This document shows, piece by piece, positions 1 through 64,000 of a DNA stretch of 64,000 nucleotides. The stretch lies in contig NZ_JBGCCH010000003.1 of the NCBI RefSeq assembly GCF_041261205.1, positions 62,001 through 126,000 of the forward strand. The letters run 5' to 3'. This DNA is from Catenulispora sp. MAP5-51. GTDB lineage: Bacteria; Actinomycetota; Actinomycetes; Streptomycetales; Catenulisporaceae. Position numbers and translations under genes: made by a program. The notes under the pieces are model-generated. The model saw nothing but the letters and a program-made list of their open reading frames with translations, was not told the DNA's origin and ran no database searches. Within the stretch, counting starts at the first letter, position 1, and every line of letters begins with the position of its first letter.

Positions 1-995
1 CGGGCCAGGCCGTTGCGGGCGGCGTCGAGCGGGCGTTGCAGGGCGCTGAGCGACTCGCCGCCCACGCCGGCACCGGAGCCGTTGGTCCCGTTCATCGCGC
101 TGAAGGCGCCCGCGCCGTTGAAGGCCCCTGCTCCGCTGAACGCGCCGACGCCGGGGTGGCCGTTGTTCTGCTGGGGCGTCGGGATCGCGGGCAGCCGGAA
201 GCGCGAGAGGTCGACGAAGGTGACGACCGCCCCGACCAGGGCGTCGTCCTCCATCACCGGCGCCGTCGAGAGCTCGACCGGCACCGCGCCGCCGCCCTTG
301 GCGACCAGGTGCAGCCCGGCCTCGCTGCCGAGACGGTGCTTGCGCCCGGTCCGCAGGGTGTCGGCCACCGGCGACGGCTCGCCCGGGGCGGACCCGCCGA
401 TCAGCGCGTCGAACTCCAGCCCGCCGAGCTCGGAGGCCCGGTACTTCAGCACCCGCGCCGCGGCCGGGTTGACCAGCACCACGCGTCCGCCGGTGTCCAC
501 CCCGACGATGCCCTCGCTGGCGGCGCGCAGGATCAGCTCGGTCTGCCGCTGCTGGCGGCGCAGCTCGGCCTCGGCGTCGGCGGTCCCGGAGACGTCGCGG
601 ACCACCACGACCTCCAGGCCGCCGTGCCCGGCGGGCAGGAAGGAGCGCACGACCTCGGCCGGGAACCCCGACCCGTCGGCGAGCTTGGCGACCATCCGCG
701 TGGGCACCCCGGCATCCCCGCCGGACACCGAACCCACCCCGGCCTCACCGGGATCAGTCCACACCCCGGCGGTCGGGTCGGGCGAGGCGACGCGCGCCAG
801 AGCCGTCCCGAACCCGGACAGAAGATCAGTGACAGGCCGGCCGACCAACGGCGCACCCGGCGCCTCGAACCAGCCCACAGCCACGGCGTTCGCGTTGACC
901 ACACGACCGCCGCCGTCGACGAGCAGCAGCGCCTCGGGCAGCGAGTCGAGTATCGCCGCCAACCGGGCGACACCCCGCACCGGTGAACGGTCCAT
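1..995 (-). CDS. PAS-domain sensor protein, C-terminus beyond window
   Basis: Reads leftward from an ATG at 995 and stays open to the window edge, so only about 330 N-terminal residues are visible. They show two PAS folds: one at about residues 8-110 (LAAILDSLPEALLLVDGGG, then NANAVAVGWF) and one at about 130-235 (RAASEGIVGVDTGGRVVLVN, then VVTFVDLSRF). After these comes a Gly/Ala/Asn-rich linker with repeated GAFxGAG motifs. PAS domains sense ligands or redox state; the output module (kinase, phosphatase or GGDEF) lies outside the window. A GAGGAG sequence sits about 12 nt before the ATG. The frame also stays open upstream through GTG codons at 1034 and 1085, so the start is uncertain. Confidence 0.75.
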   Translation of the reverse strand, partial: MDRSPVRGVARLAAILDSLPEALLLVDGGGRVVNANAVAVGWFEAPGAPLVGRPVTDLLSGFGTALARVASPDPTAGVWTDPGEAGVGSVSGGDAGVPTRMVAKLADGSGFPAEVVRSFLPAGHGGLEVVVVRDVSGTADAEAELRRQQRQTELILRAASEGIVGVDTGGRVVLVNPAAARVLKYRASELGGLEFDALIGGSAPGEPSPVADTLRTGRKHRLGSEAGLHLVAKGGGAVPVELSTAPVMEDDALVGAVVTFVDLSRFRLPAIPTPQQNNGHPGVGAFSGAGAFNGAGAFSAMNGTNGSGAGVGGESLSALQRPLDAARNGLA

Positions 996-1301
996 CCAGC
1001 CGTGGCCCTCCTCGTGGCGTGCGTCAGGCGCCACTACCCCGGCGAGCGACAGGTACTCGCCCCCGGGCCCACCATCCCGTCCCACGCCGCGACCAGAGGC
1101 GACGGCAGAGGAAGAAAAGGTGGCGATGGTCACCGATAGGCGACTATCCCACAAGCACCCCGAGCCCGTCTCCCCCGCCCGCGAGATCCCGGCGCGCCGC
1201 CCCGTGCGCCGGCGCGCCACGGGCCCCGTCGCCCGCCAGGTCGCCGAGCGTGCCCGGCACCAGGGCCGCGACCAGGTTCGGGAGCACGGAGCCAAAGGCT
1301 T

Positions 1302-1330
1302 TTGTCTACGGTGAGACGACCGGGTACGCT
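1302..1330 (+). promoter_or_regulatory. Promoter of tRNA-Ser
   Basis: TTGTCT (1302-1307) and TACGCT (1325-1330) are 17 nt apart and end 46 nt before the tRNA. The same TACGCT hexamer precedes the tRNA-Leu gene at 49681. The rest of 996-1376 shows no gene. Confidence 0.55.
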
Positions 1331-1376
1331 ATCGGCGACCGTACAACCGCCGGTGATCCGGCGGGGGTGGGTTATT

Positions 1377-1467
1377 GGAGGCGTCGCCTAGTCCGGTCTA
1401 TGGCGCCGCACTGCTAATGCGGTTTGGGGCTTAAACCCCATCGAGGGTTCAAATCCCTCCGCCTCCG
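1377..1467 (+). tRNA. tRNA-Ser (anticodon GCU)
   Basis: A 91-nt class II tRNA. The acceptor strands GGAGGCG and CGCCTCC pair, the discriminator base is G1467, and the T arm contains GGTTCAAATCC. The anticodon stem CCGCA/TGCGG encloses CTGCTAA, giving anticodon GCT (reads AGC/AGU). A long variable arm (GGGG...CCCC) is diagnostic of serine or leucine tRNA. CCA is not encoded. Confidence 0.95.
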
Positions 1468-1679
1468 CCCTTGGGGTCCTTCGCTGTCAGCGAGGGGCCT
1501 CTTTTGGTTGGTCTTTTTTCGGCGACCGAATCCCGCGCGAAGTCCACTCGGTCGTGTGACGCCGGTTCCGTCACCCCCTCGCGATACTCGAACACCCAGG
1601 AAAGGTTTCCGCCGCCCGCATCGGGAGATGACCGAGACGGCCGAACACTTCGCCTGGGAGGACGAGGGAACGCGCGATC

Positions 1680-2252
1680 ATGCCGATCGAAGCTGAGCTG
1701 AAGGCCCGCGTCCGTGACGTGCCCGCGCTGCTGGCCGCGCTGGACAAGCGCGCCGAGCGCAAGTCGGCCGTGTATCACGACCGCTACTTCGACAGTCCTG
1801 ATGGAACCTTCGCGTCGGCCGGGCATGAGCTTCGCATCCGGACCGTCGAGACCGATGCCGGTGTTCGGAATCTGCTGACGTTCAAGAAGCCCACGCTTGA
1901 CGCTGCCAGCGGGTCCAAGCCCGAGTACGAGACCACCGTCGGTGATCCTGATGTCGCCGAGTCGATCGTGCTGGGGCTCGGGTACCGGCCGATGATCGCC
2001 TTGTCGAAGCAGTGCTCGAACTATCGGTGGCGCCAGGGTGGGCGCGATCTGTTGGCGACCGTCGTCACCGTGGCCGAGATCGAGGGGACGTTCGTCGAGT
2101 TGGAGACCGTCGCCGAGGCCGAGGCGGATCTGTCGGCGGCGCTGGATCTGGCTCGCGCCGCGCTGGTGGAGCTGGGCATCGCCGACCATGATCTGACGAC
2201 TGAGCTCTACACCGACGCGGTCGCGGCGGCGACCAGGGCGCCTGCGGCATAG
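1680..2252 (+). CDS. CYTH domain protein (class IV adenylate cyclase-like)
   Basis: A 190-residue protein with the CYTH signature ExExK at residues 4-8 (EAELK), followed by alternating basic and acidic strands (HELRIRTVE, LLTFKKPT, EYETTV, VELETVAEAE) that form the triphosphate tunnel. The family binds triphosphates: CyaB class IV adenylate cyclases and thiamine-triphosphatases share this fold and length. Which reaction this one catalyses cannot be told from sequence. The ATG at 1680 follows GAGGGAACGCGCGATC; the gene stands alone between tRNA-Ser and an intrinsic terminator. Confidence 0.85.
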   Translation: MPIEAELKARVRDVPALLAALDKRAERKSAVYHDRYFDSPDGTFASAGHELRIRTVETDAGVRNLLTFKKPTLDAASGSKPEYETTVGDPDVAESIVLGLGYRPMIALSKQCSNYRWRQGGRDLLATVVTVAEIEGTFVELETVAEAEADLSAALDLARAALVELGIADHDLTTELYTDAVAAATRAPAA

Positions 2253-2283
2253 CCGCGATTCCGCTTCCATCTGCGTGGGCCGT

Positions 2284-2308
2284 GGCCGCCGGCGGTGTGC
2301 CGGCGGCC
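2284..2308 (+). terminator. Intrinsic terminator after the CYTH gene
   Basis: A perfect 10-bp stem (GGCCGCCGGC / GCCGGCGGCC) with a 5-nt loop, followed by CCTTTT at 2309-2314, 32 nt after the CYTH stop codon. Confidence 0.8.
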
Positions 2309-2349
2309 CCTTTTCACCGGATCGTCGCCGTTTCGACCGGTCGCAGAGC

Positions 2350-2377
2350 TTGTCAATACGCCCCGGATCGTTAAGTT
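2350..2377 (+). promoter_or_regulatory. Candidate promoter of the phosphoesterase gene
   Basis: TTGTCA (2350-2355) and TAAGTT (2372-2377) are spaced by 16 nt and end 47 nt before the ATG at 2425, in an AT-richer patch than its surroundings. A GGAGGA ribosome site follows at about 2415. Confidence 0.45.
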
Positions 2378-2424
2378 ACTGACGCGTAGCGCTGCCATCG
2401 GAACCGTCAGCAACGGAGGACTCC

Positions 2425-4029
2425 ATGAGCGACCCATCCGCACGTCCGGAAAAGCCCGACTTCAGCCGCCGGGACCTGATCGCGGGATCCGCCGGTGCGC
2501 TCGGTGCGGCCGCGCTGGCCGGTGTCGGGGCGAGCAGCGGGCACGGGCAGCCCAGCGACGCGCAGAAGAAGATCCTCGACACCGCCTTGGCGGCCTCGGC
2601 CAGCGGTGCGGCGAGTCTGAGCGACGTCGAGCATGTCGTGGTCCTGATGCAGGAGAACCGCTCGTTCGACCAGTACTTCGGGACGCTGTCCGGCGTGCGG
2701 GGGTTCTCCGACCCGGCGGTGCCGACGCAGACCGTCGGCGGGACCGAGTACCCGGTGTTCGACCAGTTCGGGTTCGCGCCCGGCATCGGCGCCTCCGCGA
2801 CCGGGTATCTCCAGCCCTTCCAGCTGGTCAGCAACCCGCCGCTGGAGAACGGGCAGACCACCAACGACGTCTCGCACAGCTGGGCCACGCAGCACCAGAG
2901 CTGGAACAACGGCGCGATGGACTCCTTCGTCACCGCGCACCTGGCCGCCGACGGCGCCGCCAACGGCCCGGTGACCATGGGCTACTTCACGCGCCAGGAT
3001 CTGGCGTTCTACCACGCGCTGGCCGACGCCTTCACGATCTGCGACGGCTACCACTGCTCGGTCCTCGGCCCGACCGACCCCAACCGGCTGATGCTGATGT
3101 CGGCCTCGATCGACCCCGAGGGCGCGCACGGCGGCCCGGTGGTCGAGACGTTCGGCAACCGGATCGGCGAGACCGGCAAGCTGAACTGGGAGACGATGCC
3201 GGAGCGGCTGCTGGCGGCCGGGGTGGGCTGGAAGGTCTACAACGACCCGATCGGCCTGCTCGCGCTCAGCCCGCTGCCGTACTTCAAGAACTACGACAAC
3301 CCGTTCTCCATCACCGGCCTGGAGCTGATAGGCCGCGGCCTGACGCCGAACTACCCGAACGACTTCAAGGCCGACATCGCCTCCGGCAAGCTGCCGGCGG
3401 TGTCGTGGATCATCCCGCCGGTCGCGCAGTGCGAGCACCCGGCCGCGCCGCCCTACTACGGCGAGTACTTCGTCCAGGAGGTCCTGGCCGCGCTGGTGTC
3501 CAACCCGGAGGTCTGGGCCCGGACCGTGGTGTTCGTGGTCTACGACGAGAACGGCGGCTTCTTCGACCACGTCGCCCCGCCGACCGCGCCGGAGGGTACG
3601 GCCGGGGAGTGGCTGGCGACCCTGCCCTCGGCCGCCGGCGGCGTGGACGGCCCGATCGGGCTGGGCTTCCGCACCCCGGCGCTGGTGATCTCGCCGTTCA
3701 GCGCCGGCGGCTTCAAGTACTCCGGCACCCTGGACCACACCTCGGTGCTGCGCTTCATCGAGACCCGCTTCGGCGTCGAGGTGCCGAACCTGTCGGCCTG
3801 GCGCCGCGGCGTGACCGGCGACTTCACCGGGGCCCTGAACCTGACCGCGCCGGCGAACCCGGCGTTCCCGACGCTGCCGGTGGTCTCCATCGGCGACACC
3901 TCGGTGGCCGAGCAGGCGGTGCTCAACGCGCTGGCCGGCACGTTGGACGTCGGGATTCCCTATCCGCTGCCGACGTCCAACAGCATGCCGGCGCAGGAGA
4001 GCACGCCTGCTCGGCCGAATGTTCCCTAG
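2425..4029 (+). CDS. Tat-exported phosphoesterase (phospholipase C / acid phosphatase family)
   Basis: A 534-residue protein. The N-terminus carries a twin-arginine signal (SRRDLI at 14-19, then an Ala/Gly-rich hydrophobic stretch ending near residue 40), so it is exported folded. The phosphoesterase domain (PF04185 type) starts with VVVLMQENRSFDQYFG around residues 71-86, where the Glu-Asn of the metal site lies. It ends with GTLDHTSVLRFIE near residue 434, whose Asp and His are typical metal ligands. Relatives hydrolyse phospholipids or phosphomonoesters outside the cell, often under phosphate limitation. Substrate is undetermined. Monocistronic; GGAGGA lies 5-10 nt before the ATG. Confidence 0.9.
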   Translation: MSDPSARPEKPDFSRRDLIAGSAGALGAAALAGVGASSGHGQPSDAQKKILDTALAASASGAASLSDVEHVVVLMQENRSFDQYFGTLSGVRGFSDPAVPTQTVGGTEYPVFDQFGFAPGIGASATGYLQPFQLVSNPPLENGQTTNDVSHSWATQHQSWNNGAMDSFVTAHLAADGAANGPVTMGYFTRQDLAFYHALADAFTICDGYHCSVLGPTDPNRLMLMSASIDPEGAHGGPVVETFGNRIGETGKLNWETMPERLLAAGVGWKVYNDPIGLLALSPLPYFKNYDNPFSITGLELIGRGLTPNYPNDFKADIASGKLPAVSWIIPPVAQCEHPAAPPYYGEYFVQEVLAALVSNPEVWARTVVFVVYDENGGFFDHVAPPTAPEGTAGEWLATLPSAAGGVDGPIGLGFRTPALVISPFSAGGFKYSGTLDHTSVLRFIETRFGVEVPNLSAWRRGVTGDFTGALNLTAPANPAFPTLPVVSIGDTSVAEQAVLNALAGTLDVGIPYPLPTSNSMPAQESTPARPNVP

Positions 4030-4066
4030 CGGCTAGCCGGCCTGTTCAGGCTGTCCGGGCATCGCG

Positions 4067-5095
4067 TTAGAAGGCGGTCCGCGCTTCACTGCGCGGATCC
4101 GCCACCACCCGATGCTCCTCGTACAACCCGCCGCGCGCCTCCTGCCGCCAGGGCCGGGCGTGGCGCACGGCGATCTCGACCTCCGCCGCGCCGTCGTCGA
4201 TCTCCCCGACCGCGACGGCGGCCGCGGTGGACGGCTCGCACCGCGCCGACCACGTCCCGTCCGGCCCGAGCAGGCCCGAAGGCGTGACAGCACCCAGCGC
4301 CGCGGGCGCCGCGAACGCCACCCACATGCTGTTCACCGCTGCGAGGCCCTGTGCCTCGGTCGCGAAGGACTGCGACTGTTCCGACGGGCCGGGGCCGGTC
4401 GTCGCGAACAAGACACAATCAACACCCTGCTGTTCGTATGCCGCGAACAGCTCGGGATAGTGCACCTCCATCCCGAGCAGGCAGCCGAAGCGCACGCCGT
4501 CCACGTCGAAGGTCACCGTCGTCGCCCCCGGCGCGTACATGTACGTCACCTTGGTCTTGGACAGCAGCCGCTCGTCGTACCGGCCGGCCACCTCGCCGCG
4601 ATCGGAGATCACGTACAGGCTGTTGTGCGGCCGGTTCGGCGGAGTCAGCCGGTGCACGGAGCCGAGCACCGTCCACAGCCGCAGCTCCCCGGCCAGCGCC
4701 GCGATCTCGCCCAACTCCTCGCGCAGCACGTCCCACTCGAACCTGGACCAGTCCGAAGGGCCCACCTCGTCCGGGACGGACGACATCACCCGCTTGTTCG
4801 GCGCGCACATGGCGCCCTCGGGGAAGAGCACGAGCCGCGCGCCGGATCCGTGCGCCTCCCGCATCAGCTTCCGTACTTGGCCTCCAGCGCCCCGCAGCCC
4901 CGCGACGTCCCGCGGGTCGTCGACGAGCGTGGTCTGCGCGACCGCCACCCGGATCCGCTTGTGGTCCGGCTTGTGTTCCGACATGCCAGCTCCTCCTGAA
5001 GCTGTCCGGAAGTGCCGAAGGGCAGCGGTGTAGGACTCGCCGGTCCTGGCGGCGCGGGCACGCACCCGCTGTTTGAACTTCTTGTTCGCTGTCAT
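4067..5095 (-). CDS. Nitrilase-fold (carbon-nitrogen hydrolase) protein, probable pseudoenzyme
   Basis: A 342-residue protein from an ATG at 5095 (GGAAGG 6 nt upstream). Residues 1-35 (MTANKKFKQRVRARAARTGE onward) are a basic helical segment I do not assign to the nitrilase fold; the rest is a CN-hydrolase domain. Of the Glu-Lys-Cys triad, the Glu is present in FPEGA (E93). The usual YxK lysine appears as YDER (E175), and the nucleophile position in CLLGMEVHYPE is Gly208 where the family normally has Cys. So two of three catalytic residues are replaced, and normal amidase or nitrilase chemistry is unlikely. It may be a binding or regulatory pseudoenzyme. A longer frame to 5245 has no ribosome site. 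Confidence 0.8.
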   Translation of the reverse strand: MTANKKFKQRVRARAARTGESYTAALRHFRTASGGAGMSEHKPDHKRIRVAVAQTTLVDDPRDVAGLRGAGGQVRKLMREAHGSGARLVLFPEGAMCAPNKRVMSSVPDEVGPSDWSRFEWDVLREELGEIAALAGELRLWTVLGSVHRLTPPNRPHNSLYVISDRGEVAGRYDERLLSKTKVTYMYAPGATTVTFDVDGVRFGCLLGMEVHYPELFAAYEQQGVDCVLFATTGPGPSEQSQSFATEAQGLAAVNSMWVAFAAPAALGAVTPSGLLGPDGTWSARCEPSTAAAVAVGEIDDGAAEVEIAVRHARPWRQEARGGLYEEHRVVADPRSEARTAF

Positions 5096-5261
5096 CCTCG
5101 GCCTTCCACGCCCCGAGCGGTGATCCCCCAGCGATCCGCCCGGAACGGCGGCACCTCGACAGCGACCTGAGACGGTGGGTCCCTTTGCCTCCGGTGTCAG
5201 GCCGTGCTGGGGACGGCCGTCGGAGGTTCGGCGTAGGCCACGCATCCCGAATACTACCGGC

Positions 5262-6275
5262 TCACATCCGCGCGTCCATGCTTTCGCAGACGCCGTGCAC
5301 GTCCTTCACCACGATGACGCTTCCGTCCTCGGCGCGCAGGGTCCCGGCGTACCGGCCGAACATCTGGAAGTAGTCGATCGCCACCACCCCGAGCCGGTGC
5401 CGGACCGTCTTGCGGCCCTCGGGGGTGAAGACGACGTCCAGCCGGCCGTCCGCCGACGTGATCAGCCACGGCGCGGTCGAATCCCCGCCCTGCTTGTGGA
5501 AGCGGACATCGGCCAGCGCCTCGCACGTCCCCGGCGTCCACAGGCACGACTCCTCCGGCTGCCCGATGATCTCCGGCCGGTTGACGAAGTTCGCCCCGAC
5601 CGGACCGTCCTCGGTCGGCATGGCGAACGTCCCCCAGACCCAGCGGGTCCGGTACGGGAGCAGCGACCGGTGCTCGTCGAGGACGGCCAGGTCGCGCTCG
5701 GGGGAGAAGGCGACCGAGGTGTCGCCGAACTGGAGCGTCCCGGAGACCGGGTACAGCGCCTTGTGCGTGTACATCTGGCCGCCGGGCAGCCGCGAGCTCA
5801 CCGACAGCGGCGCGCTGGCCGCGGTGGCGTCCAGCGTGAGGTCGGCGGTGATCGCCGGTGCCTCCCCGGTCGCGGCCACGTCGACCTTGATGTGGTGCCG
5901 GCCGGTGTGCTCGGAGAAGTCGTAGGCGACGTGGTAGCCGGGGCGGTCGATCGCGCAGCTGTTGTCCATCAGGTTGTGCGGCAGGTTCAGCGAGCCGCCG
6001 CGGGCGTTCGCGGCGTGCTGGTGCAGGACCGTGGCCGTCCGGTCGTAGACGTAGATCTCGGAACTGGCCAGGTAGTGCGCGTCCTGCAAGATCAGTGAGG
6101 AATGGACCTCGGGGTGCAGCAGCGTGAATCCGACCCATTCCTTCAGGCGCAGCCGACGCCGCGCCCGCGCCAGGCCCTGATACTCGGCCAGCGGGTCGAC
6201 CACGGTGGGCCGGGCCGGCAGCCGGCCGTAGCGTCGGATGCCGGCGACCACCAGGCGGTCATGATCAGCAGCCAT
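5262..6275 (-). CDS. DUF2804 family protein
   Basis: A 337-residue protein rich in beta strands with many Trp, His and Arg residues, matching my recollection of the DUF2804 family (lipocalin-like double barrel, function unknown). Recognisable stretches are LLHPEVHSSLILQDAHYLAS near the N-terminus, NLPHNLMDNSCAIDRPGYHV in the middle, and DYFQMFGRYAGTL near the C-terminus. No signal peptide is visible, so it is probably cytoplasmic. The ATG at 6275 lacks a clear ribosome site, and a TTG at 6311 in frame is an alternative. It lies 60 nt downstream of the rubredoxin chimera on the same strand. Confidence 0.75.
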   Translation of the reverse strand: MAADHDRLVVAGIRRYGRLPARPTVVDPLAEYQGLARARRRLRLKEWVGFTLLHPEVHSSLILQDAHYLASSEIYVYDRTATVLHQHAANARGGSLNLPHNLMDNSCAIDRPGYHVAYDFSEHTGRHHIKVDVAATGEAPAITADLTLDATAASAPLSVSSRLPGGQMYTHKALYPVSGTLQFGDTSVAFSPERDLAVLDEHRSLLPYRTRWVWGTFAMPTEDGPVGANFVNRPEIIGQPEESCLWTPGTCEALADVRFHKQGGDSTAPWLITSADGRLDVVFTPEGRKTVRHRLGVVAIDYFQMFGRYAGTLRAEDGSVIVVKDVHGVCESMDARM

Positions 6276-6335
6276 GGGCGATATGTTTGCCCCGGTACGG
6301 CCGCGCGTCAAGATGTTCTTGAACTCTGCGCGATC

Positions 6336-6827
6336 TCAATCCATCGCCGCCAGCGCGAGCTGCCGCAAAGCCCGGAATTCCGCCGGCCGGTTCATCGCCA
6401 CGACCGCGACCACCTTCCCGCGCCGCCGGAAGACCACCGAGGCGTCGCGCGATGCCGGGTCGCCGTGGACTTCGTGCTCGGTGGCCAGCTCCGGGCGGCC
6501 GCAGACCTGGATGGTCACGCCGTGCTGGTCCGACCACGACCATGGCAGGCGCGGATAGGGCGTCAGCTCGCCGGCGATGGTCTTGGCGGCCGCCGCGCCC
6601 TGCTCCATCGCCTCGTTCCAGTGCTCGCCGCGGTGCCGTCCGCCGTGCAGGGTGTCGTCCCGCCGTTCGAAATCGATCTTCTCCCGGACCCCGCAGTCCG
6701 GGCACGTCCAGTCGTCCGGCACGTCCGGCACGTCCGGCCACGCGGTGCCGGCCGGGAAGCCTTCGCGGGGGTCGCCCCGGCGCTCGTCGTAGACGTAGTC
6801 GCACACAGGGCACTGATACGCGCTCAC
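6336..6827 (-). CDS. Rubredoxin fused to the C-terminal domain of a rubredoxin/ferredoxin reductase
   Basis: A 163-residue protein starting at GTG 6827, which overlaps the alkB stop codon (GTGA). Residues 1-50 are a complete rubredoxin with both iron-binding pairs, CPVC and CPDC, and the DxWxCPDC signature. From about residue 70 the sequence matches the tail of FAD-dependent ferredoxin/rubredoxin reductases: EHWNEAMEQGAAAAKTIAGE and then WSDQHGVTIQVCGRPE...FRRRGKVVAVVAMNRPAEF (Reductase_C-like). Both Rossmann domains that bind FAD and NAD are absent. It could still carry electrons as a rubredoxin but cannot reduce itself. It looks like the product of an in-frame deletion joining rubA to the end of a reductase gene. 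Confidence 0.8.
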   Translation of the reverse strand: MSAYQCPVCDYVYDERRGDPREGFPAGTAWPDVPDVPDDWTCPDCGVREKIDFERRDDTLHGGRHRGEHWNEAMEQGAAAAKTIAGELTPYPRLPWSWSDQHGVTIQVCGRPELATEHEVHGDPASRDASVVFRRRGKVVAVVAMNRPAEFRALRQLALAAMD

Positions 6828-7825
6828 GCCTGCGCCCCGTACTTCGCGATCAGCTTGTCCCGCTTGCGCGGCTGGAGGTTCGCCTGCCGCACGTCGCCCT
6901 CGAAGTGCGCCAGCACCCTCGCGTCCATCACCCTGCGCCACAGCGGCGGGACGTAGGCCAGCACGATCATCGTGGCGTAGCCGCTGGGCAGCTCCGGGGC
7001 GTCGTCGAAGTGCCGCAGCGCCTGGTAGCGCCGGGTCGGGTTGGCGTGGTGGTCGCTGTGCCGCTGCAGGTGGTAGAGCAGCACGTTGGAGGCGATGTTG
7101 TTGCTGTTCCAGCTGTGCCGGGGCGCGCAGCGTTCGTAGCGCTCGCCGTTCTTCTGCCGCAGCAGGCCGTAGTGCTCCAGGTAGTTCACGACCTCCAGCA
7201 GGGAGAAGCCGAACACCGCCTGGATCAGCAGGTAGGGCGCGGTCTGCACGCCGAACACGGCGATCAGTGCGGCGAAGACCGCGACCGACATCGCCCAGGC
7301 GTTGAGCACGTCGTTGCGCAGCGTCCACGGCTTGCGCCCCGAGCGCTCCAGCCGCGCCTTCTCCAGATGCCAGCCGGAGCGGAAGCTGCCGGCGACCGAG
7401 CGCGGCCAGAACCGGTAGAAGCTCTCGCCGAGCCGCGAGCTGGCCGGGTCCTCGGGCGTGGCCACGCGGACGTGGTGGCCGCGGTTGTGCTCGATGTAGA
7501 AGTGCCCGTACAGGGTCTGCGCCAGCGCCACCTTCGACAGCCAGCGCTCCAGGTCGTCCTTCTTGTGCCCGAGTTCGTGGGCGGTGTTGATGCCGATGCC
7601 CCCGACGGTGCCGACGCTGACCGCCAGCCCGATCGCGTCCACGGTGTCCAGGCGGCCGGTGGACCAGATCCAGGCGGCCGTCGCCAGTCCCGCGTACTGC
7701 AGGGGCAGGTACAGGTACGTGCACCACCGGTAGTAGCGCTGGCTCTCCAGCCTGACGGTCAGCAACATCGTGCAACCGGTCGACTCGCCGGAGCGCACCG
7801 CGGAGCGGATCGCGCGGATCGTCAC
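6824..7825 (-). pseudogene. alkB: Alkane 1-monooxygenase (AlkB), N-terminally truncated
   Basis: From about 7745 leftward the product is a classic integral-membrane di-iron alkane hydroxylase: LESQRYYRWCTYLYLPLQYAG, His motifs HELGHK, EHNRGHHVR, NYLEHYG and LQRHSDHHA. Intact AlkB proteins begin about 90-100 residues earlier with two membrane helices and an acidic loop. Here that part is missing, and codons upstream of LESQ read as an unrelated polar stretch (MTIRAIRSAVRSGESTGC) from a GTG with no ribosome site. An internal ATG at 7768 also lacks one. The break point is near 7750. The next gene keeps the GTGA overlap expected of an alkB-rubredoxin operon. If translated, the product lacks part of its membrane domain; I call it a likely pseudogene. 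Confidence 0.65.
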
Positions 7826-7917
7826 GCGCGTGGCGCTGCTGCCCGACGACGAGTGAGACCGACGGCTTCGCTTGTGTCGGCGTTCCGGATATTCGCGGCG
7901 CGCGAGGTTGCGGCGTC

Positions 7918-8202
7918 CAAGCCCTGCTCGCTGCGCTGTTCCTGCTGTCCGGGGCGCTGAAGTCGACCTGGTCGAAGGGCCGCCTCATCGCCTCCGGTCA
8001 GACCGGCGTCACGCCGTTCCCGCTTTCGGTGCTCCGGTTCGCAGCGGTCTGCGAATTGTTCGCCGTCGCCGGCCTGATCCTCCCACGGGCTACCGGGATC
8101 GCGCCGGTACTGACGTCAGTGGCCGCGGCCGGGCTCTGCTGTGTCATGGTCGGTGCCATCAGCGGTCACAGCTACCTGCTGGTGGCGATCGGCCGGGCCT
8201 GA
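7918..8202 (+). pseudogene. DoxX-family membrane protein fragment
   Basis: An open frame of 94 codons beginning in the middle of a helix (QALLAALFLLSGALKSTWSK) and continuing through AVCELFAVAGLILPRATGIA and AAAGLCCVMVGAISGHSYLL to a stop at 8202. This matches small four-helix DoxX-like proteins but lacks the first residues and a start codon: upstream the frame reads as unrelated sequence until a stop, and no ATG or GTG with a ribosome site is present. It abuts the alkB break point, suggesting one old rearrangement clipped both genes. The 3' end overlaps the LysR gene by 87 nt on the opposite strand. Confidence 0.6.
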
Positions 8203-9114
8203 GTCGGGCTGCCAGTAGCGCACCGGGTCCCCGCAGTGCGCCAGTATCTGTTCGGCGAACACCGGCAGCAGCGGGTTGTCGGCGTCGTGGCGCCAGGCCA
8301 GTGACACCTCGGCGATCGAGCGGACCGGGGTGACCGGCGGGTAGGCCAGGCCGGGGTAGCGGCCGGCCATGCCCGCGCCGGTCAGCGCCACCGCTCCGCC
8401 GGCGACGGCGAACGCCATGGTCAGCGGGTCCTCACAGTGTTCGGCGATGTCCGGGGTGAAACCGGCGTCGTGGCAGGCCTGGAGGCAGCGGTCGTAGGTG
8501 AGCGGCATCCACACCCGTCGGAAGGCGACGAAGCGTTCGCCGGCCAGGTCGGCCAGGCGCAGGGTGCCGTCCGGGCGCAGTGCGGGATGGTCTGCGGCGA
8601 CCACGGCGATCAGCGGGTCGCCGCGCAGGGGTGTGATGACCAGGCCGTCCTCGGGCTCCTCGGCGATGCGGCGGTAGAGTGCGACCTCGACGTCGCCTCG
8701 GCGCACCGCCGCGAGCTGGTCCTGGGACGGGATCTGGCGGATGCGGAAGCGCGCCTCGGGCACGATCGCGGCGAGGGCGCGCAGCGTCGGATGCAGGATG
8801 TCCCAGAAGCCGCCGACCACCACGCCCACCCGGAGCCGGCCGGTGCGGGCCGAGGCCAGGCCGAGCATCGCGTCGGAGGCGTCGTCGACGGCGGCCAGGA
8901 CGCGGAGCGCGTGGCGGAGCAGCTGCTCGCCGGCCGGGGTCGGCCGGGTCGGGCCGGCGGAGCGGACGAACAACGGTGTGCGCAGCTGGTGCTCCAGGGC
9001 CTTGATCTGCTGGCTCAGCGCGGGCTGCGAGACGTGCAGATGCCGCGCCGCCTCGGTGAACGACCCCAGCTCGGCGATGACCGCGAACGAGCGCAGCAAC
9101 CGGACCTCGATCAT
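8116..9114 (-). CDS. LysR-family transcriptional regulator
   Basis: A 332-residue LTTR. Residues 1-60 are the winged helix (LLRSFAVIAELGSFTEAARH, then LHVSQPALSQQIKALEHQL). The effector-binding domain follows from about residue 90 (GRLRVGVVVGGFW...). About 30 residues beyond the usual end (PADRHQQVAVTADGTDHDT) are low-complexity and read over the DoxX fragment, so the original stop may have been lost. A T-N11-A palindrome lies 41-55 nt upstream, and the divergently transcribed secreted-protein gene at 9284 is the most obvious target. The inducer is unknown. Confidence 0.9.
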   Translation of the reverse strand: MIEVRLLRSFAVIAELGSFTEAARHLHVSQPALSQQIKALEHQLRTPLFVRSAGPTRPTPAGEQLLRHALRVLAAVDDASDAMLGLASARTGRLRVGVVVGGFWDILHPTLRALAAIVPEARFRIRQIPSQDQLAAVRRGDVEVALYRRIAEEPEDGLVITPLRGDPLIAVVAADHPALRPDGTLRLADLAGERFVAFRRVWMPLTYDRCLQACHDAGFTPDIAEHCEDPLTMAFAVAGGAVALTGAGMAGRYPGLAYPPVTPVRSIAEVSLAWRHDADNPLLPVFAEQILAHCGDPVRYWQPDSGPADRHQQVAVTADGTDHDTAEPGRGH

Positions 9115-9154
9115 GCCCCGACCCCTCCGCCCCCGACCCCTCCGACGCGGCCTG

Positions 9155-9169
9155 ATAAGCGGCGCTTAT
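9155..9169. promoter_or_regulatory. LysR-type operator
   Basis: ATAAGC-GGC-GCTTAT is a perfect inverted repeat that contains T-N11-A (T9156, A9168), the LysR-box consensus. It lies in the divergent gap between the LysR gene and the secreted-protein gene. Confidence 0.6.
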
Positions 9170-9283
9170 GCACCGGCCCGGATCAAGTATTGGACCGCCC
9201 GCGCGGCACCGGCGCAACCTTGGACCGGCGGCCGGACGTCAGTTCCCACTTTCCAGGACAAGCAGGACAAGGGAGAGACAACA

Positions 9284-9805
9284 GTGGCGCGTACCAGGAG
9301 AGCGGCGATGGCGATCGCGGCGGGGGCGTTGTCGGCGGCGTGCTGGGGGATGCCGTCCGCGCAGGCCGACGCGCCTGCGAACGGAGCTCATGTCGACGCG
9401 ACTTTCGAAGGCGTCTTCACCTACCACGCCTGCCCGGCCGGCGACGCGGCCGGCGATTTCTGCCTGTCGGACACGCTGACCGGGGCCTCGCTGCCCGGCG
9501 TCGGGCCGGTCGTCGGCCACTTCGAGGTCGACATCCACTACGGGGCCTTCGGCACCGCCGACTGCGGCCCGATCGACAAGCACGGCGACTTCACCGCCGC
9601 CGACGGATCGACGATCCACATCGACGCCGCCGGCACGCTGTGCAAGACCCCGGGCACCGCAGAGTACGTGTACGTGGTGACGGGCGGCACGGGGCGCCTG
9701 CGCCACGCACACGGCTGCGGCGTGTGGCAGATCCCGGTCGCCGACGCTTACGTCAGCGGTGGTGGCTGGGGCAAGGAGATCCTGACCGGCAGCCTGCACG
9801 TTTAG
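9284..9805 (+). CDS. Secreted protein of unknown function
   Basis: A 173-residue protein from GTG 9284 (GGGAGAG 6-13 nt upstream). Residues 1-29 form a Sec signal peptide: basic start MARTRR, hydrophobic core AIAAGALSAACWGM, cleavage after SAQA. The mature part of about 145 residues is beta-rich with six cysteines spaced as probable disulfides, and contains GTGRLRHAHGCGVWQI, which resembles the GTGRF...GxG motif of small extracellular beta-barrel families. I do not assign a family. It is divergent from the LysR gene and likely under its control through the operator at 9155. Confidence 0.75.
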   Translation: MARTRRAAMAIAAGALSAACWGMPSAQADAPANGAHVDATFEGVFTYHACPAGDAAGDFCLSDTLTGASLPGVGPVVGHFEVDIHYGAFGTADCGPIDKHGDFTAADGSTIHIDAAGTLCKTPGTAEYVYVVTGGTGRLRHAHGCGVWQIPVADAYVSGGGWGKEILTGSLHV

Positions 9806-9820
9806 GGATCTACTTGCCGA

Positions 9821-10426
9821 CTAGATCAGCCCGGCCTCGGTCGCGATCCGGATCGCGTCCACCCGGTTGCGCGCCTCCAGCTTCGCGATGCACTCCGTCA
9901 GGTAGTTCCGCACCGTCCCGGCCGACAGGGCCAGCCGGACTGCGATCTCCTCGATCTCCGCGCCGGTCGCGGCCGCGCGCAGGACGTCCGTCTCGCGCGG
10001 GCGCAGCGGGCTCGGGCCTTGGCGGAGTGCGGCCAGGGCGAGCTGCGGGTCGACGACCTGCTCGCCGGCGGCGATGCGGATGATGGCGTCGGCCAGGGTG
10101 TCCGGCGGTACGTCCTTGGTGAGGAAGCCGGCGGCGCCCGCGTCGAGGGCGCGGCGCAGGAGTGCGGGGCGGGCCAGGCCGGTGAGGATCAGGACCTTGC
10201 AGCGGGGCGAGGTGCGGGCCAGTTCGGCGGCGGCGGTGATGCCGTCCAGGCCGGGAAGTTCGATGTCGAGGACGGCGACGTCCGCGTCGTGCTTCGCGAC
10301 CGCCGCTGCCACCTGGTCGCCGGCGGAGACCTCGGCGACCACCGTGATGTCGCCGCGCAGTTCCAGCAGCTCGCGCACGGCCTGCCGCAGCAGGGCCACG
10401 TCTTCGGCCAGCACTATCCGCACCAT
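9821..10426 (-). CDS. LuxR/NarL-family response regulator
   Basis: A 201-residue regulator from ATG 10426 (GGGAG upstream). The receiver domain spans residues 1-120 with the acidic pocket ED at 8-9, phosphoacceptor D54 (AVLDIELPGLDG) and the switch Lys in FLTKD. The C-terminal LuxR helix-turn-helix (LRPRETDVLRAAATGAEIEE, then GTVRNYLTECIAKL) binds DNA. It is divergent from the histidine kinase at 10512, its probable partner. The gap between them holds a perfect palindrome that could be its autoregulatory operator. Confidence 0.92.
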   Translation of the reverse strand: MVRIVLAEDVALLRQAVRELLELRGDITVVAEVSAGDQVAAAVAKHDADVAVLDIELPGLDGITAAAELARTSPRCKVLILTGLARPALLRRALDAGAAGFLTKDVPPDTLADAIIRIAAGEQVVDPQLALAALRQGPSPLRPRETDVLRAAATGAEIEEIAVRLALSAGTVRNYLTECIAKLEARNRVDAIRIATEAGLI

Positions 10427-10455
10427 GAGCTGCTCCCTCGTTTTCTCACACACGA

Positions 10456-10476
10456 GGGTATGAGAATCTCATACCC
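10456..10476. promoter_or_regulatory. Perfect 21-bp palindrome between divergent response regulator and kinase
   Basis: Arms GGGTATGAGA (10456-10465) and TCTCATACCC (10467-10476) are exact inverse complements around one central A. The site lies 30 nt from the regulator start and 36 nt from the kinase start, so one bound protein could control both. Confidence 0.65.
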
Positions 10477-10511
10477 GGGCTGGGACGTGCGCGTATGGAG
10501 AGCGGGGGGCG

Positions 10512-12500
10512 ATGGCCGGGGTACGGGGGGACACGACGCGGGACGCGAACAGGCGCACCGTCGGTGTCTTGTCGCGGGTTCCGGGGCCCGGGGCGATCCG
10601 GCCGATCGTCGTGGGCTGGCTCGCGGCCGTGGCCACGGTGCGGTTCGGCGTGCTCGGCGGCGCCGGGGTCGGCTGGACGGTGTGGACGGTGGCGCTGCTC
10701 GCGATGCAGGTCGCGCTCCAGGCCTCGTACATCGTCGCCGGACGCCGGCTGCGCGGCACGGTCCTCGGCTGGTCGGTGGTCGCGGCGCAGGCGGTGCTCA
10801 CCTACCTGCCCTTCGTGCTGTTCGGCCACAACTGGATGGCCGGCAACTCGGGCTTCCTGCTCGGCGCCGTCCTGCTGACCGCCGGGCCGGTTGCCGGGCT
10901 GCCGCTCGCGGTCGGTGTCGCGGCCGGCGAGGTGGTGCTGTCGTACACGGTGCTGCACATGACGCAGGCCTCGTACGTCGCATATTCGGTGACGGCGCCG
11001 GTGGACAACGGCGTCCAGTTCTGGAGTTTGGTGACGCTGGCGCAGGTCGCGGCGGTCCTGCGGACCGAACGCACGGAGCTGGCCCGCCTGGCCGAGGCCG
11101 AGGAACGCTCTCGGGCCGAGCGCACCCTCCGCGACGTCTTCGGCCGTCTGCTGGTGAGCGTCGAAGACCACGTCGCCCGCGCATTGCAAAGCCTCGCATC
11201 GCAAAGCCTCGCGGCATCGTCCTCGCAGGCCGCGGACGACGTGGCGGCCGCGGTCCGGACGGCGCGGGAGTGCCAGTCCGTGGTGCGTTCGGCGGCCGAC
11301 TCCGAACCGCGTCCGGAAACGGACTCGCCGAGCGCGTACGACGCCGGTTCGGTCCGCAGCGCGCTGAGCGGGCAGCTGATCGCCGTGGTGGCGCTGAACC
11401 TGCTGCTGGTCGCCTACTTCGTCCAAGGGCTGCTCGACGGCGTCGACGGCCAGATCACCTCGCTGCTCGTCCCCGCCTCCGGGGCGATGATCCTCGGTGC
11501 GATCGTGGCCCTGTACCGGCGGCGGGACGAGCTCGGCCGGCCCGGTTCGCGGGTCGCGGCATACGTGCGGGTCGTGGCCGTCGTGGGTGCCGTGGCCTAT
11601 CCGGTGGTCTTCGTCGTGATCGCGGTGCTCACCGCGCCCCCGGCGGGCGTGTGGGCCGGGTCGGGGTTCCTGGTGGCCGGGATCGTGCTGGTCCAGTGGC
11701 GCGTCGGCATGACCTGGGGAGCGCTGCTGGTCCTGCCCGCCGGCACCGTCGCGCTGATGGCGGTGATCACACCGGCCAGCTACACCTCGTCGGCCGACGT
11801 CATCTACTACTTCGCGAGCATCGCCGCGATCGGCGCGGACTCCTACGGCATGGTGCGCCTGGTCCAGTTCGAGGGCGCGCTGGCCCGGACGCGGCGCCGC
11901 GCGGTGACGCTGGCCGCGCTGCGGGAACGGACGCGGGTCGCCCGCGACGTGCACGACCTGCTGGGGCTGGGCATCACGACGATCGTGCTGAAGGGGGAGC
12001 TCGCGGCGCGGCTCCTCGACAGCGATCCGGAGCGCGCCCGGACCCACCTGACCGAGATGCGACGGCTCGCGGCCGAAGCGGCCGCCGGGGCCGAGGCCCT
12101 GGTCGCCGCCGCCGGCGCGGGGTCCGAGGCCTCGGTGCGCGCCGAGCTGCTCAGCGCGGAGCGGACGCTGGCCGGCGCCGGGATCGCCGTCGACCTCCAG
12201 GTCGCCGAGGAGACGGCTTCGGATCCGGTGGACGCGGTCTGCGGTGTCGTCCTCCGCGAGGCCATAACCAACGTTCTGCGACACTCCGCCGCCGAGAAGG
12301 TGCGTATCGCCTTCGGATTCGAGGCGGGCCGCGTCCGGCTCCGGGTGGAGAACGACGGTCTGCGCGCGGCGGAGGCCGGCCTCGGGCCCGGCGGACGGGG
12401 CCTGCGCAACATGGCGTCGCGGGTCGCCGAGGCCGGCGGCGAGTTCGACGCGGTGGCGGCCGACGGCTGGTTCCGGCTGTCGGTGGACCTGCCGATGTGA
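10512..12500 (+). CDS. Sensor histidine kinase with a duplicated membrane/DHp module
   Basis: A 662-residue membrane kinase. Two membrane regions (about residues 30-170 and 285-440) are each followed by a HisKA_3-like helix pair. The second is intact: RERTRVARDVHDLLGLG with phosphoacceptor His near 480, then N-box EAITNVLRHS and GxG motifs GLGPGGRGLRN of the HATPase. The first (about residues 195-265) reads RAERTLRDVFGRLLVSVEDH: the RDxH position is Phe and no ATPase follows. So an ancestral sensor-DHp unit appears duplicated in tandem, with the first copy degenerate. The start ATG follows GGAGAGCGGGGGGCG. It partners the divergent LuxR regulator. Confidence 0.9.
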   Translation: MAGVRGDTTRDANRRTVGVLSRVPGPGAIRPIVVGWLAAVATVRFGVLGGAGVGWTVWTVALLAMQVALQASYIVAGRRLRGTVLGWSVVAAQAVLTYLPFVLFGHNWMAGNSGFLLGAVLLTAGPVAGLPLAVGVAAGEVVLSYTVLHMTQASYVAYSVTAPVDNGVQFWSLVTLAQVAAVLRTERTELARLAEAEERSRAERTLRDVFGRLLVSVEDHVARALQSLASQSLAASSSQAADDVAAAVRTARECQSVVRSAADSEPRPETDSPSAYDAGSVRSALSGQLIAVVALNLLLVAYFVQGLLDGVDGQITSLLVPASGAMILGAIVALYRRRDELGRPGSRVAAYVRVVAVVGAVAYPVVFVVIAVLTAPPAGVWAGSGFLVAGIVLVQWRVGMTWGALLVLPAGTVALMAVITPASYTSSADVIYYFASIAAIGADSYGMVRLVQFEGALARTRRRAVTLAALRERTRVARDVHDLLGLGITTIVLKGELAARLLDSDPERARTHLTEMRRLAAEAAAGAEALVAAAGAGSEASVRAELLSAERTLAGAGIAVDLQVAEETASDPVDAVCGVVLREAITNVLRHSAAEKVRIAFGFEAGRVRLRVENDGLRAAEAGLGPGGRGLRNMASRVAEAGGEFDAVAADGWFRLSVDLPM

Positions 12501-12512
12501 AGTTTTCACGCG

Positions 12513-12527
12513 GCGACGGGGAATCCG
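12513..12527 (+). repeat. Isolated 15-bp match to the 26-kb element motif
   Basis: GCGACGGGGAATCCG is identical to bases 26635-26649 of the nested repeat and lies 13 nt after the kinase stop codon, followed by CGGGAC after a 4-nt interruption. Confidence 0.4.
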
Positions 12528-12537
12528 TTACCGGGAC

Positions 12538-12570
12538 GGGTGATCGGCGCACTTACCCGGCTGATCACCC
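12538..12570. promoter_or_regulatory. Inverted repeat upstream of the FAD oxidase
   Basis: GGGTGATC (12538-12545) and GATCACCC (12563-12570) are exact inverse complements with a 17-nt spacer, ending 17 nt before the ATG at 12588. It may be an operator or the kinase terminator; there is no T tract. Confidence 0.4.
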
Positions 12571-12587
12571 GATGGAACGATCGAGGC

Positions 12588-13724
12588 ATGGAACGAGCTG
12601 AGACGGGGCCCGGCACGGTGCTGAACGCCGGGGATGCTGCGGATCTGGTGCGCTTCGCCCCCTGCGTGGGGGCGCGGGTGGCGACCGGGACCGATGGCTG
12701 GGACGACTTCGACCCGGACACGATCGTGGTCCGCACCGACGGTCTGGACCGGATCTCGGTCTGCGCGCGTTCGCGGATCGCGAAGGTCGGGGCCGGGGTG
12801 CGCGCGGGGGAGTTGGGCGCCGCGCTGGCTCCGTACGGGCTGATGGCTTCCGTCGCCGGCTCGACCCACGAGCGCGTGGCGGATCTGGCGCTCACCGGCG
12901 GGCTCGGCTGGTTCGCGCGCAAGTACGGACTCGCATCCGACGACGCGGTGGCCTTCGAGGTCGTCGATGCCGACGCGAACCTGCTGCGGGCCAGCGCTCA
13001 CGAGAACGAGGACCTGTTCTGGGCGTTGTCGGGCGGAGGCGCCGGTTTCGGGCTCGTGACCGCCGTGGAGGTGCAGCTGCACCCGGCGCCGGAAGCGTTC
13101 GGCGGGACGATCGTGTGGCCGGCGGCTGCGGCTTCGGAGGTGATGGCGGCGTTGGCGGAGGTCGTGGCGTCGGCGCCGGAGGAGCTGTCGGTGCGGGTGA
13201 CCGCGGCGCGGGTCCCCGGAACGGCGGCCACGGTCTCGATGTCGGCGGCGTTCCTCGGGGCCGAGGAGGACGCCCGGGTGGCGCTCAAGCCGTTCGCGGC
13301 GCTCGGGGGCGAGGTGCTGAACACCTGCCGGTCCTTGCCTCCGGCGGAGATCGGCGGGTTCACAGGCGATCCGGTGGAGCCGGTGCCGGGGCGGGCTCGG
13401 GCGGCGGTGCTGTCAGAGATCGATGATGCGTTGGGCGCACTGGCCGTGCCGGAAGCCTCGGCCGTGCAGGTGCGGCATCTCGGCGGACGGCTGGCCGAGG
13501 CCTCGGCGAAGGGGCCGCACGGCGCGCTCGACGGCGAGTTCGCGGTCTTCCTCGCGGGTCCGGCGGCGAGGCGGGAAGCCGTGACCGCACGCACGCCGCT
13601 GGCCTGGCTCGGCGCCGACGATCCGGTGGCGCGGGCGTTCGGCGACGCGGAGCTCACCCGGTTGCGCGAGATCAAGGCGGCCTGGGATCCGAACGGCGTG
13701 TTCGTGGGGCGGTGTCTCGGTTGA
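12588..13724 (+). CDS. FAD-binding oxidoreductase (berberine-bridge/PCMH type)
   Basis: A 378-residue protein. The N-terminal half is a PCMH-type FAD domain: IVVRTDGLDRISVCARSRIA, the loop SVAGSTHERVADLALTGGLG and GWFARKYGL, which grips FAD. The C-terminus LREIKAAWDPNGVF matches the BBE segment of berberine-bridge-type oxidases, but the final NxxxY/N-rich tail seen in many relatives is cut short. At about 380 residues it is some 70 shorter than usual, mainly in the substrate domain. Likely an oxidase of alcohols, sugars or secondary metabolites; substrate unknown. The ATG at 12588 was preferred to 12540 because homology starts just after it. Confidence 0.8.
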   Translation: MERAETGPGTVLNAGDAADLVRFAPCVGARVATGTDGWDDFDPDTIVVRTDGLDRISVCARSRIAKVGAGVRAGELGAALAPYGLMASVAGSTHERVADLALTGGLGWFARKYGLASDDAVAFEVVDADANLLRASAHENEDLFWALSGGGAGFGLVTAVEVQLHPAPEAFGGTIVWPAAAASEVMAALAEVVASAPEELSVRVTAARVPGTAATVSMSAAFLGAEEDARVALKPFAALGGEVLNTCRSLPPAEIGGFTGDPVEPVPGRARAAVLSEIDDALGALAVPEASAVQVRHLGGRLAEASAKGPHGALDGEFAVFLAGPAARREAVTARTPLAWLGADDPVARAFGDAELTRLREIKAAWDPNGVFVGRCLG

Positions 13725-13758
13725 GCAGGCCGGATGCCGGAGCGGTCATCCGGATGGG

Positions 13759-13775
13759 GCGGTTAACCGAACCGC
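13759..13775. promoter_or_regulatory. Palindromic candidate operator before the kinase gene
   Basis: GCGGTT-AACCG-AACCGC is an inverted repeat with a nested palindrome CGGTTAACCG (13760-13769), 57 nt upstream of the kinase start at 13832. Confidence 0.4.
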
Positions 13776-13831
13776 GGAACCTTCGTGCCCGCACGCTGGG
13801 CCGGCGGTCTGCGGTCGATCATGATGGTGGC

Positions 13832-15178
13832 ATGCTCACCACGCCGTCACAGCCCGCTGGGGGCGTTGCCGAGTCCGACGTTGCCGAGTCCGACGCCGCC
13901 GAGTCCGAAGGGCCGCGGATCGGGTTCGTCGCGGCGTCGCTGTACCTCGTCGCCAGCTCGGTGCTGTGGGCCGTCGCGTTCGCGGGGGTCAGCGCACTGC
14001 TGCTGCTCGGCGTGGTGATGTCGGTGACGCCGCTCGGGCCGTGGGTGATAGCGGTCGGGATCGCGGCGGCGCGGGGGTTCGGGGTGCTGTACCGAGGGCT
14101 GGTGCTGCGGCTGTTCGGGGAGCGGTTGGAGCCGCCGGCCGAACGCACCGAGCGGGGCGCCTTGGCGTGGCGGCGCTTCATGCTCAGCGCCGACGGCGGC
14201 GGCTGGACAGAGGCCGCGTTCCTGTCGGTGCGGCTGCCGGTGGCGCTGCTGAACCTGATCGTCGGCGTGGGGCTGTGGGTCTATGGACTGCTGTGGGTGT
14301 TCTGGCCGCTGATGCGGAACTGGGACGACCTCTACACGCGCCGGCCCGACGGCACCGTCCGCCGCGGACTGCACATCTTCGGGTTCTGGTTCGACACGCT
14401 GCCGCGCTCGTTCCTGCTCACCGCCGCCGGGCTGCTGACCGTCGCGCTGGCGGCGTGGACGGCGCGCAAGCTGGTGGGGCTGGATCTGCGGTTCTACCGC
14501 GTGGTGCTCGGCTCGGGCCGGATGGCGGCGCGGGTCCGGCAGCTGGAGCGCTCGCGCAGCTACGCCGTCGACGACTCGGCGGCGACACTGCGCCGCATCG
14601 AGCGCGACCTGCACGACGGCGCGCAGGCCCGGCTGGTCGCCCTCGGCATGCAGCTGGTGATGCTGAAGGACAGCCTGGGCGGGGAGGCGGCCGACGACCC
14701 GCGGCTGGAGAACAGCCGGGGCCTGATCGACCAGGCGCAGGTCACGGCGAAGACCGCGATCGCCGAACTGCGCGACCTGGTCCGCGGCATCCACCCGCCG
14801 ACCCTGGACCAGGGGTTGGAGACGGCGCTGCGCACGCTGACCGCCAACGGCCCGATCCCGGCGGACCTGACGGTGCGGGTCCCCGAGCCGCGTCCGGCCG
14901 CCGCGATCGAGACCATGGCCTACTTCTGCGCCGCCGAACTGCTCACCAACGTCGCCAAGCACGGACACGCCACGCGCGCGACCGTGACGGTCCAGACCGA
15001 TGCGCGCCAGCTGACGCTGCGCGTCGCGGACGACGGGCGCGGCGGTGCCCGGATGCGGCCGGGCGGCGGGCTGGCCGGGTTGGCGGACCGGGTCGGGACC
15101 GTGGACGGGACGATCGGGATCGACAGTCCCGAGGGCGGGCCGACGGTGGTGGCGGTCGCTTTGCCGTTGAAGGCCTGA
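13832..15178 (+). CDS. Sensor histidine kinase (putative-sensor / HisKA_3)
   Basis: A 448-residue membrane kinase. After a short hydrophilic repeat (AESDVAESDAAESE) come four membrane segments in a sensor domain (about residues 35-220). The DHp helix RIERDLHDGAQARLVALGMQ has phosphoacceptor H261, followed by LRDLVRGIHPPTLDQGLE and the HATPase motifs ELLTNVAKHGHA, DDGRGGA and GGGLAGLADR. It is closely similar to the kinase at 43115, and their partner regulators also match, so the two systems are paralogues. The response regulator gene follows after 118 nt. ATG 13832 is preferred; the longer frame from 13712 has no homologous residues. Confidence 0.92.
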   Translation: MLTTPSQPAGGVAESDVAESDAAESEGPRIGFVAASLYLVASSVLWAVAFAGVSALLLLGVVMSVTPLGPWVIAVGIAAARGFGVLYRGLVLRLFGERLEPPAERTERGALAWRRFMLSADGGGWTEAAFLSVRLPVALLNLIVGVGLWVYGLLWVFWPLMRNWDDLYTRRPDGTVRRGLHIFGFWFDTLPRSFLLTAAGLLTVALAAWTARKLVGLDLRFYRVVLGSGRMAARVRQLERSRSYAVDDSAATLRRIERDLHDGAQARLVALGMQLVMLKDSLGGEAADDPRLENSRGLIDQAQVTAKTAIAELRDLVRGIHPPTLDQGLETALRTLTANGPIPADLTVRVPEPRPAAAIETMAYFCAAELLTNVAKHGHATRATVTVQTDARQLTLRVADDGRGGARMRPGGGLAGLADRVGTVDGTIGIDSPEGGPTVVAVALPLKA

Positions 15179-15296
15179 GCGCGCGCTACGGTGGTCCCAC
15201 CTGCCGCCAACGCGGTTATCGCCGTTATCGCGGCCAACGCCGCCAACGTTGCCGCCGCCGTCACCGCCGTCACCGCACCGAAGGGCCGCCACCACC
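15179..15296. repeat. Low-complexity spacer between kinase and regulator
   Basis: The 118-nt gap is made of short direct repeats: two of CGTTATCG/GGTTATCG type, three of GCCAACG, and two of CCGTCACCG. No promoter or hairpin stands out. Confidence 0.4.
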
Positions 15297-15944
15297 GTGC
15301 GCATCGTCATCGCCGAGGACACCGCGATCCTGCGGGACGGCCTCGTGCAGCTGCTCAAGTCGCGCGGGCAGGAGGTGGCCGCGGCGGTCGGCGACGCGCC
15401 GGCGCTGCTGGCCGCGGTGGACGAGCACCGGCCGGACGTCGCGGTCGTCGACATCCGCCTGCCCCCGGACCACACCGACGAGGGCGTGCGCGCGGCGGTC
15501 GAGCTGCGGCGGCGGCATCCGGATCTCGGCATCCTGATGTTCTCGCAGTATGTCGAGGCACGCTTCGCCACCGATCTGCTCGCGCACAGCTCCAAGGGCG
15601 TCGGCTACCTGCTCAAGGAGCGCGTGGTCGACATCGACGACTTCGTCGACGCGCTCACCCGGGTCGCCTCCGGCGGCACCGCGCTGGATCCGGAGGTCGT
15701 CACGCAGCTCGTCGGGGCCAACCGGCGGCCGGACCGCGCCGAGCGCCTGACCCCGCGCGAGACCGAGGTGATGGCGCTGGTGGCCGAGGGCCGGACCAAC
15801 GCCGCGATCGCCGGCACGCTGGTGATCGGCGAGCGCGCGGTCGAGAAGCACGTCGCCAACATCTTCACCAAGTTCGATCTGCCGCAGACCGACGTCGACC
15901 ACCGGCGCGTGCTCGCGGTCCTGCGCTATCTGGGAGTGGGCTGA
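15297..15944 (+). CDS. LuxR/NarL-family response regulator
   Basis: A 215-residue regulator from GTG 15297. The receiver domain has ED at 7-8, phosphoacceptor Asp in VAVVDIRLPP (about residue 52) and Lys in YLLKERV. The output domain shows LTPRETEVMALVAEGRTNAA and ERAVEKHVANIFTKF. It follows its cognate kinase and its stop codon overlaps the start of the ASCH gene (TGATG), so the three genes probably form one operon. Confidence 0.92.
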   Translation: MRIVIAEDTAILRDGLVQLLKSRGQEVAAAVGDAPALLAAVDEHRPDVAVVDIRLPPDHTDEGVRAAVELRRRHPDLGILMFSQYVEARFATDLLAHSSKGVGYLLKERVVDIDDFVDALTRVASGGTALDPEVVTQLVGANRRPDRAERLTPRETEVMALVAEGRTNAAIAGTLVIGERAVEKHVANIFTKFDLPQTDVDHRRVLAVLRYLGVG

Positions 15945-16405
15945 TGACCGGGACGACCGAGCACCCGGCGGTCTCCGCCGCCGAGGTCGCGGACCTGCCG
16001 ACCACCGGCTTCGCCTTCCCCGGCCCGCTGCGCGACCAGCTCAACGCCGCGATCCTGGACGGGAGCAAGACCTCGACCACGTCGCTGGTCCTGGAATACC
16101 GCCGGGAGAACGAGCCGTTCCCGGAGGTCGGGCAGCGCGCGGTGGTGCTCGGCAGCGACGAGCGGCCGCTGGCCGTGATCGAGACGACCGAGGTGCGGTG
16201 CGCGCTGCTCGGCGACGTCGATCTGCGGCACGCCCTCGACGAGGGGGAGGGCTGCGCCTCCGTCGCCGAATGGCGTGTCGGGCATGAGGATTTCTGGCAC
16301 AGCGACACCATGCGGCGCTACCTCGAAGACCCGGAGTTCACCGTGGACGACGACACCGAGGCGCTGCTGGAGCGCTTCAAGGTCGTCGCCCTCATCGAGG
16401 GGTAG
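15944..16405 (+). CDS. ASCH domain protein
   Basis: A 153-residue protein translationally coupled to the response regulator (ATG 15944 overlaps the TGA). The ASCH core runs from about residue 30 to 145: ILDGSKTSTTSLVLEY, GQRAVVLGSDERPLAVIETT and the acidic end DEGEGCASVAEWRVGHEDFW. ASCH domains have a PUA-like beta-barrel and are thought to bind RNA or modified nucleotides; some members are N4-acetylcytidine amidohydrolases. Its place behind a two-component system is unusual, and nothing in the sequence ties it to signalling. Confidence 0.85.
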   Translation: MTGTTEHPAVSAAEVADLPTTGFAFPGPLRDQLNAAILDGSKTSTTSLVLEYRRENEPFPEVGQRAVVLGSDERPLAVIETTEVRCALLGDVDLRHALDEGEGCASVAEWRVGHEDFWHSDTMRRYLEDPEFTVDDDTEALLERFKVVALIEG

Positions 16406-16440
16406 CGGAGCGGCTGCCGGCTGACGGTTGCCGGCCGCGG

Positions 16441-17202
16441 CTACTGCCCCGCGGACTTCCGCTCCTGCTCCAGCCACTCGTCGAAGGTCGTCGGCGCGAT
16501 GTGCGCGCGCTCGCCGGGCAGCAGGGTGTTCCCGGCCATCGCCGGCCCGAACAGGCCGCCGTCCCACGTCGGCTCCAGCTTGACGCTCTGGCCCCGGGCC
16601 TCCAGCGTGCGCCGCGCCATGTCCACCATGTCCTGCTTCTCCGGCCCGGCGACGTCGGCGAAGCGCCCGGTGGGCTTGCCGACGGCGACCATCGCCAGCA
16701 CCGCGGCGACGTCCGCCGGCGCGATCGGCTGCAGCAGCAGCGGGGCGATGGGGGCGACGCCGTTCTGCGTGACCCAGCCCGCGACCATGGCGGGGAAGTC
16801 GTGGAACTGGGTGGCCGGGACGATCGTCCAGGGCACGTTCCCGGCCTCGACCAGGCGCTCCTGCTCCCGCTTGCCGGCGTAGTGGGCGTTGCCCTCGGTG
16901 CGGGAGACGCCGACGATCGACAGCAGCACGTGGTGCCGCACGCCGGCCCGCTCCCCGGCGGCCAGCAGGTTCTCGGTGGCCTTGCCGAACCAGGCGACGG
17001 TCTCCTCCGGCGAGGCGGCCGGCCCGTTGCTGGCGTCGACGACGGCGTCCACCCCGGCCAGCGCCTCGTCCAGGCCGTCCCCGGAGATCAGGTCCACGCC
17101 CTGCTTGCGGCTGATCCCCACCACCTCGTGCCCGGCACGCTCCAGGGCCGCGACGGTGAGGGTTCCGATGTTGCCGGTGGCGCCGGCGACGGCGATGCGC
17201 AT
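16441..17202 (-). CDS. NmrA-like NAD(P)-binding protein (atypical SDR)
   Basis: A 253-residue protein. The Rossmann motif GATGNIG at residues 7-13 opens the fold, followed by a short second strand with SRKQ that favours NADP. The usual SDR catalytic YxxxK is represented by HYAGKREQE. NmrA-type proteins act as redox sensors or as quinone or ether reductases. It is divergent from an Rrf2 regulator with an inverted repeat between them, a common arrangement in which the Rrf2 protein represses the reductase. Confidence 0.85.
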   Translation of the reverse strand: MRIAVAGATGNIGTLTVAALERAGHEVVGISRKQGVDLISGDGLDEALAGVDAVVDASNGPAASPEETVAWFGKATENLLAAGERAGVRHHVLLSIVGVSRTEGNAHYAGKREQERLVEAGNVPWTIVPATQFHDFPAMVAGWVTQNGVAPIAPLLLQPIAPADVAAVLAMVAVGKPTGRFADVAGPEKQDMVDMARRTLEARGQSVKLEPTWDGGLFGPAMAGNTLLPGERAHIAPTTFDEWLEQERKSAGQ

Positions 17203-17279
17203 GGAGGTTCTCCTTGGTCGCGGGACCTGGACCCGTCCGGCCGCAGGACCCTGCTGCGTGCGGGATCGTGCCGCCGACT

Positions 17280-17317
17280 CTATCTCGGACTAAATAGATC
17301 CGCAATCTCTGAGATAG
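17280..17317. promoter_or_regulatory. Rrf2-type operator region between divergent genes
   Basis: CTATCTC (17280-17286) and GAGATAG (17311-17317) are inverse complements, and the right half also contains the perfect palindrome ATCTC-T-GAGAT (17305-17315). The region is AT-rich against the local background and lies 11 nt before the Rrf2 start. Confidence 0.6.
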
Positions 17318-17327
17318 AATCGCCGGC

Positions 17328-17795
17328 ATGAAGCTGCCGACCAGCACGGAATGGGTCCTGCACTGCGCCGCCTCCCTGGCCCAGCTGCAACCTGGCCAGA
17401 CCGCCTCGGCGGCGCAGCTGGCGGCCTACTACGACCTCCCGGCGCCCTACCTGGCCAAGCAGCTCCAAGCCCTGACCCGCGCCGGCATCCTGGCCGCCAC
17501 TACCGGCCCCCGCGGCGGCTTCCGCCTGGCCCGGCCCGCGAAGGACATCACCATGCTGCAGGTGGTGGAGGCGGTGGACGGAGCCGCCGCGCCGTACGAG
17601 TGCCGCGAGATCCGCCAGCAGGGCCGAGGCGCGTTGGCCGCCGAGGAGTGCCAGGAAACCTGCCCGCTGGCGCGCACCATGGCCGAGGCGCACGCCGCAT
17701 GGCGGGCCAGCCTCGCGGCGGTGTCGCTCGGGGACATCCTGGACGAGCTCCCGGCGAGCGCGCCGGGGCGGACGCGGCGGATTCTTTTGGGGTAG
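17328..17795 (+). CDS. Rrf2-family transcriptional regulator
   Basis: A 155-residue regulator. The winged helix occupies residues 1-80 (QTASAAQLAAYYDLPAPYLA, then LTRAGILAATTGPRGGFRLA, the conserved Rrf2 wing). Three cysteines follow around residues 92-117 (YECRE, EECQETC), the spacing used by IscR/NsrR-type members to bind an iron-sulfur cluster or sense thiol reactants. It is therefore probably a redox or nitrosative sensor. It likely represses itself and the divergent NmrA gene through the ATCTCTGAGAT site. Confidence 0.9.
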   Translation: MKLPTSTEWVLHCAASLAQLQPGQTASAAQLAAYYDLPAPYLAKQLQALTRAGILAATTGPRGGFRLARPAKDITMLQVVEAVDGAAAPYECREIRQQGRGALAAEECQETCPLARTMAEAHAAWRASLAAVSLGDILDELPASAPGRTRRILLG

Positions 17796-17830
17796 GGGAG
17801 GCCGGGCCGCCGGGCCGCGAAGCCAGATCG

Positions 17831-17960
17831 CCGCGCTGCCAAGTTGCTGGGCCGCTCGGCCGCGCTGCCAAGTTGCTGGGCCGCTCGGTCGCGCTGCCAA
17901 GCCGCCGCGCTGCCAGGTCGCTGGTCCGCGAAGCCAAGTCGCCGCGCTGCCGCCGAGCCG
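17831..17960. repeat. 29-bp tandem repeat tract
   Basis: CGCGCTGCC recurs at 17832, 17861, 17890, 17906 and 17943. The first three starts are exactly 29 nt apart, and the first two repeat units are nearly identical (GCTGCCAAGTTGCTGGGCC). It fills the gap between the Rrf2 gene and the convergent flavoprotein gene, where no gene is seen. Confidence 0.7.
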
Positions 17961-17989
17961 GCCCGCGCCGCCGCCTCCCCGCGGGCCCG

Positions 17990-18424
17990 CTACTTCCGCC
18001 GGATCTCGCGCACTCCGCCCTCGGGCGTCCACAGGCGGATCACCAGTTCGTCGTTCTCGACCGTCGTGAGCACCGCCTCCCGGATGTCCAGTTCGAACAG
18101 GTCCGAGCCCTCCGGGTCGCCGCTCGGCACCGCTGTCGCGACGCCGGCGAGCTTCGCGTCGCCGCCGTCCATCGAGCCGTCGCCGGGGTTGGCGTGCAGC
18201 GCGAAGCGGCCGTCGCGCTTGAGGTCCTTGCCCTTCAGGGCTTCCGCCATCGAGCCCAGGCGGAGGTGGCCGTCGTCGGTGAGGTCGACTTCGGTGCCGC
18301 TCACGCGGGGTGCGCCAGTCGTGCGCAGGGTGGCCAGCACGTGGTGCTTGGTCGCGGTCAGGCGGGCCCGGATCGGGGCGGCCAGGTCGGGTGCTGCGTC
18401 TGCGAACTGTTGCCAGGTAGCCAT
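17990..18424 (-). CDS. Pyridoxamine-5-phosphate-oxidase-like split-barrel protein
   Basis: A 144-residue protein with the FMN/F420-binding split-barrel pattern: HHVLATLRTTGAPRVSGTEV (strands 1-2), GHLRLGSMAEALKGKDLKRD (cofactor phosphate-binding region with the basic KxxDLxRD) and RFALHANPG. Family members are FMN- or F420-dependent oxidoreductases or haem-degrading proteins; the cofactor cannot be decided here. Start is ATG 18424. It is a single gene, convergent with the Rrf2 gene. Confidence 0.85.
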   Translation of the reverse strand: MATWQQFADAAPDLAAPIRARLTATKHHVLATLRTTGAPRVSGTEVDLTDDGHLRLGSMAEALKGKDLKRDGRFALHANPGDGSMDGGDAKLAGVATAVPSGDPEGSDLFELDIREAVLTTVENDELVIRLWTPEGGVREIRRK

Positions 18425-18542
18425 AGCTTCTCAGTCTGCTCCAGGGTTCTGACAAAGGGGCTGTGCGCCACTCATGGCAAACAACTGACAAAGAGTGCTC
18501 TTGGTCTGACAGGGTTGGGGTAGCGGTGCGGTGGCGCGGTGG

Positions 18543-18572
18543 TTGATGAAAAACGCAGATCGTGGTGACTAT
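18543..18572 (+). promoter_or_regulatory. Candidate promoter of the sigma-like membrane protein gene
   Basis: TTGATG (18543-18548) and GACTAT (18567-18572) with an 18-nt spacer, 44 nt before GTG 18617. Upstream, TCTGACA/ACTGACA heptamers recur three times between 18450 and 18515. Confidence 0.35.
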
Positions 18573-18616
18573 CCGCACCGTGAATCGTTCTTCACCCCGG
18601 AGAAGGGAGAGCCCTC

Positions 18617-20515
18617 GTGCTCGACGATCGCGACCGCCCCGCCGGCGGGCGGGAGGATCTCGAGGCGGCTTTGGTGCTGCACTATTCGCGCCTGGTCCGC
18701 ATCGCGTACCTGGCGCTGCCGCCGGAAGGCGACCGGCACGGCCGGGTGCTGGCGGCGCACGCCATAGCGCAGCGCACGCTGCCGGGCCGGCTGGTGCGGC
18801 GCTCGCCGAAGCGGGCGGACGGTGATTCCTACGCCATCTTGCGCCAGGCCGTCGTCGCCGCGGTGCTGCGCCGGAGGTGGTGGCCGCGCTCCCTGCACCA
18901 GCCCTATGTCTGGGGTCTGCGATTCTTCCCGCTCGGCGGCGGGTCGCAGGAGCTGGCCGTGGACGCCGCGCTGCGCGGTCTGAACGTGACCGCGCGCATG
19001 GCGTACGTGCTGCTGGCGCTCGAGGACCTCGGTGCCGACGAGGTGGCCGCGCTGCTCGCCGGCACCGGCGTGCGCGGCGTGCCGGCGGCGCTGGAGACGG
19101 CGCAGCGGCTGCTCGCCGAACATCCGGCCGACGTCCTGGAATCCTCGGAGTTCGACCCCTGCACGCTGCGCACCCGCCCCACCGACCTGTCCCGGCGCAG
19201 GCGCCAGGTCCGGGTCGCGACGGCCGTCGGCGCCGCCGCGCTGGCCGTGGTGCTGGCCGTCGTGATCGGCGTCGGCGGCTCCGGGCCGAGCGGCGCGGAG
19301 GCGGCGGCCGGCGCCGCGAACGCCGCCGCGCACACCCCGGTGCAAGTGGACGGCGCCGCGTGGCAGCAGAGTCCGCGGCTGGACTTCGGCGTGTGGCCGG
19401 CGCGCGGTGACGGGGACGCCGCGTCGTCCGCGGCCGTCGGGCAGGCGCTCGACGCCTGGGCGACGCAGCGTCCTGACGTCTACAAGCCCGGGCCCGATGT
19501 CGCCGACGGCCCGCCGTTGCAGCCGGTCCACGTCCTGTGGAGCGGGCACCTGGACGGCGCGACCGTCGTGCTCCTCTTCGACTCGACGCGGCTGGCCCGC
19601 TACACGCAGCCCGACGCGCCGACCGCCGACGATCCGGTCCGCCTGGACGTGGTGCGCGCCGACGACTCCGATCAGACCTCGGCCGGCGCCGTGGTGCTGC
19701 GCTCGACCGCGGCCGGCGACCGCTGGCTGGTGGCGCCGTGGGTGGACACCGTCGGTGTCAGGGACCTGCGAACCCCGGCGGTCGCGACCACGCCCGCCGC
19801 CGTGTCCGACGGCGTCACCGCGGCCGTGCCCGCGCCGCCGGCGTCCGGCTGCGGCTCCTGGCCGCTGATCCAGCTGCACGCGGCCCCGGCGGTCGGCGGC
19901 CAGACGGTCGCGATGACGGACCTCGGCGACGTGACCGGCACCAATCTGCTGTACACCGCGCCGCCGAAGATCGACCCGGCGCAGGCGCCGCGCGAGGTGG
20001 CGACCGTGGACACGTACGGCGCCGAATCGCGGGTGGCCTGCGGCCTGTCGGCGTTGCGGGGCCAGGGCGTGAAGCAGGTCGACACCTGGGTCTTCGCGCA
20101 GCAGCCGCTGCCGGAGTCTCAGGGCCTTGCGTCGTGGGTCTGCGTGCGCGCCGACCAGTGGAGCGGCAGCGGCTCGGCGACCAGCGAGTTCCTGCCGCCG
20201 GCGGTCGCGGCCCCGGCGACGGCGACCGGCAGCGAGTCGGACGGCAGGTCCTGCTCGGCGCTCGGGCAGAACGTCGTCGCGCAGGCCCGGTGGCGCGCCC
20301 CGGACGGGAAGACCTATCTGCTCGTCGCCGGGTCGCGGCACGTGGTGAAGGTCTCTGTCGTCGACGGCGCCGGAGCCGTGCGGCAGACGGTCGCAGCACC
20401 CGAGCACACCGCGGCCGTGATCCTCACCGGCGCGGCGGCCGCCACCGGCAGCGGCGTCGGCGTCCTGGACACCGGCGGGCAGCTGCGGCCGATGGATCCC
20501 CAGCAGGGGCAGTAG
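18617..20515 (+). CDS. Membrane protein with sigma-70-like cytoplasmic N-terminus
   Basis: A 632-residue protein from GTG 18617 (GGAGA 7 nt upstream). Residues 15-175 resemble a degenerate ECF sigma factor: a region-2-like helix (LVLHYSRLVRIAYLALPPEG) and a region-4-like helix pair (RMAYVLLALEDLGADEVAAL, then a weak HTH). A basic stretch RRRRQVR precedes one membrane helix (about 203-222, VGAAALAVVLAVVIGVGG). The remaining 400 residues are predicted extracytoplasmic, Ala/Pro/Thr-rich with paired cysteines. The layout resembles a sigma factor tethered to its own anti-sigma and sensor. Whether the N-terminus still binds DNA or RNA polymerase is open. The LacI gene follows 60 nt later. Confidence 0.75.
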   Translation: MLDDRDRPAGGREDLEAALVLHYSRLVRIAYLALPPEGDRHGRVLAAHAIAQRTLPGRLVRRSPKRADGDSYAILRQAVVAAVLRRRWWPRSLHQPYVWGLRFFPLGGGSQELAVDAALRGLNVTARMAYVLLALEDLGADEVAALLAGTGVRGVPAALETAQRLLAEHPADVLESSEFDPCTLRTRPTDLSRRRRQVRVATAVGAAALAVVLAVVIGVGGSGPSGAEAAAGAANAAAHTPVQVDGAAWQQSPRLDFGVWPARGDGDAASSAAVGQALDAWATQRPDVYKPGPDVADGPPLQPVHVLWSGHLDGATVVLLFDSTRLARYTQPDAPTADDPVRLDVVRADDSDQTSAGAVVLRSTAAGDRWLVAPWVDTVGVRDLRTPAVATTPAAVSDGVTAAVPAPPASGCGSWPLIQLHAAPAVGGQTVAMTDLGDVTGTNLLYTAPPKIDPAQAPREVATVDTYGAESRVACGLSALRGQGVKQVDTWVFAQQPLPESQGLASWVCVRADQWSGSGSATSEFLPPAVAAPATATGSESDGRSCSALGQNVVAQARWRAPDGKTYLLVAGSRHVVKVSVVDGAGAVRQTVAAPEHTAAVILTGAAAATGSGVGVLDTGGQLRPMDPQQGQ

Positions 20516-20528
20516 ACGATCGGCTGCC

Positions 20529-20557
20529 GTGCCACAATCCTGCTGGGGGTTTGGCAC
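20529..20557. promoter_or_regulatory. Inverted repeat before the LacI gene
   Basis: GTGCCA (20529-20534) and TGGCAC (20552-20557), 17 nt apart, lie 19-47 nt before the LacI-family start; a candidate autoregulatory site or promoter-proximal hairpin. Confidence 0.35.
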
Positions 20558-20575
20558 GTAGGACGGGGGAACGGA

Positions 20576-21583
20576 ATGCGGGTCACCATCGCCCATGTGG
20601 CGTTGCGAGCCGGGGTGAGCAAAGCCACGGTCTCGCGGGTGCTCAACGGAAAAGGGGAGACGGACGCGGCCACCGAGGCCCGGGTCCGGCGGGTCGTCAA
20701 GGAGCTCGGCTACGTGCCCAGCGCCCGGGCGGTGTCGCTGGCCAAGGGCCGGACCGGGGTGGTCGGCGTGCTCGCGCCCGCCCTCACCCGGCCGTGGCTC
20801 GCGCAGGTGATGCAGGGCGTCGTGGACTCGATGGAGAACAGCGGCCACGGGCTGATGCTGTTCACCCGCACCCGCGGCGACGACTCCTTCCGGCGCTTCG
20901 CCGGCCAGGTCGACGCCAACGCCTTCGACGGGCTGCTGGTGATAGAGCCCGAGGAGACGGCGCCCGCGGTGGCCGCGATGGCCTCGGCCGCGCTGCCCGT
21001 GGTCCTGATCGGCGACCGGGATGCCGGGCTGGGGATACCGGCCGTGGCCTCCGGGAACCGCCCCGGCGGGCGACAGGCCGCCGAGCACCTGCTGAGCCTG
21101 GGCCGGCACCGGCCGCTGGTGCTCGCCGGACCCGAGGGCTACGACTGCACCGCCGAGCGCCTGGAGGCCTTCACCGGCGTCTTCGCCGAGGCCGGATTCC
21201 CGATACCCCAGCAGGCCTGTTTCCCCGGCGACTACTCCGGCGAGTCCGGCCGCGTGGCCGTGTCGCGGGCCGTGGCCGACGGGATCGAGTTCGACGCCGT
21301 GTTCACCCACAACGACCTGTCGGCCTCGGGCGTCCTGCAGATGCTGGGGATGACGGGCCTGCCGGTGCCGGAGAGTGTGGCGGTCGTCGGGTTCGACGAC
21401 GCCGGACACGCCGCGCTCGGCGCGCCGGCGCTCACCGCGGTGCGCCGTCCGCTGCGCGACATGGGGGCCGAGGCGGCGCGGATGCTGGCCTCGGCGCTGG
21501 CCGGTGCGGCGGTCCCGGACGAGCCCGTCGAGATCGCGACCGATCTCGTCGTCCGGGAATCCACGGTCATCAGGACTCCGTGA
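20576..21583 (+). CDS. LacI-family transcriptional regulator
   Basis: A 335-residue regulator. The N-terminal HTH and hinge are canonical (TIAHVALRAGVSKATVSRVL, then LNGKG and VKELGYVPSARAVSLA with the minor-groove hinge). The periplasmic-binding-like domain follows from about residue 60 (GVVGVLAPALTRPWLAQVMQ). Such proteins repress sugar-utilisation genes until a sugar binds. No sugar operon is adjacent, so its target is unknown. ATG 20576 follows GGGGGAACGGA. Its 3' end overlaps the disrupted acetyltransferase by 14 nt. Confidence 0.92.
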   Translation: MRVTIAHVALRAGVSKATVSRVLNGKGETDAATEARVRRVVKELGYVPSARAVSLAKGRTGVVGVLAPALTRPWLAQVMQGVVDSMENSGHGLMLFTRTRGDDSFRRFAGQVDANAFDGLLVIEPEETAPAVAAMASAALPVVLIGDRDAGLGIPAVASGNRPGGRQAAEHLLSLGRHRPLVLAGPEGYDCTAERLEAFTGVFAEAGFPIPQQACFPGDYSGESGRVAVSRAVADGIEFDAVFTHNDLSASGVLQMLGMTGLPVPESVAVVGFDDAGHAALGAPALTAVRRPLRDMGAEAARMLASALAGAAVPDEPVEIATDLVVRESTVIRTP

Positions 21584-22147
21584 CGTCCTGCCGGTAGAAG
21601 TACAGCCCGCCCTCTTCTTTCACCAGCGCGAAGCCCGTCTTGTCCAGGACGCGTTGTGAGGGGGCGTTGCCGGTCTCGGTGTCGGCGACCATCGTGCGCA
21701 CCTCGGCGTGCGACCGGCAGAAGGCCACCAGACCGCCGAGGGCCCCGGTCGCGTATCCGTGGCCGCGGGCGCCGGGCACGAGCCCGTAGCCGAACATGAC
21801 CTGGCCCTCCTCGTCCGGGGGCCCCATCAATACTGCGACGCGGAGCGTCTCCTTAACGGGCGGTGGTGGGAGACGGGTGGGGCGATGGTGCCGATCGCCG
21901 CGCCGTCCTGGTCGATCCGGTAGCAGCCGAACGGGCCGGCGTCGTGCCCGGCCTCGGCCGCGCCCAGGAAGCCCTTCACGCCGTCGCGGTCGTCCTGCAT
22001 CGGGAAGTCCTCGGCCCAGCTGTCCTGCTCGCCGGGCGTGACGTCGACGATGCGGCGTCCCTCCTCGACGGTGAGCAGGTGCAGGCTGAGCCGTTCGGTG
22101 GATAGGCCGGTGGATAGGCCGGTGGATGGAGCAGTCAGGTCGGTCAT
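21570..22147 (-). pseudogene. GNAT acetyltransferase disrupted by an insertion/frameshift
   Basis: Two frames together make one GNAT protein. The first (22147-21827) gives STERLSLHLLTVEEGRRIVD and ends GCYRIDQDGAAIGTI, after which about 18 foreign codons run to a stop. The second (21830-21570) resumes at GPPDEEGQVMFGYGLVPGAR and contains the acetyl-CoA motif GARGHGYATGALGGLV. In intact relatives GTIG is followed directly by the FxGPPDEDG stretch, so roughly 55 nt around 21835-21885 look inserted. That segment contains GTCTCC and GGAGAC as an inverted repeat. The first frame starts inside the stop codon of the MBL gene (ATGA), so the pair was an operon. Confidence 0.7.
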
Positions 22148-22866
22148 GCGCGTTTGGCCTCTTTCAGGTAGCGCCGCACGGTCTCGCGGGCGTTCTGGGT
22201 CACATGCTTGCCGTGGGTGAACGCGGCGATCTCGTAGTCCATCTCGCCGAGGACGTCCGCGGTCTGCTGGTTGAGCTTGATGTCGTTGCAGAACGCGCGG
22301 ACGCCCCAGCTCAGTTTCCGCACGTTCCAGATCGAGTCGCCGGTGATCAGGACGCCGTCGGCCTCGTGCAGGAGCGCAACGTGCCCGGGGGTGTGGCCGG
22401 GGGTGTGCGTCACCCGCAGGCCGCCGCCGACCGGCAGCACGTCGCCGTCGGCGAACTCCTCGCCGACGATCACCTTGGCGAACTTGTTCGCCCCGGGGCC
22501 CAGCAGGTTCAGGATCTTGCCGCCCAGCGTCGAGCCGTCACGCCGCGGGGCGTGGCCGTCGCGGGCGTAGGGCGCGTCGATGGCGCTGATGGAGACTTCC
22601 GCGTCGGCGCTCTCCTTGATCTTCGCCACCCCGCCGGCGTGGTCGCCGTGGGCGTGGGTGAGCACGATGCGGTGGACGTCGGGCAGGCTCCTGCCCATCG
22701 CCTTCAGCCCGGCCTCGATGCGCTTGACCGAGCTGGGCATGCCGGTGTCGACCAGTGCGACCCGGCCGTCGTCCTCCAGGATCGCGAAGCTGTTGACGAA
22801 ATCGAACGGTCCGGCAGGGATCCGCCAGATCTGGGGGGTCAGTTGGAACGCCGCTTGGCTGGCCAT
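22144..22866 (-). CDS. MBL-fold metallohydrolase
   Basis: A 240-residue metallo-beta-lactamase-fold hydrolase. The zinc motif LTHAHGDHAGG is intact (HxHxDH), followed by the second-shell ligands HTPGHTPGHV and ITGDSI. This layout is shared by glyoxalase II, lactonases and general hydrolases, and the substrate is not evident. The start is ATG 22866, 8 nt after GAGGAG; the longer frame to 22974 adds unrelated residues. Divergent from the AfsR-like regulator 106 nt away and coupled to the broken GNAT gene. Confidence 0.88.
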   Translation of the reverse strand: MASQAAFQLTPQIWRIPAGPFDFVNSFAILEDDGRVALVDTGMPSSVKRIEAGLKAMGRSLPDVHRIVLTHAHGDHAGGVAKIKESADAEVSISAIDAPYARDGHAPRRDGSTLGGKILNLLGPGANKFAKVIVGEEFADGDVLPVGGGLRVTHTPGHTPGHVALLHEADGVLITGDSIWNVRKLSWGVRAFCNDIKLNQQTADVLGEMDYEIAAFTHGKHVTQNARETVRRYLKEAKRA

Positions 22867-22972
22867 CGTGGATGCTCCTCGACATTCGACAACGTTTTTG
22901 CCCATGATGGCCGGACCGGATTGCGCGCGCATTGCGCGGGAGCCGGGCGGGGTTCGACGGATGGGGCGGGAC

Positions 22973-25906
22973 ATGCGTTACGCGGTCTTGGGGTCGTTGA
23001 AGGTGTGGGATGACGCCGGCGTCGAGGTCCCGGTACCCGCGGGGAAGCAGAGTTCGGTGTTGGCCGCGTTGCTGCTGCGGCCGGGACAGGTTGTCGGGTT
23101 CGACGCGCTGGTCGGTGCGCTGTGGGCGGACCGGCCGGTGGCCGGGGCGCGTTCGGGGCTGGCCACGTACGTCTCCCGGCTGCGCGCGGTGCTCGGGCCC
23201 GACGGTGCGTCGCGGGTCCGGCACGAGGGCCGCGGCTACCTGTTCGCCCCCGAGGCCGGTGACGAGATCGACCACGTGCGGGCCGCGGACCTGGAATGCC
23301 GGGCGCGCGCGGCGGCCGTGGAGGGACGCTGGTCGCAGGCTTGTGAGGCCTCTGCGACGGCACTGGGCCTGTGGCGCGGCGAGGCGTTGGCGGACGTGGA
23401 GTCCGACGAGCTGCGCGGCGAGTACCTGCCGTACTTGGAGGAACTACGGATCCGCTTGGAGCAGCTGCGGATCGACGCGCATCTGGCCCGCGGCGAGTTC
23501 GACGCGATCCTGCCGGCTTTGCGGGCTCTGGCCGGCTCGCATCCGCTGAACGAGCCCTTCCACGAGCGGCACTTCCTCGCGCTGTACGGCGCGGGCCGGC
23601 ATGCCGACGCGCAGGAGTGGTACCGGCAGGTGCGGCTGCGGCTGCGGGAGGAGATCGGGTCCGAGCCGTCGCCGATGCTGCGCCGTTTCTATGAGCAGAC
23701 GCTGCGTGGCGCCGGTGTCGGCGCGCTGGTCGAGGACCTGCTCGGCCTGCGGCCCGTGACGCGGCCGGCGGCGGGGTTGGGGGCGGGGGTGGCGGAGCTG
23801 CCGATGCCGGGGGCGCTCGCGGCCGTGCGGGAAGCCGATGCGTTCTCGACCGAACCGCCGTTCCCGGACCTGCTGCCTCCGTCGCCGCGGCGGTTCGTCG
23901 GGCGCGAGGGCGAACTGGCTCTGCTGACCGAGGCCATGCGGGGGAACCATCCGCCGGACCTGCCGGGGTTGACGCTGCTGGTGGGCATGGCCGGGGTGGG
24001 CAAGTCGGCGTTGGCGCTGACGTGGGCCCACCGGTCGGCGCCGGCGTATCCGGACGGTCGGATCTACGTCGATCTGAAGGGGTTCGCCGATCGCGGCGCG
24101 CCGCTGACGGTCGACGAGGCGGTGCGGACGCTGCTGGACTGCTTCGGGATCCCGGAGCACCGGATGCCGGCCACCGCCGCCGGCCGGGTCGCGCTGTATC
24201 GGGCGGTGATCGCGGACAAGCGGGTGCTGATCGTGCTGGACAACGTCGGGCACTCCGATCAGGTGCGTCCGCTGCTGCCGCCGATGGGTCCGGCGCAGTT
24301 GCTGGCCACCAGCCGCAGTGCGCTGGCCAGCCTGGTGACGATCGACTTCGCGAAGAGCGTGAAGCTGGAGCCGTTGTCGGCGCGCGAGTCGCGGGATCTG
24401 CTGAACGTGCGGCTGGGCGCCGAGCGGACCAGCGGGCACGAGGAGGCGCTCGCTGCCATCGCAGAGCACTGCGCTCACCTGCCGCTGGCGCTGGTGGTCG
24501 CGGCGGGGCGTGCTCGGGTGCGGCCGCAGACGCCTTTGGAGGAGTTGGCCGCGCAGCTCGGCGAGATCGGGAGCAGCCTGGGCGCTTTGGACGGCGGGGA
24601 CGCGGCGGTGAACGTGCGGACCGTGCTGTCGTGGTCGTACCGGCAGCTCAGCCCGGAGGCGGCGCGCTTGTACCGGCTGCTGGCACTGCATCCGGGGCCT
24701 GATCTGTCGATGGCCGCGGCGGCCTCGCTGGCCGGTCTGTCGATGGCCGACGCGCAGGCGACGCTGACCGAGCTGGTGTCGATGAACATGGCGGCGGTCG
24801 ACGCGGACGGCCGGTACGGACGGCACGGGCTGCTGGAGGCGTTCGCGGCCGAGCGGCTGGCGGCGGAGGAGGACGGGGCCGAGCGGGACGCGGCGTTCCG
24901 GCGGCTCGTGGACCACTACCTGCGCGCCGCGGTGAGCGCGAACGTCTACGTCTCGACGGTCGCGCTGCCCTCGCCCGCGGAACTGCCGCCGCCCGGGCCG
25001 GACACGGTGTTCACACCGGTCCGGGACACCGCTGGCGGCGTGGCGTGGTTCAACGGCGAGCGCGAGGTTCTCAGCGTCCTGGTCCCGGCGGTGGCCGCGG
25101 CGGGACTGGACGCCGAGGTGTGGCAGCTGGCGTGCGCGCTGTCCACCGGCCTGGCGCGCATCGGCCGCCTGCAGGAGGACGTCGCCAACGCCCGCCTGGC
25201 CCTGGACTCCGCCCGGCGCCTGGCCGACCCCGTGGCCGAGGCGCACGTGCACCGCATGTTCGGCCGCGACCTGCCCCGCCTGGGCGACCCCGAGGGCGGC
25301 CTGCGCCACCTGGGCAGGGCGCTCGAGCTGTACGGCGAGGCCGGCCACGGGGAGGGCGTCGCCGAGACGAAGCGGACGGTGGCGAACGTCCGCGTGGTCC
25401 AGGGCGACCTCGCCGCGGCGGTGCCGCTGCTGAACGAGTACCTGGCGTACGCGGAGGCCGCCGACGACCGCCACGGCCAGGCGATGGGCCTGAACGCACT
25501 GGGCTGGAGCTACGCGCACCTCGGCCGCCTGCCGGAGGCACTGGCCAGCTGCCGCAAGGCACTGAGACTGAAGGTCGCCAGCGGCCGCCTGGACCACATC
25601 GGCATGCTCTGGGACAGCCTGGCCCTGGTCCACCACCGCCTCGGCGACCTGGACGAGGCCCGCACCTGCTACCGCCGCGCCATCGCCGCCTGCCTCGCCG
25701 AGGGCGACACGACGCAGGCGGCCCTGTCCTCGATGCGCCTCGGCGACGCCCTGCGCGACCGCGGCGACCACGCCGGCGCGCGCGAGAACTGGCGCGAGGC
25801 GCTCGCGGTGTTCGAGGCCGCCCGGCGACCGGAGGCGGCGCTGGTGCGGGAACGGTTGTCGGCGATTCCGCGGCAGCGGTCGGGGGTGGAGTCGGGGTTG
25901 CGGTGA
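22973..25906 (+). CDS. AfsR/SARP-type regulator with BTAD, NB-ARC and TPR domains
   Basis: A 977-residue regulator. Residues 1-95 are an OmpR-like winged helix (MRYAVLGSLKVWDDAGVEVP, then GLATYVSRLRAVLG). Residues 95-245 are the bacterial transcriptional activation domain (helical repeats ending EEIGSEPSPMLRRFYEQTLR). An NB-ARC ATPase begins near 300 (P-loop GMAGVGKSALALTWAH). The C-terminal third is TPR-like (YAEAADDRHGQAMGLNALGW, then LGDLDEARTCYRRAIAACLA). Relatives such as AfsR switch on secondary metabolism, with ATP binding and TPR contacts gating DNA binding. No biosynthetic cluster is adjacent. ATG 22973 and an in-frame ATG at 22961 are both possible. Confidence 0.92.
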   Translation: MRYAVLGSLKVWDDAGVEVPVPAGKQSSVLAALLLRPGQVVGFDALVGALWADRPVAGARSGLATYVSRLRAVLGPDGASRVRHEGRGYLFAPEAGDEIDHVRAADLECRARAAAVEGRWSQACEASATALGLWRGEALADVESDELRGEYLPYLEELRIRLEQLRIDAHLARGEFDAILPALRALAGSHPLNEPFHERHFLALYGAGRHADAQEWYRQVRLRLREEIGSEPSPMLRRFYEQTLRGAGVGALVEDLLGLRPVTRPAAGLGAGVAELPMPGALAAVREADAFSTEPPFPDLLPPSPRRFVGREGELALLTEAMRGNHPPDLPGLTLLVGMAGVGKSALALTWAHRSAPAYPDGRIYVDLKGFADRGAPLTVDEAVRTLLDCFGIPEHRMPATAAGRVALYRAVIADKRVLIVLDNVGHSDQVRPLLPPMGPAQLLATSRSALASLVTIDFAKSVKLEPLSARESRDLLNVRLGAERTSGHEEALAAIAEHCAHLPLALVVAAGRARVRPQTPLEELAAQLGEIGSSLGALDGGDAAVNVRTVLSWSYRQLSPEAARLYRLLALHPGPDLSMAAAASLAGLSMADAQATLTELVSMNMAAVDADGRYGRHGLLEAFAAERLAAEEDGAERDAAFRRLVDHYLRAAVSANVYVSTVALPSPAELPPPGPDTVFTPVRDTAGGVAWFNGEREVLSVLVPAVAAAGLDAEVWQLACALSTGLARIGRLQEDVANARLALDSARRLADPVAEAHVHRMFGRDLPRLGDPEGGLRHLGRALELYGEAGHGEGVAETKRTVANVRVVQGDLAAAVPLLNEYLAYAEAADDRHGQAMGLNALGWSYAHLGRLPEALASCRKALRLKVASGRLDHIGMLWDSLALVHHRLGDLDEARTCYRRAIAACLAEGDTTQAALSSMRLGDALRDRGDHAGARENWREALAVFEAARRPEAALVRERLSAIPRQRSGVESGLR

Positions 25907-25956
25907 CGGGGGGTGTGTCGGCGGCTCGACCCGAACCGCGCCCTTAGCCTTCAACC

Positions 25957-26152
25957 ATGACCGACGAACACGGCCAGCACGGCCAGCACGGCCAGCACGA
26001 CCAGCACGGCCAGCCCGTCCAAGCCGCCATCGACGCCGAGTTGCGCCTCCTGGACCCCGAGGTGCGCGCATCCCCGGACCGGGAGCTCGGTGTGGCGTCT
26101 GACGGAGACCGGCTGGCGGATGTACTTCCACCAGGGCACTCTGGCGGGTTAA
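25957..26152 (+). pseudogene. DUF4440/NTF2-like gene with internal deletion
   Basis: The frame opens at ATG 25957 with a Gly-Gln-His repeat (GQHGQHGQHDQHGQ), then AIDAELRLLDPEVRASPDRE, the first helix of DUF4440 proteins. Near 26090 homology jumps, one frame over, to SVWRLTETGWRMYFHQGT and LAG followed by TAA at 26150-26152. That is the last strand of the same family (RSSVWR...GWRxxFHQGT). About 65 residues between them are missing. So the gene has lost its centre and its frame. Its old stop codon sits two bases before the nested repeat element. Confidence 0.7.
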
Positions 26153-26345
26153 GCGGCGCCCCTGGCCTGTGGGTGGGTGGGTGTGGCTGGTTGCGGTTTG
26201 TTTGTGGGTTGACAGGCACAGGCGTTTCTTGACGGCTTCGCGCGGGGTTTGCGGGATCCGTTGGTGGCGCGGGCGGGGGGTGGTGCTGGTTTTGCGGGGC
26301 GGTGGTGGTGTGGGTAGGTGGTTGGCTCTACTGCGAAAATCAAAG

Positions 26346-26381
26346 GCACGAGCAAGGGCACGAGCAAGGGCACGAGCAAGG
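26346..26381 (+). repeat. Three exact 12-bp tandem repeats
   Basis: GCACGAGCAAGG is repeated three times without change at 26346, 26358 and 26370. The other copy of the element has a different, shorter tract here, so this part expands and contracts freely. Confidence 0.85.
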
Positions 26382-26492
26382 TCAAGGTCAAGGGCTTACA
26401 GGCGCCTCCGGCGGCGCCTGCGCGGCGAGCGGCCTCGCTCCGGGGAGTGGGGGTTGCGCTGGCTGCTGCCGGTCGCTGCTTGTGGTCGCCTT

Positions 26493-26516
26493 TGTCCCGG
26501 ATTCCCCGCCGCTTCG
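26493..26516 (+). repeat. 24-bp motif, copy A
   Basis: Begins TGTCCCGGATTCCCCG and ends CGCTTCG. It is the inverse of 26631-26654 except for one base, and both bound the first hairpin unit. Confidence 0.85.
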
Positions 26517-26529
26517 TCGCCCGGAGGGA

Positions 26530-26616
26530 ACCATCCCGGCCTGGGCGGTATCAAGCCGGATCACACGCTGCTGTGGCCTAGTATCGGCGGCTTGACACCG
26601 CCCAGTCCGGGATGGT
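26530..26616 (-). ncRNA. Candidate structured-RNA hairpin, unit 1
   Basis: Stem 26541-26558 pairs with 26588-26605 (17 of 18). The outer arms ACCATCCCGG and CCGGGATGGT (26607-26616) also pair. The single internal mismatch is A-C on the plus strand and becomes G-U on the minus strand, as does the mismatch between motif copies A and B. I therefore predict the minus strand as the RNA. It could instead be a DNA hairpin of a REP or MITE-like element. Confidence 0.4.
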
Positions 26617-26630
26617 TGTGCAAGCACCGC

Positions 26631-26654
26631 CGAAGCGACGGGGAATCCGGGACA
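26631..26654 (-). repeat. 24-bp motif, copy B
   Basis: Inverse copy of the motif. Its match with copy C extends on both sides to about 33 bp. Confidence 0.85.
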
Positions 26655-26750
26655 ACCCCGCCTGTGGGAACGGTTCCCGCACCTCGCGCCAGTCATGTCA
26701 CCGCAGCGTGTGCGAACCAAGTGGACCCGGTCCACACCACAGACCGGGGT

Positions 26751-26774
26751 TGTCCCGGATTCCCCGTCGCTTCG
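26751..26774 (+). repeat. 24-bp motif, copy C
   Basis: Same orientation as copy A; shares with B the T/A variant at the ninth base from its inner end, while A and D share C/G. Confidence 0.85.
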
Positions 26775-26786
26775 GCGGGCGTAGCC

Positions 26787-26872
26787 AAGCAGGCCGGTCC
26801 GGTGGTGTCAAGTCGCTGATACTGGACCACCAGCTCTGCGATCCGACTTGATACCACCGGACCGGTCTGCTT
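26787..26872 (+). ncRNA. Candidate structured-RNA hairpin, unit 2
   Basis: Stem 26794-26815 pairs with 26844-26865 (21 of 22), with outer arms AAGCAG/CTGCTT. Compared with unit 1 read in the same sense, at least five stem pairs differ by changes on both sides that keep pairing. The remaining mismatch is G-U on the plus strand. The loop keeps GGATC and AGTATC in the inverse sense. Confidence 0.4.
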
Positions 26873-26883
26873 CCGTAAGGCGA

Positions 26884-26907
26884 CGAAGCGGCGGGGAATC
26901 CGGGACA
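26884..26907 (-). repeat. 24-bp motif, copy D
   Basis: Inverse partner of copy C, closing the second palindromic unit (26751-26907). Confidence 0.85.
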
Positions 26908-27227
26908 GAGGCGACCACAAGCAGCGACCGCCGCCCGACTACGCGGCCCCCACTCCCCGGAGCGAGGCCGCTCGCCGCGCAGGCGCCGCCGGAGGCGCCT
27001 GTAAGCCTTTGATCTTGCCCTTGCCTGTCGCAGTTGCCCTTGGTTTTCGCAGTAGAGCCGACCGCCTACCCACACCACCGCCGCCCCACGAAACCAGCAC
27101 CACCCCCGACCCGCGCCACCAACGGATCCCGCAAACCCCGCGCGAAGCCGTCAAGAAACGCCTGCAAGCCCCCACCCCAGCCGCACCCACACGAGGAACT
27201 GACCCACACATAGGTCAGGGGCGCCGG

Positions 27228-28067
27228 TTAAGCCCGCCGCTGCCGTCCCTCCTCGAAGTCCTGCGCCGGCAAGCGCCCCTCCCGGACCGCGATCGCGTTC
27301 ACCAGCCGCTCGTACGTGTGCGGCGCCAGCAGGTCGCGGGCGGCCTCCACGTCGAAGAACCCGAACTCGTCGATCTCGTTCTCCTGCAGGCGGATGCGCG
27401 CGATGTCCTCCGGGCCGAGTTCGCCGCCGTCGTAGAAGTAGTGGATCAGGGGCGGGCGTTCGGCGGCGCGGGGGCGCCAGTCCACCATGAGCAGTGCGCC
27501 GGGTGGCACGTCCAGGCCGATCTCCTCCAGGGATTCGCGGCGGGCGCCCTCGGCCGGGAACTCGCCTTCCTCGACGCCGCCGCCGGGGAAGCTCCACTTC
27601 TTGTCCTGGCGGTAGGACTGGTGGACCAGGAGGACCTTGCCCGTTCCGTCGTGGAACAGCATCGAGGCGCCGACGATCACCTTCGGGAGTGATGCCACCC
27701 AGGCCGCGCGGTCCAGGCCGGTGCCGTGGTCCGACAGGCGGGGTGCGCCGGCGTCGATCGAGCGCAGGTAGAGGCGGCCGATGTGCTCGCTCAGGACGCG
27801 CTCGGGGTCGGGGACCACGGTTGCCAGGGCGACGGATGCCGCGGTGATCACGTCGCAGAGTTCGGCGGCCAGGTCGGCTTCGGTGTGGCTGCGGCCCTTG
27901 CGCGGGTTCTGGCCGGTGGTGCCGATCAGGGCGGCCGCGGCTTCGCCCGCCTCCTCGGCCACCTTCAGGACCCGTAGGGGGACCGCCAGTGCGGGATCAG
28001 TGTCCGGGTGCGAGTCCAGCCAGGCCTTCTGCTGCCGGACCACCTGCCAGATCAACGCCTCGTCCAT
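27228..28067 (-). CDS. MazG-like pyrophosphohydrolase fused to a NUDIX hydrolase
   Basis: A 279-residue two-domain enzyme. Residues 1-110 are an all-alpha MazG-like domain with the metal motifs EEAGE (near 38) and ELCDV (near 70). Residues 125-265 are a NUDIX domain with a complete box: GGVEEGEFPAEGARRESLEE followed by IGL. Both domains remove pyrophosphate from nucleoside diphosphate or triphosphate compounds, so the fusion suggests a dedicated nucleotide-pool cleaning enzyme. ATG 28067 lies inside the end of the rhomboid gene (71-nt overlap), implying coupled translation. Its stop codon is two bases from the nested repeat element. Confidence 0.88.
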   Translation of the reverse strand: MDEALIWQVVRQQKAWLDSHPDTDPALAVPLRVLKVAEEAGEAAAALIGTTGQNPRKGRSHTEADLAAELCDVITAASVALATVVPDPERVLSEHIGRLYLRSIDAGAPRLSDHGTGLDRAAWVASLPKVIVGASMLFHDGTGKVLLVHQSYRQDKKWSFPGGGVEEGEFPAEGARRESLEEIGLDVPPGALLMVDWRPRAAERPPLIHYFYDGGELGPEDIARIRLQENEIDEFGFFDVEAARDLLAPHTYERLVNAIAVREGRLPAQDFEEGRQRRA

Positions 28068-29022
28068 GCGTCACCATGCCCTTCGCGCCCTCGGCCGACG
28101 AGTGCAGTGCCGAGGTGCGCAGCACCGTCGCGCCGATCAACACAGCCAGTATCGCGACCAGACCGGCGGTCTGGATGAAGGCCTGGCGGGTGCGCGGGGC
28201 GTAAACGTAGACGAGTCCTATCACCAGGCCGGTGACCAGGCCGCCGAGGTGTCCCTGCCACGAGGTGAAGCGCGAGGCCAGCACCAGCCACAGAACCGCG
28301 ATCACCAGCTGGCGCCGGGCGCCCAGCGGATCGAAGTGGAGCTTGCGGCTCAGGACGAAGTAGAGCCCGATCAGCCCGAAGACCGCCCCCGACGCGCCGA
28401 TGGACTGCGTGTACGGCGCGGTCAGGTAGTAGCAGAACACCGAGCTGCCGATCGCCGACAGCAGATACGCCGCCAGGTATCGCACCCGCCCTATCTGCTG
28501 CTCCACCACCACGCCGAACATCCACAGCGACAGCATGTTGAACAGGATGTGCGCCGGCCCCAGCGGCGGCTGGTTCGGCAGGATGTGGACGAACGCCGAC
28601 GTGATCATCCGGTACCACTGGCCGTGCGCGACGCCGATGGGGTGGTAGCCCGCCGGCGGCGATGCCATCGCCTCGTAGAGCGCGTTGTTGGGCCCGCGCA
28701 TGGCATCGGAGAGCATGCCGAACTGGTCCACGACCGAGTTCTTCAGCAACTCCGCCGCGTACACCGCGAAGTTCAGCAGGATGAGCGCGATGGTGACCAC
28801 GGGTCGTGCGCCGCCGGACGCCAGCGACCCGAACACCGTCCGCGCCTGCCGCACGTCCTTGTTCCCCGAACGGACACACTCAGGGCACTGAAACCCCACC
28901 GAGGCGCTGTGCATGCAGTCCGGGCAGATGTATCGGTCGCAGCGTGTGCAGCGGACGTGGCTTTCGCGCCCGCCGTGCCGGTAACAGGTGGTGACCGGCA
29001 GGGTGGCGTCGGGGACGGACAT
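27997..29022 (-). CDS. Rhomboid intramembrane serine protease with N-terminal zinc finger
   Basis: A 341-residue membrane protease from ATG 29022, 8 nt after GGAGGA. Residues 13-49 form a B-box-like zinc-binding region (CYRHGG, CTRCDRYICPDC, CPEC). About six membrane helices follow. Catalytic residues are present: Ser211 in GASGAVFGL and His258 in WQGHLGGLVTG, plus the HxxxN oxyanion helper at 158-162 (HILFN). Rhomboids cleave transmembrane substrates within the lipid bilayer; this zinc-finger architecture is common in actinobacteria and its substrate is not known. Coupled to the MazG-NUDIX gene. Confidence 0.93.
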   Translation of the reverse strand: MSVPDATLPVTTCYRHGGRESHVRCTRCDRYICPDCMHSASVGFQCPECVRSGNKDVRQARTVFGSLASGGARPVVTIALILLNFAVYAAELLKNSVVDQFGMLSDAMRGPNNALYEAMASPPAGYHPIGVAHGQWYRMITSAFVHILPNQPPLGPAHILFNMLSLWMFGVVVEQQIGRVRYLAAYLLSAIGSSVFCYYLTAPYTQSIGASGAVFGLIGLYFVLSRKLHFDPLGARRQLVIAVLWLVLASRFTSWQGHLGGLVTGLVIGLVYVYAPRTRQAFIQTAGLVAILAVLIGATVLRTSALHSSAEGAKGMVTHGRGVDLAGGPAAEGLAGLAPGH

Positions 29023-29225
29023 CGCGGGAGTCCTCCGGTCGGGTGGCGACAAGATGGCGACGAGATGCAGCGGACGGCGCAACGGAACGGCACACCCTAC
29101 CGTGCAGGGACTCCTCGGCGGCGGGCTCGGCCGCGGCCCCTCAAACGCGACGAGGCGCGTGCCGTCCCGGCCGGCCGTATGCTGACGGCGATCCCCTGCT
29201 GTGATCATGTCGAGAAGAGACCCCA

Positions 29226-29861
29226 GTGCCCCGTCGTCCCCGCTGGATCGACCGTCTCACCGCCGCCGCGATACGCGGCGTCTGGGACTGGGCCCGAGTC
29301 CGCGGCCGCGTCACGTCGACCGCCCCCGGCCGGTACCGCTTCGCCCATCTCGGTCCCGGTGCCGCGCTGTCGTTCCCGCTCGGCGCGCTTTACAACGAGC
29401 AGTACATGGCCATCGGCGAGGGCACGCTCGTCGGCGAGGGCGTGAGCCTGGCAGTGGGGTGGCCCGGGGAGGACTTCGGCGAGGACATCGTCCTGCGCAT
29501 CGGCCGGGGCTGCTCGATCGGCCGCGGCAGCCACATAGTGGCCCACCTGCACATAGACATCGGCGACGACGTCTTCTTCGGGCCGTACGTCTACGTCACC
29601 GACCAGAACCACGGCTACGCCGCGCTGGACACCCCGATCGGCCGCCAGGACGCCGAGGACAAGCCGGTGACCATCGGCGACGGCTGCTGGCTGGGCGTCG
29701 GATCGGTGATCCTGCCGGGGACGACGCTGGGGCGCAACGTCGCCGTGGCGGCCGGCGCGGTGGTGCGCGGGTCCTTCCCGGACCACTGCCTGATCGGCGG
29801 GGTGCCGGCCCGGGTCCTGAGGCAGCATCACGCCGAGGAGGGCTGGCGGGCCGGCATCTGA
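29226..29861 (+). CDS. Hexapeptide-repeat acyltransferase
   Basis: A 211-residue left-handed beta-helix acyltransferase from GTG 29226. Hexapeptide repeats cover about residues 60-200 (IGEGTLVGEGVSLAV, IGRGCSIGRGSHIV, then VTIGDGCWLGVGSVIL and PGTTLGRNVAVAAGAVV). The catalytic His lies in the loop DQNHGY, as in LacA/NodL/maltose acetyltransferases. It probably acetylates a sugar or cell-wall glycan using acetyl-CoA. It stands alone, divergent from the rhomboid gene, with a weak ribosome site. Confidence 0.88.
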   Translation: MPRRPRWIDRLTAAAIRGVWDWARVRGRVTSTAPGRYRFAHLGPGAALSFPLGALYNEQYMAIGEGTLVGEGVSLAVGWPGEDFGEDIVLRIGRGCSIGRGSHIVAHLHIDIGDDVFFGPYVYVTDQNHGYAALDTPIGRQDAEDKPVTIGDGCWLGVGSVILPGTTLGRNVAVAAGAVVRGSFPDHCLIGGVPARVLRQHHAEEGWRAGI

Positions 29862-29928
29862 CCGGCGACCGGCATCTGACCGGCGACCGGCACCCGTCGG
29901 CAACCAGCCGCCGGATCCCCGGATCCCC

Positions 29929-30999
29929 TTACGCCGAGCGGGCGACCCCCGACGACTCCCGCACGATCAACCGCGGTGAGACGTCCACGTGCCGCGCCGG
30001 AGCCCCGGGATCGCGCACCAGGTCCAGCAAAGTCCGCACCGCCAGTTCCCCGACCGATTCCTTCGGCGGCGACACCGCGGTCAGCGCGGGCCGGGTCAGC
30101 GCCGAGAACTCGTCGTCGTACGCGACGATCGACATCTCGCGCGGCACCGCGAACCGGGTCGCGAACCCGTTCTGCAGCAACGCCAAAGCGTCCTCGTCCG
30201 AGTGGACCAGCAACGCCGTCGCGCCCGAGGCGCGCAGCCGCTCGGCCAGCGCGTCTATCTGCTCCGCGCCCCACTTCGGCCATCCGGCGAGGTCGGTGCC
30301 GATGATGCGCGGCATCTCCGGCAGCGCCAGCGCCGCGGCGGCCTGCTCGAAGCCGCTCAGCACACTGCGCGAGGTCGGCGTCTCGCCGCGGGCGAACATC
30401 GCGATGCGGCGGTGCCCGAGCTCGTGCAGATGCCGGACGGCCAGGCCGGCGCCGGTCTCGTGGTCGGTCCGGACCCAGGACGTCGTCGCGGCCGCCGGTC
30501 CGTAGGACCGCCGCTCCACCAGGACCGTCGGGACGCCCAGCGCCCCGGCCCACTCCACCTCGTCCGTGGGCGCCAGCAGCACCGCCTGGGCGCCGGAGTC
30601 CACCAGGCCCATCGCCAGCGAGAGGTCCTGGCCGGACTGGTAGTCCGAGACCGCGACCAGCAGCCGTCCCTCGGGTTCGCGCAGAACCCGGCGCATCCCG
30701 TCGACGACCCGGTTGAAGTAGTAGGAGGACTTGGGGATCAGCGCGCCGATGACCGGGAGGCCGGTCTCCTCGCTGCCCGGGCCTTCCTGATGCCGCGCGG
30801 GCGCCGCGGGTTCGGCGGACGCGGGCAGCACCGCGCCGCCGTGCACCTTCTCCAGTTGCCCGGCCTTGGCCAGCTGGTCCAGGTCGCGGCGGACGGTCAC
30901 GTCCGATACGCCGAGGATGCCGACCAGCTCGGCCACCTGCACCGACCCGCGTTCGCGGGCCAGGCGAAGGATCAGGGCGTGCCGTCTCGCGGCGAGCAC
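29929..30999 (-). CDS. Hybrid regulator: DeoR-type HTH with LacI-type sensor domain
   Basis: A 356-residue regulator from GTG 30999, 6 nt after GAGGAGG. Residues 1-55 are a DeoR winged helix (VQVAELVGILGVSDVTVRRD, then LEKVHGGAVLP). From about residue 80 the protein is a LacI/GalR-like sugar-binding domain (VIGALIPKSSYYFNRVVDGM, then LHELGHRRIAMFARGETPTS). This swap of DNA-binding domains occurs in a minority of actinobacterial sugar regulators. It is divergent from the dehydrogenase and ABC operon, whose promoter carries a direct repeat that could be its operator. Confidence 0.9.
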   Translation of the reverse strand: MLAARRHALILRLARERGSVQVAELVGILGVSDVTVRRDLDQLAKAGQLEKVHGGAVLPASAEPAAPARHQEGPGSEETGLPVIGALIPKSSYYFNRVVDGMRRVLREPEGRLLVAVSDYQSGQDLSLAMGLVDSGAQAVLLAPTDEVEWAGALGVPTVLVERRSYGPAAATTSWVRTDHETGAGLAVRHLHELGHRRIAMFARGETPTSRSVLSGFEQAAAALALPEMPRIIGTDLAGWPKWGAEQIDALAERLRASGATALLVHSDEDALALLQNGFATRFAVPREMSIVAYDDEFSALTRPALTAVSPPKESVGELAVRTLLDLVRDPGAPARHVDVSPRLIVRESSGVARSA

Positions 31000-31114
31000 G
31001 GACCACCTCCTCGCGGGGTCTGTCGGGAGCGTGAGCAGAAGCTATCAGTCAGAACCGTTCACAGCATGGGGGTCCTCCCGCCTCGGGGCAACCCGCAGTT
31101 ACGTTTTTGTTTGT

Positions 31115-31134
31115 TTCTCATCGATTCTCATCGA
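31115..31134. promoter_or_regulatory. Tandem operator for the hybrid regulator
   Basis: TTCTCATCGA occurs twice head-to-tail at 31115 and 31125, in an AT-rich patch immediately upstream of the candidate promoter. Direct repeats are usual for DeoR-type HTH proteins. Confidence 0.55.
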
Positions 31135-31139
31135 ACGTA

Positions 31140-31168
31140 TTGACTTTCGGTTACCTTCTTCTGACACT
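31140..31168 (+). promoter_or_regulatory. Promoter of the carbohydrate-uptake operon
   Basis: TTGACT (31140-31145) and GACACT (31163-31168) at 17-nt spacing, directly after the direct repeat and 48 nt before ATG 31217. Confidence 0.5.
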
Positions 31169-31216
31169 GGTCCCCGTTGTTCGTTCCCCGGCACTTTCGA
31201 AAGGCGCCACCGCTTC

Positions 31217-32233
31217 ATGGATCGTCCGTATGCCGTCCTGGCCATGCGCCCCGCGCTGCGTCCGCTGCTGTTCGACGCGGCGGCCGAGGCGCGGCTGGCC
31301 GGGCTGGCCCGGACGGATCCGGAGCTGGTGGTCACGGACTTCGCCGATCCTGCGGCGGCCGGCGCGCTGGCCCGGGCCGAGGTGCTGATCAGCGGCTGGG
31401 ACTGTCCGGAGCTGGACGCGCCGGCCCTGGAGCGGATGCCCGCGCTGCGCGCCGTCCTGCACTCCGGCGGCAGCGTGAAGCACCACGTCACCGAGGCCGC
31501 GTGGGGGCGCGGTCTGCTGGTCTCCTCGGCGGTCGTGGACAACGCGGTGCCGGTGGCCGAGTACACGCTCGCGATGATCATCAGCGCGGGCAAGCGGCTG
31601 CCGGAGATGGAGCGCGCGTTCCGTGCGGGGCGGGACGGCCGGGACTGGCAGCACTGGTCGCAGGACTTCGGCCCGGTCGGCAACCACCGGCGCGTGATCG
31701 GCGTCGTCGGGCTCTCCCGCGTCGGCCGCCGGGTCGTGGAGGTGCTGCGGGTCCTGGACGCGACGGTCCTGGTGCACGACCCCTATGTGCCGGACGACGC
31801 GGTCCGTGAGCTCGGCGCCGTACCCGCCGGGCTCGACGAGCTGGTCGCGGCCAGCGACGTGGTCAGCCTGCACGCGCCGAGCAACGCCGAGACCCGGCAC
31901 CAGATGGACCGCCGGCGGCTGGCCCTGATGAAGGACGGCGCGACGCTGATCAACACCGCGCGCGGCGCCCTGGTGGACACCGCGGCACTGGCCGACGAGC
32001 TGCGGGCGGGGCGGCTGTACGCGGTCGCCGACGTCACCGACCCGGACCCGCTGCCGGCCGACTCCGAGCTGTTCGGCCTGCCGAACCTCACCCTGACCCC
32101 GCACATCGCCGGCTCCATCGGCGGCGAGCTGCGGCGCCTGGGCGACTTCGTCCTGGCCGAGCTGTCGCGCCTGAACGCCGGGCAGGAACCGCTCGGCCTG
32201 GTGCGGCCGGAGACCCTGTCATCCATAGCCTGA
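31217..32233 (+). CDS. D-isomer-specific 2-hydroxyacid dehydrogenase
   Basis: A 338-residue NAD-dependent dehydrogenase. The Rossmann loop is GVVGLSRVGRRV (second Gly of GxGxxG replaced by Ser, as in some subfamilies). The catalytic set is recognisable: Arg in NTARGALVDT, the acidic segment DVTDPDPLP, and His in TPHIAGS. Family members reduce 2-keto acids or oxidise D-2-hydroxyacids, including glyoxylate and sugar-acid derivatives. As the first gene behind the regulated promoter it probably works on a breakdown product of the sugar imported by the next genes. Confidence 0.85.
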   Translation: MDRPYAVLAMRPALRPLLFDAAAEARLAGLARTDPELVVTDFADPAAAGALARAEVLISGWDCPELDAPALERMPALRAVLHSGGSVKHHVTEAAWGRGLLVSSAVVDNAVPVAEYTLAMIISAGKRLPEMERAFRAGRDGRDWQHWSQDFGPVGNHRRVIGVVGLSRVGRRVVEVLRVLDATVLVHDPYVPDDAVRELGAVPAGLDELVAASDVVSLHAPSNAETRHQMDRRRLALMKDGATLINTARGALVDTAALADELRAGRLYAVADVTDPDPLPADSELFGLPNLTLTPHIAGSIGGELRRLGDFVLAELSRLNAGQEPLGLVRPETLSSIA

Positions 32234-32299
32234 CAGCATCCTGATAGACCTTGTGCGCCACCCCTCACCGAAGAGTCTCACCAGAGAGCGAGTCCCGAT

Positions 32300-33616
32300 A
32301 TGCGAACCAGTAAGAACGTCTACCGCGCGGGCGTCATAGCCGCCGCGGTGGCCGTCTCGGCCGCGAGCCTGTCGGCCTGCGGCAGCTCCAGCAAGCCCGG
32401 CGCCGCCTCCTCCGGCGCCAAGGCATCGGGCAGCACCTCGTTCACCTACTGGTCGATGTGGCAGCAGAACGAGCCGCAGGCCAAGGTGATCAAGAAGGCC
32501 GCCGACGACTTCACCGCCGCCACCGGCATCAAGGTGAACATCCAGTGGCAGGGCCGCGACGTCATCACCAAGCTGACCCCGACCCTGCGCACCGGCTCCT
32601 CGGCGGACCTGGTCGACCAGTCGGTGAACGCCCTGGGCGCGCTGGTGGCCAAGGACGAGACCGCCGACCTGAGCAGCCTGTACGGCACCACGATCCCCGG
32701 CGAGTCCCAGACCGTCGGCCAGGTCGTCCCGGACAGCTACAAGCCGTTCCTCAACGACAAGAGCGGCAAGCCCTTCATCGCCCCCTACGAGGTCTCCTCC
32801 GAGGGCCTGTGGTTCGACGCCTCCAAGTTCCCGGACCTGGCCGCCAACCCGCCGAAGACCTGGGACGACCTGCTGGCCCTGTTCGCCAAGGCCAAGGGCA
32901 TGGGCATGACCCCGCTGGCGGTCCCCGGCGACGACAAGTACTGGGTGCTGCTGACCCTCCAGCGCGAGCTGGGCACCGACGGTCTGAAGAAGCTGGCCAG
33001 CGACAAGACCGGCGCCGCCTGGGACGACCCGAAGGTGCTCAAGGCCGCGCAGCTGGTCCAGGACCTGCGGGACAAGGGCGACATCCTCAAGGGCTACGAG
33101 TCCAGCAAGAGCATCGACGAAGAGGGCGACTGGGCCAAGGGCCAGGCCGCGTTCTACCTGTCCGGCACCTGGGTGCCCTCCGAGGCCGCGCCGAACGCCA
33201 CCGCCGGCTTCAAGTTCGACAGCATCCAGCTGCCGGCCCTGGATTCGGGCAACACCGACACCGGCATCAACTTCTTCGGCTTCGCGGTCCCCAAGACCGC
33301 CAAGCACTCCGACGCCGCCGAGAAGTTCGTCGCCTTCTTCATGAAGAAGGAGGAGCTCTCCGGCATCTCCACCCAGGCGGTGAACCTGACGCCGCGCGCC
33401 GACATCGACCCGCCGGCCCAGCTGGCCTCGATGAGCAAGGCGCTGACCGGCACCGTCTACGCCGACCAGGCGCACCTGTCCGTGGACTACGCGGACTGGA
33501 CCAACAAGATGCTGAACCCCGAGATGATCCGCCTGATCACCGGCCAGGACAACGCCGCGAAGTTCGTCGCCAACGGCAAGCAGGGCACGATCGACTACTG
33601 GAAGTCCGCGTCGTGA
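32300..33616 (+). CDS. ABC transporter sugar-binding lipoprotein
   Basis: A 438-residue extracellular solute-binding protein (family 1). The signal peptide ends in the lipobox LSAC, with lipidated Cys27 followed by a Gly/Ser linker. The mature protein shows typical motifs: TSFTYWSMWQQNEPQAKVIK, the segment GIKVNIQWQGRDV and FYLSGTWVPSEA. It captures an oligosaccharide and delivers it to the permeases encoded next. The stop codon overlaps the first permease start (GTGA). GAGCGAG about 8 nt before ATG is the ribosome site. Confidence 0.92.
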   Translation: MRTSKNVYRAGVIAAAVAVSAASLSACGSSSKPGAASSGAKASGSTSFTYWSMWQQNEPQAKVIKKAADDFTAATGIKVNIQWQGRDVITKLTPTLRTGSSADLVDQSVNALGALVAKDETADLSSLYGTTIPGESQTVGQVVPDSYKPFLNDKSGKPFIAPYEVSSEGLWFDASKFPDLAANPPKTWDDLLALFAKAKGMGMTPLAVPGDDKYWVLLTLQRELGTDGLKKLASDKTGAAWDDPKVLKAAQLVQDLRDKGDILKGYESSKSIDEEGDWAKGQAAFYLSGTWVPSEAAPNATAGFKFDSIQLPALDSGNTDTGINFFGFAVPKTAKHSDAAEKFVAFFMKKEELSGISTQAVNLTPRADIDPPAQLASMSKALTGTVYADQAHLSVDYADWTNKMLNPEMIRLITGQDNAAKFVANGKQGTIDYWKSAS

Positions 33617-34563
33617 CCAGCGCCACCGCAGGGCCCAATGTCACAGTCGGTGTCCGGCGGGGCCGGGTCCAGGGTTCGCCCCTGGCCCGGCGCCGCCGGC
33701 GCGTCTTCGGGCCGTTCCTGGCGCCCGCGCTGATCCTGTACACGGTCCTGTTCATGGTGCCGACCGGGTACTCGTTCTACGCGAGCTTCACCAGCTGGGA
33801 CGGGTTCTCGAACCCGCGGTGGAAGGGCACGCTGAACTACGACCACCTGACGCACGACCCGGCGTTCAAGGACGCCTTCTTCAACACCCTGAAGCTGCTG
33901 TTCGGGTGCGGCGTCTTCCTGTTCGTCCTGAGCTTCGCCTTCATGCTGATGCTGCGCGAGATGAAGGGCCGCCGGTTCATCCAGGGCTTCATCTTCCTGC
34001 CGCACATAGTCTCCGGCGTGGCGCTGGCCGCGTTCTGGGACTTCCTGCTGAACCACGACGGGATGCTGAACAAGGGCCTGCACTCCTTCGGCCTTGGCCC
34101 GGTGGACTGGCTCAAGCCGCAGTGGCAGTTCAACGCGATCCTGCTCGCGATCGTCTGGATCAACACCGGGTACTACGTGACGATCCTGATGGCCGGGGTG
34201 GACCGCATCCCGCCGTACTACTACGAAGAGGCCAAGCTCGCCGGGACCAACTCCTGGCAGCGCTTCCGGCACATCACGCTGCCGATGTCCTGGGACGTGG
34301 TCGGGACCGCGGCGGTGCTGTGGACCATCGGCACGGTCAAGATCTTCGAGTTCATCCTCGCCTTCTCCGGCTCGCAGGGGAACCTGCCCACCACCAACCA
34401 GTGGACGTCGGCGATGTACGTCTACGGCGAGACCATCGGCGGCACGTCCCCGATCTACGACTTCGGCCGGGCCTGCGCCGGCGCGGTCGTCACGCTGGTG
34501 GCGGTCGTGGTGGTCGTCGTCGTCCTGCGCCGGGTCACCAGCCGCGACCGGCTCGAGCTCTGA
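33613..34563 (+). CDS. ABC sugar permease (MalF/UgpA-like)
   Basis: A 316-residue inner-membrane permease with six predicted helices, starting at GTG 33613 inside the preceding stop codon. The cytoplasmic EAA loop that contacts the ATPase is YYYEEAKLAGTNSWQRFRHI followed by TLPM. It forms the channel with the next gene product. No ATPase gene is present in the locus; a shared MsiK-type ATPase elsewhere is usual for such actinobacterial importers. Confidence 0.92.
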   Translation: MTSATAGPNVTVGVRRGRVQGSPLARRRRRVFGPFLAPALILYTVLFMVPTGYSFYASFTSWDGFSNPRWKGTLNYDHLTHDPAFKDAFFNTLKLLFGCGVFLFVLSFAFMLMLREMKGRRFIQGFIFLPHIVSGVALAAFWDFLLNHDGMLNKGLHSFGLGPVDWLKPQWQFNAILLAIVWINTGYYVTILMAGVDRIPPYYYEEAKLAGTNSWQRFRHITLPMSWDVVGTAAVLWTIGTVKIFEFILAFSGSQGNLPTTNQWTSAMYVYGETIGGTSPIYDFGRACAGAVVTLVAVVVVVVVLRRVTSRDRLEL

Positions 34564-34592
34564 GTGTCCGTGAAAACCAGAAGGGCGATCTC

Positions 34593-35504
34593 ATGAGCAC
34601 CGCAACGACCGGGTCCCGCGCTGAGAGCGCGGCGCAGGACCCCACCAGCCCGGCGGCGGCCCCCGCCGGCCGCCGTCGGGTTCCCTGGGCCCGGCTGCCG
34701 GGCGCCGCGCTGATCTGGCTGTTCGTCGCGTTCTGCGCGTTCACGTTCCTGTTCATCCTGCTGAGCTCGCTGAAGTCGAGCTACAACGTGCTGAACCATC
34801 CCTTCCGGCTGCCGACCGAGCTGAAGTTCTCCAACTGGAGCAAGGCCTGGCACGACGGCGGTTTCGGGCCGGCGTTCGTGAACTCGGTGCTGGTGGTCGT
34901 GGTGGCCGCGGCCGGGACCGTGCTGCTGGCCTCGCCGGCGGCGTACGTCCTGGGCCGCAACCAGAACCGGCTCTCCGGGGCGTTGAGCATGTACTTCGTG
35001 CTGGGCCTGGGCATCCCGATGCAGATCATCGTGCTGCCGCTGTACTCGATCATGGCCAAGATGCACCTGATCGACAATCTGGCCGGGCTGATCGTGCTCT
35101 ACATCGTGGTGAACCTGCCGTTCACGGTGTACCTGCTGATGTCGTTCTTCGCCTCGCTGCCCGGCGAGCTGGAGGAGGCCGCGGCGCTGGACGGCGTGGG
35201 CCCGGGGATGACGTTCTGGCGGATCATGCTGCCGCTGGCCAAGGGCGGCCTGATGACGGCGCTGACGCTGGTGGCGATCGCGTGCTGGAACGAGACCTTC
35301 CTGGCGCTGATGTTCCTGCAGACCAATGACAACTTCACGCTGCCGCTGGCCCTGGTCAACTTCCTGACCCAGCAGCAGTTCACCGGCGAGGACTTCGGCG
35401 TGATGTTCGCCGGGGTGTCCATCGCGGTGCTGCCCATGCTCGCGCTGTACGCGTGGCTCGGGCGCCGGATCACCGAGGGCTTGACCCTCGGAGCGGGGAA
35501 ATAG
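34593..35504 (+). CDS. ABC sugar permease (MalG/UgpE-like)
   Basis: A 303-residue permease with a Pro/Ala-rich N-terminal tail and six membrane helices. The EAA loop is LEEAAALDGVGPGMTFWRIM followed by LPL. It pairs with the MalF-like permease. ATG 34593 follows GAAGGGCGATCTC. Thirty nucleotides separate it from the previous gene and 58 from the secreted beta-helix protein. Confidence 0.92.
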   Translation: MSTATTGSRAESAAQDPTSPAAAPAGRRRVPWARLPGAALIWLFVAFCAFTFLFILLSSLKSSYNVLNHPFRLPTELKFSNWSKAWHDGGFGPAFVNSVLVVVVAAAGTVLLASPAAYVLGRNQNRLSGALSMYFVLGLGIPMQIIVLPLYSIMAKMHLIDNLAGLIVLYIVVNLPFTVYLLMSFFASLPGELEEAAALDGVGPGMTFWRIMLPLAKGGLMTALTLVAIACWNETFLALMFLQTNDNFTLPLALVNFLTQQQFTGEDFGVMFAGVSIAVLPMLALYAWLGRRITEGLTLGAGK

Positions 35505-35562
35505 CACCACCCCACGGGGAACCTCCCCATTCACGCACCACCAACTCTGGAGGTACGTACCT

Positions 35563-37653
35563 GTGAAAGCGCATCTGCGCGCTTCCATCTCGGCGCTGGG
35601 GGCCATGACCCTCGGCGCCGTCGGCCTGCTGGCCGTCACGGTCCCGATCGCGCACGCGGCCGGGACTGCTTACTACGTGGACTGCTCGGCCGCCTCGGAC
35701 GGCAGCGGGTCCTCGGGTTCGCCGTGGAACGCCCTCACGGATCCCGACGGCCACGTCTTCACCGCCGGCGACACGCTGTCCTTCAAAGCCGGGACCACCT
35801 GCCACGGCACGCTGACGCCGCAGGGCTCCGGCGCCTCGGGTTCGCCGATCACTGTCAACGCCTACGGTTCCGGCGCCGCGCCGGTCATCGAGGGCGGCGG
35901 CGCGACCGAGGCCACGGTCCACCTGGTCGACCAGAGCTACTGGACCATCAGCGACCTGTTGGTCCAGAACAGCTCCTCCACCCGGGCGCAGCACGAGGGC
36001 ATCCTGGTCGAGGTCGCCGGATCGGCGAACCAGGCCGGGATCTCCGTCACCGGCAACGAGGTCGCGAACGTGGCCGGCTGGGGCGACAAGACCGGGACGA
36101 ACGCGGGGTGGTTCTCGAACTCGGCGGGCATAGCCGTGCGCGTGGCCACCGGATCGGGCGTCTTCAACGGCGTGTCCGTGACGGACAACAACGTGCACGA
36201 CACCGGGGGCGGCGGCATCAAGGTCGAGGGCGAGGCCTCGGCGATGAGCACCGGCGTCTACATCGGGCACAACACCATCACCGCGGCCGGCGGCGACGGG
36301 ATCGTGGTGCACGACAGCGACTCCCCGCTGGTGGAGTACAACACGGCGACCGAGCTCGGGCTCGGGGCGTACCCGTTCGTGGCCGGGAACTTCGCCGGGA
36401 TGTGGCCGTACCACAGCAACAATCCGACGTTCCAGTACAACACCGTGGGCTCGCAGGTCGGAGTCGTGAACGACGCGACCGCGTGGGACTGCGACGTCAA
36501 CAACACCGGCACCTGCCTGTACCAGTACAACTACTCGTACAACAACGCCGGCGGCTTCTACCTCGACTGCCTGTCCGGCTGCGGCGGGGCGGCGACGACC
36601 ACGAACGTGGTGCTGCGCTACAACATCTCGCGCGACGACTGCCGGTTCACCAACTCCAGCACCGGAACGGGCACGCACTACATCTACAACAACACGTTCT
36701 TCTGCCCGGGCAAGCCGATCTCGGACACGCTCGGCGGGAACGTGGTGTGGCAGAACAACATCTTCGTGGCCCCGACGGCCTCCTGGGCCGCGGACTCCTC
36801 GGCGACGTTCAACGCCAACACCTACTTCGGCGGCGTCACAGCCCCCTCATCGGGCGACGCCGGCGCGCACACCGCCGACCCGCAGCTGATCAACGACGCG
36901 GCCGGCACCCTGGCCATCAAGCTGCGCACCGCCTCGCCGGAGCGCGGCACCGGCGTGGTCGTGGCGAACAACGGCGGCAAGGACTACTTCGGCAACGCGG
37001 TCTCCGCCACCGCCGACCCGAACCGCGGCGCCTACAACGGATCGGGCGATGACAGCGTCCTGCCGTTCGCGGCATCGCTGAACGACACCGCGGTCACCTC
37101 CGACGCCAACCGCTGGGCCGCCAGCCTGAACTCCGCGACGCAGAGCGGCAAGAGCTTCTCCGCGACCGCGCTGGCCACCGCCGGACTGACGCAGGGCACT
37201 GACGTCACAGCGGCGGGCGTGGACTTCGGCCCCTGGCACCCGCAGGCCCTGGACGCCACCGACAATGTGATCGCCACCGGCCAGACCATCGCGGTCACCG
37301 GCACCGGCACTGGCACGAAGGTCGGATTCCTGGGCTTCAGCACCACCCACGGCGTGACCGAGAGCGGCACGCTGCACTTCACCGACGGCACGTCCCAGGC
37401 CTTCACGCTGACGCTGTCGGACTGGACGGACACCACCCCGGCGTCCGGCGACACGCTGGTCGCGAAGGCGGCGTACGCGAACCAGCACACCTCGGCCTAC
37501 AACGGGAGCACGACGACCTCGAGCGGGTCGTTCTCGGTGTGGGCCACCTCGGTCGCGCTGCCGACGGGCAAGACGCTGGCGTCGGTGACGCTGCCGAACC
37601 TGGCGGCTTCCGGCGCGACGTCGCAGCACCTGTTCGCGATCGCGGTCGGCTGA
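35563..37653 (+). CDS. Secreted right-handed beta-helix protein with C-terminal Ig-like domain
   Basis: A 696-residue exported protein from GTG 35563 (GGAGG 8 nt upstream). The signal peptide is residues 1-33, cleaved after AHA. Residues 35-480 form a parallel beta-helix (YYVDCSAASDGSGSSGSPWN, then repeated NNxxHDTGG, NTITAAGGDGI and NNTFF rungs), the fold of pectate lyases, polysaccharide lyases and some glycosidases. Residues 490-696 match a beta-sandwich often appended to actinobacterial carbohydrate enzymes (FSATALATAGLTQGTDVTAA, then TLSDWTD). It is the last gene of the uptake locus and probably depolymerises the substrate outside the cell. Catalytic residues are not certain. Confidence 0.85.
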   Translation: MKAHLRASISALGAMTLGAVGLLAVTVPIAHAAGTAYYVDCSAASDGSGSSGSPWNALTDPDGHVFTAGDTLSFKAGTTCHGTLTPQGSGASGSPITVNAYGSGAAPVIEGGGATEATVHLVDQSYWTISDLLVQNSSSTRAQHEGILVEVAGSANQAGISVTGNEVANVAGWGDKTGTNAGWFSNSAGIAVRVATGSGVFNGVSVTDNNVHDTGGGGIKVEGEASAMSTGVYIGHNTITAAGGDGIVVHDSDSPLVEYNTATELGLGAYPFVAGNFAGMWPYHSNNPTFQYNTVGSQVGVVNDATAWDCDVNNTGTCLYQYNYSYNNAGGFYLDCLSGCGGAATTTNVVLRYNISRDDCRFTNSSTGTGTHYIYNNTFFCPGKPISDTLGGNVVWQNNIFVAPTASWAADSSATFNANTYFGGVTAPSSGDAGAHTADPQLINDAAGTLAIKLRTASPERGTGVVVANNGGKDYFGNAVSATADPNRGAYNGSGDDSVLPFAASLNDTAVTSDANRWAASLNSATQSGKSFSATALATAGLTQGTDVTAAGVDFGPWHPQALDATDNVIATGQTIAVTGTGTGTKVGFLGFSTTHGVTESGTLHFTDGTSQAFTLTLSDWTDTTPASGDTLVAKAAYANQHTSAYNGSTTTSSGSFSVWATSVALPTGKTLASVTLPNLAASGATSQHLFAIAVG

Positions 37654-37670
37654 TTCTCAGCCGGTGACCG

Positions 37671-37707
37671 ACAGGGCCGCCGAAGCGAAACGCTTCGGCG
37701 GCCCTGT
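37671..37707. terminator. Strong bidirectional terminator
   Basis: A perfect 17-bp stem (ACAGGGCCGCCGAAGCG and its inverse) with an AAA loop, 18 nt after the beta-helix stop and before the convergent NDH-2 gene. Confidence 0.85.
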
Positions 37708-37781
37708 GCTTTGTGGTGCGGTTCATGGTGCGGGAGTGGACGAAGCGACGGGGGACGTCGTCAGGGACGGGTCTTTCAGCC

Positions 37782-39185
37782 TCACGCCGCCGAAGCCGGC
37801 GCCCCCGGTTCGGCGGCGGCCGCCGCGGCCACCGATGCCGCGGCCCCGCGCGTCCGCTGGAGGATCTCCTCGCGCGTCAGGTACACGTCCGTGTACTCGA
37901 AGTCGCGCAGCGACGCCGCGCGCTCGGCCTGGAAGCCGGTGCGTACGAAGTCGTCGCCGACCAGGGAGTTCAGCAGCCAGCCGGCGCCGGTGCGGAAGCG
38001 GGCGGCGAAGGTGCGCAGCGCCATGATGTGGTAGCCGCGGGCGACGACCTGCGCGGGCAGGCCGGACAGCGGGATGCCCAGGGGCTTGCTGACCGCCTTG
38101 AGGCCGCCGAGGTCCACGACCAGGCCCAGGTCCTTGTGGTGGTAGTCCTTCAGCGGGAAGCCGCGGACCGCCGACATCACGTTCTCGGCCGCGGCCCAGC
38201 CCTGGCGCATCGCGTGCTGGGCGGTCGGCGGGCAGATCGCGTCGCCGCCCTTGGCCAGGTCCGGGACGGCGGCGGCGTCGCCGAGGGCGAAGACGCCGGG
38301 CAGGTCCGGGACCGACAGGTCGGCGTTGACCACCAGGCGGCCGCGGTTGGTGGGCGCGCCCATGGTGGCGATCAGCGGGCTCGGGGCCACGCCGGCGGTC
38401 CAGATCAGCGTGCGGCAGGGCAGGACCCGGCCGTCGGTCAGGGTGACGGTGTCCTCGGTGCACTCGGCGACCGAGACGCCCAGGGAGACGTGCAGGCCGC
38501 GCTTCTTCAGGATCTTCAGGGCCTTCTCGCCGAGCTTCTCGCCGAGTTCGGGCATCAGGCGCGGCGCGATGTCGACCAGGTGCCACTTGATCAGGCTGCC
38601 GTCCAGGTTCGGGTAGCGCTTCACCGCCTCGGTGGTCAGCCGCTGCAGGTACGCCGCCGTCTCGGTGCCCGCGTAGCCGCCGCCGACCACCACGAACTGC
38701 AGCCGGGACTCGCGCTCGGCGTCGGTGTCGGCGACCGCGGCCAGGTCCAGCTGGGCGATCACGTGGTCGCGGATCCACGCCGCCTCGGCCAGCGTCTTCA
38801 CGCCGACCGCGTACTTGTCCACGCCGGGGATGTTGAACTGGCGGGTCACGCTGCCCGGCGTGAGCACCAGGTAGTCATAGTGCTCGACGACCTCCTCGCC
38901 GTCGATCTTGCGCACCACCACGGACTTGGTCGCGGTGTCGATGCCGATCGCGCCGCCGGGGATGACCAGCGTGCGCTTGAGCATCCGGCGCAGCGAGACG
39001 GCCACAGCCTGCGGCGTGAGCACGCCGGAGGCGACGTGCGGCAGCAGCGGCAGGTAGAGCTGGTGGTTGACCGGCGTCACCAAGCGGATCTCGGCGTCGT
39101 CGATGGAGAGCTTCTTCTCCAGCTTGTGCGCGCACTCGGTGCCCGCGAAGCCGCTGCCGACGACGAGTATCTTGGGGCGGCTCAT
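37782..39185 (-). CDS. ndh: Type II NADH dehydrogenase (NDH-2)
   Basis: A 467-residue flavoprotein. The FAD Rossmann motif is VGSGFAGTECA (residues 8-18), the NADH motif VVVGGGYAGTETA (about 166-178), and the second FAD-contact segments LIWTAGVAPSPL and FALGDAAAV are intact. The C-terminal amphipathic helices expected for membrane attachment are present (YHIMALRTFAARFRTGAGWL). It oxidises NADH and reduces menaquinone without pumping protons. Single gene, divergent from a NUDIX gene. Confidence 0.88.
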   Translation of the reverse strand: MSRPKILVVGSGFAGTECAHKLEKKLSIDDAEIRLVTPVNHQLYLPLLPHVASGVLTPQAVAVSLRRMLKRTLVIPGGAIGIDTATKSVVVRKIDGEEVVEHYDYLVLTPGSVTRQFNIPGVDKYAVGVKTLAEAAWIRDHVIAQLDLAAVADTDAERESRLQFVVVGGGYAGTETAAYLQRLTTEAVKRYPNLDGSLIKWHLVDIAPRLMPELGEKLGEKALKILKKRGLHVSLGVSVAECTEDTVTLTDGRVLPCRTLIWTAGVAPSPLIATMGAPTNRGRLVVNADLSVPDLPGVFALGDAAAVPDLAKGGDAICPPTAQHAMRQGWAAAENVMSAVRGFPLKDYHHKDLGLVVDLGGLKAVSKPLGIPLSGLPAQVVARGYHIMALRTFAARFRTGAGWLLNSLVGDDFVRTGFQAERAASLRDFEYTDVYLTREEILQRTRGAAASVAAAAAAEPGAPASAA

Positions 39186-39377
39186 GGCGGTTGTCTCACT
39201 CTCCCGTGACGGTGGGCGATGTCATACCAACCGGACTTGCGTCCAGCGTGGAACGTGCGGCGGACCGGCGCATCTCGACCAGGGCGATTTGTGCCGGATG
39301 GGTGAGAAGATCACTTTACTCCGGGCGATCTTTCCTCCTGCCGGCGGGTGGGGGTCTGCCGCCGCTCAGCTCCGCGG

Positions 39378-39390
39378 GCGTACTGTACGC
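39378..39390. promoter_or_regulatory. Short palindrome upstream of the NUDIX gene
   Basis: GCGTAC-T-GTACGC is a perfect 13-bp inverted repeat, 49 nt before ATG 39439, in the divergent gap with the NDH-2 gene. Confidence 0.4.
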
Positions 39391-39438
39391 AGCCCCGTTC
39401 GTGACAGGTGCGCAGGTCCGCCATCCGGTCGGTGAACA

Positions 39439-40071
39439 ATGATCGCCATGTACCCGACGCCGCCGCCCGCATGCGTGTCCGATGACGAGATCCGCCGCCT
39501 CCTCGCCCGGTATCTGGAGCTGCACCCCGACCAGGCCGAGCGCCTGCGGCCGTTCACGGACGCGCTGGCCGACCCCGAGCACGTGGCCGGCCTGACCGAC
39601 CGCCGCACCCTCCCCGGCCACGTCACGACCGGTGCCTTCGTCGTGGCCGCCGACGGCCGGCTGCTGCAGATCGCGCACAAGTCCCTGCACCGCTGGCTCA
39701 ACCCCGGCGGCCACACCGAGCCCGAGGACGCGTCCCTGGCCGACGCCGCCCGCCGCGAGCTGCGCGAGGAGACCGGCCTGGACGACCGGCACGTCACCCT
39801 CATCGGCGACCCGGTCCTGCCGCTGGCCGTCGACGCGCACCGGATCCCGGCCAACCCGGCCAAGGGCGAACCAGAGCACTGGCACTTCGACTTCCGTTAC
39901 GCCTTCCTGCTCGACGGCACCCCGGACACCATCGGCGTCGAGCTCCAACTGGAGGAGGTCGACGACCACCGCTGGATTCCCTTCGACCAGGCCGATCTCG
40001 GCGAGGACACCGCGCGCCTGGCGGCGGTCCTGGCCAGTGCTGTCACAAACCGCGCGGCCGAAGGGTCATAG
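39439..40071 (+). CDS. NUDIX hydrolase
   Basis: A 210-residue protein with a NUDIX domain at about residues 60-195. The box is GGHTEPEDASLADAARRELR followed by EETGL; the first acidic position is shifted (GGHxEPxD variant), which is common in this family branch. A preceding helical segment (RRLLARYLELHPDQAERLRP) suggests an extended substrate pocket. Likely hydrolyses a nucleotide or nucleotide-sugar pyrophosphate. The promoter of the following sigma gene lies inside its 3' end. Confidence 0.85.
   Translation: MIAMYPTPPPACVSDDEIRRLLARYLELHPDQAERLRPFTDALADPEHVAGLTDRRTLPGHVTTGAFVVAADGRLLQIAHKSLHRWLNPGGHTEPEDASLADAARRELREETGLDDRHVTLIGDPVLPLAVDAHRIPANPAKGEPEHWHFDFRYAFLLDGTPDTIGVELQLEEVDDHRWIPFDQADLGEDTARLAAVLASAVTNRAAEGS
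40041..40067 (+). promoter_or_regulatory. Candidate ECF41-dependent promoter
   Basis: TGTCACA (40041-40047), a 16-nt spacer, then GGTC (40064-40067). The published ECF41 consensus, as I recall it, is TGTCACA-N16-CGTC, so 10 of 11 bases match at exact spacing. It lies 75 nt before the ECF41 gene itself, which suggests autoregulation. Confidence 0.6.
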
Positions 40072-40115
40072 CAGCGACAACGTCATAGCTGCGACAAGGT
40101 CATGGCTGCGATAGC
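40065..40115 (+). repeat. Three tandem 17-bp repeats
   Basis: GTCATAGCAGCGACAAC, GTCATAGCTGCGACAAG and GTCATGGCTGCGATAGC follow one another without gaps. The first covers the NUDIX stop codon and the -10 part of the ECF41 promoter. Confidence 0.8.
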
Positions 40116-40141
40116 ACAGCGATGAGGGACAGGGGACCGCG

Positions 40142-41029
40142 GTGGACAGTACGGAATGGCTCGCCGAACGCTTCGAGGAGAACCGGCGCCATCTGCGAGC
40201 GGTCGCCTTCCGGATGCTGGGTTCCCTGTCCGAGGCCGACGACGCCGTCCAGGAATCCTGGCTGCGCCTGAGCCGCCAACGTGAGGAGCGCCTGGACGCC
40301 ATCGACAACCTGACCGGCTGGCTCACCACGGTCGTCGCCCGGGTGGCCCTGACCATGCTGAAGATGCGCGGCCGCGAGGAATCGCTGGAAGCGGTCCACA
40401 TCCCCGAGCCGATCATCTCGCCGGAGGACGGCCTGGACCCCGAGCACGAGGCGCTGCTCGCCGACTCGGTCGGCCTGGCCCTCCTGGTGGTCCTGGAGAC
40501 GCTGCAACCGGCCGAGCGCCTGGCGTTCGTCCTGCACGACATGTTCGCCGTCCCCTTCGAGGACATCGCGGTCATCGTCGACAAGAGCCCGGCGGCGGCC
40601 CGGCAGCTGGCCAGCCGAGCCCGGCGGCGGGTACAGGGCGCCGAAGCCATCCCGGACGCGGACCTGGGCCGGCAGCGGGAGGTGGTGAAGGCCTTCACCA
40701 CGGCCTCGCGAGGTGGTGATTTCGCCGCACTGGTGGCGGTCCTGGACCCGGACGTGGTGCTGCGCGCCGACTACGGCAGCCTGCCCGCCGGGCTGAAGCT
40801 GCTGCGCGGCGCCGAGGCTGTGGCGCGGCAGGCGCTGATGTTCGCCCGCTTCGCGGCGCACGCACGCCCGGCGCTCATCAACGGAGCGCCGGGGCGGGTC
40901 ACGATCGTGGACGGCAAGCCGGCGGCGGTCATGGGGTTCACGGTCGTGGAGGGGCGGATCAAGGAGATCAACATCCTGGCCGATCCGGATCGGCTGGCCG
41001 AGCTCGATCTCACGATATTCGAGGTCTGA
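40142..41029 (+). CDS. sigJ: ECF41-group sigma factor (SigJ-like) with fused NTF2-like domain
   Basis: A 295-residue sigma factor from GTG 40142. Region 2 (LRAVAFRMLGSLSEADDAVQ, then ESWLRL) and region 4 (LQPAERLAFVLHDMFAVPFE, then the HTH SPAAARQLASRARRRV) are intact. A SnoaL/NTF2-like domain follows from residue 180, the fused regulator typical of ECF41. The linker motif DGGGK is degenerate here (ADYGSLPAG), while the C-terminal NPDKL motif survives as ADPDRL. The usual partner gene (carboxymuconolactone decarboxylase or oxidoreductase) is not adjacent. Confidence 0.9.
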   Translation: MDSTEWLAERFEENRRHLRAVAFRMLGSLSEADDAVQESWLRLSRQREERLDAIDNLTGWLTTVVARVALTMLKMRGREESLEAVHIPEPIISPEDGLDPEHEALLADSVGLALLVVLETLQPAERLAFVLHDMFAVPFEDIAVIVDKSPAAARQLASRARRRVQGAEAIPDADLGRQREVVKAFTTASRGGDFAALVAVLDPDVVLRADYGSLPAGLKLLRGAEAVARQALMFARFAAHARPALINGAPGRVTIVDGKPAAVMGFTVVEGRIKEINILADPDRLAELDLTIFEV

Positions 41030-41051
41030 TCCGCCCTCGCGAAGGCCGGGC

Positions 41052-42980
41052 TCAGGGCCACACCAGGTTGTAGGTGAAGGCCACGATCAGGAACGACACG
41101 GCGCCGGTGGCGGTGACCGAGTACGCGAGCCGCCCGACCGGCCGCCACCACCCCAGCCGCCACGCGGCGGCGCTCCCGGCGATCAGGCCGACGGTGCAGA
41201 CCGCCAGCAGTGTGTTCACGGCGACCAGCAGCGTCAGCGAGGGCGAGCCGAGCATCACCTTCTCGGTGAAGGCATTGCTGTCGCCGGTCATCGTGAGCAG
41301 TTCGATGACGAAGCCGGTGGCCAGTAGTCCGGACACCCAGGCCAGCACGCGCGCGTTCCGGGCCCACCGCGAGTGTGCGGGCCGTCCGCGCAGCCGCCGT
41401 ACCAGTGCCAGGATCGGGAACGCCAGCAGGCCCGTCGCGAGGATTCCGGCGCCGCCGTAGAGCATCGGCAGGTGGAGCTTGGGGGAGTTGTACCAGGCCA
41501 GCCTGTAGTAGGCGATGGTCGGATCGATGGTGGTCGCCAGGTGGCCGTGGCCGTCGAAGACCAGGCGGTCCTGGCCGCCCTGCTCGGCGAATTCGCCGCT
41601 GCCCAAGGGGATCCAGCGCTGGTCGCCGATCTTCGGGTTCTGCGACAGTCCGTTCGTGGTCAGTGTGCCGTCCGAGTTCTCGATCACGGTCACGAAGGAG
41701 ACCAGGCCGGCGACCCGGGTGACCGCGCCGCGGCTGATCCGGTCGCTGCGGTAGCTGCCGGTGTAGCTGTCCAGCTTCGGGTCCTTGACCGGGGCCGGCG
41801 CGGTAGCGGTGGGGGTGGCTGCGGCGGACGCGCCGGCCCCGGCGGTCGGGAAGAGCTTGTCGACGACCTGGTTGATCAGGGCTTTGCCGTCCCAGCCGGC
41901 GATCCCGTCGGTGCCGTCGCCGTTGTAGACCACGTACACGCCGATGTCGCGGTCCGGCAGCAGCGCCATGTCGCCGTGGAAGCCGGGCACGTCGCCGTCC
42001 TTGAACAGGATCCGCTGCCCGTCGCGCGGCCGCTCCTCGAAGAAGTAGGCCATGCCCGGCAGCCGCGGATCCATCGTGAAGTGCTGCCGCTGCACCAGAT
42101 CGGCGACGCCGGCGCCGAGCCGCGGGTCCTTCGCCAGCTGCGCCATCATGAACTTCCCGACGTCGGTCGCGGTGGCCACGGTGCCCGCCCCGGTCGGCGA
42201 CCAGCCGCCGTACTGGCCGTTCTCCGCGGTCCAGCCGCTGCCTTCGGGGCGGTAGCCCTTCGCCAGGTTCGCCTGGATCGCGGGCGGATGCGGCTGCAGG
42301 AACGTCGAGGCGTCCATCTGGAGCGGTCCGAACAGGTGGTCCTGCATGTACTGCGCGAACGGCTCCCCGGAGACGCACTCGACGAGGTAGCCGGCCAGTG
42401 CGGCGCCGTAGTTGTCGTACGCGGCCAGCGTCCCCGGGGGCCGCACGCGCGACGGCTCGTTGTCGGCGAGGTACCGGCCCAGCGGCGGCACGTCCTTCGG
42501 ATCGGACACGGCGGCGCCGACCGGGTCGTCGTCGAAGCCGCCGGTGTGGGTGAGCAGGTTCTCGACGGTCACCGGGCGGCCCGGGAAGGCGTCGGTGATC
42601 TGGAAGCCCTTCAGGTAGGTGTTCACGTCCGCGTGCGGATCGATCTTCCCCTGCTGGATCAGCTGCGCGACCGCTGTCGCCGTGAAGACCTTGGCGATCG
42701 AGCCGGTGAAGAACTCGGTGCGCACCGGGTCCACGGGGGCGTCGGTCGCGGTGTCGGCCACGCCGTAACCCTGCGCGTACACGGTCTTGCCGCCGGCGAC
42801 GACCACCACCGCCGCGCCGGGGATTTTGTCCTTGGCGAGCTGTGCCGTGACAGTCTGGTCTATGAGCGAACCGATGCCCGTGAGGTTCGGGGCGGCGGTG
42901 GTGTCGGTCGCGGGGTGCGAGACGGAGCCGGTCATCAAGGAAGCGGCGAGAGTGATGCCGGAAACGATGGTCGTCCACAT
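41052..42980 (-). CDS. Membrane-anchored serine beta-lactamase/esterase-family protein
   Basis: A 642-residue protein. A signal segment (TTIVSGITLAASLMTGSVSH) leads to an extracellular class-C-beta-lactamase-like domain: SxxK nucleophile in FTGSIAKVF (about residue 97), YxN in AYDNYGAALAG, and a late GFHGD segment. A spacer domain follows, and the last 150 residues contain four membrane helices. Such proteins hydrolyse peptides or esters at the cell surface; true beta-lactamase activity is not implied. ATG 42980 follows GAGG. Divergent from a kinase with palindromes between, so perhaps regulated by that system. Confidence 0.85.
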   Translation of the reverse strand: MWTTIVSGITLAASLMTGSVSHPATDTTAAPNLTGIGSLIDQTVTAQLAKDKIPGAAVVVVAGGKTVYAQGYGVADTATDAPVDPVRTEFFTGSIAKVFTATAVAQLIQQGKIDPHADVNTYLKGFQITDAFPGRPVTVENLLTHTGGFDDDPVGAAVSDPKDVPPLGRYLADNEPSRVRPPGTLAAYDNYGAALAGYLVECVSGEPFAQYMQDHLFGPLQMDASTFLQPHPPAIQANLAKGYRPEGSGWTAENGQYGGWSPTGAGTVATATDVGKFMMAQLAKDPRLGAGVADLVQRQHFTMDPRLPGMAYFFEERPRDGQRILFKDGDVPGFHGDMALLPDRDIGVYVVYNGDGTDGIAGWDGKALINQVVDKLFPTAGAGASAAATPTATAPAPVKDPKLDSYTGSYRSDRISRGAVTRVAGLVSFVTVIENSDGTLTTNGLSQNPKIGDQRWIPLGSGEFAEQGGQDRLVFDGHGHLATTIDPTIAYYRLAWYNSPKLHLPMLYGGAGILATGLLAFPILALVRRLRGRPAHSRWARNARVLAWVSGLLATGFVIELLTMTGDSNAFTEKVMLGSPSLTLLVAVNTLLAVCTVGLIAGSAAAWRLGWWRPVGRLAYSVTATGAVSFLIVAFTYNLVWP

Positions 42981-43038
42981 GTCTCCAGCCTCGTGTCGCG
43001 GCCGGTGACCGGTCATTGGCTGTAGTACCCCTCCTGAA

Positions 43039-43070
43039 GGTGTACGTAGGTACACCCCACACTGGGTGTG
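43039..43070. promoter_or_regulatory. Two adjacent palindromes in a divergent promoter region
   Basis: GGTGTAC-GTAG-GTACACC (43039-43056) and CACAC-TGG-GTGTG (43058-43070, offset by one base) lie between the beta-lactamase-like gene and the kinase gene; candidate binding sites for the neighbouring LuxR regulator. Confidence 0.5.
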
Positions 43071-43114
43071 TAAGCCCCTCGCCCGGCCAGGGCCTGATGC
43101 CGAGACTTGAGGAC

Positions 43115-44413
43115 ATGACGAACACCACCACCGCCAAGCGAACGAGCGCCGTCCTGGAGGGCGGGTTCTGGTTCTTCGTGATGCTGGTCCCGATGCTGCT
43201 GGGCTACCTCGCACTCACGTTGGTGCTCGGCCTGGCCGGCATCGGGCTGGGCCTGCTGCTGCTGCCCCCGGCGGCGGTCTACCTGCGCTGGCTCGCCGAC
43301 CTGCGCCGCACCAAGGTGCACGCCTGGCGGGGGATCGAGATCCCGCGGCCGTACCGGGCCGAGCCGGAGTTCGGCCCCGGGTTCAAGGGCTACTGGGCGA
43401 AGACCCTGTTCCACGGCACCGACCCGGCGTTCTGGCGGGACGCGGCGTGGCTGGTGACCGACCCGGTGGTCGGGGCGTTGCTGGCGGTGCTGCCGATCGC
43501 CCTGGTGGCCGAGGGCTTGTACGGCTTCGTGATCAGCGCCCTGTGGGGCACCCTCGTCGGGCACGGCTTCAACGACTGGTTCGGCTTCGTCCACGTCCAC
43601 CACGGCAACGAGGGCATGCGCTGGGCCCCGGCGGCGCTCGGCGTCCTGGAGATCGCGCTGGGCTTCGCCATCGCGCCGAAGATGCTGGAGTGGCACGCCC
43701 GCTGGTCCCGCGTCCTGCTGGCCCCGACGCCGGCGCAGGTCGAGGCCCGGATGAAGCACCTGACCCAGACCCGGGCCGACGCGGTCGACACCCAGGCCGC
43801 CGAGCTGCGCCGGATCGAGCGCGACCTGCACGACGGCGCGCAGGCCCGGCTGGTCGCCATGGGCATGCACCTCAACGCGGCCTCGCAGCTGCTGGAGCGC
43901 GACCCCGCGGCGGCGCAGAAGCTGCTCACGGAAGCCCGCGACTCCTCGGCCAAGGCCCTGTCCGAGCTGCGCGACCTGGTCCGCGGCATCCACCCGCCGG
44001 TGCTGGCCGACCGCGGCCTGGTCGACGCGGTGCGGGCCACGGCGCTGGACTCGCCGCTGGACGTCCAGGTCCACGCCGAGGTGCCCGGACGGCTCGACGC
44101 GCCGCTGGAGTCGGCGGCCTACTTCGCGGTCAGCGAGGCCCTGACCAACGTCGCCAAGCACGCGCACGCCGCGCACGTCTGGATCGACATGAGCGTCGCC
44201 GGCGGCCTGCTGAGGATCACGGTCACCGACGACGGCATCGGCGGCGCGGACCTGGAGGGCGGCAGCGGACTGCGCGGGATCGAGCGCCGGCTTGCTACCT
44301 TCGACGGGATCCTCGCCCTGAGCAGCCCGCAGGGCGGACCGACCGTCGTGACCATGGAGCTGCCGTGCGTGTCGTCCTCGCCGAAGACCTCTTCCTCCTC
44401 CGGGACGGCATGA
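43115..44413 (+). CDS. Sensor histidine kinase (paralogue of the 13.8-kb kinase)
   Basis: A 432-residue membrane kinase with four membrane segments in a putative-sensor domain (residues 15-195). The DHp helix is RRIERDLHDGAQARLVAMGM (phosphoacceptor His), then LRDLVRGIHPPVLADRGLVD, N-box EALTNVAKHAHA and DDGIGGAD of the ATPase. These blocks are nearly the same as in the kinase at 13832. The last 49 nt overlap the response regulator. ATG 43115 follows TTGAGG closely; ATG 43097 is a possible alternative. Confidence 0.92.
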   Translation: MTNTTTAKRTSAVLEGGFWFFVMLVPMLLGYLALTLVLGLAGIGLGLLLLPPAAVYLRWLADLRRTKVHAWRGIEIPRPYRAEPEFGPGFKGYWAKTLFHGTDPAFWRDAAWLVTDPVVGALLAVLPIALVAEGLYGFVISALWGTLVGHGFNDWFGFVHVHHGNEGMRWAPAALGVLEIALGFAIAPKMLEWHARWSRVLLAPTPAQVEARMKHLTQTRADAVDTQAAELRRIERDLHDGAQARLVAMGMHLNAASQLLERDPAAAQKLLTEARDSSAKALSELRDLVRGIHPPVLADRGLVDAVRATALDSPLDVQVHAEVPGRLDAPLESAAYFAVSEALTNVAKHAHAAHVWIDMSVAGGLLRITVTDDGIGGADLEGGSGLRGIERRLATFDGILALSSPQGGPTVVTMELPCVSSSPKTSSSSGTA

Positions 44414-45009
44414 TCCGACTGCTGGAGGCGTACGGATTCGAGATCGCGGCGGCCGTCGGCGACGGCCCCGCGCTCGTCGAGGCGCTGGTGACCGAGCGCC
44501 CCGACGTGGCCGTGGTGGACGTGCGCATGCCGCCGACGTTCACCGACGAGGGACTCAGGGCGGTGCTGGAGGCCCGGCGGGTGGTGCCGGGCCTCCCGGT
44601 TCTGGTCCTGTCGCAGTACGTCGAGCAGCTCTACGCCGCCGAACTCCTCGCCGACGGCGCCGGCGCGATCGGCTACCTGCTCAAGGACCGGGTCTTCGAC
44701 TCGGACAGCTTCGTGGACGCGGTGAAGCGCGTCGCGGCCGGCGGGACCGCGATGGACCCCGAGGTGATCTCCAAGCTGCTGGCACGCGGCGCCCGCAAGG
44801 AGCCCCTGGGGGCGCTGACCGACCGGGAGCGCGAGGTCCTCTCGCTGATGGCCGAGGGCCGGTCGAACGCGGCGATCGCCGAGCGCCTGGTGATCACCGA
44901 GCGGGCGATCGCCAAGCACACCTCCAACATCTTCATGAAGCTGGGGCTGCCGGAGTCGGGGGACGACAACCGGCGGGTGTTGGCGGTGCTGGCTTATCTG
45001 AAGGCGTGA
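44365..45009 (+). CDS. LuxR/NarL-family response regulator
   Basis: A 214-residue regulator from GTG 44365, 5 nt after GGAG and inside the kinase gene. The receiver shows ED at 7-8, phospho-Asp in VAVVDVRMPP and Lys in YLLKDRV. The output domain reads LTDREREVLSLMAEGRSNAA, then ERAIAKHTSNIFMKL. It is the cognate regulator of the overlapping kinase and a paralogue of the one at 15297. It converges on the next regulator with 32 AT-rich nt between (CTATATATAAGG). Confidence 0.92.
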   Translation: MRVVLAEDLFLLRDGMIRLLEAYGFEIAAAVGDGPALVEALVTERPDVAVVDVRMPPTFTDEGLRAVLEARRVVPGLPVLVLSQYVEQLYAAELLADGAGAIGYLLKDRVFDSDSFVDAVKRVAAGGTAMDPEVISKLLARGARKEPLGALTDREREVLSLMAEGRSNAAIAERLVITERAIAKHTSNIFMKLGLPESGDDNRRVLAVLAYLKA

Positions 45010-45041
45010 CCTATATATAAGGACTCGCTGTTACTTTCGCT

Positions 45042-45743
45042 TCACTTCGTGCTCGGGTCGGCGTAGCCGTGGGTGAAGGCGTACTGGACGGCCTGGGCCC
45101 GGTCGCGGCAGCCGGTCTTGGTGAAGATGCGGTTGATGTGCGATTTCACCGTCGCCTCGCCGACGAACAGCTTCTTGGCGATCTCCCGGTTCGAGTGGCC
45201 CGCCGCGATCAGCCGCAGGACGTCGGCCTCGCGGGGGCTCAGGTCGTCGACGGGCTCGGGCTCGGCGCTGGGGGCCTTCGGGGCCTTCGCGGCGCTGTTC
45301 GCCGCGGGGCCGGTGGCGCCGCCGGTCGCCGCCGCCAGCAGCTGCCGCTGCACTGCCGGGTCCAGGATCGCCTGGCCGGCGGCGGCCGCCTTCACCGCGC
45401 GCTCGATGTCGGCGCGCTTCGCGGCCTTGGTCAGGTAGCCGAGGGCGCCGGCGCGCAGGGCGCCGACGATCGAGGCGTCGTCCTCGTAGGTGGTCAGCAC
45501 GACGACGCGGATGTCCGGGTTCGCGGCCAGGATGGTCGAGGTCGCCTCGATCCCGTCGGCGCGCGGCATGTTGAGATCCATCAGCACGACGTCGGGCGTC
45601 AGCTCGGCCGCCAGTTCCGCCGCCTCCAGGCCGTCGCCGGCCTGGCCGACCACGTTCACGTCGGACATGGTCTCCAGCAGCAGCGCCAGGCCTTCCCGCA
45701 CCGCTGCCTGGTCGTCGGCGATGAGTACTCGGATCTCGGTCAC
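45042..45743 (-). CDS. LuxR/NarL-family response regulator
   Basis: A 233-residue regulator from GTG 45743. Receiver: DD at 9-10, phospho-Asp in VVLMDLNMPRADG, Lys in YLTKAAK. An Ala/Pro/Lys-rich linker (about residues 145-165) joins it to the HTH (LSPREADVLRLIAAGHSNRE, then EATVKSHINRIFTKT). It lies 95 nt downstream of its kinase on the same strand. The frame stays open far upstream through the kinase and thiolase regions, but only this segment is a real gene. Confidence 0.92.
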   Translation of the reverse strand: MTEIRVLIADDQAAVREGLALLLETMSDVNVVGQAGDGLEAAELAAELTPDVVLMDLNMPRADGIEATSTILAANPDIRVVVLTTYEDDASIVGALRAGALGYLTKAAKRADIERAVKAAAAGQAILDPAVQRQLLAAATGGATGPAANSAAKAPKAPSAEPEPVDDLSPREADVLRLIAAGHSNREIAKKLFVGEATVKSHINRIFTKTGCRDRAQAVQYAFTHGYADPSTK

Positions 45744-45838
45744 CCCGGGATTCTCCCGCAGATGCCGCGGCGGCGCTCGATCTTCCTCATCGCCGGCCTG
45801 ATGCGGGCCCTGGTTCAGCCCGGCCCGCAGCCCGACCC

Positions 45839-46984
45839 TCAGCCCGGCACGACCGCCCGCACCGCCCAGTCGTCGCCCTCGCGCTCGGCCTCCAGCGTCC
45901 CGCCGGCCAGTTCCATCCGCTCCCGCAGCCCGCTGAGTCCGAAGCCGCCGCCCGAGTTCGTCAGCGGCCGCGCCGCGTCGGTCTCGGCGAGGTGGTTGGT
46001 GACCGTCAGCCGTACTGCGTCGGCCTCGTAGTACAGCCGGACGTCCGTCGCCTTGCCCGGCGCGTGCTTGCGGGCGTTCGTCACCGCCTCCTGTGCCGTG
46101 CGGTAGAGCGCCAGCGCCGCGTCGGCCGGGAGTTTGCGGGGTTCGCCGACGGTGGCCATCGTGCCGCCGTCGGCCGCGACCAGCGCGCCGATCATCTCCG
46201 ACAGCGGGCCGATGTCCTCGCGCAGCGCCTGGACCGCGCGGCGGCTCTCCACGAGTCCCTCGCGGGTCAGCTGGCCCGCGCGCTCGACGCAGCGGACGGC
46301 CTTGGCGATGTCCGGGTTCTCCTGCGTCAGCAGCGCCTGGGCCGCCTCGACCTGCATGGCCAGGGCGCCGAGGGAGTGCGCCAGGATGTCGTGGATCTCG
46401 CGGGCGATGCGGGTGCGCTCGCCGAGCACCGCGGCCTCGGTCTCGGCCGCCGAGGCGCGCAGGCTCTGCTCCAGCAGCTGTTCGGCCGTGTTCGCGCGCT
46501 CGGCGATGGCGTAGCGGATCATGCCCATGGCCAGGGCCGTCGCCAGGATCACCACGAAGCCCAGCACCGCCGTCGTCGACGCGCCGACCACCAGTGCGGT
46601 CGCGGTGAGGGACAGGGCTCCGGTCACCGCCACCGCCGTCGAGATCTGCGGCTCCAGGTTCGAGCCCGCGGAGAAGGCCGCGATCGCCGGGACGAAGATC
46701 GCCGGCCCCTGCTGCAGTATCGACAGCACGCCGCCGCTGAGTGCCAGCAGGAACAGCGGGTACTGGATCCGCCACTTGCGGATGTCGAACACGATCATCC
46801 CGATCCAGGCTGCCGCCACCACGGCCAGGGTGATCGTGATGGCCAGCCCGCGGCCGTGCAGGCCCGGCTTGGGGCTCACCCCGAACAGGGTGATGCCCAG
46901 GGCCACCAGACCGCCGCTGCGCAGGGCCTGGATGCCCCAGAAGTAGCCCTTGCGGTCCATCATGTTCGCTGTCAGCACTGCCAT
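45839..46984 (-). CDS. Sensor histidine kinase (HisKA_3)
   Basis: A 381-residue membrane kinase. Four to five membrane helices occupy residues 15-165, then the DHp helix GERTRIAREIHDILAHSLGA (phosphoacceptor His in REIHD), LREDIGPL, N-box EAVTNARKHAPG and GGGFGLSGLRERM of the ATPase. REIHD(I/V)LAHSL is typical of the NarL-kinase branch in actinobacteria. It is the first gene of a two-gene operon with the LuxR regulator. ATG 46984 was taken, but the internal MMDRKG start is also plausible. Confidence 0.9.
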   Translation of the reverse strand: MAVLTANMMDRKGYFWGIQALRSGGLVALGITLFGVSPKPGLHGRGLAITITLAVVAAAWIGMIVFDIRKWRIQYPLFLLALSGGVLSILQQGPAIFVPAIAAFSAGSNLEPQISTAVAVTGALSLTATALVVGASTTAVLGFVVILATALAMGMIRYAIAERANTAEQLLEQSLRASAAETEAAVLGERTRIAREIHDILAHSLGALAMQVEAAQALLTQENPDIAKAVRCVERAGQLTREGLVESRRAVQALREDIGPLSEMIGALVAADGGTMATVGEPRKLPADAALALYRTAQEAVTNARKHAPGKATDVRLYYEADAVRLTVTNHLAETDAARPLTNSGGGFGLSGLRERMELAGGTLEAEREGDDWAVRAVVPG

Positions 46985-47102
46985 GTCCCCGATCTTCTCG
47001 CTCCCGGCCCCTCCGGTGCTTCCAACCGGGGGTGGAATCCGGGTGGAAAGGTGGGCGGCGGCCTAGGGTGGGAAACCGGGTGTGTTCTCCCACACCCGGC
47101 AT

Positions 47103-47120
47103 TACCAAGCGGTAGCTTGG
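47103..47120. promoter_or_regulatory. Overlapping palindromes upstream of the thiolase
   Basis: TACC-AAGC-GGTA (47103-47114) and CCAAGC-GGTA-GCTTGG (47105-47120) share bases. The TACC-N4-GGTA form resembles TetR-family operators that control fatty-acid oxidation genes. Confidence 0.45.
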
Positions 47121-47213
47121 CGAACTACGCTGACACCGACACCATCGCGGCGCCGACCGCGCGGCCCTGAAGCCGGCAGGCGACCCCGGCCCCCCTCGCA
47201 AGGAGTGACCTTT

Positions 47214-48431
47214 ATGCCCGAGGCAGTGATCGTCTCCACCGCGCGTTCCCCGATCGGCCGCGCCTTCAAGGGTTCGATGACCTCCATCCGGCCCGACGAC
47301 CTCACCGCGCAGATGGTGCGGGCCGCGCTGGACAAGGTGCCCGGCCTGGACCCGCGCGAGATCGACGACATGTACCTGGGCTGCGGCCTGCCGGGCGGGG
47401 AGTCCGGCTACAACATGGGCCGCGTCGTCGCCACGCTGCTGGGCTACGACCACCTCCCGGCCGCGACCATCACCCGCTACTGCGCCTCCTCGCTGCAGAC
47501 CACGCGGATGGCCTTCCACGCGATCAAGGCCGGCGAGGGCGACGTCTTCATCTCCGCCGGCGTCGAGACCGTGTCGCGCTACGCCAAGGGCTCCTCCGAC
47601 GGCCTGCCGGACACCCAGAACCCGCTTTTCGCCGACGCGGTGAACCGCACCAACGAGTTCGCCGCCGGCGGCAAGACCTGGCACGACCCGCGCGAGGACG
47701 ACACGCTCCCGGACGTCTACATCGCGATGGGCCAGACCGCCGAGAACCTGGCGCAGATCAAGGGGATCTCGCGCAAGGAGCAGGACGAGTTCGGCGTCCG
47801 CTCGCAGAACCTGGCCGAGAAGGCGATCGCCGACGGCTTCTGGGAGAAGGACATCACCCCGATCACGCTGCCGGACGGCACCGTGGTCAGCAAGGACGAC
47901 GGCCCGCGGCCCGGCGTCAGCTACGAGAAGACCGCCACGCTCGCGCCGGTCTTCCGCCCCGACGGCACCGTCACCGCCGGCAACTGCTGCCCGCTGAACG
48001 ACGGCGCGGCGGCCGTGGTCATCATGTCCGACACCAAGGCCCGCGAGCTGGGCCTGACCCCGCTGGCCCGGATCGTGGCCACCGGCGTCACCGCGATGTC
48101 CCCGGAGATCATGGGCATCGGCCCGGTCGGCGCCACCCAGAACGCGCTGAGGAACGCCGGCATGACCATCGGCGACATCGACCTGGTCGAGATCAACGAG
48201 GCGTTCGCCGCGCAGGTCATCCCGTCCTACCAGGACCTGGGGATCGACCTGGACAACCTGAACGTGAACGGCGGCGCGATCGCCGTGGGCCACCCCTTCG
48301 GCATGACCGGCGCGCGGATCACCAGCACGCTGATCAACTCGCTGCAGTGGCACGACAAGCAGTTCGGCCTGGAGACCATGTGCGTCGGCGGCGGCCAGGG
48401 CATGGCGCTGATCCTGGAGCGCCTGAGCTAG
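47214..48431 (+). CDS. Acetyl-CoA acyltransferase (thiolase)
   Basis: A 405-residue thiolase. The acylated Cys90 lies in [14 protein letters not shown], the second-site His in [10 protein letters not shown] and the proton-donor Cys in [10 protein letters not shown], so the catalytic set is complete. NEAFAAQ and the substrate loop are also present. It cleaves 3-ketoacyl-CoA in beta-oxidation or condenses acetyl-CoA; the sequence does not decide which. AAGGAG 8 nt before ATG 47214 is a good ribosome site. Monocistronic, with a decamer repeat beyond its end. Confidence 0.93.
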
Positions 48432-48475
48432 TCGGCAGTCCCTGGCGTGGCCCCGCGCAGTCCGCGGGCCGCGCC

Positions 48476-48525
48476 ACAGCGCCCTACAGCGCCCTACAGC
48501 GCCCTACAGCGCCCTACAGCGCCCG
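48476..48525. repeat. Decamer tandem repeat
   Basis: ACAGCGCCCT is repeated five times (last unit one base changed). It covers the stop codon of the convergent gene at 48514, so changes in repeat number can alter that protein's last residues. Confidence 0.85.
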
Positions 48526-48951
48526 ACGCAAGGCGGTCGTGCTTTCCAGCACGGCCGCCATCGCCTTCTCCGCCGGGACGCGTCCCTCTCCGGGGGTCCA
48601 GATGAGCGTCTCGCGCGGGTCCTTCAGGGCCCGGTAAGCCGCCAACAGATCGTTCCCGACCACCGCGATCTGGTCGCCGAGCGCGAACACCCCGAGCGTC
48701 GGCAGCTCCCGCCAGGCCGGCGGCCGCGGGCTGTCCCAGCGCTCTATCCCCTGCGCGACGGTCGTGACCTGCGCGGCGAGCCAGTGACCGGCCCGCGCGC
48801 GGTCGCCGTAGGGCTCCAGCCGCTGGCCGAACTTCGAGTGCGGGAGCCGCCGGTAGCCCTCGGCGAGCTGGGTCAGTTCGCGCTCCAGCAGGTCTGCCGA
48901 CGAAGCTTCTTCGTCCGCACTGTGTTCCCCCGGTTTGGTGCTGGAAGTCAT
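48514..48951 (-). CDS. Conserved hypothetical protein
   Basis: A 145-residue, mainly helical, soluble protein without a recognised domain. It has an acidic N-terminus (HSADEEASSADLLERELTQL), a central stretch LPTLGVFALGDQIAVVGNDL and a C-terminal EKAMAAVLESTTALRRAL. No signal peptide or membrane segment. I recall similar short proteins in actinobacteria but cannot name a function. ATG 48951 is the first start that excludes low-complexity upstream sequence; no strong ribosome site is visible. Confidence 0.65.
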   Translation of the reverse strand: MTSSTKPGEHSADEEASSADLLERELTQLAEGYRRLPHSKFGQRLEPYGDRARAGHWLAAQVTTVAQGIERWDSPRPPAWRELPTLGVFALGDQIAVVGNDLLAAYRALKDPRETLIWTPGEGRVPAEKAMAAVLESTTALRRAL

Positions 48952-49123
48952 CCGGGAAGGATACGGGTGGCGAATGCCGCGGGAACGTCGCGGCACGTCA
49001 CCGACCGCCCGGATTTGCCTGGCGCCGGAATCGCCAGGTCCCGTTCCTCTTGCCAGTCGCCCGACCCTCAGGCACGCTGGCGCACACGGACCGTATGCCC
49101 AGTCCATTCGCGGAGGCGCCCGT

Positions 49124-49354
49124 ATGACGATCCACCACTCCGAACAGACCCATCGCAACCTCCTCGCCCGCATCCCCGCAGCCACCGGCCGCAGTCTGGA
49201 CACCTGGTTCCAGCTGGTCGACCAGGGCCCGTCGCTCCCGCGCTTCGAAGAGCGCGTCAGCTGGCTCCGGGCCGAGCACGACCTTCCGCGTGGCTACGCC
49301 AACGCGATCGTCCACGAGATGGACCTGAAGCGCGCAGCTCGCGCATTCGGATAA
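49124..49354 (+). CDS. DUF4287 domain small protein
   Basis: A 76-residue protein made almost entirely of a DUF4287 domain (TGRSLDTWFQLVDQ, then FEERVSWLRAEHDLPRGYAN and AIVHEMDLKRA). The domain is a small helical fold found alone or with DUF5655-type domains; its role is unknown, though nucleic-acid binding has been suggested. GGAGG lies 7 nt before ATG 49124. Too short for many gene callers but clearly coding. Confidence 0.85.
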   Translation: MTIHHSEQTHRNLLARIPAATGRSLDTWFQLVDQGPSLPRFEERVSWLRAEHDLPRGYANAIVHEMDLKRAARAFG

Positions 49355-49680
49355 GCCCCCCTCACCCCCCCGGAAACTCAAAAGCCCCCAAAGCCCCCAG
49401 AGCCCCCGGCGCGAGCCGCGGGCTCTCAACCTGCGCGCACGCACCCGTTCACAGGGCTCCGGCAGACGCCTCCGCGCACCGCATGTCGCCTGAATGCCCG
49501 CAGGCCCGGCGCGGCTCCCCTCGATGGACGTCCGCCTGAGCGAACGCCGCAGGAACACCAACCGGAAGTCCGGTGAAAGTCCTCTCCCTGTGCAGCGGGG
49601 CGCCCCTTGCGACCTGCGCCCGAACAGGACCTTCTGCGGACCAGCGCTGGAACTCGATCACGCTTTCGCGGAGTTCTCGC
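49355..49680. other. Gap without a recognised gene
   Basis: No frame here has homology I can recognise. The only patterns are the short palindrome GGGGCGCCCC (49597-49606) and a stretch at 49571-49600 vaguely like part of a cobalamin riboswitch, which I reject. Confidence 0.5.
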
Positions 49681-49686
49681 TACGCT
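49681..49686 (+). promoter_or_regulatory. Candidate -10 element of tRNA-Leu
   Basis: TACGCT, 35 nt before the tRNA, identical to the -10 hexamer of tRNA-Ser at 1325. No good -35 is seen. Confidence 0.4.
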
Positions 49687-49721
49687 GAAGCCCGAAGGAT
49701 CATCGGCGGTGATCACTTCGG

Positions 49722-49805
49722 GCCCAGATGGTGGAACAGGCAGACACAGCGAGCTTAAACCTCGCGGCCTTTATGGCGTTGCGGGTTCGACTCCCGCTCT
49801 GGGCA
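49722..49805 (+). tRNA. tRNA-Leu (anticodon UAA)
   Basis: An 84-nt class II tRNA. Acceptor GCCCAGA pairs with TCTGGGC, discriminator A49805. The anticodon stem GCGAG/CTCGC encloses CTTAAAC, giving anticodon TAA. A long variable arm and T arm GGTTCGACTCC are present. In actinomycetes TTA codons belong to a tRNA of this type; in Streptomyces the TTA-reading tRNA is the developmental regulator bldA. Confidence 0.93.
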
Positions 49806-49815
49806 CTCACGGCGG

Positions 49816-49841
49816 CCGGCCGGTCTGGGGAGACCGGCCGG
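49816..49841 (+). terminator. Terminator of tRNA-Leu
   Basis: An 11-bp perfect stem CCGGCCGGTCT / AGACCGGCCGG with a GGGG loop, 10 nt after the tRNA, followed by TCTTCT. Confidence 0.75.
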
Positions 49842-49885
49842 TCTTCTGCGTCAAGGTCCTTATACGGACGGTAAGGTGTGCCGCC

Positions 49886-50158
49886 ATGGGTGGGGAAATG
49901 CATGATCACGAGGACGACGAAGAGCTCGAGCCGCCGTGGCCGGGCTGGCGGACGCTGGTCTCCGGGCGGGCCGGGGCGGTCGCCGTGGTGCTGGTGATCG
50001 TGGTGGGGTTCTGGGCGTACCGGATGGTGGCGGCGCAGCAGCGGTACAACGCGCCGTCGAACACCCAGACCGTGTGCATCCCCATCAGCTACACGCCCAC
50101 CGCGCCGGGAAGCGTGCCCGTCTCCCTGCCCGCGGTGTGCGTCACGGCCCACGGGTGA
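49886..50158 (+). CDS. Small single-pass membrane protein
   Basis: A 90-residue protein: an acidic N-terminus (HDHEDDEELEPP), one membrane helix at about residues 31-47 (AVAVVLVIVVGFWAYRM), and a short outer tail with two cysteines (TVCIP, AVCVT) that may form a disulfide. No family recognised. ATG 49886 follows AAGGTG. The 3' end lies 28 nt from the convergent SGNH gene. Confidence 0.65.
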   Translation: MGGEMHDHEDDEELEPPWPGWRTLVSGRAGAVAVVLVIVVGFWAYRMVAAQQRYNAPSNTQTVCIPISYTPTAPGSVPVSLPAVCVTAHG

Positions 50159-50186
50159 CGCCGGGGCGCACTCAAACCTCGGCCGG

Positions 50187-51344
50187 TCAGGCCGAGGCCG
50201 ACTCCGTCGCGCTCGCGCCGGTCCCGGAAGAGCCCGCGCCCTTCGCCGCGGTCGCTTCGGTCACTTCGGCCACCTCGGCCACCTCGGCCACCTCGGCCTC
50301 TACTTCGGCCGCCGCCTCGCCGCTGACGACCACCGGCTCGGCGATCTGCTGCCGCCGCCGGTGCCGCAGGATGCCCCAGCCGGCGCGGGCGGCGCTGCCG
50401 ACCTCGCGGCCGACCTCGGTGCCGCCGTGCCGGGCGGCCAGCACCGCGGCGCGGGCCAGCGGCATGCGGGCCTCGCCGCGGGCCGGCTCCAGGACGTCCG
50501 GCTCGCCGGTCTCGGCGTCGGGCCAGCGGCCGATCGCGGCCGCGACCGAGGGGAGCAGGGCCATCGCCGCGGTGGCGTAGCCCTCGGCGCTGGGGTGGAA
50601 GCGGTCGGGGCCGAACATGTCCTCCGGGCGGGCGTCGAACTCCGGGCCCAGCAGGGAGCCCAGGGAGACCGTGCGGCCGCCGGCGGAGACCACCTCGATC
50701 GTCTGCGCGGCGGCGAGCTGGCGGGACCACCTGCGCGCCAGGCGCCGCAGCGGCTGCGCCACCGGCCGGATGGTGCCCAGGTCCGGGCAGGTGCCGACGA
50801 CGACCTCGGTGCCGGTCGCGCGCAGCCGGCGCACGGCGTCGCCCAGGAAGCGGACCGACTCGGCGACCTTGACGCGGTGGGTCACGTCGTTGGCGCCGAT
50901 CATGATCACGGCCACGTGCGGGGCCTTGCCGTCCGGGCCGCAGGCCAGCACCCGCTCCAGCTGCCAGCCCAGGTCCGAGGACTGGCCGCCGACCTTGGCC
51001 ACGTTGTGCAGCCGCACCGGCGAGCCGGCGGCCTCGGCCAGGCCGGAGGCCAGCAGCGCACCGACGGTGCGGGCGGACTCCGTCACCCCGTAGCCGGCCG
51101 CGGAACTGTCGCCCAGGACCGCGATGCGGATCACCTCGACCCCGGGCGCCGCGTACCACGCCCCGTAAACCCCGTCCGCGCGCGGGGGATCGCCCTTCGC
51201 GGGGCCGATGGCCCGCCGGGCGAGTTTCGCCTCGGCGACGATCAGCCCGATCGCACCGCCCGTGAGGACCCCGATCCCCCCGCCGCTCAGCGCGGCGGCA
51301 GCAGCGACGCGCTTGGCGACACCCAGCCTTGTGAGCCCGGTCAT
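50187..51344 (-). CDS. SGNH/GDSL-family hydrolase
   Basis: A 385-residue protein from ATG 51344 (AGGAGG 10 nt upstream). An N-terminal hydrophobic helix (residues 10-38) suggests membrane attachment. The SGNH blocks are clear: block I AVLGDSSAAGYG, block III GANDVTH, block V DRFHPSAEGYA. It probably removes acyl groups from lipids or glycans. The C-terminus is an Ala/Glu/Val repeat (EVAEVAEVAEVTEA) encoded by 9-bp tandem repeats near 50260-50300. It is divergent from the cystathionine beta-synthase gene. Confidence 0.85.
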   Translation of the reverse strand: MTGLTRLGVAKRVAAAAALSGGGIGVLTGGAIGLIVAEAKLARRAIGPAKGDPPRADGVYGAWYAAPGVEVIRIAVLGDSSAAGYGVTESARTVGALLASGLAEAAGSPVRLHNVAKVGGQSSDLGWQLERVLACGPDGKAPHVAVIMIGANDVTHRVKVAESVRFLGDAVRRLRATGTEVVVGTCPDLGTIRPVAQPLRRLARRWSRQLAAAQTIEVVSAGGRTVSLGSLLGPEFDARPEDMFGPDRFHPSAEGYATAAMALLPSVAAAIGRWPDAETGEPDVLEPARGEARMPLARAAVLAARHGGTEVGREVGSAARAGWGILRHRRRQQIAEPVVVSGEAAAEVEAEVAEVAEVAEVTEATAAKGAGSSGTGASATESASA

Positions 51345-51512
51345 CGTCGACACACCTCCTACTACAAGCCTCAACTGAAGTATGTCCGCCGTTCCAGCGA
51401 CCTTACCTTGGGCACTGTTGGCTACGGCGGAGCGGTGGTGCACCGTAGGCTGGTAACCACCGTAGAGAGCCACCGTAGACAGCCGTCCCCCGAGGAAGCG
51501 GAGACACCGCCG

Positions 51513-52904
51513 ATGAAGTACGCCGAGTCCATGGTCGATCTGGTGGGGAACACCCCGCTGGTGAAGCTGAACAACGTCACCAAGGGACTCCAGGCCACCG
51601 TCCTCGCCAAGGTCGAGTACTTCAACCCGGGCGGCTCGGTGAAGGACCGGATCGCGCTGCGGATGATCGAGGCCGCGGAGCGCTCCGGCGCGCTCAAGCC
51701 CGGCGGCACCATCGTGGAGCCCACCTCCGGCAACACCGGTGTGGGATTGGCCATAGTAGCGCAGCAGAAGGGCTACAAGTGCGTCTTCGTGTGCCCGGAC
51801 AAGGTCTCCACCGACAAGATCAACGTGCTGCGGGCCTACGGCGCCGAAGTCGTCGTGTGCCCCTACGCGGTGGCCCCGGAGCACCCGGACTCGTACTACA
51901 ACGTCTCCGACCGCCTGGTCCGCGAGATCCCCGGCGCCTGGAAGCCCGACCAGTACTCCAACCCTGAGAACCCGGCCTCGCACTACCACTCCACCGGCCC
52001 GGAGCTCTGGGACCAGACCGAGGGCAAGATCACGGCGTTCGTCGCCGGCGTCGGCACCGGCGGCACCATCTCCGGGACCGGCCGCTACCTCAAGGACGTC
52101 TCCGGCGGCGCGGTCAAGGTCATCGGCGCCGACCCCGAGGGCTCGGTCTACTCCGGCGGCAGCGGCCGCCCCTACCTGGTGGAGGGCGTCGGCGAGGACT
52201 TCTGGCCGACCGCCTACGACCGCGACGTGGCCGACGAGATCATCGCGGTGTCCGACAAGGACTCCTTCCTGATGACCCGCCGCCTGGCCCGCGAGGAGGG
52301 CCTGCTGGTCGGCGGCTCCTGCGGCATGGCCGTGGTGGCCGCGCTGGAGTACGCCGAGCGCCTGGGCCCGGACGACGTCGTCGTGGTGATCCTGCCGGAC
52401 TCCGGCCGCGGCTACCTGTCGAAGATCTTCAACGACGACTGGATGGCCGACTACGGCTTCCTGAACCCCGGCACCGAGGAGCCCACCGTGGCCGAGGTGT
52501 TCGCGCGCAAGGGCCAGGGCCTGCCGGACCTGGTCCATATGCACCCGCACGAGACCGTCGGCGAGGCCATCGAGACGCTGCGCGAGTACGGCGTGTCCCA
52601 GATGCCCGTGGTCAAGGAGGAGCCGCCGGTCATGGCCGCCGAGGTGATCGGCTCCATCGTCGAGCGGGACCTGCTGCGCGCGCTGTTCTACGAGAAGGCC
52701 GCGCTGGAGGACCGCCTGGACGAGCACATGTCCGCGCCGCTGCCCCAGGTCGGTTCCGGCGAGCCGGTGTCCGCGCTGGTCACCGCGCTCGAGGCGGCGG
52801 ACGCCGCGGTGGTGCTGGTCGAGGGCAAGCCCAAGGGCGTGGTGAGCCGCCAGGACCTGCTGGGCTTCCTCGGGCACGAGGCCTCGGTCCAGCTGGGCAG
52901 CTGA
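51513..52904 (+). CDS. cbs: Cystathionine beta-synthase
   Basis: A 463-residue PLP enzyme. Lys44 in NPGGSVKDRIAL binds the cofactor, SGNTGVGLA contacts substrate, and GTGGTISGTGRYL holds the PLP phosphate. Two CBS domains cover about residues 335-463 (HPHETVGEAIETLREYGVSQ, then VVSRQDLLGFLG), as in the actinobacterial enzyme. It joins serine and homocysteine into cystathionine for transsulfuration. GAGGAAGCGGAG precedes ATG 51513. ACCGTAG is repeated three times just upstream (51440-51480). Confidence 0.93.
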   Translation: MKYAESMVDLVGNTPLVKLNNVTKGLQATVLAKVEYFNPGGSVKDRIALRMIEAAERSGALKPGGTIVEPTSGNTGVGLAIVAQQKGYKCVFVCPDKVSTDKINVLRAYGAEVVVCPYAVAPEHPDSYYNVSDRLVREIPGAWKPDQYSNPENPASHYHSTGPELWDQTEGKITAFVAGVGTGGTISGTGRYLKDVSGGAVKVIGADPEGSVYSGGSGRPYLVEGVGEDFWPTAYDRDVADEIIAVSDKDSFLMTRRLAREEGLLVGGSCGMAVVAALEYAERLGPDDVVVVILPDSGRGYLSKIFNDDWMADYGFLNPGTEEPTVAEVFARKGQGLPDLVHMHPHETVGEAIETLREYGVSQMPVVKEEPPVMAAEVIGSIVERDLLRALFYEKAALEDRLDEHMSAPLPQVGSGEPVSALVTALEAADAAVVLVEGKPKGVVSRQDLLGFLGHEASVQLGS

Positions 52905-52949
52905 GCCTCACGTCTCGCCCGGCCCGCCAGCCGGGCAGCTGAGCCTCAC
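52895..52949. repeat. 17-bp direct repeat spanning two stop codons
   Basis: GGGCAGCTGAGCCTCAC occurs at 52895-52911 and 52933-52949. The first copy holds the CBS stop codon and the second the stop codon of the convergent PucR gene. Confidence 0.8.
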
Positions 52950-54097
52950 CCGCCCACCAGCGGGGCCAGCGACACCCCCAGGTGCAGCCGCAACCGGTCT
53001 CGACCGTCAGCCAGGTCGAGACCGGTGAGCCGTTCGATCTTCTCCAGCCGGTGGTACAGCGTCTGCCGGTGGATGCTCAGCGCGGCGGCCGTCTGCTGCG
53101 CGCTTCCCGCGTGGTCGAGGTACGTCCGCGTGGTGACGAGCAGGTCCGGCTCCTCCAGGAGCCGCCGCACTGCGGGATCCACCACCGCGTCCCGCAGTTC
53201 CCGCTGCGGACCGCACGCCAGGAGCCGGTAGATCCCCAGATCCGTCCACACCGCCGTGGGCCGGAACGCCGGGACCGCACGTCCCACCCGCACCGCGAGC
53301 CGCGCCTCGCGCCAGCTGGACCGGGCCTCGGCCAGGTCCTCGCGCGGCGCGCCGATCCCGACCAGTACGTTGCCCCGCGCATCGCTGTCCAGGCGTTCTC
53401 TATAGAGCTCCAACGCACGCTCGGCCACATCGGCGACGGAGTGCGGTTCCGGAACCAGCAGGCTGATGTGATCCGTCTCCGGGGCCGCCAGGACGGACCG
53501 CGGAAGCCGCCACAGGTTGAGCGGTACGGACTGCCAGTCCTGGTCCCGCGTCTCCAGGACCACCACAGTGATCCGCCGGTCCCGGTCCACCAGTCCCAGC
53601 TCGGAGATCTCCTCGGCGGCCTGCTCCGCCACTGCGCGGTCGGGGGAGAGCAAGTTCTGGAGGCGCTCCTCCGTCCGCTCCCGGACCCGCGCCTGTTGCG
53701 CCAGTAGTGCGCCGGCCCGGGACGCCTCGTGCATAGCGCTGGCGAGCAGTGCGTCGTCCAGGTGACCGTCCTCGTCGAGCAGCCAGACGTACCCGTACGT
53801 CACCCCGTTCCACCGCGCAGGCAGACACACCCGCGGCAGGATCCCGTGTTCCGGGTCCGCCGGGGTCCGCACCGGCCGGTCGCTGCGCGCGATGCCGAAC
53901 CCCTCGAACCAGGCCCGCACCTCCGGGGTGGAGCGCCGCTGGAGGATCGAGCGCTGGCGGATCACGTCCAGACCGCCGGACTGCGAGGCGAAGGCCACCA
54001 GGTCGAAGTCGCGGTCCTCCAACGTCGCCGAGGACGAGGCCAGCTGGGAGACCAGGTCCACGAGGTCCTGCAGCTGATCGGTGGTCGGGGTCGCCAT
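52946..54097 (-). CDS. PucR-family regulator, probable controller of proline catabolism
   Basis: A 383-residue regulator. The N-terminal two thirds include a GGDEF-like fold (PucR type, ITVVVLETRDQDWQSVPLNL). The C-terminal PucR HTH is typical (LLVTTRTYLDHAGSAQQTAA, then ALSIHRQTLYHRLEKIERLT). It is divergent from the proline dehydrogenase gene, the arrangement seen for proline-responsive activators in actinobacteria. So it probably activates the two downstream genes when proline is present. ATG 54097. Confidence 0.88.
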   Translation of the reverse strand: MATPTTDQLQDLVDLVSQLASSSATLEDRDFDLVAFASQSGGLDVIRQRSILQRRSTPEVRAWFEGFGIARSDRPVRTPADPEHGILPRVCLPARWNGVTYGYVWLLDEDGHLDDALLASAMHEASRAGALLAQQARVRERTEERLQNLLSPDRAVAEQAAEEISELGLVDRDRRITVVVLETRDQDWQSVPLNLWRLPRSVLAAPETDHISLLVPEPHSVADVAERALELYRERLDSDARGNVLVGIGAPREDLAEARSSWREARLAVRVGRAVPAFRPTAVWTDLGIYRLLACGPQRELRDAVVDPAVRRLLEEPDLLVTTRTYLDHAGSAQQTAAALSIHRQTLYHRLEKIERLTGLDLADGRDRLRLHLGVSLAPLVGG

Positions 54098-54236
54098 CAG
54101 ACAAGTGTATGGCGAAATCGGGCGATGATCGTGGCAGTCGTCCATATCCCCGCTGGACACACCGATCTAGCGTGGCCCCCACAGGCTCCACGACCGCTGC
54201 GCCACCAGGTGCGCCACCAGGAAAGACAGGCCCGCC

Positions 54237-55163
54237 ATGCTCAGCCAGACGCTGCTAGCCGCGTCCCGTAGCGCCAAGATGCGCGGGACGATCACCGGCT
54301 TCCCCCTGACCCGCCGCGTGGTCGACCGCTTCGTCGCGGGCGACAACCTGGACCAGGCCAGCCTGATCATCAGCGATCTGGTCGGCGAGGGCCTGGCGGT
54401 CACCGTGGACCGGCTCGGCGAGGACACCCTGGACGCCTCCGACGCCGCCGCCACCCGCGACGCCTACCTGGAGATGCTCAAGCGCTTCGCCGACCTGGGC
54501 ATCGCGCACCGCACCGAGGTCTCGCTCAAGCTCTCCGCGCTCGGTCAGAAGCTCCCGAAGGACGCCGAGAAGATCGCCCTGGAGAACGCCATCGCGATCG
54601 CCGAGGCGGCCCGCGACGCCGGCACCACCATGACCCTGGACATGGAGGACCACACCACCGTCGACGCCACCCTGGGCGCCCTGCGCGAGCTGCGCGGCGA
54701 CTTCCCGTGGGTGGGCGTGGCGATCCAGGCCGCGCTGTTCCGCACCGAGGGCGACATCACCGACCTGGCCACCGCCGGCTCCCGGGTCCGGCTGGTGAAG
54801 GGCGCCTACATGGAGCCCGCCTCGGTCGCGCACCAGGACAAGCACGACGTCGACAAGGCATACGTGCGCGCCATGCGGACCCTGATGCGCTCCTCGGCGT
54901 ACCCGATGATCGCCAGCCACGACCAGCGCATGATCGACATCGCGCACGCACTGATCTCCGAGACCGGCCGCGCGCAGGACGCCCAGGAGTTCCAGATGCT
55001 GCACGGCATCCGGACCACCGAGCAGCACCGCCTGGTTGCCGACGGCGACACAATGCGCGTGTACGTGCCCTTCGGCGACGACTGGTACGGCTACTTCATG
55101 CGCCGCCTGGCCGAGCGCCCGGCCAACGTCATGTTCTTCCTGAACTCGCTCGTCAAGCGCTAG
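54237..55163 (+). CDS. Proline dehydrogenase
   Basis: A 308-residue monofunctional PRODH with a TIM-barrel and FAD. Motifs: EVSLKLSALGQKL, TMTLDMEDHTTVD, RLVKGAYMEP with the FAD-binding Lys, and the substrate-gripping YFMRRLAERP near the C-terminus, whose paired arginines hold the proline carboxylate. It oxidises proline to pyrroline-5-carboxylate and feeds electrons to quinone. The gene lies 23 nt upstream of pruA, so the two form an operon. Confidence 0.93.
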   Translation: MLSQTLLAASRSAKMRGTITGFPLTRRVVDRFVAGDNLDQASLIISDLVGEGLAVTVDRLGEDTLDASDAAATRDAYLEMLKRFADLGIAHRTEVSLKLSALGQKLPKDAEKIALENAIAIAEAARDAGTTMTLDMEDHTTVDATLGALRELRGDFPWVGVAIQAALFRTEGDITDLATAGSRVRLVKGAYMEPASVAHQDKHDVDKAYVRAMRTLMRSSAYPMIASHDQRMIDIAHALISETGRAQDAQEFQMLHGIRTTEQHRLVADGDTMRVYVPFGDDWYGYFMRRLAERPANVMFFLNSLVKR

Positions 55164-55186
55164 AAGAGGGGATCCCCCGCACCACT

Positions 55187-56818
55187 ATGGATGCCATCAC
55201 CCACACCCCCGCCCCGGTCAACGAGCCGATCCGCGGCTACGCCCCGGGCTCGGCCGAGCGCGAGTCGCTGCAGCGCCGCGTCGCCGAGATCGCCTCCGAG
55301 CGCCACGAACTGCCGATGACGATCGCCGGGAAGCGCCGGATGGGCGCCGGCGAGCGCGTCGAGGTCGTCCAGCCGCACAACCACAAGCACGTGCTCGGCG
55401 ACACCGCCAACGCCTCCGCGGCCGACGTCGCGGACGCCGTGGCGGCGGCCAAGGCGGCGGCGCCGGCGTGGCGCGCGCTGCCCTTCGACGAGCGCGCGGC
55501 GGTCATCCTGCGCGCGGCGGACCTGCTGTCCGGCCCCTGGCGCGACACCGTCAACGCCGCGACCCTGCTGGGCCAGTCGAAGTCGGCGCAGCAGGCGGAG
55601 ATCGACAGCGCCTGCGAGCTGATCGACTTCTGGCGGTTCAACGTGCACTTCGCCCGGCAGATCCTGGCCGAGCAGCCGCCGGCCAACTCCGCCGGGGTCT
55701 GGAACCGCACCGACTACCGCCCGCTGGACGGCTTCGTCACCGCGATCACCCCGTTCAACTTCACCGCCATCGCCGGCAACCTGCCGACCGCGCCGGCGCT
55801 GATGGGCAACACCGTGGTGTGGAAGCCCTCGCCGACGCAGCAGCTGGCCGCGCAGTACACGATGGAGCTGCTGGAGGCCGCCGGGCTCCCGGCCGGCGTC
55901 ATCAACCTGGTCACCGGCGACGGCCTGGCGGTCAGCGAGGTCGCGCTGAACGACCCCGAGTTCGGCGGTCTGCACTTCACCGGCTCCACCAAGACGTTCA
56001 AGACCCTGTGGCGCCAGACCGCGGAGAACCTGGACGTCTACCGTTCCTACCCGCGGATCGTGGGCGAGACCGGCGGCAAGGACTTCGTGGTCGCGCACCC
56101 CAGCGCCGACGCGGCCGCCCTGGTCACCGCGCTGGTCCGGGGCGCGTTCGAGTACCAGGGGCAGAAGTGCTCCGCGGCCTCGCGCGCCTACATCCCGCGC
56201 TCCCTGTGGGAGTCCGGCGTGCGGGAGCAGCTGGCCGACGTCACCGGGACCATCACCTACGGCGACGTCACCGACTTCTCCTTCTTCGGCGGCGCGGTGA
56301 TCGACCGGCGGGCCTTCACCAAGCACAGCGACCTGTTCGCGCGGGTCCGTGCCGAGGGCAAGGTCGAGATCCTCGCGGGCGCCACGGCGGACGACTCGCA
56401 GGGCTTCTTCGTGCAGCCGACGGTCCTGGTCGGCGAGGACCCGCACCACGAGATCTTCACCGACGAGTTCTTCGGTCCGATCCTCGCGGTGCACGTCTAT
56501 GACGACGCGCGCTATAGCGAAGTCCTGGAGTTGGTCGACAGCTCGACCCCCTATGCGCTGACCGGCTCCGTGTTCGCCACGGACCGCGCGGCCGTCGAGG
56601 AAGCGCACAGCAAGCTGCGCTTCGCCGCCGGCAACTTCTACGTCAACGACAAGCCGACCGGAGCGGTCGTCGGGCAACAGCCCTTCGGCGGCGGTCGGGC
56701 CTCCGGAACCAACGACAAGGCCGGCTCCGCGCAGAACCTGATGCGCTGGCTGAGCCCTCGCACGGTGAAGGAGACGTTCGTGCCGCCGGTCGACCACCGG
56801 TACCCGCACATGGGCTGA
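55187..56818 (+). CDS. pruA: Delta-1-pyrroline-5-carboxylate dehydrogenase
   Basis: A 543-residue aldehyde dehydrogenase of the P5CDH class. Catalytic Cys328 lies in EYQGQKCSAASR, the general-base Glu in IVGETGGKD and the NAD-binding GSTKTFK and AITPFNFTAI motifs are present. The C-terminus (QPFGGGRASGTNDKAGSAQN) matches the family. It oxidises glutamate semialdehyde to glutamate, completing proline breakdown begun by the preceding gene. ATG 55187 follows GAAGAGGGG. Confidence 0.95.
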   Translation: MDAITHTPAPVNEPIRGYAPGSAERESLQRRVAEIASERHELPMTIAGKRRMGAGERVEVVQPHNHKHVLGDTANASAADVADAVAAAKAAAPAWRALPFDERAAVILRAADLLSGPWRDTVNAATLLGQSKSAQQAEIDSACELIDFWRFNVHFARQILAEQPPANSAGVWNRTDYRPLDGFVTAITPFNFTAIAGNLPTAPALMGNTVVWKPSPTQQLAAQYTMELLEAAGLPAGVINLVTGDGLAVSEVALNDPEFGGLHFTGSTKTFKTLWRQTAENLDVYRSYPRIVGETGGKDFVVAHPSADAAALVTALVRGAFEYQGQKCSAASRAYIPRSLWESGVREQLADVTGTITYGDVTDFSFFGGAVIDRRAFTKHSDLFARVRAEGKVEILAGATADDSQGFFVQPTVLVGEDPHHEIFTDEFFGPILAVHVYDDARYSEVLELVDSSTPYALTGSVFATDRAAVEEAHSKLRFAAGNFYVNDKPTGAVVGQQPFGGGRASGTNDKAGSAQNLMRWLSPRTVKETFVPPVDHRYPHMG

Positions 56819-56877
56819 CGGCCACCCTCAACCGCCAGCCCGTTGGCTGCCGCTCCTGGGGCGCTCCTAGGGCGATC

Positions 56878-57093
56878 TTAAGAGCAGCAGCCGCCGCCGC
56901 AGCATCCGCCAGCGTTGCCGGATGCTGCGGCGGACTTGTTTCCGCCTCCGACGTTCACGGCTACTGCGGAGATGAGCTTGACGGTGTCGTCGTGGCCCGC
57001 GGGGCACACGGCGGGAGCCGAGGCCTCGGACATCGGACGCGAGAGCTCGAAGGTGTCGCCACAGGCGCGACAGCGGTACTCGTAACGGGCCAT
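56878..57093 (-). CDS. FmdB-family zinc-ribbon protein
   Basis: A 71-residue protein. The zinc ribbon is MARYEYRCRACGDTFE...VCPAGHDDT with the four ligands CxxC and CxxxH. A Gly-rich linker leads to a cysteine-rich end (GGCCGGGCCS), frequent in the FmdB group. Function of the group is unresolved; roles in transcription or metal handling have been suggested. Start ATG 57093. Divergent from the mycosin gene. Confidence 0.85.
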   Translation of the reverse strand: MARYEYRCRACGDTFELSRPMSEASAPAVCPAGHDDTVKLISAVAVNVGGGNKSAAASGNAGGCCGGGCCS

Positions 57094-57117
57094 ACGCCGA
57101 ATCATAAACGGTAAGTG

Positions 57118-57139
57118 TTTTCCGCCTAGTGTCGGAAAA
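57118..57139. promoter_or_regulatory. AT-rich inverted repeat between FmdB and mycosin genes
   Basis: TTTTCCG (57118-57124) and CGGAAAA (57133-57139) are exact inverse complements with an 8-nt spacer, in an AT-rich divergent promoter region. Confidence 0.45.
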
Positions 57140-57201
57140 GGGTCTATTAAGATCTTCACAGAGGTTTGCGTTATCTGATACGACCCGCGATCCTATAGCG
57201 C

Positions 57202-58476
57202 ATGTCGCACCGCTTGGGGTCGCTCATGGGTGTCTGTGGCATGGCCGCCTTGGCGTTCATGCCCCCTACGGTGCGCGCGGATGATGCCGTGCCCAAGCCG
57301 GCGGCGCAGTGGCCCCTGACGTATCTGAAGGCCGACCAGGTGTGGCAGCACACCAAAGGGGCCGGTGTGACGGTCGGACTGGTCGACTCCGGCGTCGCGC
57401 CGCTCGGGGACACCCGCGACAACCTGCTCCCCGGCGCGGACTTCTCGCTCGGCCCGGACAGCACGGGCATCGCGCACGTCGACACCGACACCGACAGCCA
57501 CGGCACCACGATGGCCGTCCTGATCGCCGGGACCGGCGACGGCGACGGCCTGCACGGCCTGGCTCCCGAGGCGAAGATCCTGCCGGTGCGCATGCAGCAG
57601 GCCACCGGCTCGGATCCCGTGCACATCGCGGACGCCATCAAGTACGCGGTCGCCCAGCACGTCAAGGTCATCAACATGTCGCTGGGCACCGCGGACACGC
57701 CGGGGATGGCGGCCGCGGTGAAGCAGGCCGAGGCCGCGGACATCGTGGTCGTCGCCGCGGCCGGGAACTACGGGACAGAGCATGTCATCATCCCGGCGGC
57801 CTATCCCGGGGTGGTGGCGGTCGGCGCGATCGACGACAGCGGTAACCGGTGGTCGGGTTCGAGTTATGGACCGCAGGTCGCCCTTACGGCTCCCGGAGTG
57901 GGGATCCCTGTAGAGGACACCAACGGTGTGCCGAAGACGGTGAAGGGCACCAGTGAGGCGTCCGCTTATGTGACCGGCTCTGTCGTGGTGGTCCGTGCGA
58001 TGCATCCTGACTGGACGGCGGGGCAGACCATCCGTGCTCTCTTGGCGTCCGCCACTAAGGCCGGCGGCGCTGCCGGACTACAGCGCAACAACACATATGG
58101 ATACGGCATCGTCAATCCGCTGGCGGCGCTTAGCGTTGGCGCCCCGGTCGCGAAGGACAACCCGCTGCTTCCCGGCGCCGCTCCGTTGGCGCCGCCGCTT
58201 CCCGCTGCCGCGGCGACGTCCGCTGCGCCGGCCCCCACGACCAGCGGCGCGGCCCACTCGTCAGCTCCTGCGGCGTCCACTCCGGGACCCATGACCACCG
58301 AGGCCCTGAAGGACTCCAGCAAGGCGGCAGCCGCGACGAAGGGCGGTCTGCTGTCTTCACGCCGGAACAAGGTCCTCGCCGCTTGTGCTGGGGCGGCGGT
58401 GCTGGGACTCGTGCTGTTGCTGCTGAACGGTTCGCTCAAGCGGAGAGCCCAGCGGAAAAACCGCGTGTGGCACTAA
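57202..58476 (+). CDS. mycP: Mycosin-like subtilisin (S8) protease
   Basis: A 424-residue membrane-anchored serine protease. Signal peptide 1-26 (cleaved after VRA), catalytic Asp62 (GLVDSGV), His100 (DSHGTTMA) and Ser251 (KGTSEASAYVTG), a Pro/Ala/Thr spacer, and a C-terminal membrane helix (VLAACAGAAVLGLVLLLL) with a basic tail. This matches mycosins of type VII secretion. No EccB-E, EsxA or PE/PPE-like genes are in the window, so it is an orphan. ATG 57202. Confidence 0.88.
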   Translation: MSHRLGSLMGVCGMAALAFMPPTVRADDAVPKPAAQWPLTYLKADQVWQHTKGAGVTVGLVDSGVAPLGDTRDNLLPGADFSLGPDSTGIAHVDTDTDSHGTTMAVLIAGTGDGDGLHGLAPEAKILPVRMQQATGSDPVHIADAIKYAVAQHVKVINMSLGTADTPGMAAAVKQAEAADIVVVAAAGNYGTEHVIIPAAYPGVVAVGAIDDSGNRWSGSSYGPQVALTAPGVGIPVEDTNGVPKTVKGTSEASAYVTGSVVVVRAMHPDWTAGQTIRALLASATKAGGAAGLQRNNTYGYGIVNPLAALSVGAPVAKDNPLLPGAAPLAPPLPAAAATSAAPAPTTSGAAHSSAPAASTPGPMTTEALKDSSKAAAATKGGLLSSRRNKVLAACAGAAVLGLVLLLLNGSLKRRAQRKNRVWH

Positions 58477-58521
58477 AGCGTGTTCCTAGGCAGGGCGCAC
58501 AGTCAGTGGGAGAGTGAAGAA

Positions 58522-59271
58522 GTGGACCACATTGCGCACTTCGAGAGGGAAACAACCGCTTTCCATCGCGCCGCCCTGATGGCCGCCCTGCCAGACGTCC
58601 CACCGCCGGTACCGTCGTGTCCGGACTGGAGCACCGTGGATCTGGTGCGGCACCTGGGCCGCGTGCACCGGATGGTGAACCACATCATCGTGGAGCGGCT
58701 GGAGACCCCGCCGCCGGACCGGCAGAAGCTGTTCACGGCGCCGGCCGAGGCCACGGCGGACGACCTGGCCGACTGGTTCGCCGAGGGCGCGACCGACCTC
58801 GCGCAGACCTTCCGCTCGACCGATCCCGCGACGGCCGTCTGGACCTGGGGCGAGTCGCAGACCGTCGGCTTCTGGCTGCGTGCGCAGACCGTCGAGGCGG
58901 CCGTGCACCGGTGGGATCTGGAGGGCGCGATCGGTTCTCCACAGGCTGTGGATGAAGAACTGGCGGCCGACGGTGTCGGGCAGTTCCTCGATGTCCTGGT
59001 GCCCCATCGCCGTGCCGCGAAGTCGGCCCCGCCTATGGAGGGCGAGAGCTACCGCTTCCTCCAGACCGACGGCTCAGGCGTCTGGTCCCTCGCGCTGGAC
59101 CCGGACGGTCCCCGTCCGCTGGGCGAGGACGAGCAGGCCGGCACCGACCTCGAGGGGACGGCTTCGGATCTCTTCCTGTTCCTCTGGCACCGCATTCCCG
59201 GAGAACCGCTTCTCGTGCGCGGAGAGGCGAAAACGCTACAGCGTTTCTTCGAGTTGGTTCCGACGGTATAG
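58522..59271 (+). CDS. Maleylpyruvate-isomerase/DinB-fold family protein
   Basis: A 249-residue protein with the four-helix mycothiol-dependent maleylpyruvate isomerase N-terminal fold: FHRAALMAALPDVPPPVPSC, PDWSTVDLVRHLGRVHRMVN with metal ligand His, and a later HRWDLEGAIG. This family uses mycothiol, the actinobacterial thiol. The actual substrate is unknown. GTG 58522 follows GGGAGAG; an earlier GTG at 58480 adds residues without homology. Confidence 0.82.
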   Translation: MDHIAHFERETTAFHRAALMAALPDVPPPVPSCPDWSTVDLVRHLGRVHRMVNHIIVERLETPPPDRQKLFTAPAEATADDLADWFAEGATDLAQTFRSTDPATAVWTWGESQTVGFWLRAQTVEAAVHRWDLEGAIGSPQAVDEELAADGVGQFLDVLVPHRRAAKSAPPMEGESYRFLQTDGSGVWSLALDPDGPRPLGEDEQAGTDLEGTASDLFLFLWHRIPGEPLLVRGEAKTLQRFFELVPTV

Positions 59272-59275
59272 GCGC

Positions 59276-59839
59276 CTAGCGAGGACCGACGGCCATGGCC
59301 AACAGGTACTTGTTGGTATAGCGGTTCTGGATTATTCGCGTAACGGGGCCGCCTAAGCGCGAATACCAGAGAGCCGGCTGGGAGAACGCCATGACGGTGA
59401 ATTCGACGAGCCCTTCTCCGCGCGTCACGTAGAAGGCTTCGCGTCCGCGTTCCGGATGCCCGGGCAGTGTCTCGTAGGCGTACCCGGCGTGGTCCGCGCC
59501 GGCGAAGTCCGCGGCGATCACCCGGAAGGGAGCGCGCAGCCGGACCAGCCCCGCGACCCGCGAGAGCAGTCGTCCTTCGAGCCCGACCGCAGGGACCGGC
59601 AGGGGAGTGAAGCCGTGTGCGGTATCGAACTCGAGCCGCATTCCGGCGCCGACCTGCGGTCCCCAGGCCTGGAGCATCGCCCTGGCCCGCTCGAAGGCAC
59701 GGTCCAAAGCCGCGTCGCCGGGGTCGAAGGAGTGCGCGAGCGGGATCGAGCGGCGGAAATAGCGGTAGCCGTCGGGGGCCGGGCCGAGGGCGGCGTCGCC
59801 GGGATGGACCGGATCGCCGGGCTGGATCGGCTGGATCAT
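59276..59839 (-). CDS. DUF1990 family protein
   Basis: A 187-residue protein matching DUF1990 (beta-rich, START-like): YRYFRRSIPLAHSFDPGDAA, GMRLEFDTAHGFTPLPVPAV, GYAYETLPGHPERGREAFYV and the terminal NRYTNKYLLAMA. Function unknown. It lies 26 nt downstream of the alpha/beta hydrolase on the same strand and probably shares its transcript. Start ATG 59839. Confidence 0.82.
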   Translation of the reverse strand: MIQPIQPGDPVHPGDAALGPAPDGYRYFRRSIPLAHSFDPGDAALDRAFERARAMLQAWGPQVGAGMRLEFDTAHGFTPLPVPAVGLEGRLLSRVAGLVRLRAPFRVIAADFAGADHAGYAYETLPGHPERGREAFYVTRGEGLVEFTVMAFSQPALWYSRLGGPVTRIIQNRYTNKYLLAMAVGPR

Positions 59840-59865
59840 GGTGATGCGGCCGCCCGGCTCGCCGA

Positions 59866-60933
59866 TCAGCTTCCGCTCGGCGGCGAGGTCACCTCGTCGC
59901 CGCGGCCGAGCGCGATCAGGGTCAGGTTGGCCAGCGCGGTGTCCCCGGTGCGCAGGTAGTCGCTGTGGCCGCCGTTGCCGGCGTCGAACCGCCGGGCGCC
60001 GAAGGCCGGGTCGACCGGGTCGTCGCCGAAGCCCACGGAGACGCCGAGCAGGTTCACCTGGACGTGCGGGACGTCGGCGATCCCGTCGTTGGCACCCCGG
60101 CCGGCCCACACCCGCGCCGTGGTGTCCAGGTCGGACACCGAGCCCACGCCCATGCCCGGGGAGCCGAAGACCGCGATGTCCGTGACCTTCACGTGCGGCG
60201 CGGCCTGGCCGCACAGCACCGAGCCGTAGCTGTGGCACAGCAGTGAGACCGGCGCGGGGTTGACGGAGTGGATCTGCGCCAGGAACGACTTCAGCGCCCG
60301 CGCGCCGGAGTCGGCGTGTCCAAGCGTGGCGATATGCATGCTGTCCATGCTCGGCGGGTCGTAGCCGAGCCACCCGATGACCGCCAGCGAGTCCGGGCTC
60401 GCCCCGTCCTGCATCGCCTGGTGGTACAGCGCCTCGGCGCCGACCCCGGGGCCCTTGGCGCTGTCGAAGTTGGACAGCGTGTTGCCGGCGCCCGGGACGA
60501 CGACCGCGATCCGCTTGGCGTGCACCAGGTCGCCGACCACCTCGATGCCCCGGCCGTCGCCGGTGGGGTCGAAGGACAGGAAGTCGCGGGTCGGGACCGC
60601 CAGGTTGCGCAGCGCGTGCGCCAGCGCCGGGTCGCCGCCGAACTCGGCCTCGTTCGCGGCCTTCGCCATCGCGGCGCGGTTGATGTCATAACGCTCGGTC
60701 AGGGCGGAAGCACTCAGCGTGGGGAGTTTGGGCAGCGGGCTGTAGGCGATGGCCGCGTGCGCGGGACTGCTGGTCACCAGGGCGGCACTCAACGCGATCG
60801 ACACCGCGAGGGTCTTGCGGGGGATACCGTGCGGCATGATCTTGCCGGGGCGCAGGTGGTCGATCTGGTGCCGCAGAAGGCCGTGCGGGAACAATGCGGA
60901 CAGGCCGATGCGGGCAGAATCGAGCAGGCGCAT
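59866..60933 (-). CDS. Exported alpha/beta hydrolase (DUF1023-like)
   Basis: A 355-residue protein. After about 33 residues a signal-like segment (KTLAVSIALSAALVTSSPAHAA) marks export. The hydrolase domain holds the nucleophile motif CHSYGSV (GxSxG variant), an acid in the ADVPHVQVNLLG region and a late His (GNGGHSDYLRTG). This is the DUF1023 group of presumed lipases or esterases. ATG 60933 has AAGGA 9 nt upstream; an in-frame ATG at 60837 starts just before the signal peptide and is a serious alternative. Confidence 0.85.
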   Translation of the reverse strand: MRLLDSARIGLSALFPHGLLRHQIDHLRPGKIMPHGIPRKTLAVSIALSAALVTSSPAHAAIAYSPLPKLPTLSASALTERYDINRAAMAKAANEAEFGGDPALAHALRNLAVPTRDFLSFDPTGDGRGIEVVGDLVHAKRIAVVVPGAGNTLSNFDSAKGPGVGAEALYHQAMQDGASPDSLAVIGWLGYDPPSMDSMHIATLGHADSGARALKSFLAQIHSVNPAPVSLLCHSYGSVLCGQAAPHVKVTDIAVFGSPGMGVGSVSDLDTTARVWAGRGANDGIADVPHVQVNLLGVSVGFGDDPVDPAFGARRFDAGNGGHSDYLRTGDTALANLTLIALGRGDEVTSPPSGS

Positions 60934-61157
60934 CGCATCGGTTCCTTACAGCTTAGGTGGGATTCAGGCGATCCTACGCGATCCGCGGAGTGCCACGGGA
61001 CCGGCTCGCTTGATCGCTTCTCGCAGATCAGCCCCATAGCCGCCCGGTATCCGCCTGGAGAAGATCCGGACTCGCCCAACGATCATCTGGTGTTGATCCG
61101 GGTTTGTCGAGGGTCACCGGGCGTATATCCCAGTGCGCCAACTGAGGGACCGCTGGA

Positions 61158-62033
61158 TCAGTCGAACAGCGATCGCGGCCATGACGCGCGCGCCCGGACC
61201 ACATCGGTGGCCACGGCGATGAGTGTCAGCCGGGCCTGCAGATAGATCCAGGCCAGCAGACCGAGGACCAGTCCGAAGACCCCGTACAGGGTCGAGGCGT
61301 GGCGCAACTGGTGCGCGGCGATGAAGCCGCCGAGGTATTGCAGGCCCTGCCAGAACAGCGTCGTGAGGATCGCGGCCAGACGGAGATCCCTGGCCGCCAC
61401 CTCCGGCGCCGTGGCCGTGCGCATGCCCAGCCAGAACAGCAGCGCGGTGAGCACGAACGAGGCGGCCAGCAGGACGATCCGCAGGCCCCCGCTGAAGAAC
61501 TGTCCGCTGGCCCACTCGCCGAGCGCGGTCAGCGCGGTCGTGGACAGCACCCCGAGCCCCATCGTCCCGATGATCCCCAGGCTGCGCAGCCAGGACTGGG
61601 GGAATCCCGGCCGCCGGTCCTCCGGCACGCCCCAGAGCAGGTTCATCACGTACTGCGCGGCGTTGGCCAGCCCCAGCGAGCCGATGACGGTGACGACGAT
61701 GGAGATCACCAGCGCGACCCCGTTGCGTCCGAAGTCGTGGATGTTGTTCTTCAACTGCTCGCCGATGACCGGGAAGTCGACGAGGGCGGAGTTCAGCACG
61801 TCCTGCTGCAGCTTCGGGTTCGAGCGCAGGATGACGCCGAGCACCGTGGTGAGGATGAGCAGCAGCGGGAACAGCGAGACGAACGCGAAGAAGGTGAGCA
61901 TGGCCCCCAGGAAGCCCGCCTTCGCCGTCTGCAGCTCCCGGAACACCGCGACCGGGAAGGCCAGCGTGCTGTGCCGCTGCTGGAATCGGTCGACGCGGCC
62001 GGTCAGGGCGCGCAGCCGGGACAAGAACGCCAT
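61158..62033 (-). CDS. YihY/BrkB-family membrane protein
   Basis: A 291-residue protein with six predicted membrane helices, typical of YihY (formerly RNase BN). Conserved parts: FLGAMLTFFAFVSLFPLLLI, SNPKLQQDVLNSALVDFPVI, and near the end STLYGVFGLVLGLLAWIYLQ. These proteins may be flippases or envelope factors; the RNase role was a misassignment. ATG 62033; ATG 62042 just upstream is possible. Divergent from the DUF72 gene. Confidence 0.87.
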   Translation of the reverse strand: MAFLSRLRALTGRVDRFQQRHSTLAFPVAVFRELQTAKAGFLGAMLTFFAFVSLFPLLLILTTVLGVILRSNPKLQQDVLNSALVDFPVIGEQLKNNIHDFGRNGVALVISIVVTVIGSLGLANAAQYVMNLLWGVPEDRRPGFPQSWLRSLGIIGTMGLGVLSTTALTALGEWASGQFFSGGLRIVLLAASFVLTALLFWLGMRTATAPEVAARDLRLAAILTTLFWQGLQYLGGFIAAHQLRHASTLYGVFGLVLGLLAWIYLQARLTLIAVATDVVRARASWPRSLFD

Positions 62034-62151
62034 GGCCCTCATATAAGCACTGGTGAACCTCTGCGCGGACCACACCACGCTGACTCCCCACGGAACGCCA
62101 GACGCATCTTTCGCGCCGGCCCCATCCAGGGCGTTCGCTAGGCTCGCAGTC

Positions 62152-63012
62152 ATGAAACTGCACGTCGGCTGTGCGATGTGGACCTTGGGGCCGTGGCAGG
62201 GCCGGCTGGTGCCCCATCCGCTGCCGCCGCGCGAACGCCTGGCCGCGTACGCGACGCTGTGCAACGCGGTGGAGGGCAACACCACCTTCTACGCCACGCC
62301 GTCCCGCGCCACCGTCGAGATGTGGGCCGCGCAGGCCCCGGAGGACTTCCGCTTCCTGCTCAAGCTGCCGAAGCCGGTCACCCACGAACGCCGCCTCGGC
62401 CCCGACGTCTTCGCCCCGGACGGCGCCCTGCACGGCTTCTTCGCCGCGATCGAACCCCTCGGCCGCCACGCCGCGCTGTGGATCCAACTGCCGGCCGGCT
62501 TCGGACCCGCGGACCTGCCGACGCTCGCGACGTTCCTCAGCCGCGTCCCGAAGGGCTATCGCTACGCGGTCGAAGTGCGCCACCCCGCCTTCTTCGGGGA
62601 CTCGCGCGCCGAACGGGACTTGGAGAAGCTGCTGACCGAGGCGGACGCCGAGTGGGTGCCGTTCGACACGCAGGTCCTGTACGCGACCCCACCGACCAGC
62701 GACGCCGAGCGCGAAGCCTGGACCAAGAAACCGCGGCTCCCGCGCCGTACTCGAGCTCTGACTCGCTTCCCCGTGGTGCGCTACATCGGCCGCGACGACG
62801 CCGACCTCACCGCCGAGGGCTGGCAGCCGTGGGCCGGCATCACCGCGGAGTGGCTGCGGGAGGGGCGCTCGCCGACGGTCTTCATCCACACCCCCGACAA
62901 CGCCGACGCCCCGCTGCTGGCCCGGCGGTTCCACGAGGACGTGCGACTGCGGGTGCCGGAGGTGGAGGCCTTGGCGGAGCCGATGCCGGTGGGGCCGCCG
63001 ACGTTGTTCTAG
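62152..63012 (+). CDS. DUF72 family protein
   Basis: A 286-residue TIM-barrel protein of the DUF72 group: VGCAMWTLGPWQ, NAVEGNTTFYATPSRATVEM, FLLKLPKPVTH, YAVEVRHPAFF and a final PTVFIHTPDNADAPLLARRF. The family has a conserved His/Asp/Asn pocket resembling metal-independent hydrolases, but no established activity. ATG 62152 has a weak ribosome site. The interval 63013-63120 after it holds no recognised gene. Confidence 0.87.
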   Translation: MKLHVGCAMWTLGPWQGRLVPHPLPPRERLAAYATLCNAVEGNTTFYATPSRATVEMWAAQAPEDFRFLLKLPKPVTHERRLGPDVFAPDGALHGFFAAIEPLGRHAALWIQLPAGFGPADLPTLATFLSRVPKGYRYAVEVRHPAFFGDSRAERDLEKLLTEADAEWVPFDTQVLYATPPTSDAEREAWTKKPRLPRRTRALTRFPVVRYIGRDDADLTAEGWQPWAGITAEWLREGRSPTVFIHTPDNADAPLLARRFHEDVRLRVPEVEALAEPMPVGPPTLF

Positions 63013-63120
63013 TACGCGTCTGGTTTTCGTCTGGTATCTCGGTGCTGATTCGGTCGAAGCCTGCGCTTGGCAACAGGTTCCTGATTTCCTTGGCGGCCTC
63101 GCGGGCGGTGTCCGCGGTGC

Positions 63121-64000
63121 CTACTTGGTGCAGGTGATCGAGGCGATCTTCATCGTGCTCGTGTCGAGGGTGAGCGTGAACTTGCTGAGCTCCTGACCGG
63201 GCTGGTCCGGGTGCCACATCGGCCAGGTGACCATCTTCACGGTCGTCGTGGAGCCGGAGGTGGTGGGCGTCGAACCGTCGGCCACCTCGACCGCTCCGGG
63301 CACCTTGTTCGCGCACAGCAGCGGAACCGGGCCGGTCGCCGACCACGCGGCGGTGAGAGCGGCGTCCGAGACGAAGTACGGCTGGATGGCGGCCTTGGCG
63401 TCGACACCGAGCGAGGTCTGGTCTGCGGCCAGGCGGTAGTACTCCATCAGAGCGTCCGCGTACTGCGACGGGTGCGCGCTGTCAGTCGCAGACGGCTTCG
63501 CGGCGCATGACACCCGCGAGATCTTGGACGAGCCGAGGTCGACTGCCATCGAGCCGGTGAAGCCGACCGGCAGGCCCGGCTCTGCCGGATCGGCGATGGT
63601 CCTGACCGGGGCGGGCGAGTAGTCCCAGGCACTGGCGGCGGAGGTCGTGCCGGTCAGGGCGACGATCCAGAAGTCCGGCACGTCCTGCGTGCAAGTCTCC
63701 CTGTTGTAGTCCGTGTCGGCGGGCTTCCACGTGGCGAACGCGGGGGTGAAGTAAGGCATTGATTTGTCGTTGAGCACCGCGGTGTCCATGTTGGCCGTCG
63801 CGCCGTAGTACGCCGCGATCGGCGAGATGCCCGGGAAGTCCGCGGCCTTCGGCGTCCCGCACGACACGCCCTTGATGACACCCGTACCCGGATCCACGGT
63901 CACGGTGATCTCGCGGCCCCCGGCCTTCGCACCCTGATAGAGCGTGACGGGGACGGTCGTCGTCTCGCCGGAGCTCTGCACCGCTCCGATGGCGACGCCG
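63121..64000 (-). CDS. Probable exported protein, N-terminus beyond window
   Basis: The frame is open at the right edge (upstream codons read GVAIGAVQSSGETTTV), so the start lies outside and the hydrophobic GVAIGAV may end a signal or membrane helix. About 290 residues are visible: beta-rich, Thr/Ser/Ala-rich, with five or more cysteines (VSCGTP, RETCTQD, SRVSCAAK, LLCANK, ITCTK). Two similar halves are suggested by the GVSCG...FPGISPIAAYYG and RVSCAAKPSATDSAHPSQYA segments, each a Cys-containing strand before a helix. No family recognised. Confidence 0.7.
   Translation of the reverse strand, partial: GVAIGAVQSSGETTTVPVTLYQGAKAGGREITVTVDPGTGVIKGVSCGTPKAADFPGISPIAAYYGATANMDTAVLNDKSMPYFTPAFATWKPADTDYNRETCTQDVPDFWIVALTGTTSAASAWDYSPAPVRTIADPAEPGLPVGFTGSMAVDLGSSKISRVSCAAKPSATDSAHPSQYADALMEYYRLAADQTSLGVDAKAAIQPYFVSDAALTAAWSATGPVPLLCANKVPGAVEVADGSTPTTSGSTTTVKMVTWPMWHPDQPGQELSKFTLTLDTSTMKIASITCTK

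What the first reader, a model, noticed from the sequence alone, without database searches (positions are those of the whole stretch)
26146..27235. A 1.07-kb nested inverted repeat exactly fills the gap between two convergent genes
Seen directly: 26155-26171 and 27209-27225 are inverse copies (15/17), each beginning two bases after the flanking stop codon. Arms 26219-26521 and 26879-27164 are inverse copies with high identity. Inside lie two palindromic units and a symmetric spacer. The whole is a tail-to-tail pair of roughly 530-bp elements. The copies have diverged but keep their hairpins, while reading frame is lost between them (for example across the 12-bp repeat tract). Inference: a structured RNA, a giant bidirectional terminator/3'-UTR element, or a MITE-like mobile element. 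I know of no described family with this layout.
Basis: partly seen in the sequence, partly recalled or inferred. Interest (0 to 1): 0.87.

Follow-up and report, generated by a model that had tools for sequence, protein, structure and literature searches.

The report
Giant palindromic mobile element, transposase-less
The 1.07-kb inverted repeat is one copy of a mobile DNA element found many times in this soil bacterium and its close relatives; it carries no recognisable gene of its own, was probably moved by the enzyme of a related jumping gene, and landed exactly on the overlapping stop codons of two facing reading frames.

Summary
The inverted repeat is real and where stated. It is a non-autonomous transposable element, not a locus-specific RNA. 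The element, 26155-27225, is bounded by 24-bp terminal inverted repeats (21/24 alike) and a perfect 8-bp target-site duplication, GGTTAAGC, which copied the overlapping stops of two convergent frames; hence both ends sit two bases from a stop. At least 39 places in this genome carry the element. It was found in all 10 genus genomes searched and in 0 of 31 others (capped first look). The insertion point is empty in the closest of the relatives compared. The likely mover is an ISL3-family transposase: an intact ISL3 in Catenulispora acidiphila shares the terminal motif and 8-bp duplication, and a truncated ISL3 in this genome has a 23/24 identical end. Movement in trans is inferred, not shown. 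Unusual is the plan: about 1.05 kb, two diverged inverted halves, each with a ~160-nt hairpin; pairing of unit 1 survives sequence change. It works like a MITE but exceeds the usual size. Any terminator or RNA role is untested.

The parts
26155..27225 (.). Whole non-autonomous element (1,071 bp), two diverged halves tail to tail
   Evidence: Bounded by TIRs and TSD; at least 39 places in the genome
26147..26154 (+). Left target-site duplication GGTTAAGC; holds the stop TAA of the left remnant frame (26150-26152)
27226..27233 (+). Right target-site duplication GGTTAAGC; holds the stop (27228-27230, minus strand) of the NUDIX gene
26155..26178 (+). Left terminal inverted repeat GGCGCCCCTGGCCTGTGGGTGGGT
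   Evidence: (48 genome hits of the TIR pattern, 0 for the reversed-pattern control)
27202..27225 (-). Right terminal inverted repeat GGCGCCCCTGACCTATGTGTGGGT; 23/24 identical (by eye) to the end of a truncated ISL3 element in the same genome (L093)
26219..26491 (+). Left arm, non-coding, with a 12-bp tandem tract
   Evidence: indels mostly not in threes between copies
26908..27164 (-). Right arm, inverse of the left
26492..26655 (+). Hairpin unit 1 (164 nt palindrome)
   Evidence: -111.9 kcal/mol, z -10.3; paired changes between species
26656..26750 (.). Central spacer; in other copies the site of nested IS256-type insertions
26751..26907 (+). Hairpin unit 2 (157 nt palindrome), inner stem different in sequence from unit 1
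   Evidence: -119.3 kcal/mol, z -14.0; no pair count was made for this unit

Best explanation
The feature is a non-autonomous transposable element of about 1.05 kb, MITE-like but longer, present in many copies in Catenulispora. SHOWN: its 24-bp terminal inverted repeats, its 8-bp target-site duplication, its many copies at unrelated places, and the absence of the copy at the same place in the closest of the relatives compared. INFERRED: an ISL3-family DDE transposase acting in trans binds the terminal repeats, moves the whole 1.07-kb unit, and inserts it into an A/T-rich 8-bp target, duplicating it. In the window the target was GGTTAAGC, in which the stops of two convergent frames overlap. The duplication gave each frame its own stop back, so the insertion was probably harmless and seems to fill the gap exactly. 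The inner hairpins are cargo of the element. Their pairing has been kept while the sequence changed (tested for unit 1); whether by selection (transcription end, transposition) or by palindrome-copying repair is not known.
For: Copies: 94 pieces merge into 39 places in the own genome, a lower bound because 40 of 191 candidates were scored; 15 of 20 further stretches match over 76 query bases or more. All 10 genomes of the genus match, 0 of 4 in other genera of the family and 0 of 27 in the order, with 11 candidates scored in each genome. TSD: of 26 places tried, 20 gave end-like motifs on both sides; all 9 with good ends (at most 2 mismatches in total) have 6-8 of 8 matching bases, 5 of them 8/8; cross-paired flanks reach 7 in 1 of 380 and never 8. 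The 9 left-hand TSDs are 44/72 A+T against 29% A+T in the window. Empty sites: window site in G008 (19 bp between the two stops, no element); three further places (5 of 6, 3 of 6 and 2 of 4 relatives compared clearly empty). Mover: intact ISL3 in C. acidiphila with ends GGCGCCCCTGACTTATCCGTGG / GGCGCCTCTGACTCATCCGTGG and TSD CATTTTTC 8/8; a truncated relative in the own genome, 90% identical over 116 aa, ends in GGCGCCTCTGACCTATGTGTGGGT. Moved as a unit: L071 carries a nested insert and still has an 8/8 TSD. Non-coding: 84 of 97 indel runs in the arms are not multiples of three; no Pfam match in four ORFs.
Against: No intact ISL3 with these ends was seen in the own genome: of its 6 PF01610 matches 5 were given as loci and only the truncated one has these ends; the one match over the whole profile (C34) has other ends, GGCTCTTCGC. 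The likeness between IS and element that I saw is confined to about the outer 12-24 bp. 11 of the 20 end pairs are weak and show no TSD, and 6 of 26 places lack one end. At one of the four insertions compared, relative G001 also has an element-like stretch. The size (1.07 kb) and the half-kilobase inverted halves lie outside the usual MITE description. Transposition has not been observed.
Confidence: 0.9

Rival explanations
1. The element is a mobile relic that has been taken over by the host as a bidirectional 3'-end device: read from either side it forms very stable hairpins that end transcription or protect the 3' ends of convergent genes.
For: Convergent flanks in 12 of 26 own-genome places against 18 of 130 background gene pairs (Fisher p = 0.0005), and in 5 of 6 C. 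acidiphila places. Very stable hairpins. Six base pairs of unit 1 with changes on both sides between copies.
Against: Against the window's own gene pairs (15 of 56 convergent) the excess is not significant (p = 0.13). No terminator-like pattern found in the region. A/T-rich target choice and loss of insertions in promoters and genes explain the position as well. Of four insertions compared with relatives, none is clearly shared, though one relative has an element-like stretch at one of them.
Confidence: 0.12
2. A conserved structured RNA gene with its own function.
For: Strong folding of both units; paired changes between C. acidiphila and own-genome copies of unit 1.
Against: Copies differ in place between species and have TSDs; nested insertions in the centre are tolerated; no Rfam family reaches its gathering score, the 8 matches up to E = 1 being seven miRNA precursor hairpins and one viral 3'UTR; no sigma-70-like promoter pattern. 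Palindrome-copying repair would give the same paired changes.
Confidence: 0.04
3. The mover is an IS256-family transposase, such as the one inside copy L073, and the window copy is an internal deletion of that element.
For: L073 has a 451-aa Mutator-type transposase (PF00872) between two halves and an outer 8-bp TSD.
Against: That IS has its own inner inverted repeats (by eye), gives one full match in the genome, and sits in a centre whose uninterrupted form exists in other copies such as L048, with an approximate repeat like GTGTGGTG at its edges: it reads as a nested insertion. The outer ends match an ISL3 element instead.
Confidence: 0.04

Closest known systems
Bacterial MITEs (as reviewed in PMC10969869; section 5 of the text, '2.1. 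Conserved Structural Features', and passages read)
   Same: Terminal inverted repeats related to an IS, target-site duplication, many copies, intergenic and A/T-rich targets, no transposase, transcripts that would fold into stem-loops
   Different: Reviewed MITEs are typically under 500 bp with TIRs of about 4-30 bp and A/T-rich; this one is about 1.05 kb, 68% G+C, its halves are inverse along most of their length, and each half has its own ~160-nt palindrome
ISL3-family insertion sequences
   Same: Terminal motif GGCGCYCCTGAC and 8-bp target duplications, shared with an intact Catenulispora ISL3
   Different: No transposase gene; no likeness to the IS seen inside the outer 12-24 bp
Foldback (long-TIR) elements (name and features recalled, from no call)
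   Same: Very long terminal inverted repeats with inner repeats and a short variable middle
   Different: Those I recall are eukaryotic; here the outer end motif and the TSD point to an ISL3 IS
TIMEs, Tn3-derived non-autonomous elements (PMC4133298; passages read)
   Same: Non-autonomous, transposase thought to act in trans, folded transcripts predicted
   Different: Tn3-type ends and 5-6 bp duplications, 262 bp in the basic form, usually single copies

Membership tests
MITE (non-autonomous IS derivative) | Terminal inverted repeats | tested here: met
MITE (non-autonomous IS derivative) | Target-site duplication | tested here: met
   GGTTAAGC 8/8 in the window; 9 of 9 copies with good ends at 6-8 of 8; not seen in the 11 pairs with weak ends
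MITE (non-autonomous IS derivative) | No transposase gene | tested here: met
MITE (non-autonomous IS derivative) | Many copies at unrelated places, with empty sites | tested here: met
MITE (non-autonomous IS derivative) | Length typically under 500 bp | tested here: not met
   1,071 bp here; 1,028-1,071 bp for the 7 uninterrupted copies with good ends. Hence 'works like a MITE', not filed as a standard member
MITE (non-autonomous IS derivative) | A/T-rich composition (typical in the review) | tested here: not met
   68% G+C, window 71%
ISL3-mobilised element | End motif shared with an ISL3-family IS | tested here: met
ISL3-mobilised element | 8-bp target duplication | tested here: met
ISL3-mobilised element | Moved in trans by the ISL3 transposase | not testable with these tools
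   needs a transposition assay
Structured RNA family (Rfam) | Match at or above a family's gathering score | tested here: not met
   8 matches up to E = 1 in 25900-27500, none at or above its gathering score
Intrinsic terminator | Short stem-loop followed by a T run | tested here: not met
   0 found in 26000-27400 by a simple scan, shuffle mean 1.0

The most novel reading that the evidence does not exclude
A genus-wide class of long palindromic, transposase-less ISL3 passengers whose hairpins are under selection (keeping their pairing through paired changes) and which now serve as portable bidirectional 3'-end or insulator cassettes between convergent Catenulispora genes.
Probability: 0.12. 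Interest if true: 0.6.

Novelty: new variant of a known kind. Interest (0 to 1): 0.38.

Why it matters
It turns an apparently singular intergenic structure into a genus-wide mobile family and explains its exact fit between two stops by a duplication of overlapping stop codons. 54 places carry all or part of it (39, 15; some are fragments at contig ends), and at least 14 contig ends of this draft genome fall in or within 30 bases of a copy, so it probably breaks assemblies. It also offers a natural set of large palindromes with two diverged hairpins per copy, useful for asking how bacteria keep long palindromes paired while their sequence changes.

Tried and rejected
IS256 parent: the transposase between the two halves in L073 looked like an autonomous form, but it reads as a nested insertion. 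Protein-coding arms: rejected. Rfam match: only hairpin shapes below the gathering scores. Insertion into intrinsic terminators as a general rule: a hairpin with a T run stands beside only some insertions (3 of 9 two-ended copies, 2 of 3 ISL3 elements, 2 of 17 one-ended, by a loose rule), so I claim A/T-rich targets only. A named scan of the genome collection with an 18-base hairpin pattern gave 33 stretches: the two Catenulispora ones (C. pinisilvae, C. pinistramenti) match the element over about 180-190 bases (E 3e-30 and 1e-29), the other 31 over no more than about 40 bases (best E 4e-4), and I take those as chance. Concerted evolution of the two arms within a copy: only a weak trend (0.871 against 0.835 to other copies; 13 of 18 copies), and by the tree 4 of the 18 copies (L057, L058, L060, L065) were given to that script in the wrong orientation. 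Literature: searches list no paper whose title or abstract beginning names this element; most show only the top of longer lists (20 of 3,223; 4 of 4; 5 of 5; 15 of 38; 15 of 176; 3 of 3; 10 of 43; 10 of 92; 10 of 16). Beyond listings I saw passages of PMC10969869 (and its section 5), PMC4133298 and PMC3035231. ISfinder could not be searched.

Full report
Observation. The sequence does hold a nested inverted repeat at 26146-27235. The tool finds the arms 26219-26348/27035-27164 (93% complementary) and 26376-26521/26879-27024 (91%), the ends 26146-26178/27202-27234 (85%), and two inner palindromic units. In a 64-kb scan with seed 12, at least 25 nt and a 3-kb limit, the two arm pairs are the longest of 18 pairs, and the 6 pairs at 91% or more all lie here; the other 12 are at 84% or less. 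As single strands the two units, 26492-26655 and 26751-26907, fold at -111.9 and -119.3 kcal/mol, z -10.3 and -14.0.

It is a repeat family. A search of the own genome with 26155-27225 gives 94 matching pieces, which I merge into 39 places; 40 of 191 first-look candidates were scored, so this is a lower bound. A further 20 stretches were fetched after pattern and centre matches; 15 of them match the element over 76 query bases or more, two (L095, L096) over the outer ~60 only, and three (L093, L099, L102) only in the end motif. Some contig-end pieces may be two parts of one copy. Among 41 genomes, all 10 of the genus match (own included), 0 of 4 from other genera of the family, 0 of 27 from the order; 11 candidates were scored in each. 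The genus is Catenulispora: G004 is 10,467,782 bp in one contig, the size printed for C. acidiphila (PMC3035231, passages), and two contigs found by name (C. pinisilvae, 20,227 bp; C. pinistramenti, 16,344 bp) have the lengths of the contigs of L042 (G009) and L036 (G002).

Ends and target duplication. Lining up copies by eye showed a common end, GGCGCYCCTGACYTNTGTGTGGGT. With up to 3 mismatches the pattern occurs 24 + 24 times in the genome, its reversed control 0 times. I tried 26 places for both ends: 20 gave an end-like motif on both sides, and 9 of these had good ends. All 9 have a direct repeat next to the ends, with 8/8 (window, L046, L057, L071, L073), 7/8 (L047, L050) or 6/8 (L051, L053) bases alike. 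The other 11 of 20 have 2-5; the remaining 6 of 26 lacked one end. Of 380 mismatched pairings 13 reach 6, 1 reaches 7 and none reaches 8. In the window the duplication is GGTTAAGC at 26147-26154 and 27226-27233. It contains TAA for the left frame and TTA, the reverse-strand stop of the NUDIX gene (PF00293; stop).

Empty sites. In G008, whose NUDIX protein is the most similar of the nine relatives searched (94%), the same two frames face each other with 19 bp between their stops and no element; an element-like fragment does lie about 250 bp further on, beyond the remnant frame (L143:2609-2711). Three further insertions were compared with relatives. For L073, 5 of 6 relatives show flanks 27-138 bases apart with no element, and G001 has an element-like stretch in an 804-base gap. 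For L057, G008, G009 and G004 are empty (11-119 bases), G001 and G002 have several hundred unaligned bases without an element match, and for G006 no right flank was found in the locus. For L053, G001 and G006 are empty, in G008 and G004 only one flank aligned, and G009 and G002 gave no match.

Who moves it. At the pattern hit of L093 the end GGCGCCTCTGACCTATGTGTGGGT, 23/24 identical to the window's right end, follows closely on the 3' part of an ISL3-family transposase gene. A search of 10 genus genomes with PF01610 finds matches in 8. The intact C. acidiphila element (L113) is 1,403 bp, encodes 425 aa, has ends GGCGCCCCTGACTTATCCGTGG/GGCGCCTCTGACTCATCCGTGG and the duplication CATTTTTC on both sides. 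The own-genome remnant is 90% identical to it over 116 aa. Two other intact ISL3 elements in the genus, one of them in the own genome, have different ends (GGCTCTTCGC) and duplications of 8/8 and 7/8, also with T or A runs. That an ISL3 transposase moves the 1.07-kb unit is an inference from shared end motif and duplication length. No intact ISL3 with these ends was seen in the own genome (5 of its 6 PF01610 matches were given as loci), so the mover may be lost or lie in a gap.

Anatomy and evolution. In a tree of half-elements from 18 copies the two halves fall into two lineages, once 4 copies that were probably given in the wrong orientation are turned; L066, whose halves group together, is an exception. 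So the 1.07-kb unit, not the half, is what has mostly been copied. The centre accepts other mobile DNA: L073 holds an IS256-family IS (PF00872), with one full match in the genome, and L071, L077 and L079 share a nested insert (98.9-100% identical over 175 bases). L071 still has a perfect outer duplication, so the compound probably moved. In G006 a 979-bp form with one hairpin unit has the duplication ACATATCG on both sides. The arms are not coding: 84 of 97 indel runs are not multiples of three, 23 of 34 half-copies have a net frame shift, and four ORFs have no Pfam match.

Hairpin pairing. For 30 chosen copies of unit 1 (26 of the own genome, 4 of C. acidiphila; not every copy was used), 95.7% of cells pair, and 6 of 50 pairs have changes on both sides, 21 cells in all; shuffles reach 6 pairs in 5 of 500 and 21 cells in 0 of 500. 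The number of pair types is not above the control (427 of 500), 30 pairs never vary, and 14 of 50 pairs depart only by cells that do not pair. Twenty of the 21 cells come from the 4 C. acidiphila copies, so they are about five inherited events. They fit selection on the hairpin, or repair that copies one arm of a palindrome onto the other; the data do not separate these. Unit 2 was folded but not counted.

Position. In 26 own-genome places with both flanks at hand (window left out, because my simple gene caller misread its decayed left frame) 12 are convergent, 12 tandem and 2 divergent; of 6 C. acidiphila places 5 are convergent and 1 tandem. In the own-genome flanks the gene pairs are 18 convergent, 85 tandem, 27 divergent. 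The convergent excess is significant against these flanks (p = 0.0005) and not against the window's pairs (15 of 56; p = 0.13); the lack of divergent places is not significant (p = 0.17). An A/T-rich target choice (44 of 72 bases) with loss of harmful insertions explains this without a function.

Verdict. A non-autonomous, ISL3-type mobile element with an unusually long, doubly hairpinned plan. It works like a MITE but fails the size and A/T norms given in the review (PMC10969869 section 2.1; here 1,071 bp and 68% G+C), so I call it a new variant of a known kind. No paper naming it came up in the listings of nine searches, most of which show only the top of a longer list; ISfinder was out of reach.

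Noticed in passing
L073:4560-6160 (G000:C9): An IS256-family IS (451-aa transposase, one full match in the genome) nested in the centre of an element copy, with an approximate 8-bp duplication
   Followed up: yes
L071, L077, L079 (element centres): A shared insert (175-bp stretch compared, 98.9-100% identical) with IS256-like ends (judged by eye), nested at the element centre and apparently copied along with it
   Followed up: partly
L158:2707-3191 (G006): A hairpin unit of the same type sits in a different inverted repeat of about 485 bp, so the unit may be modular
   Followed up: no
L095:3976 and L096:5989: The same terminal repeat begins stretches with only the outer ~60 bp similar to the element; perhaps a second, smaller family
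   Followed up: no
L143:2609-2711 (G008): An element-like fragment near the empty window site of the relative, on the other side of the remnant frame
   Followed up: no
window 25958-26152: Left frame looks like a decayed remnant: its C-terminal part matches a 57-aa frame of G008 (likeness to DUF4440 proteins is recalled, not tested)
   Followed up: partly
G000 contig ends (L064, L069, L074, L076, L078, L080, L082, L097, L100, L103, L106-L109): At least 14 contig ends of the draft genome fall in or within 30 bases of an element copy
   Followed up: partly
window 25962-26024: 9-bp tandem repeat (CGGCCAGCA) near the start of the left remnant frame
   Followed up: no
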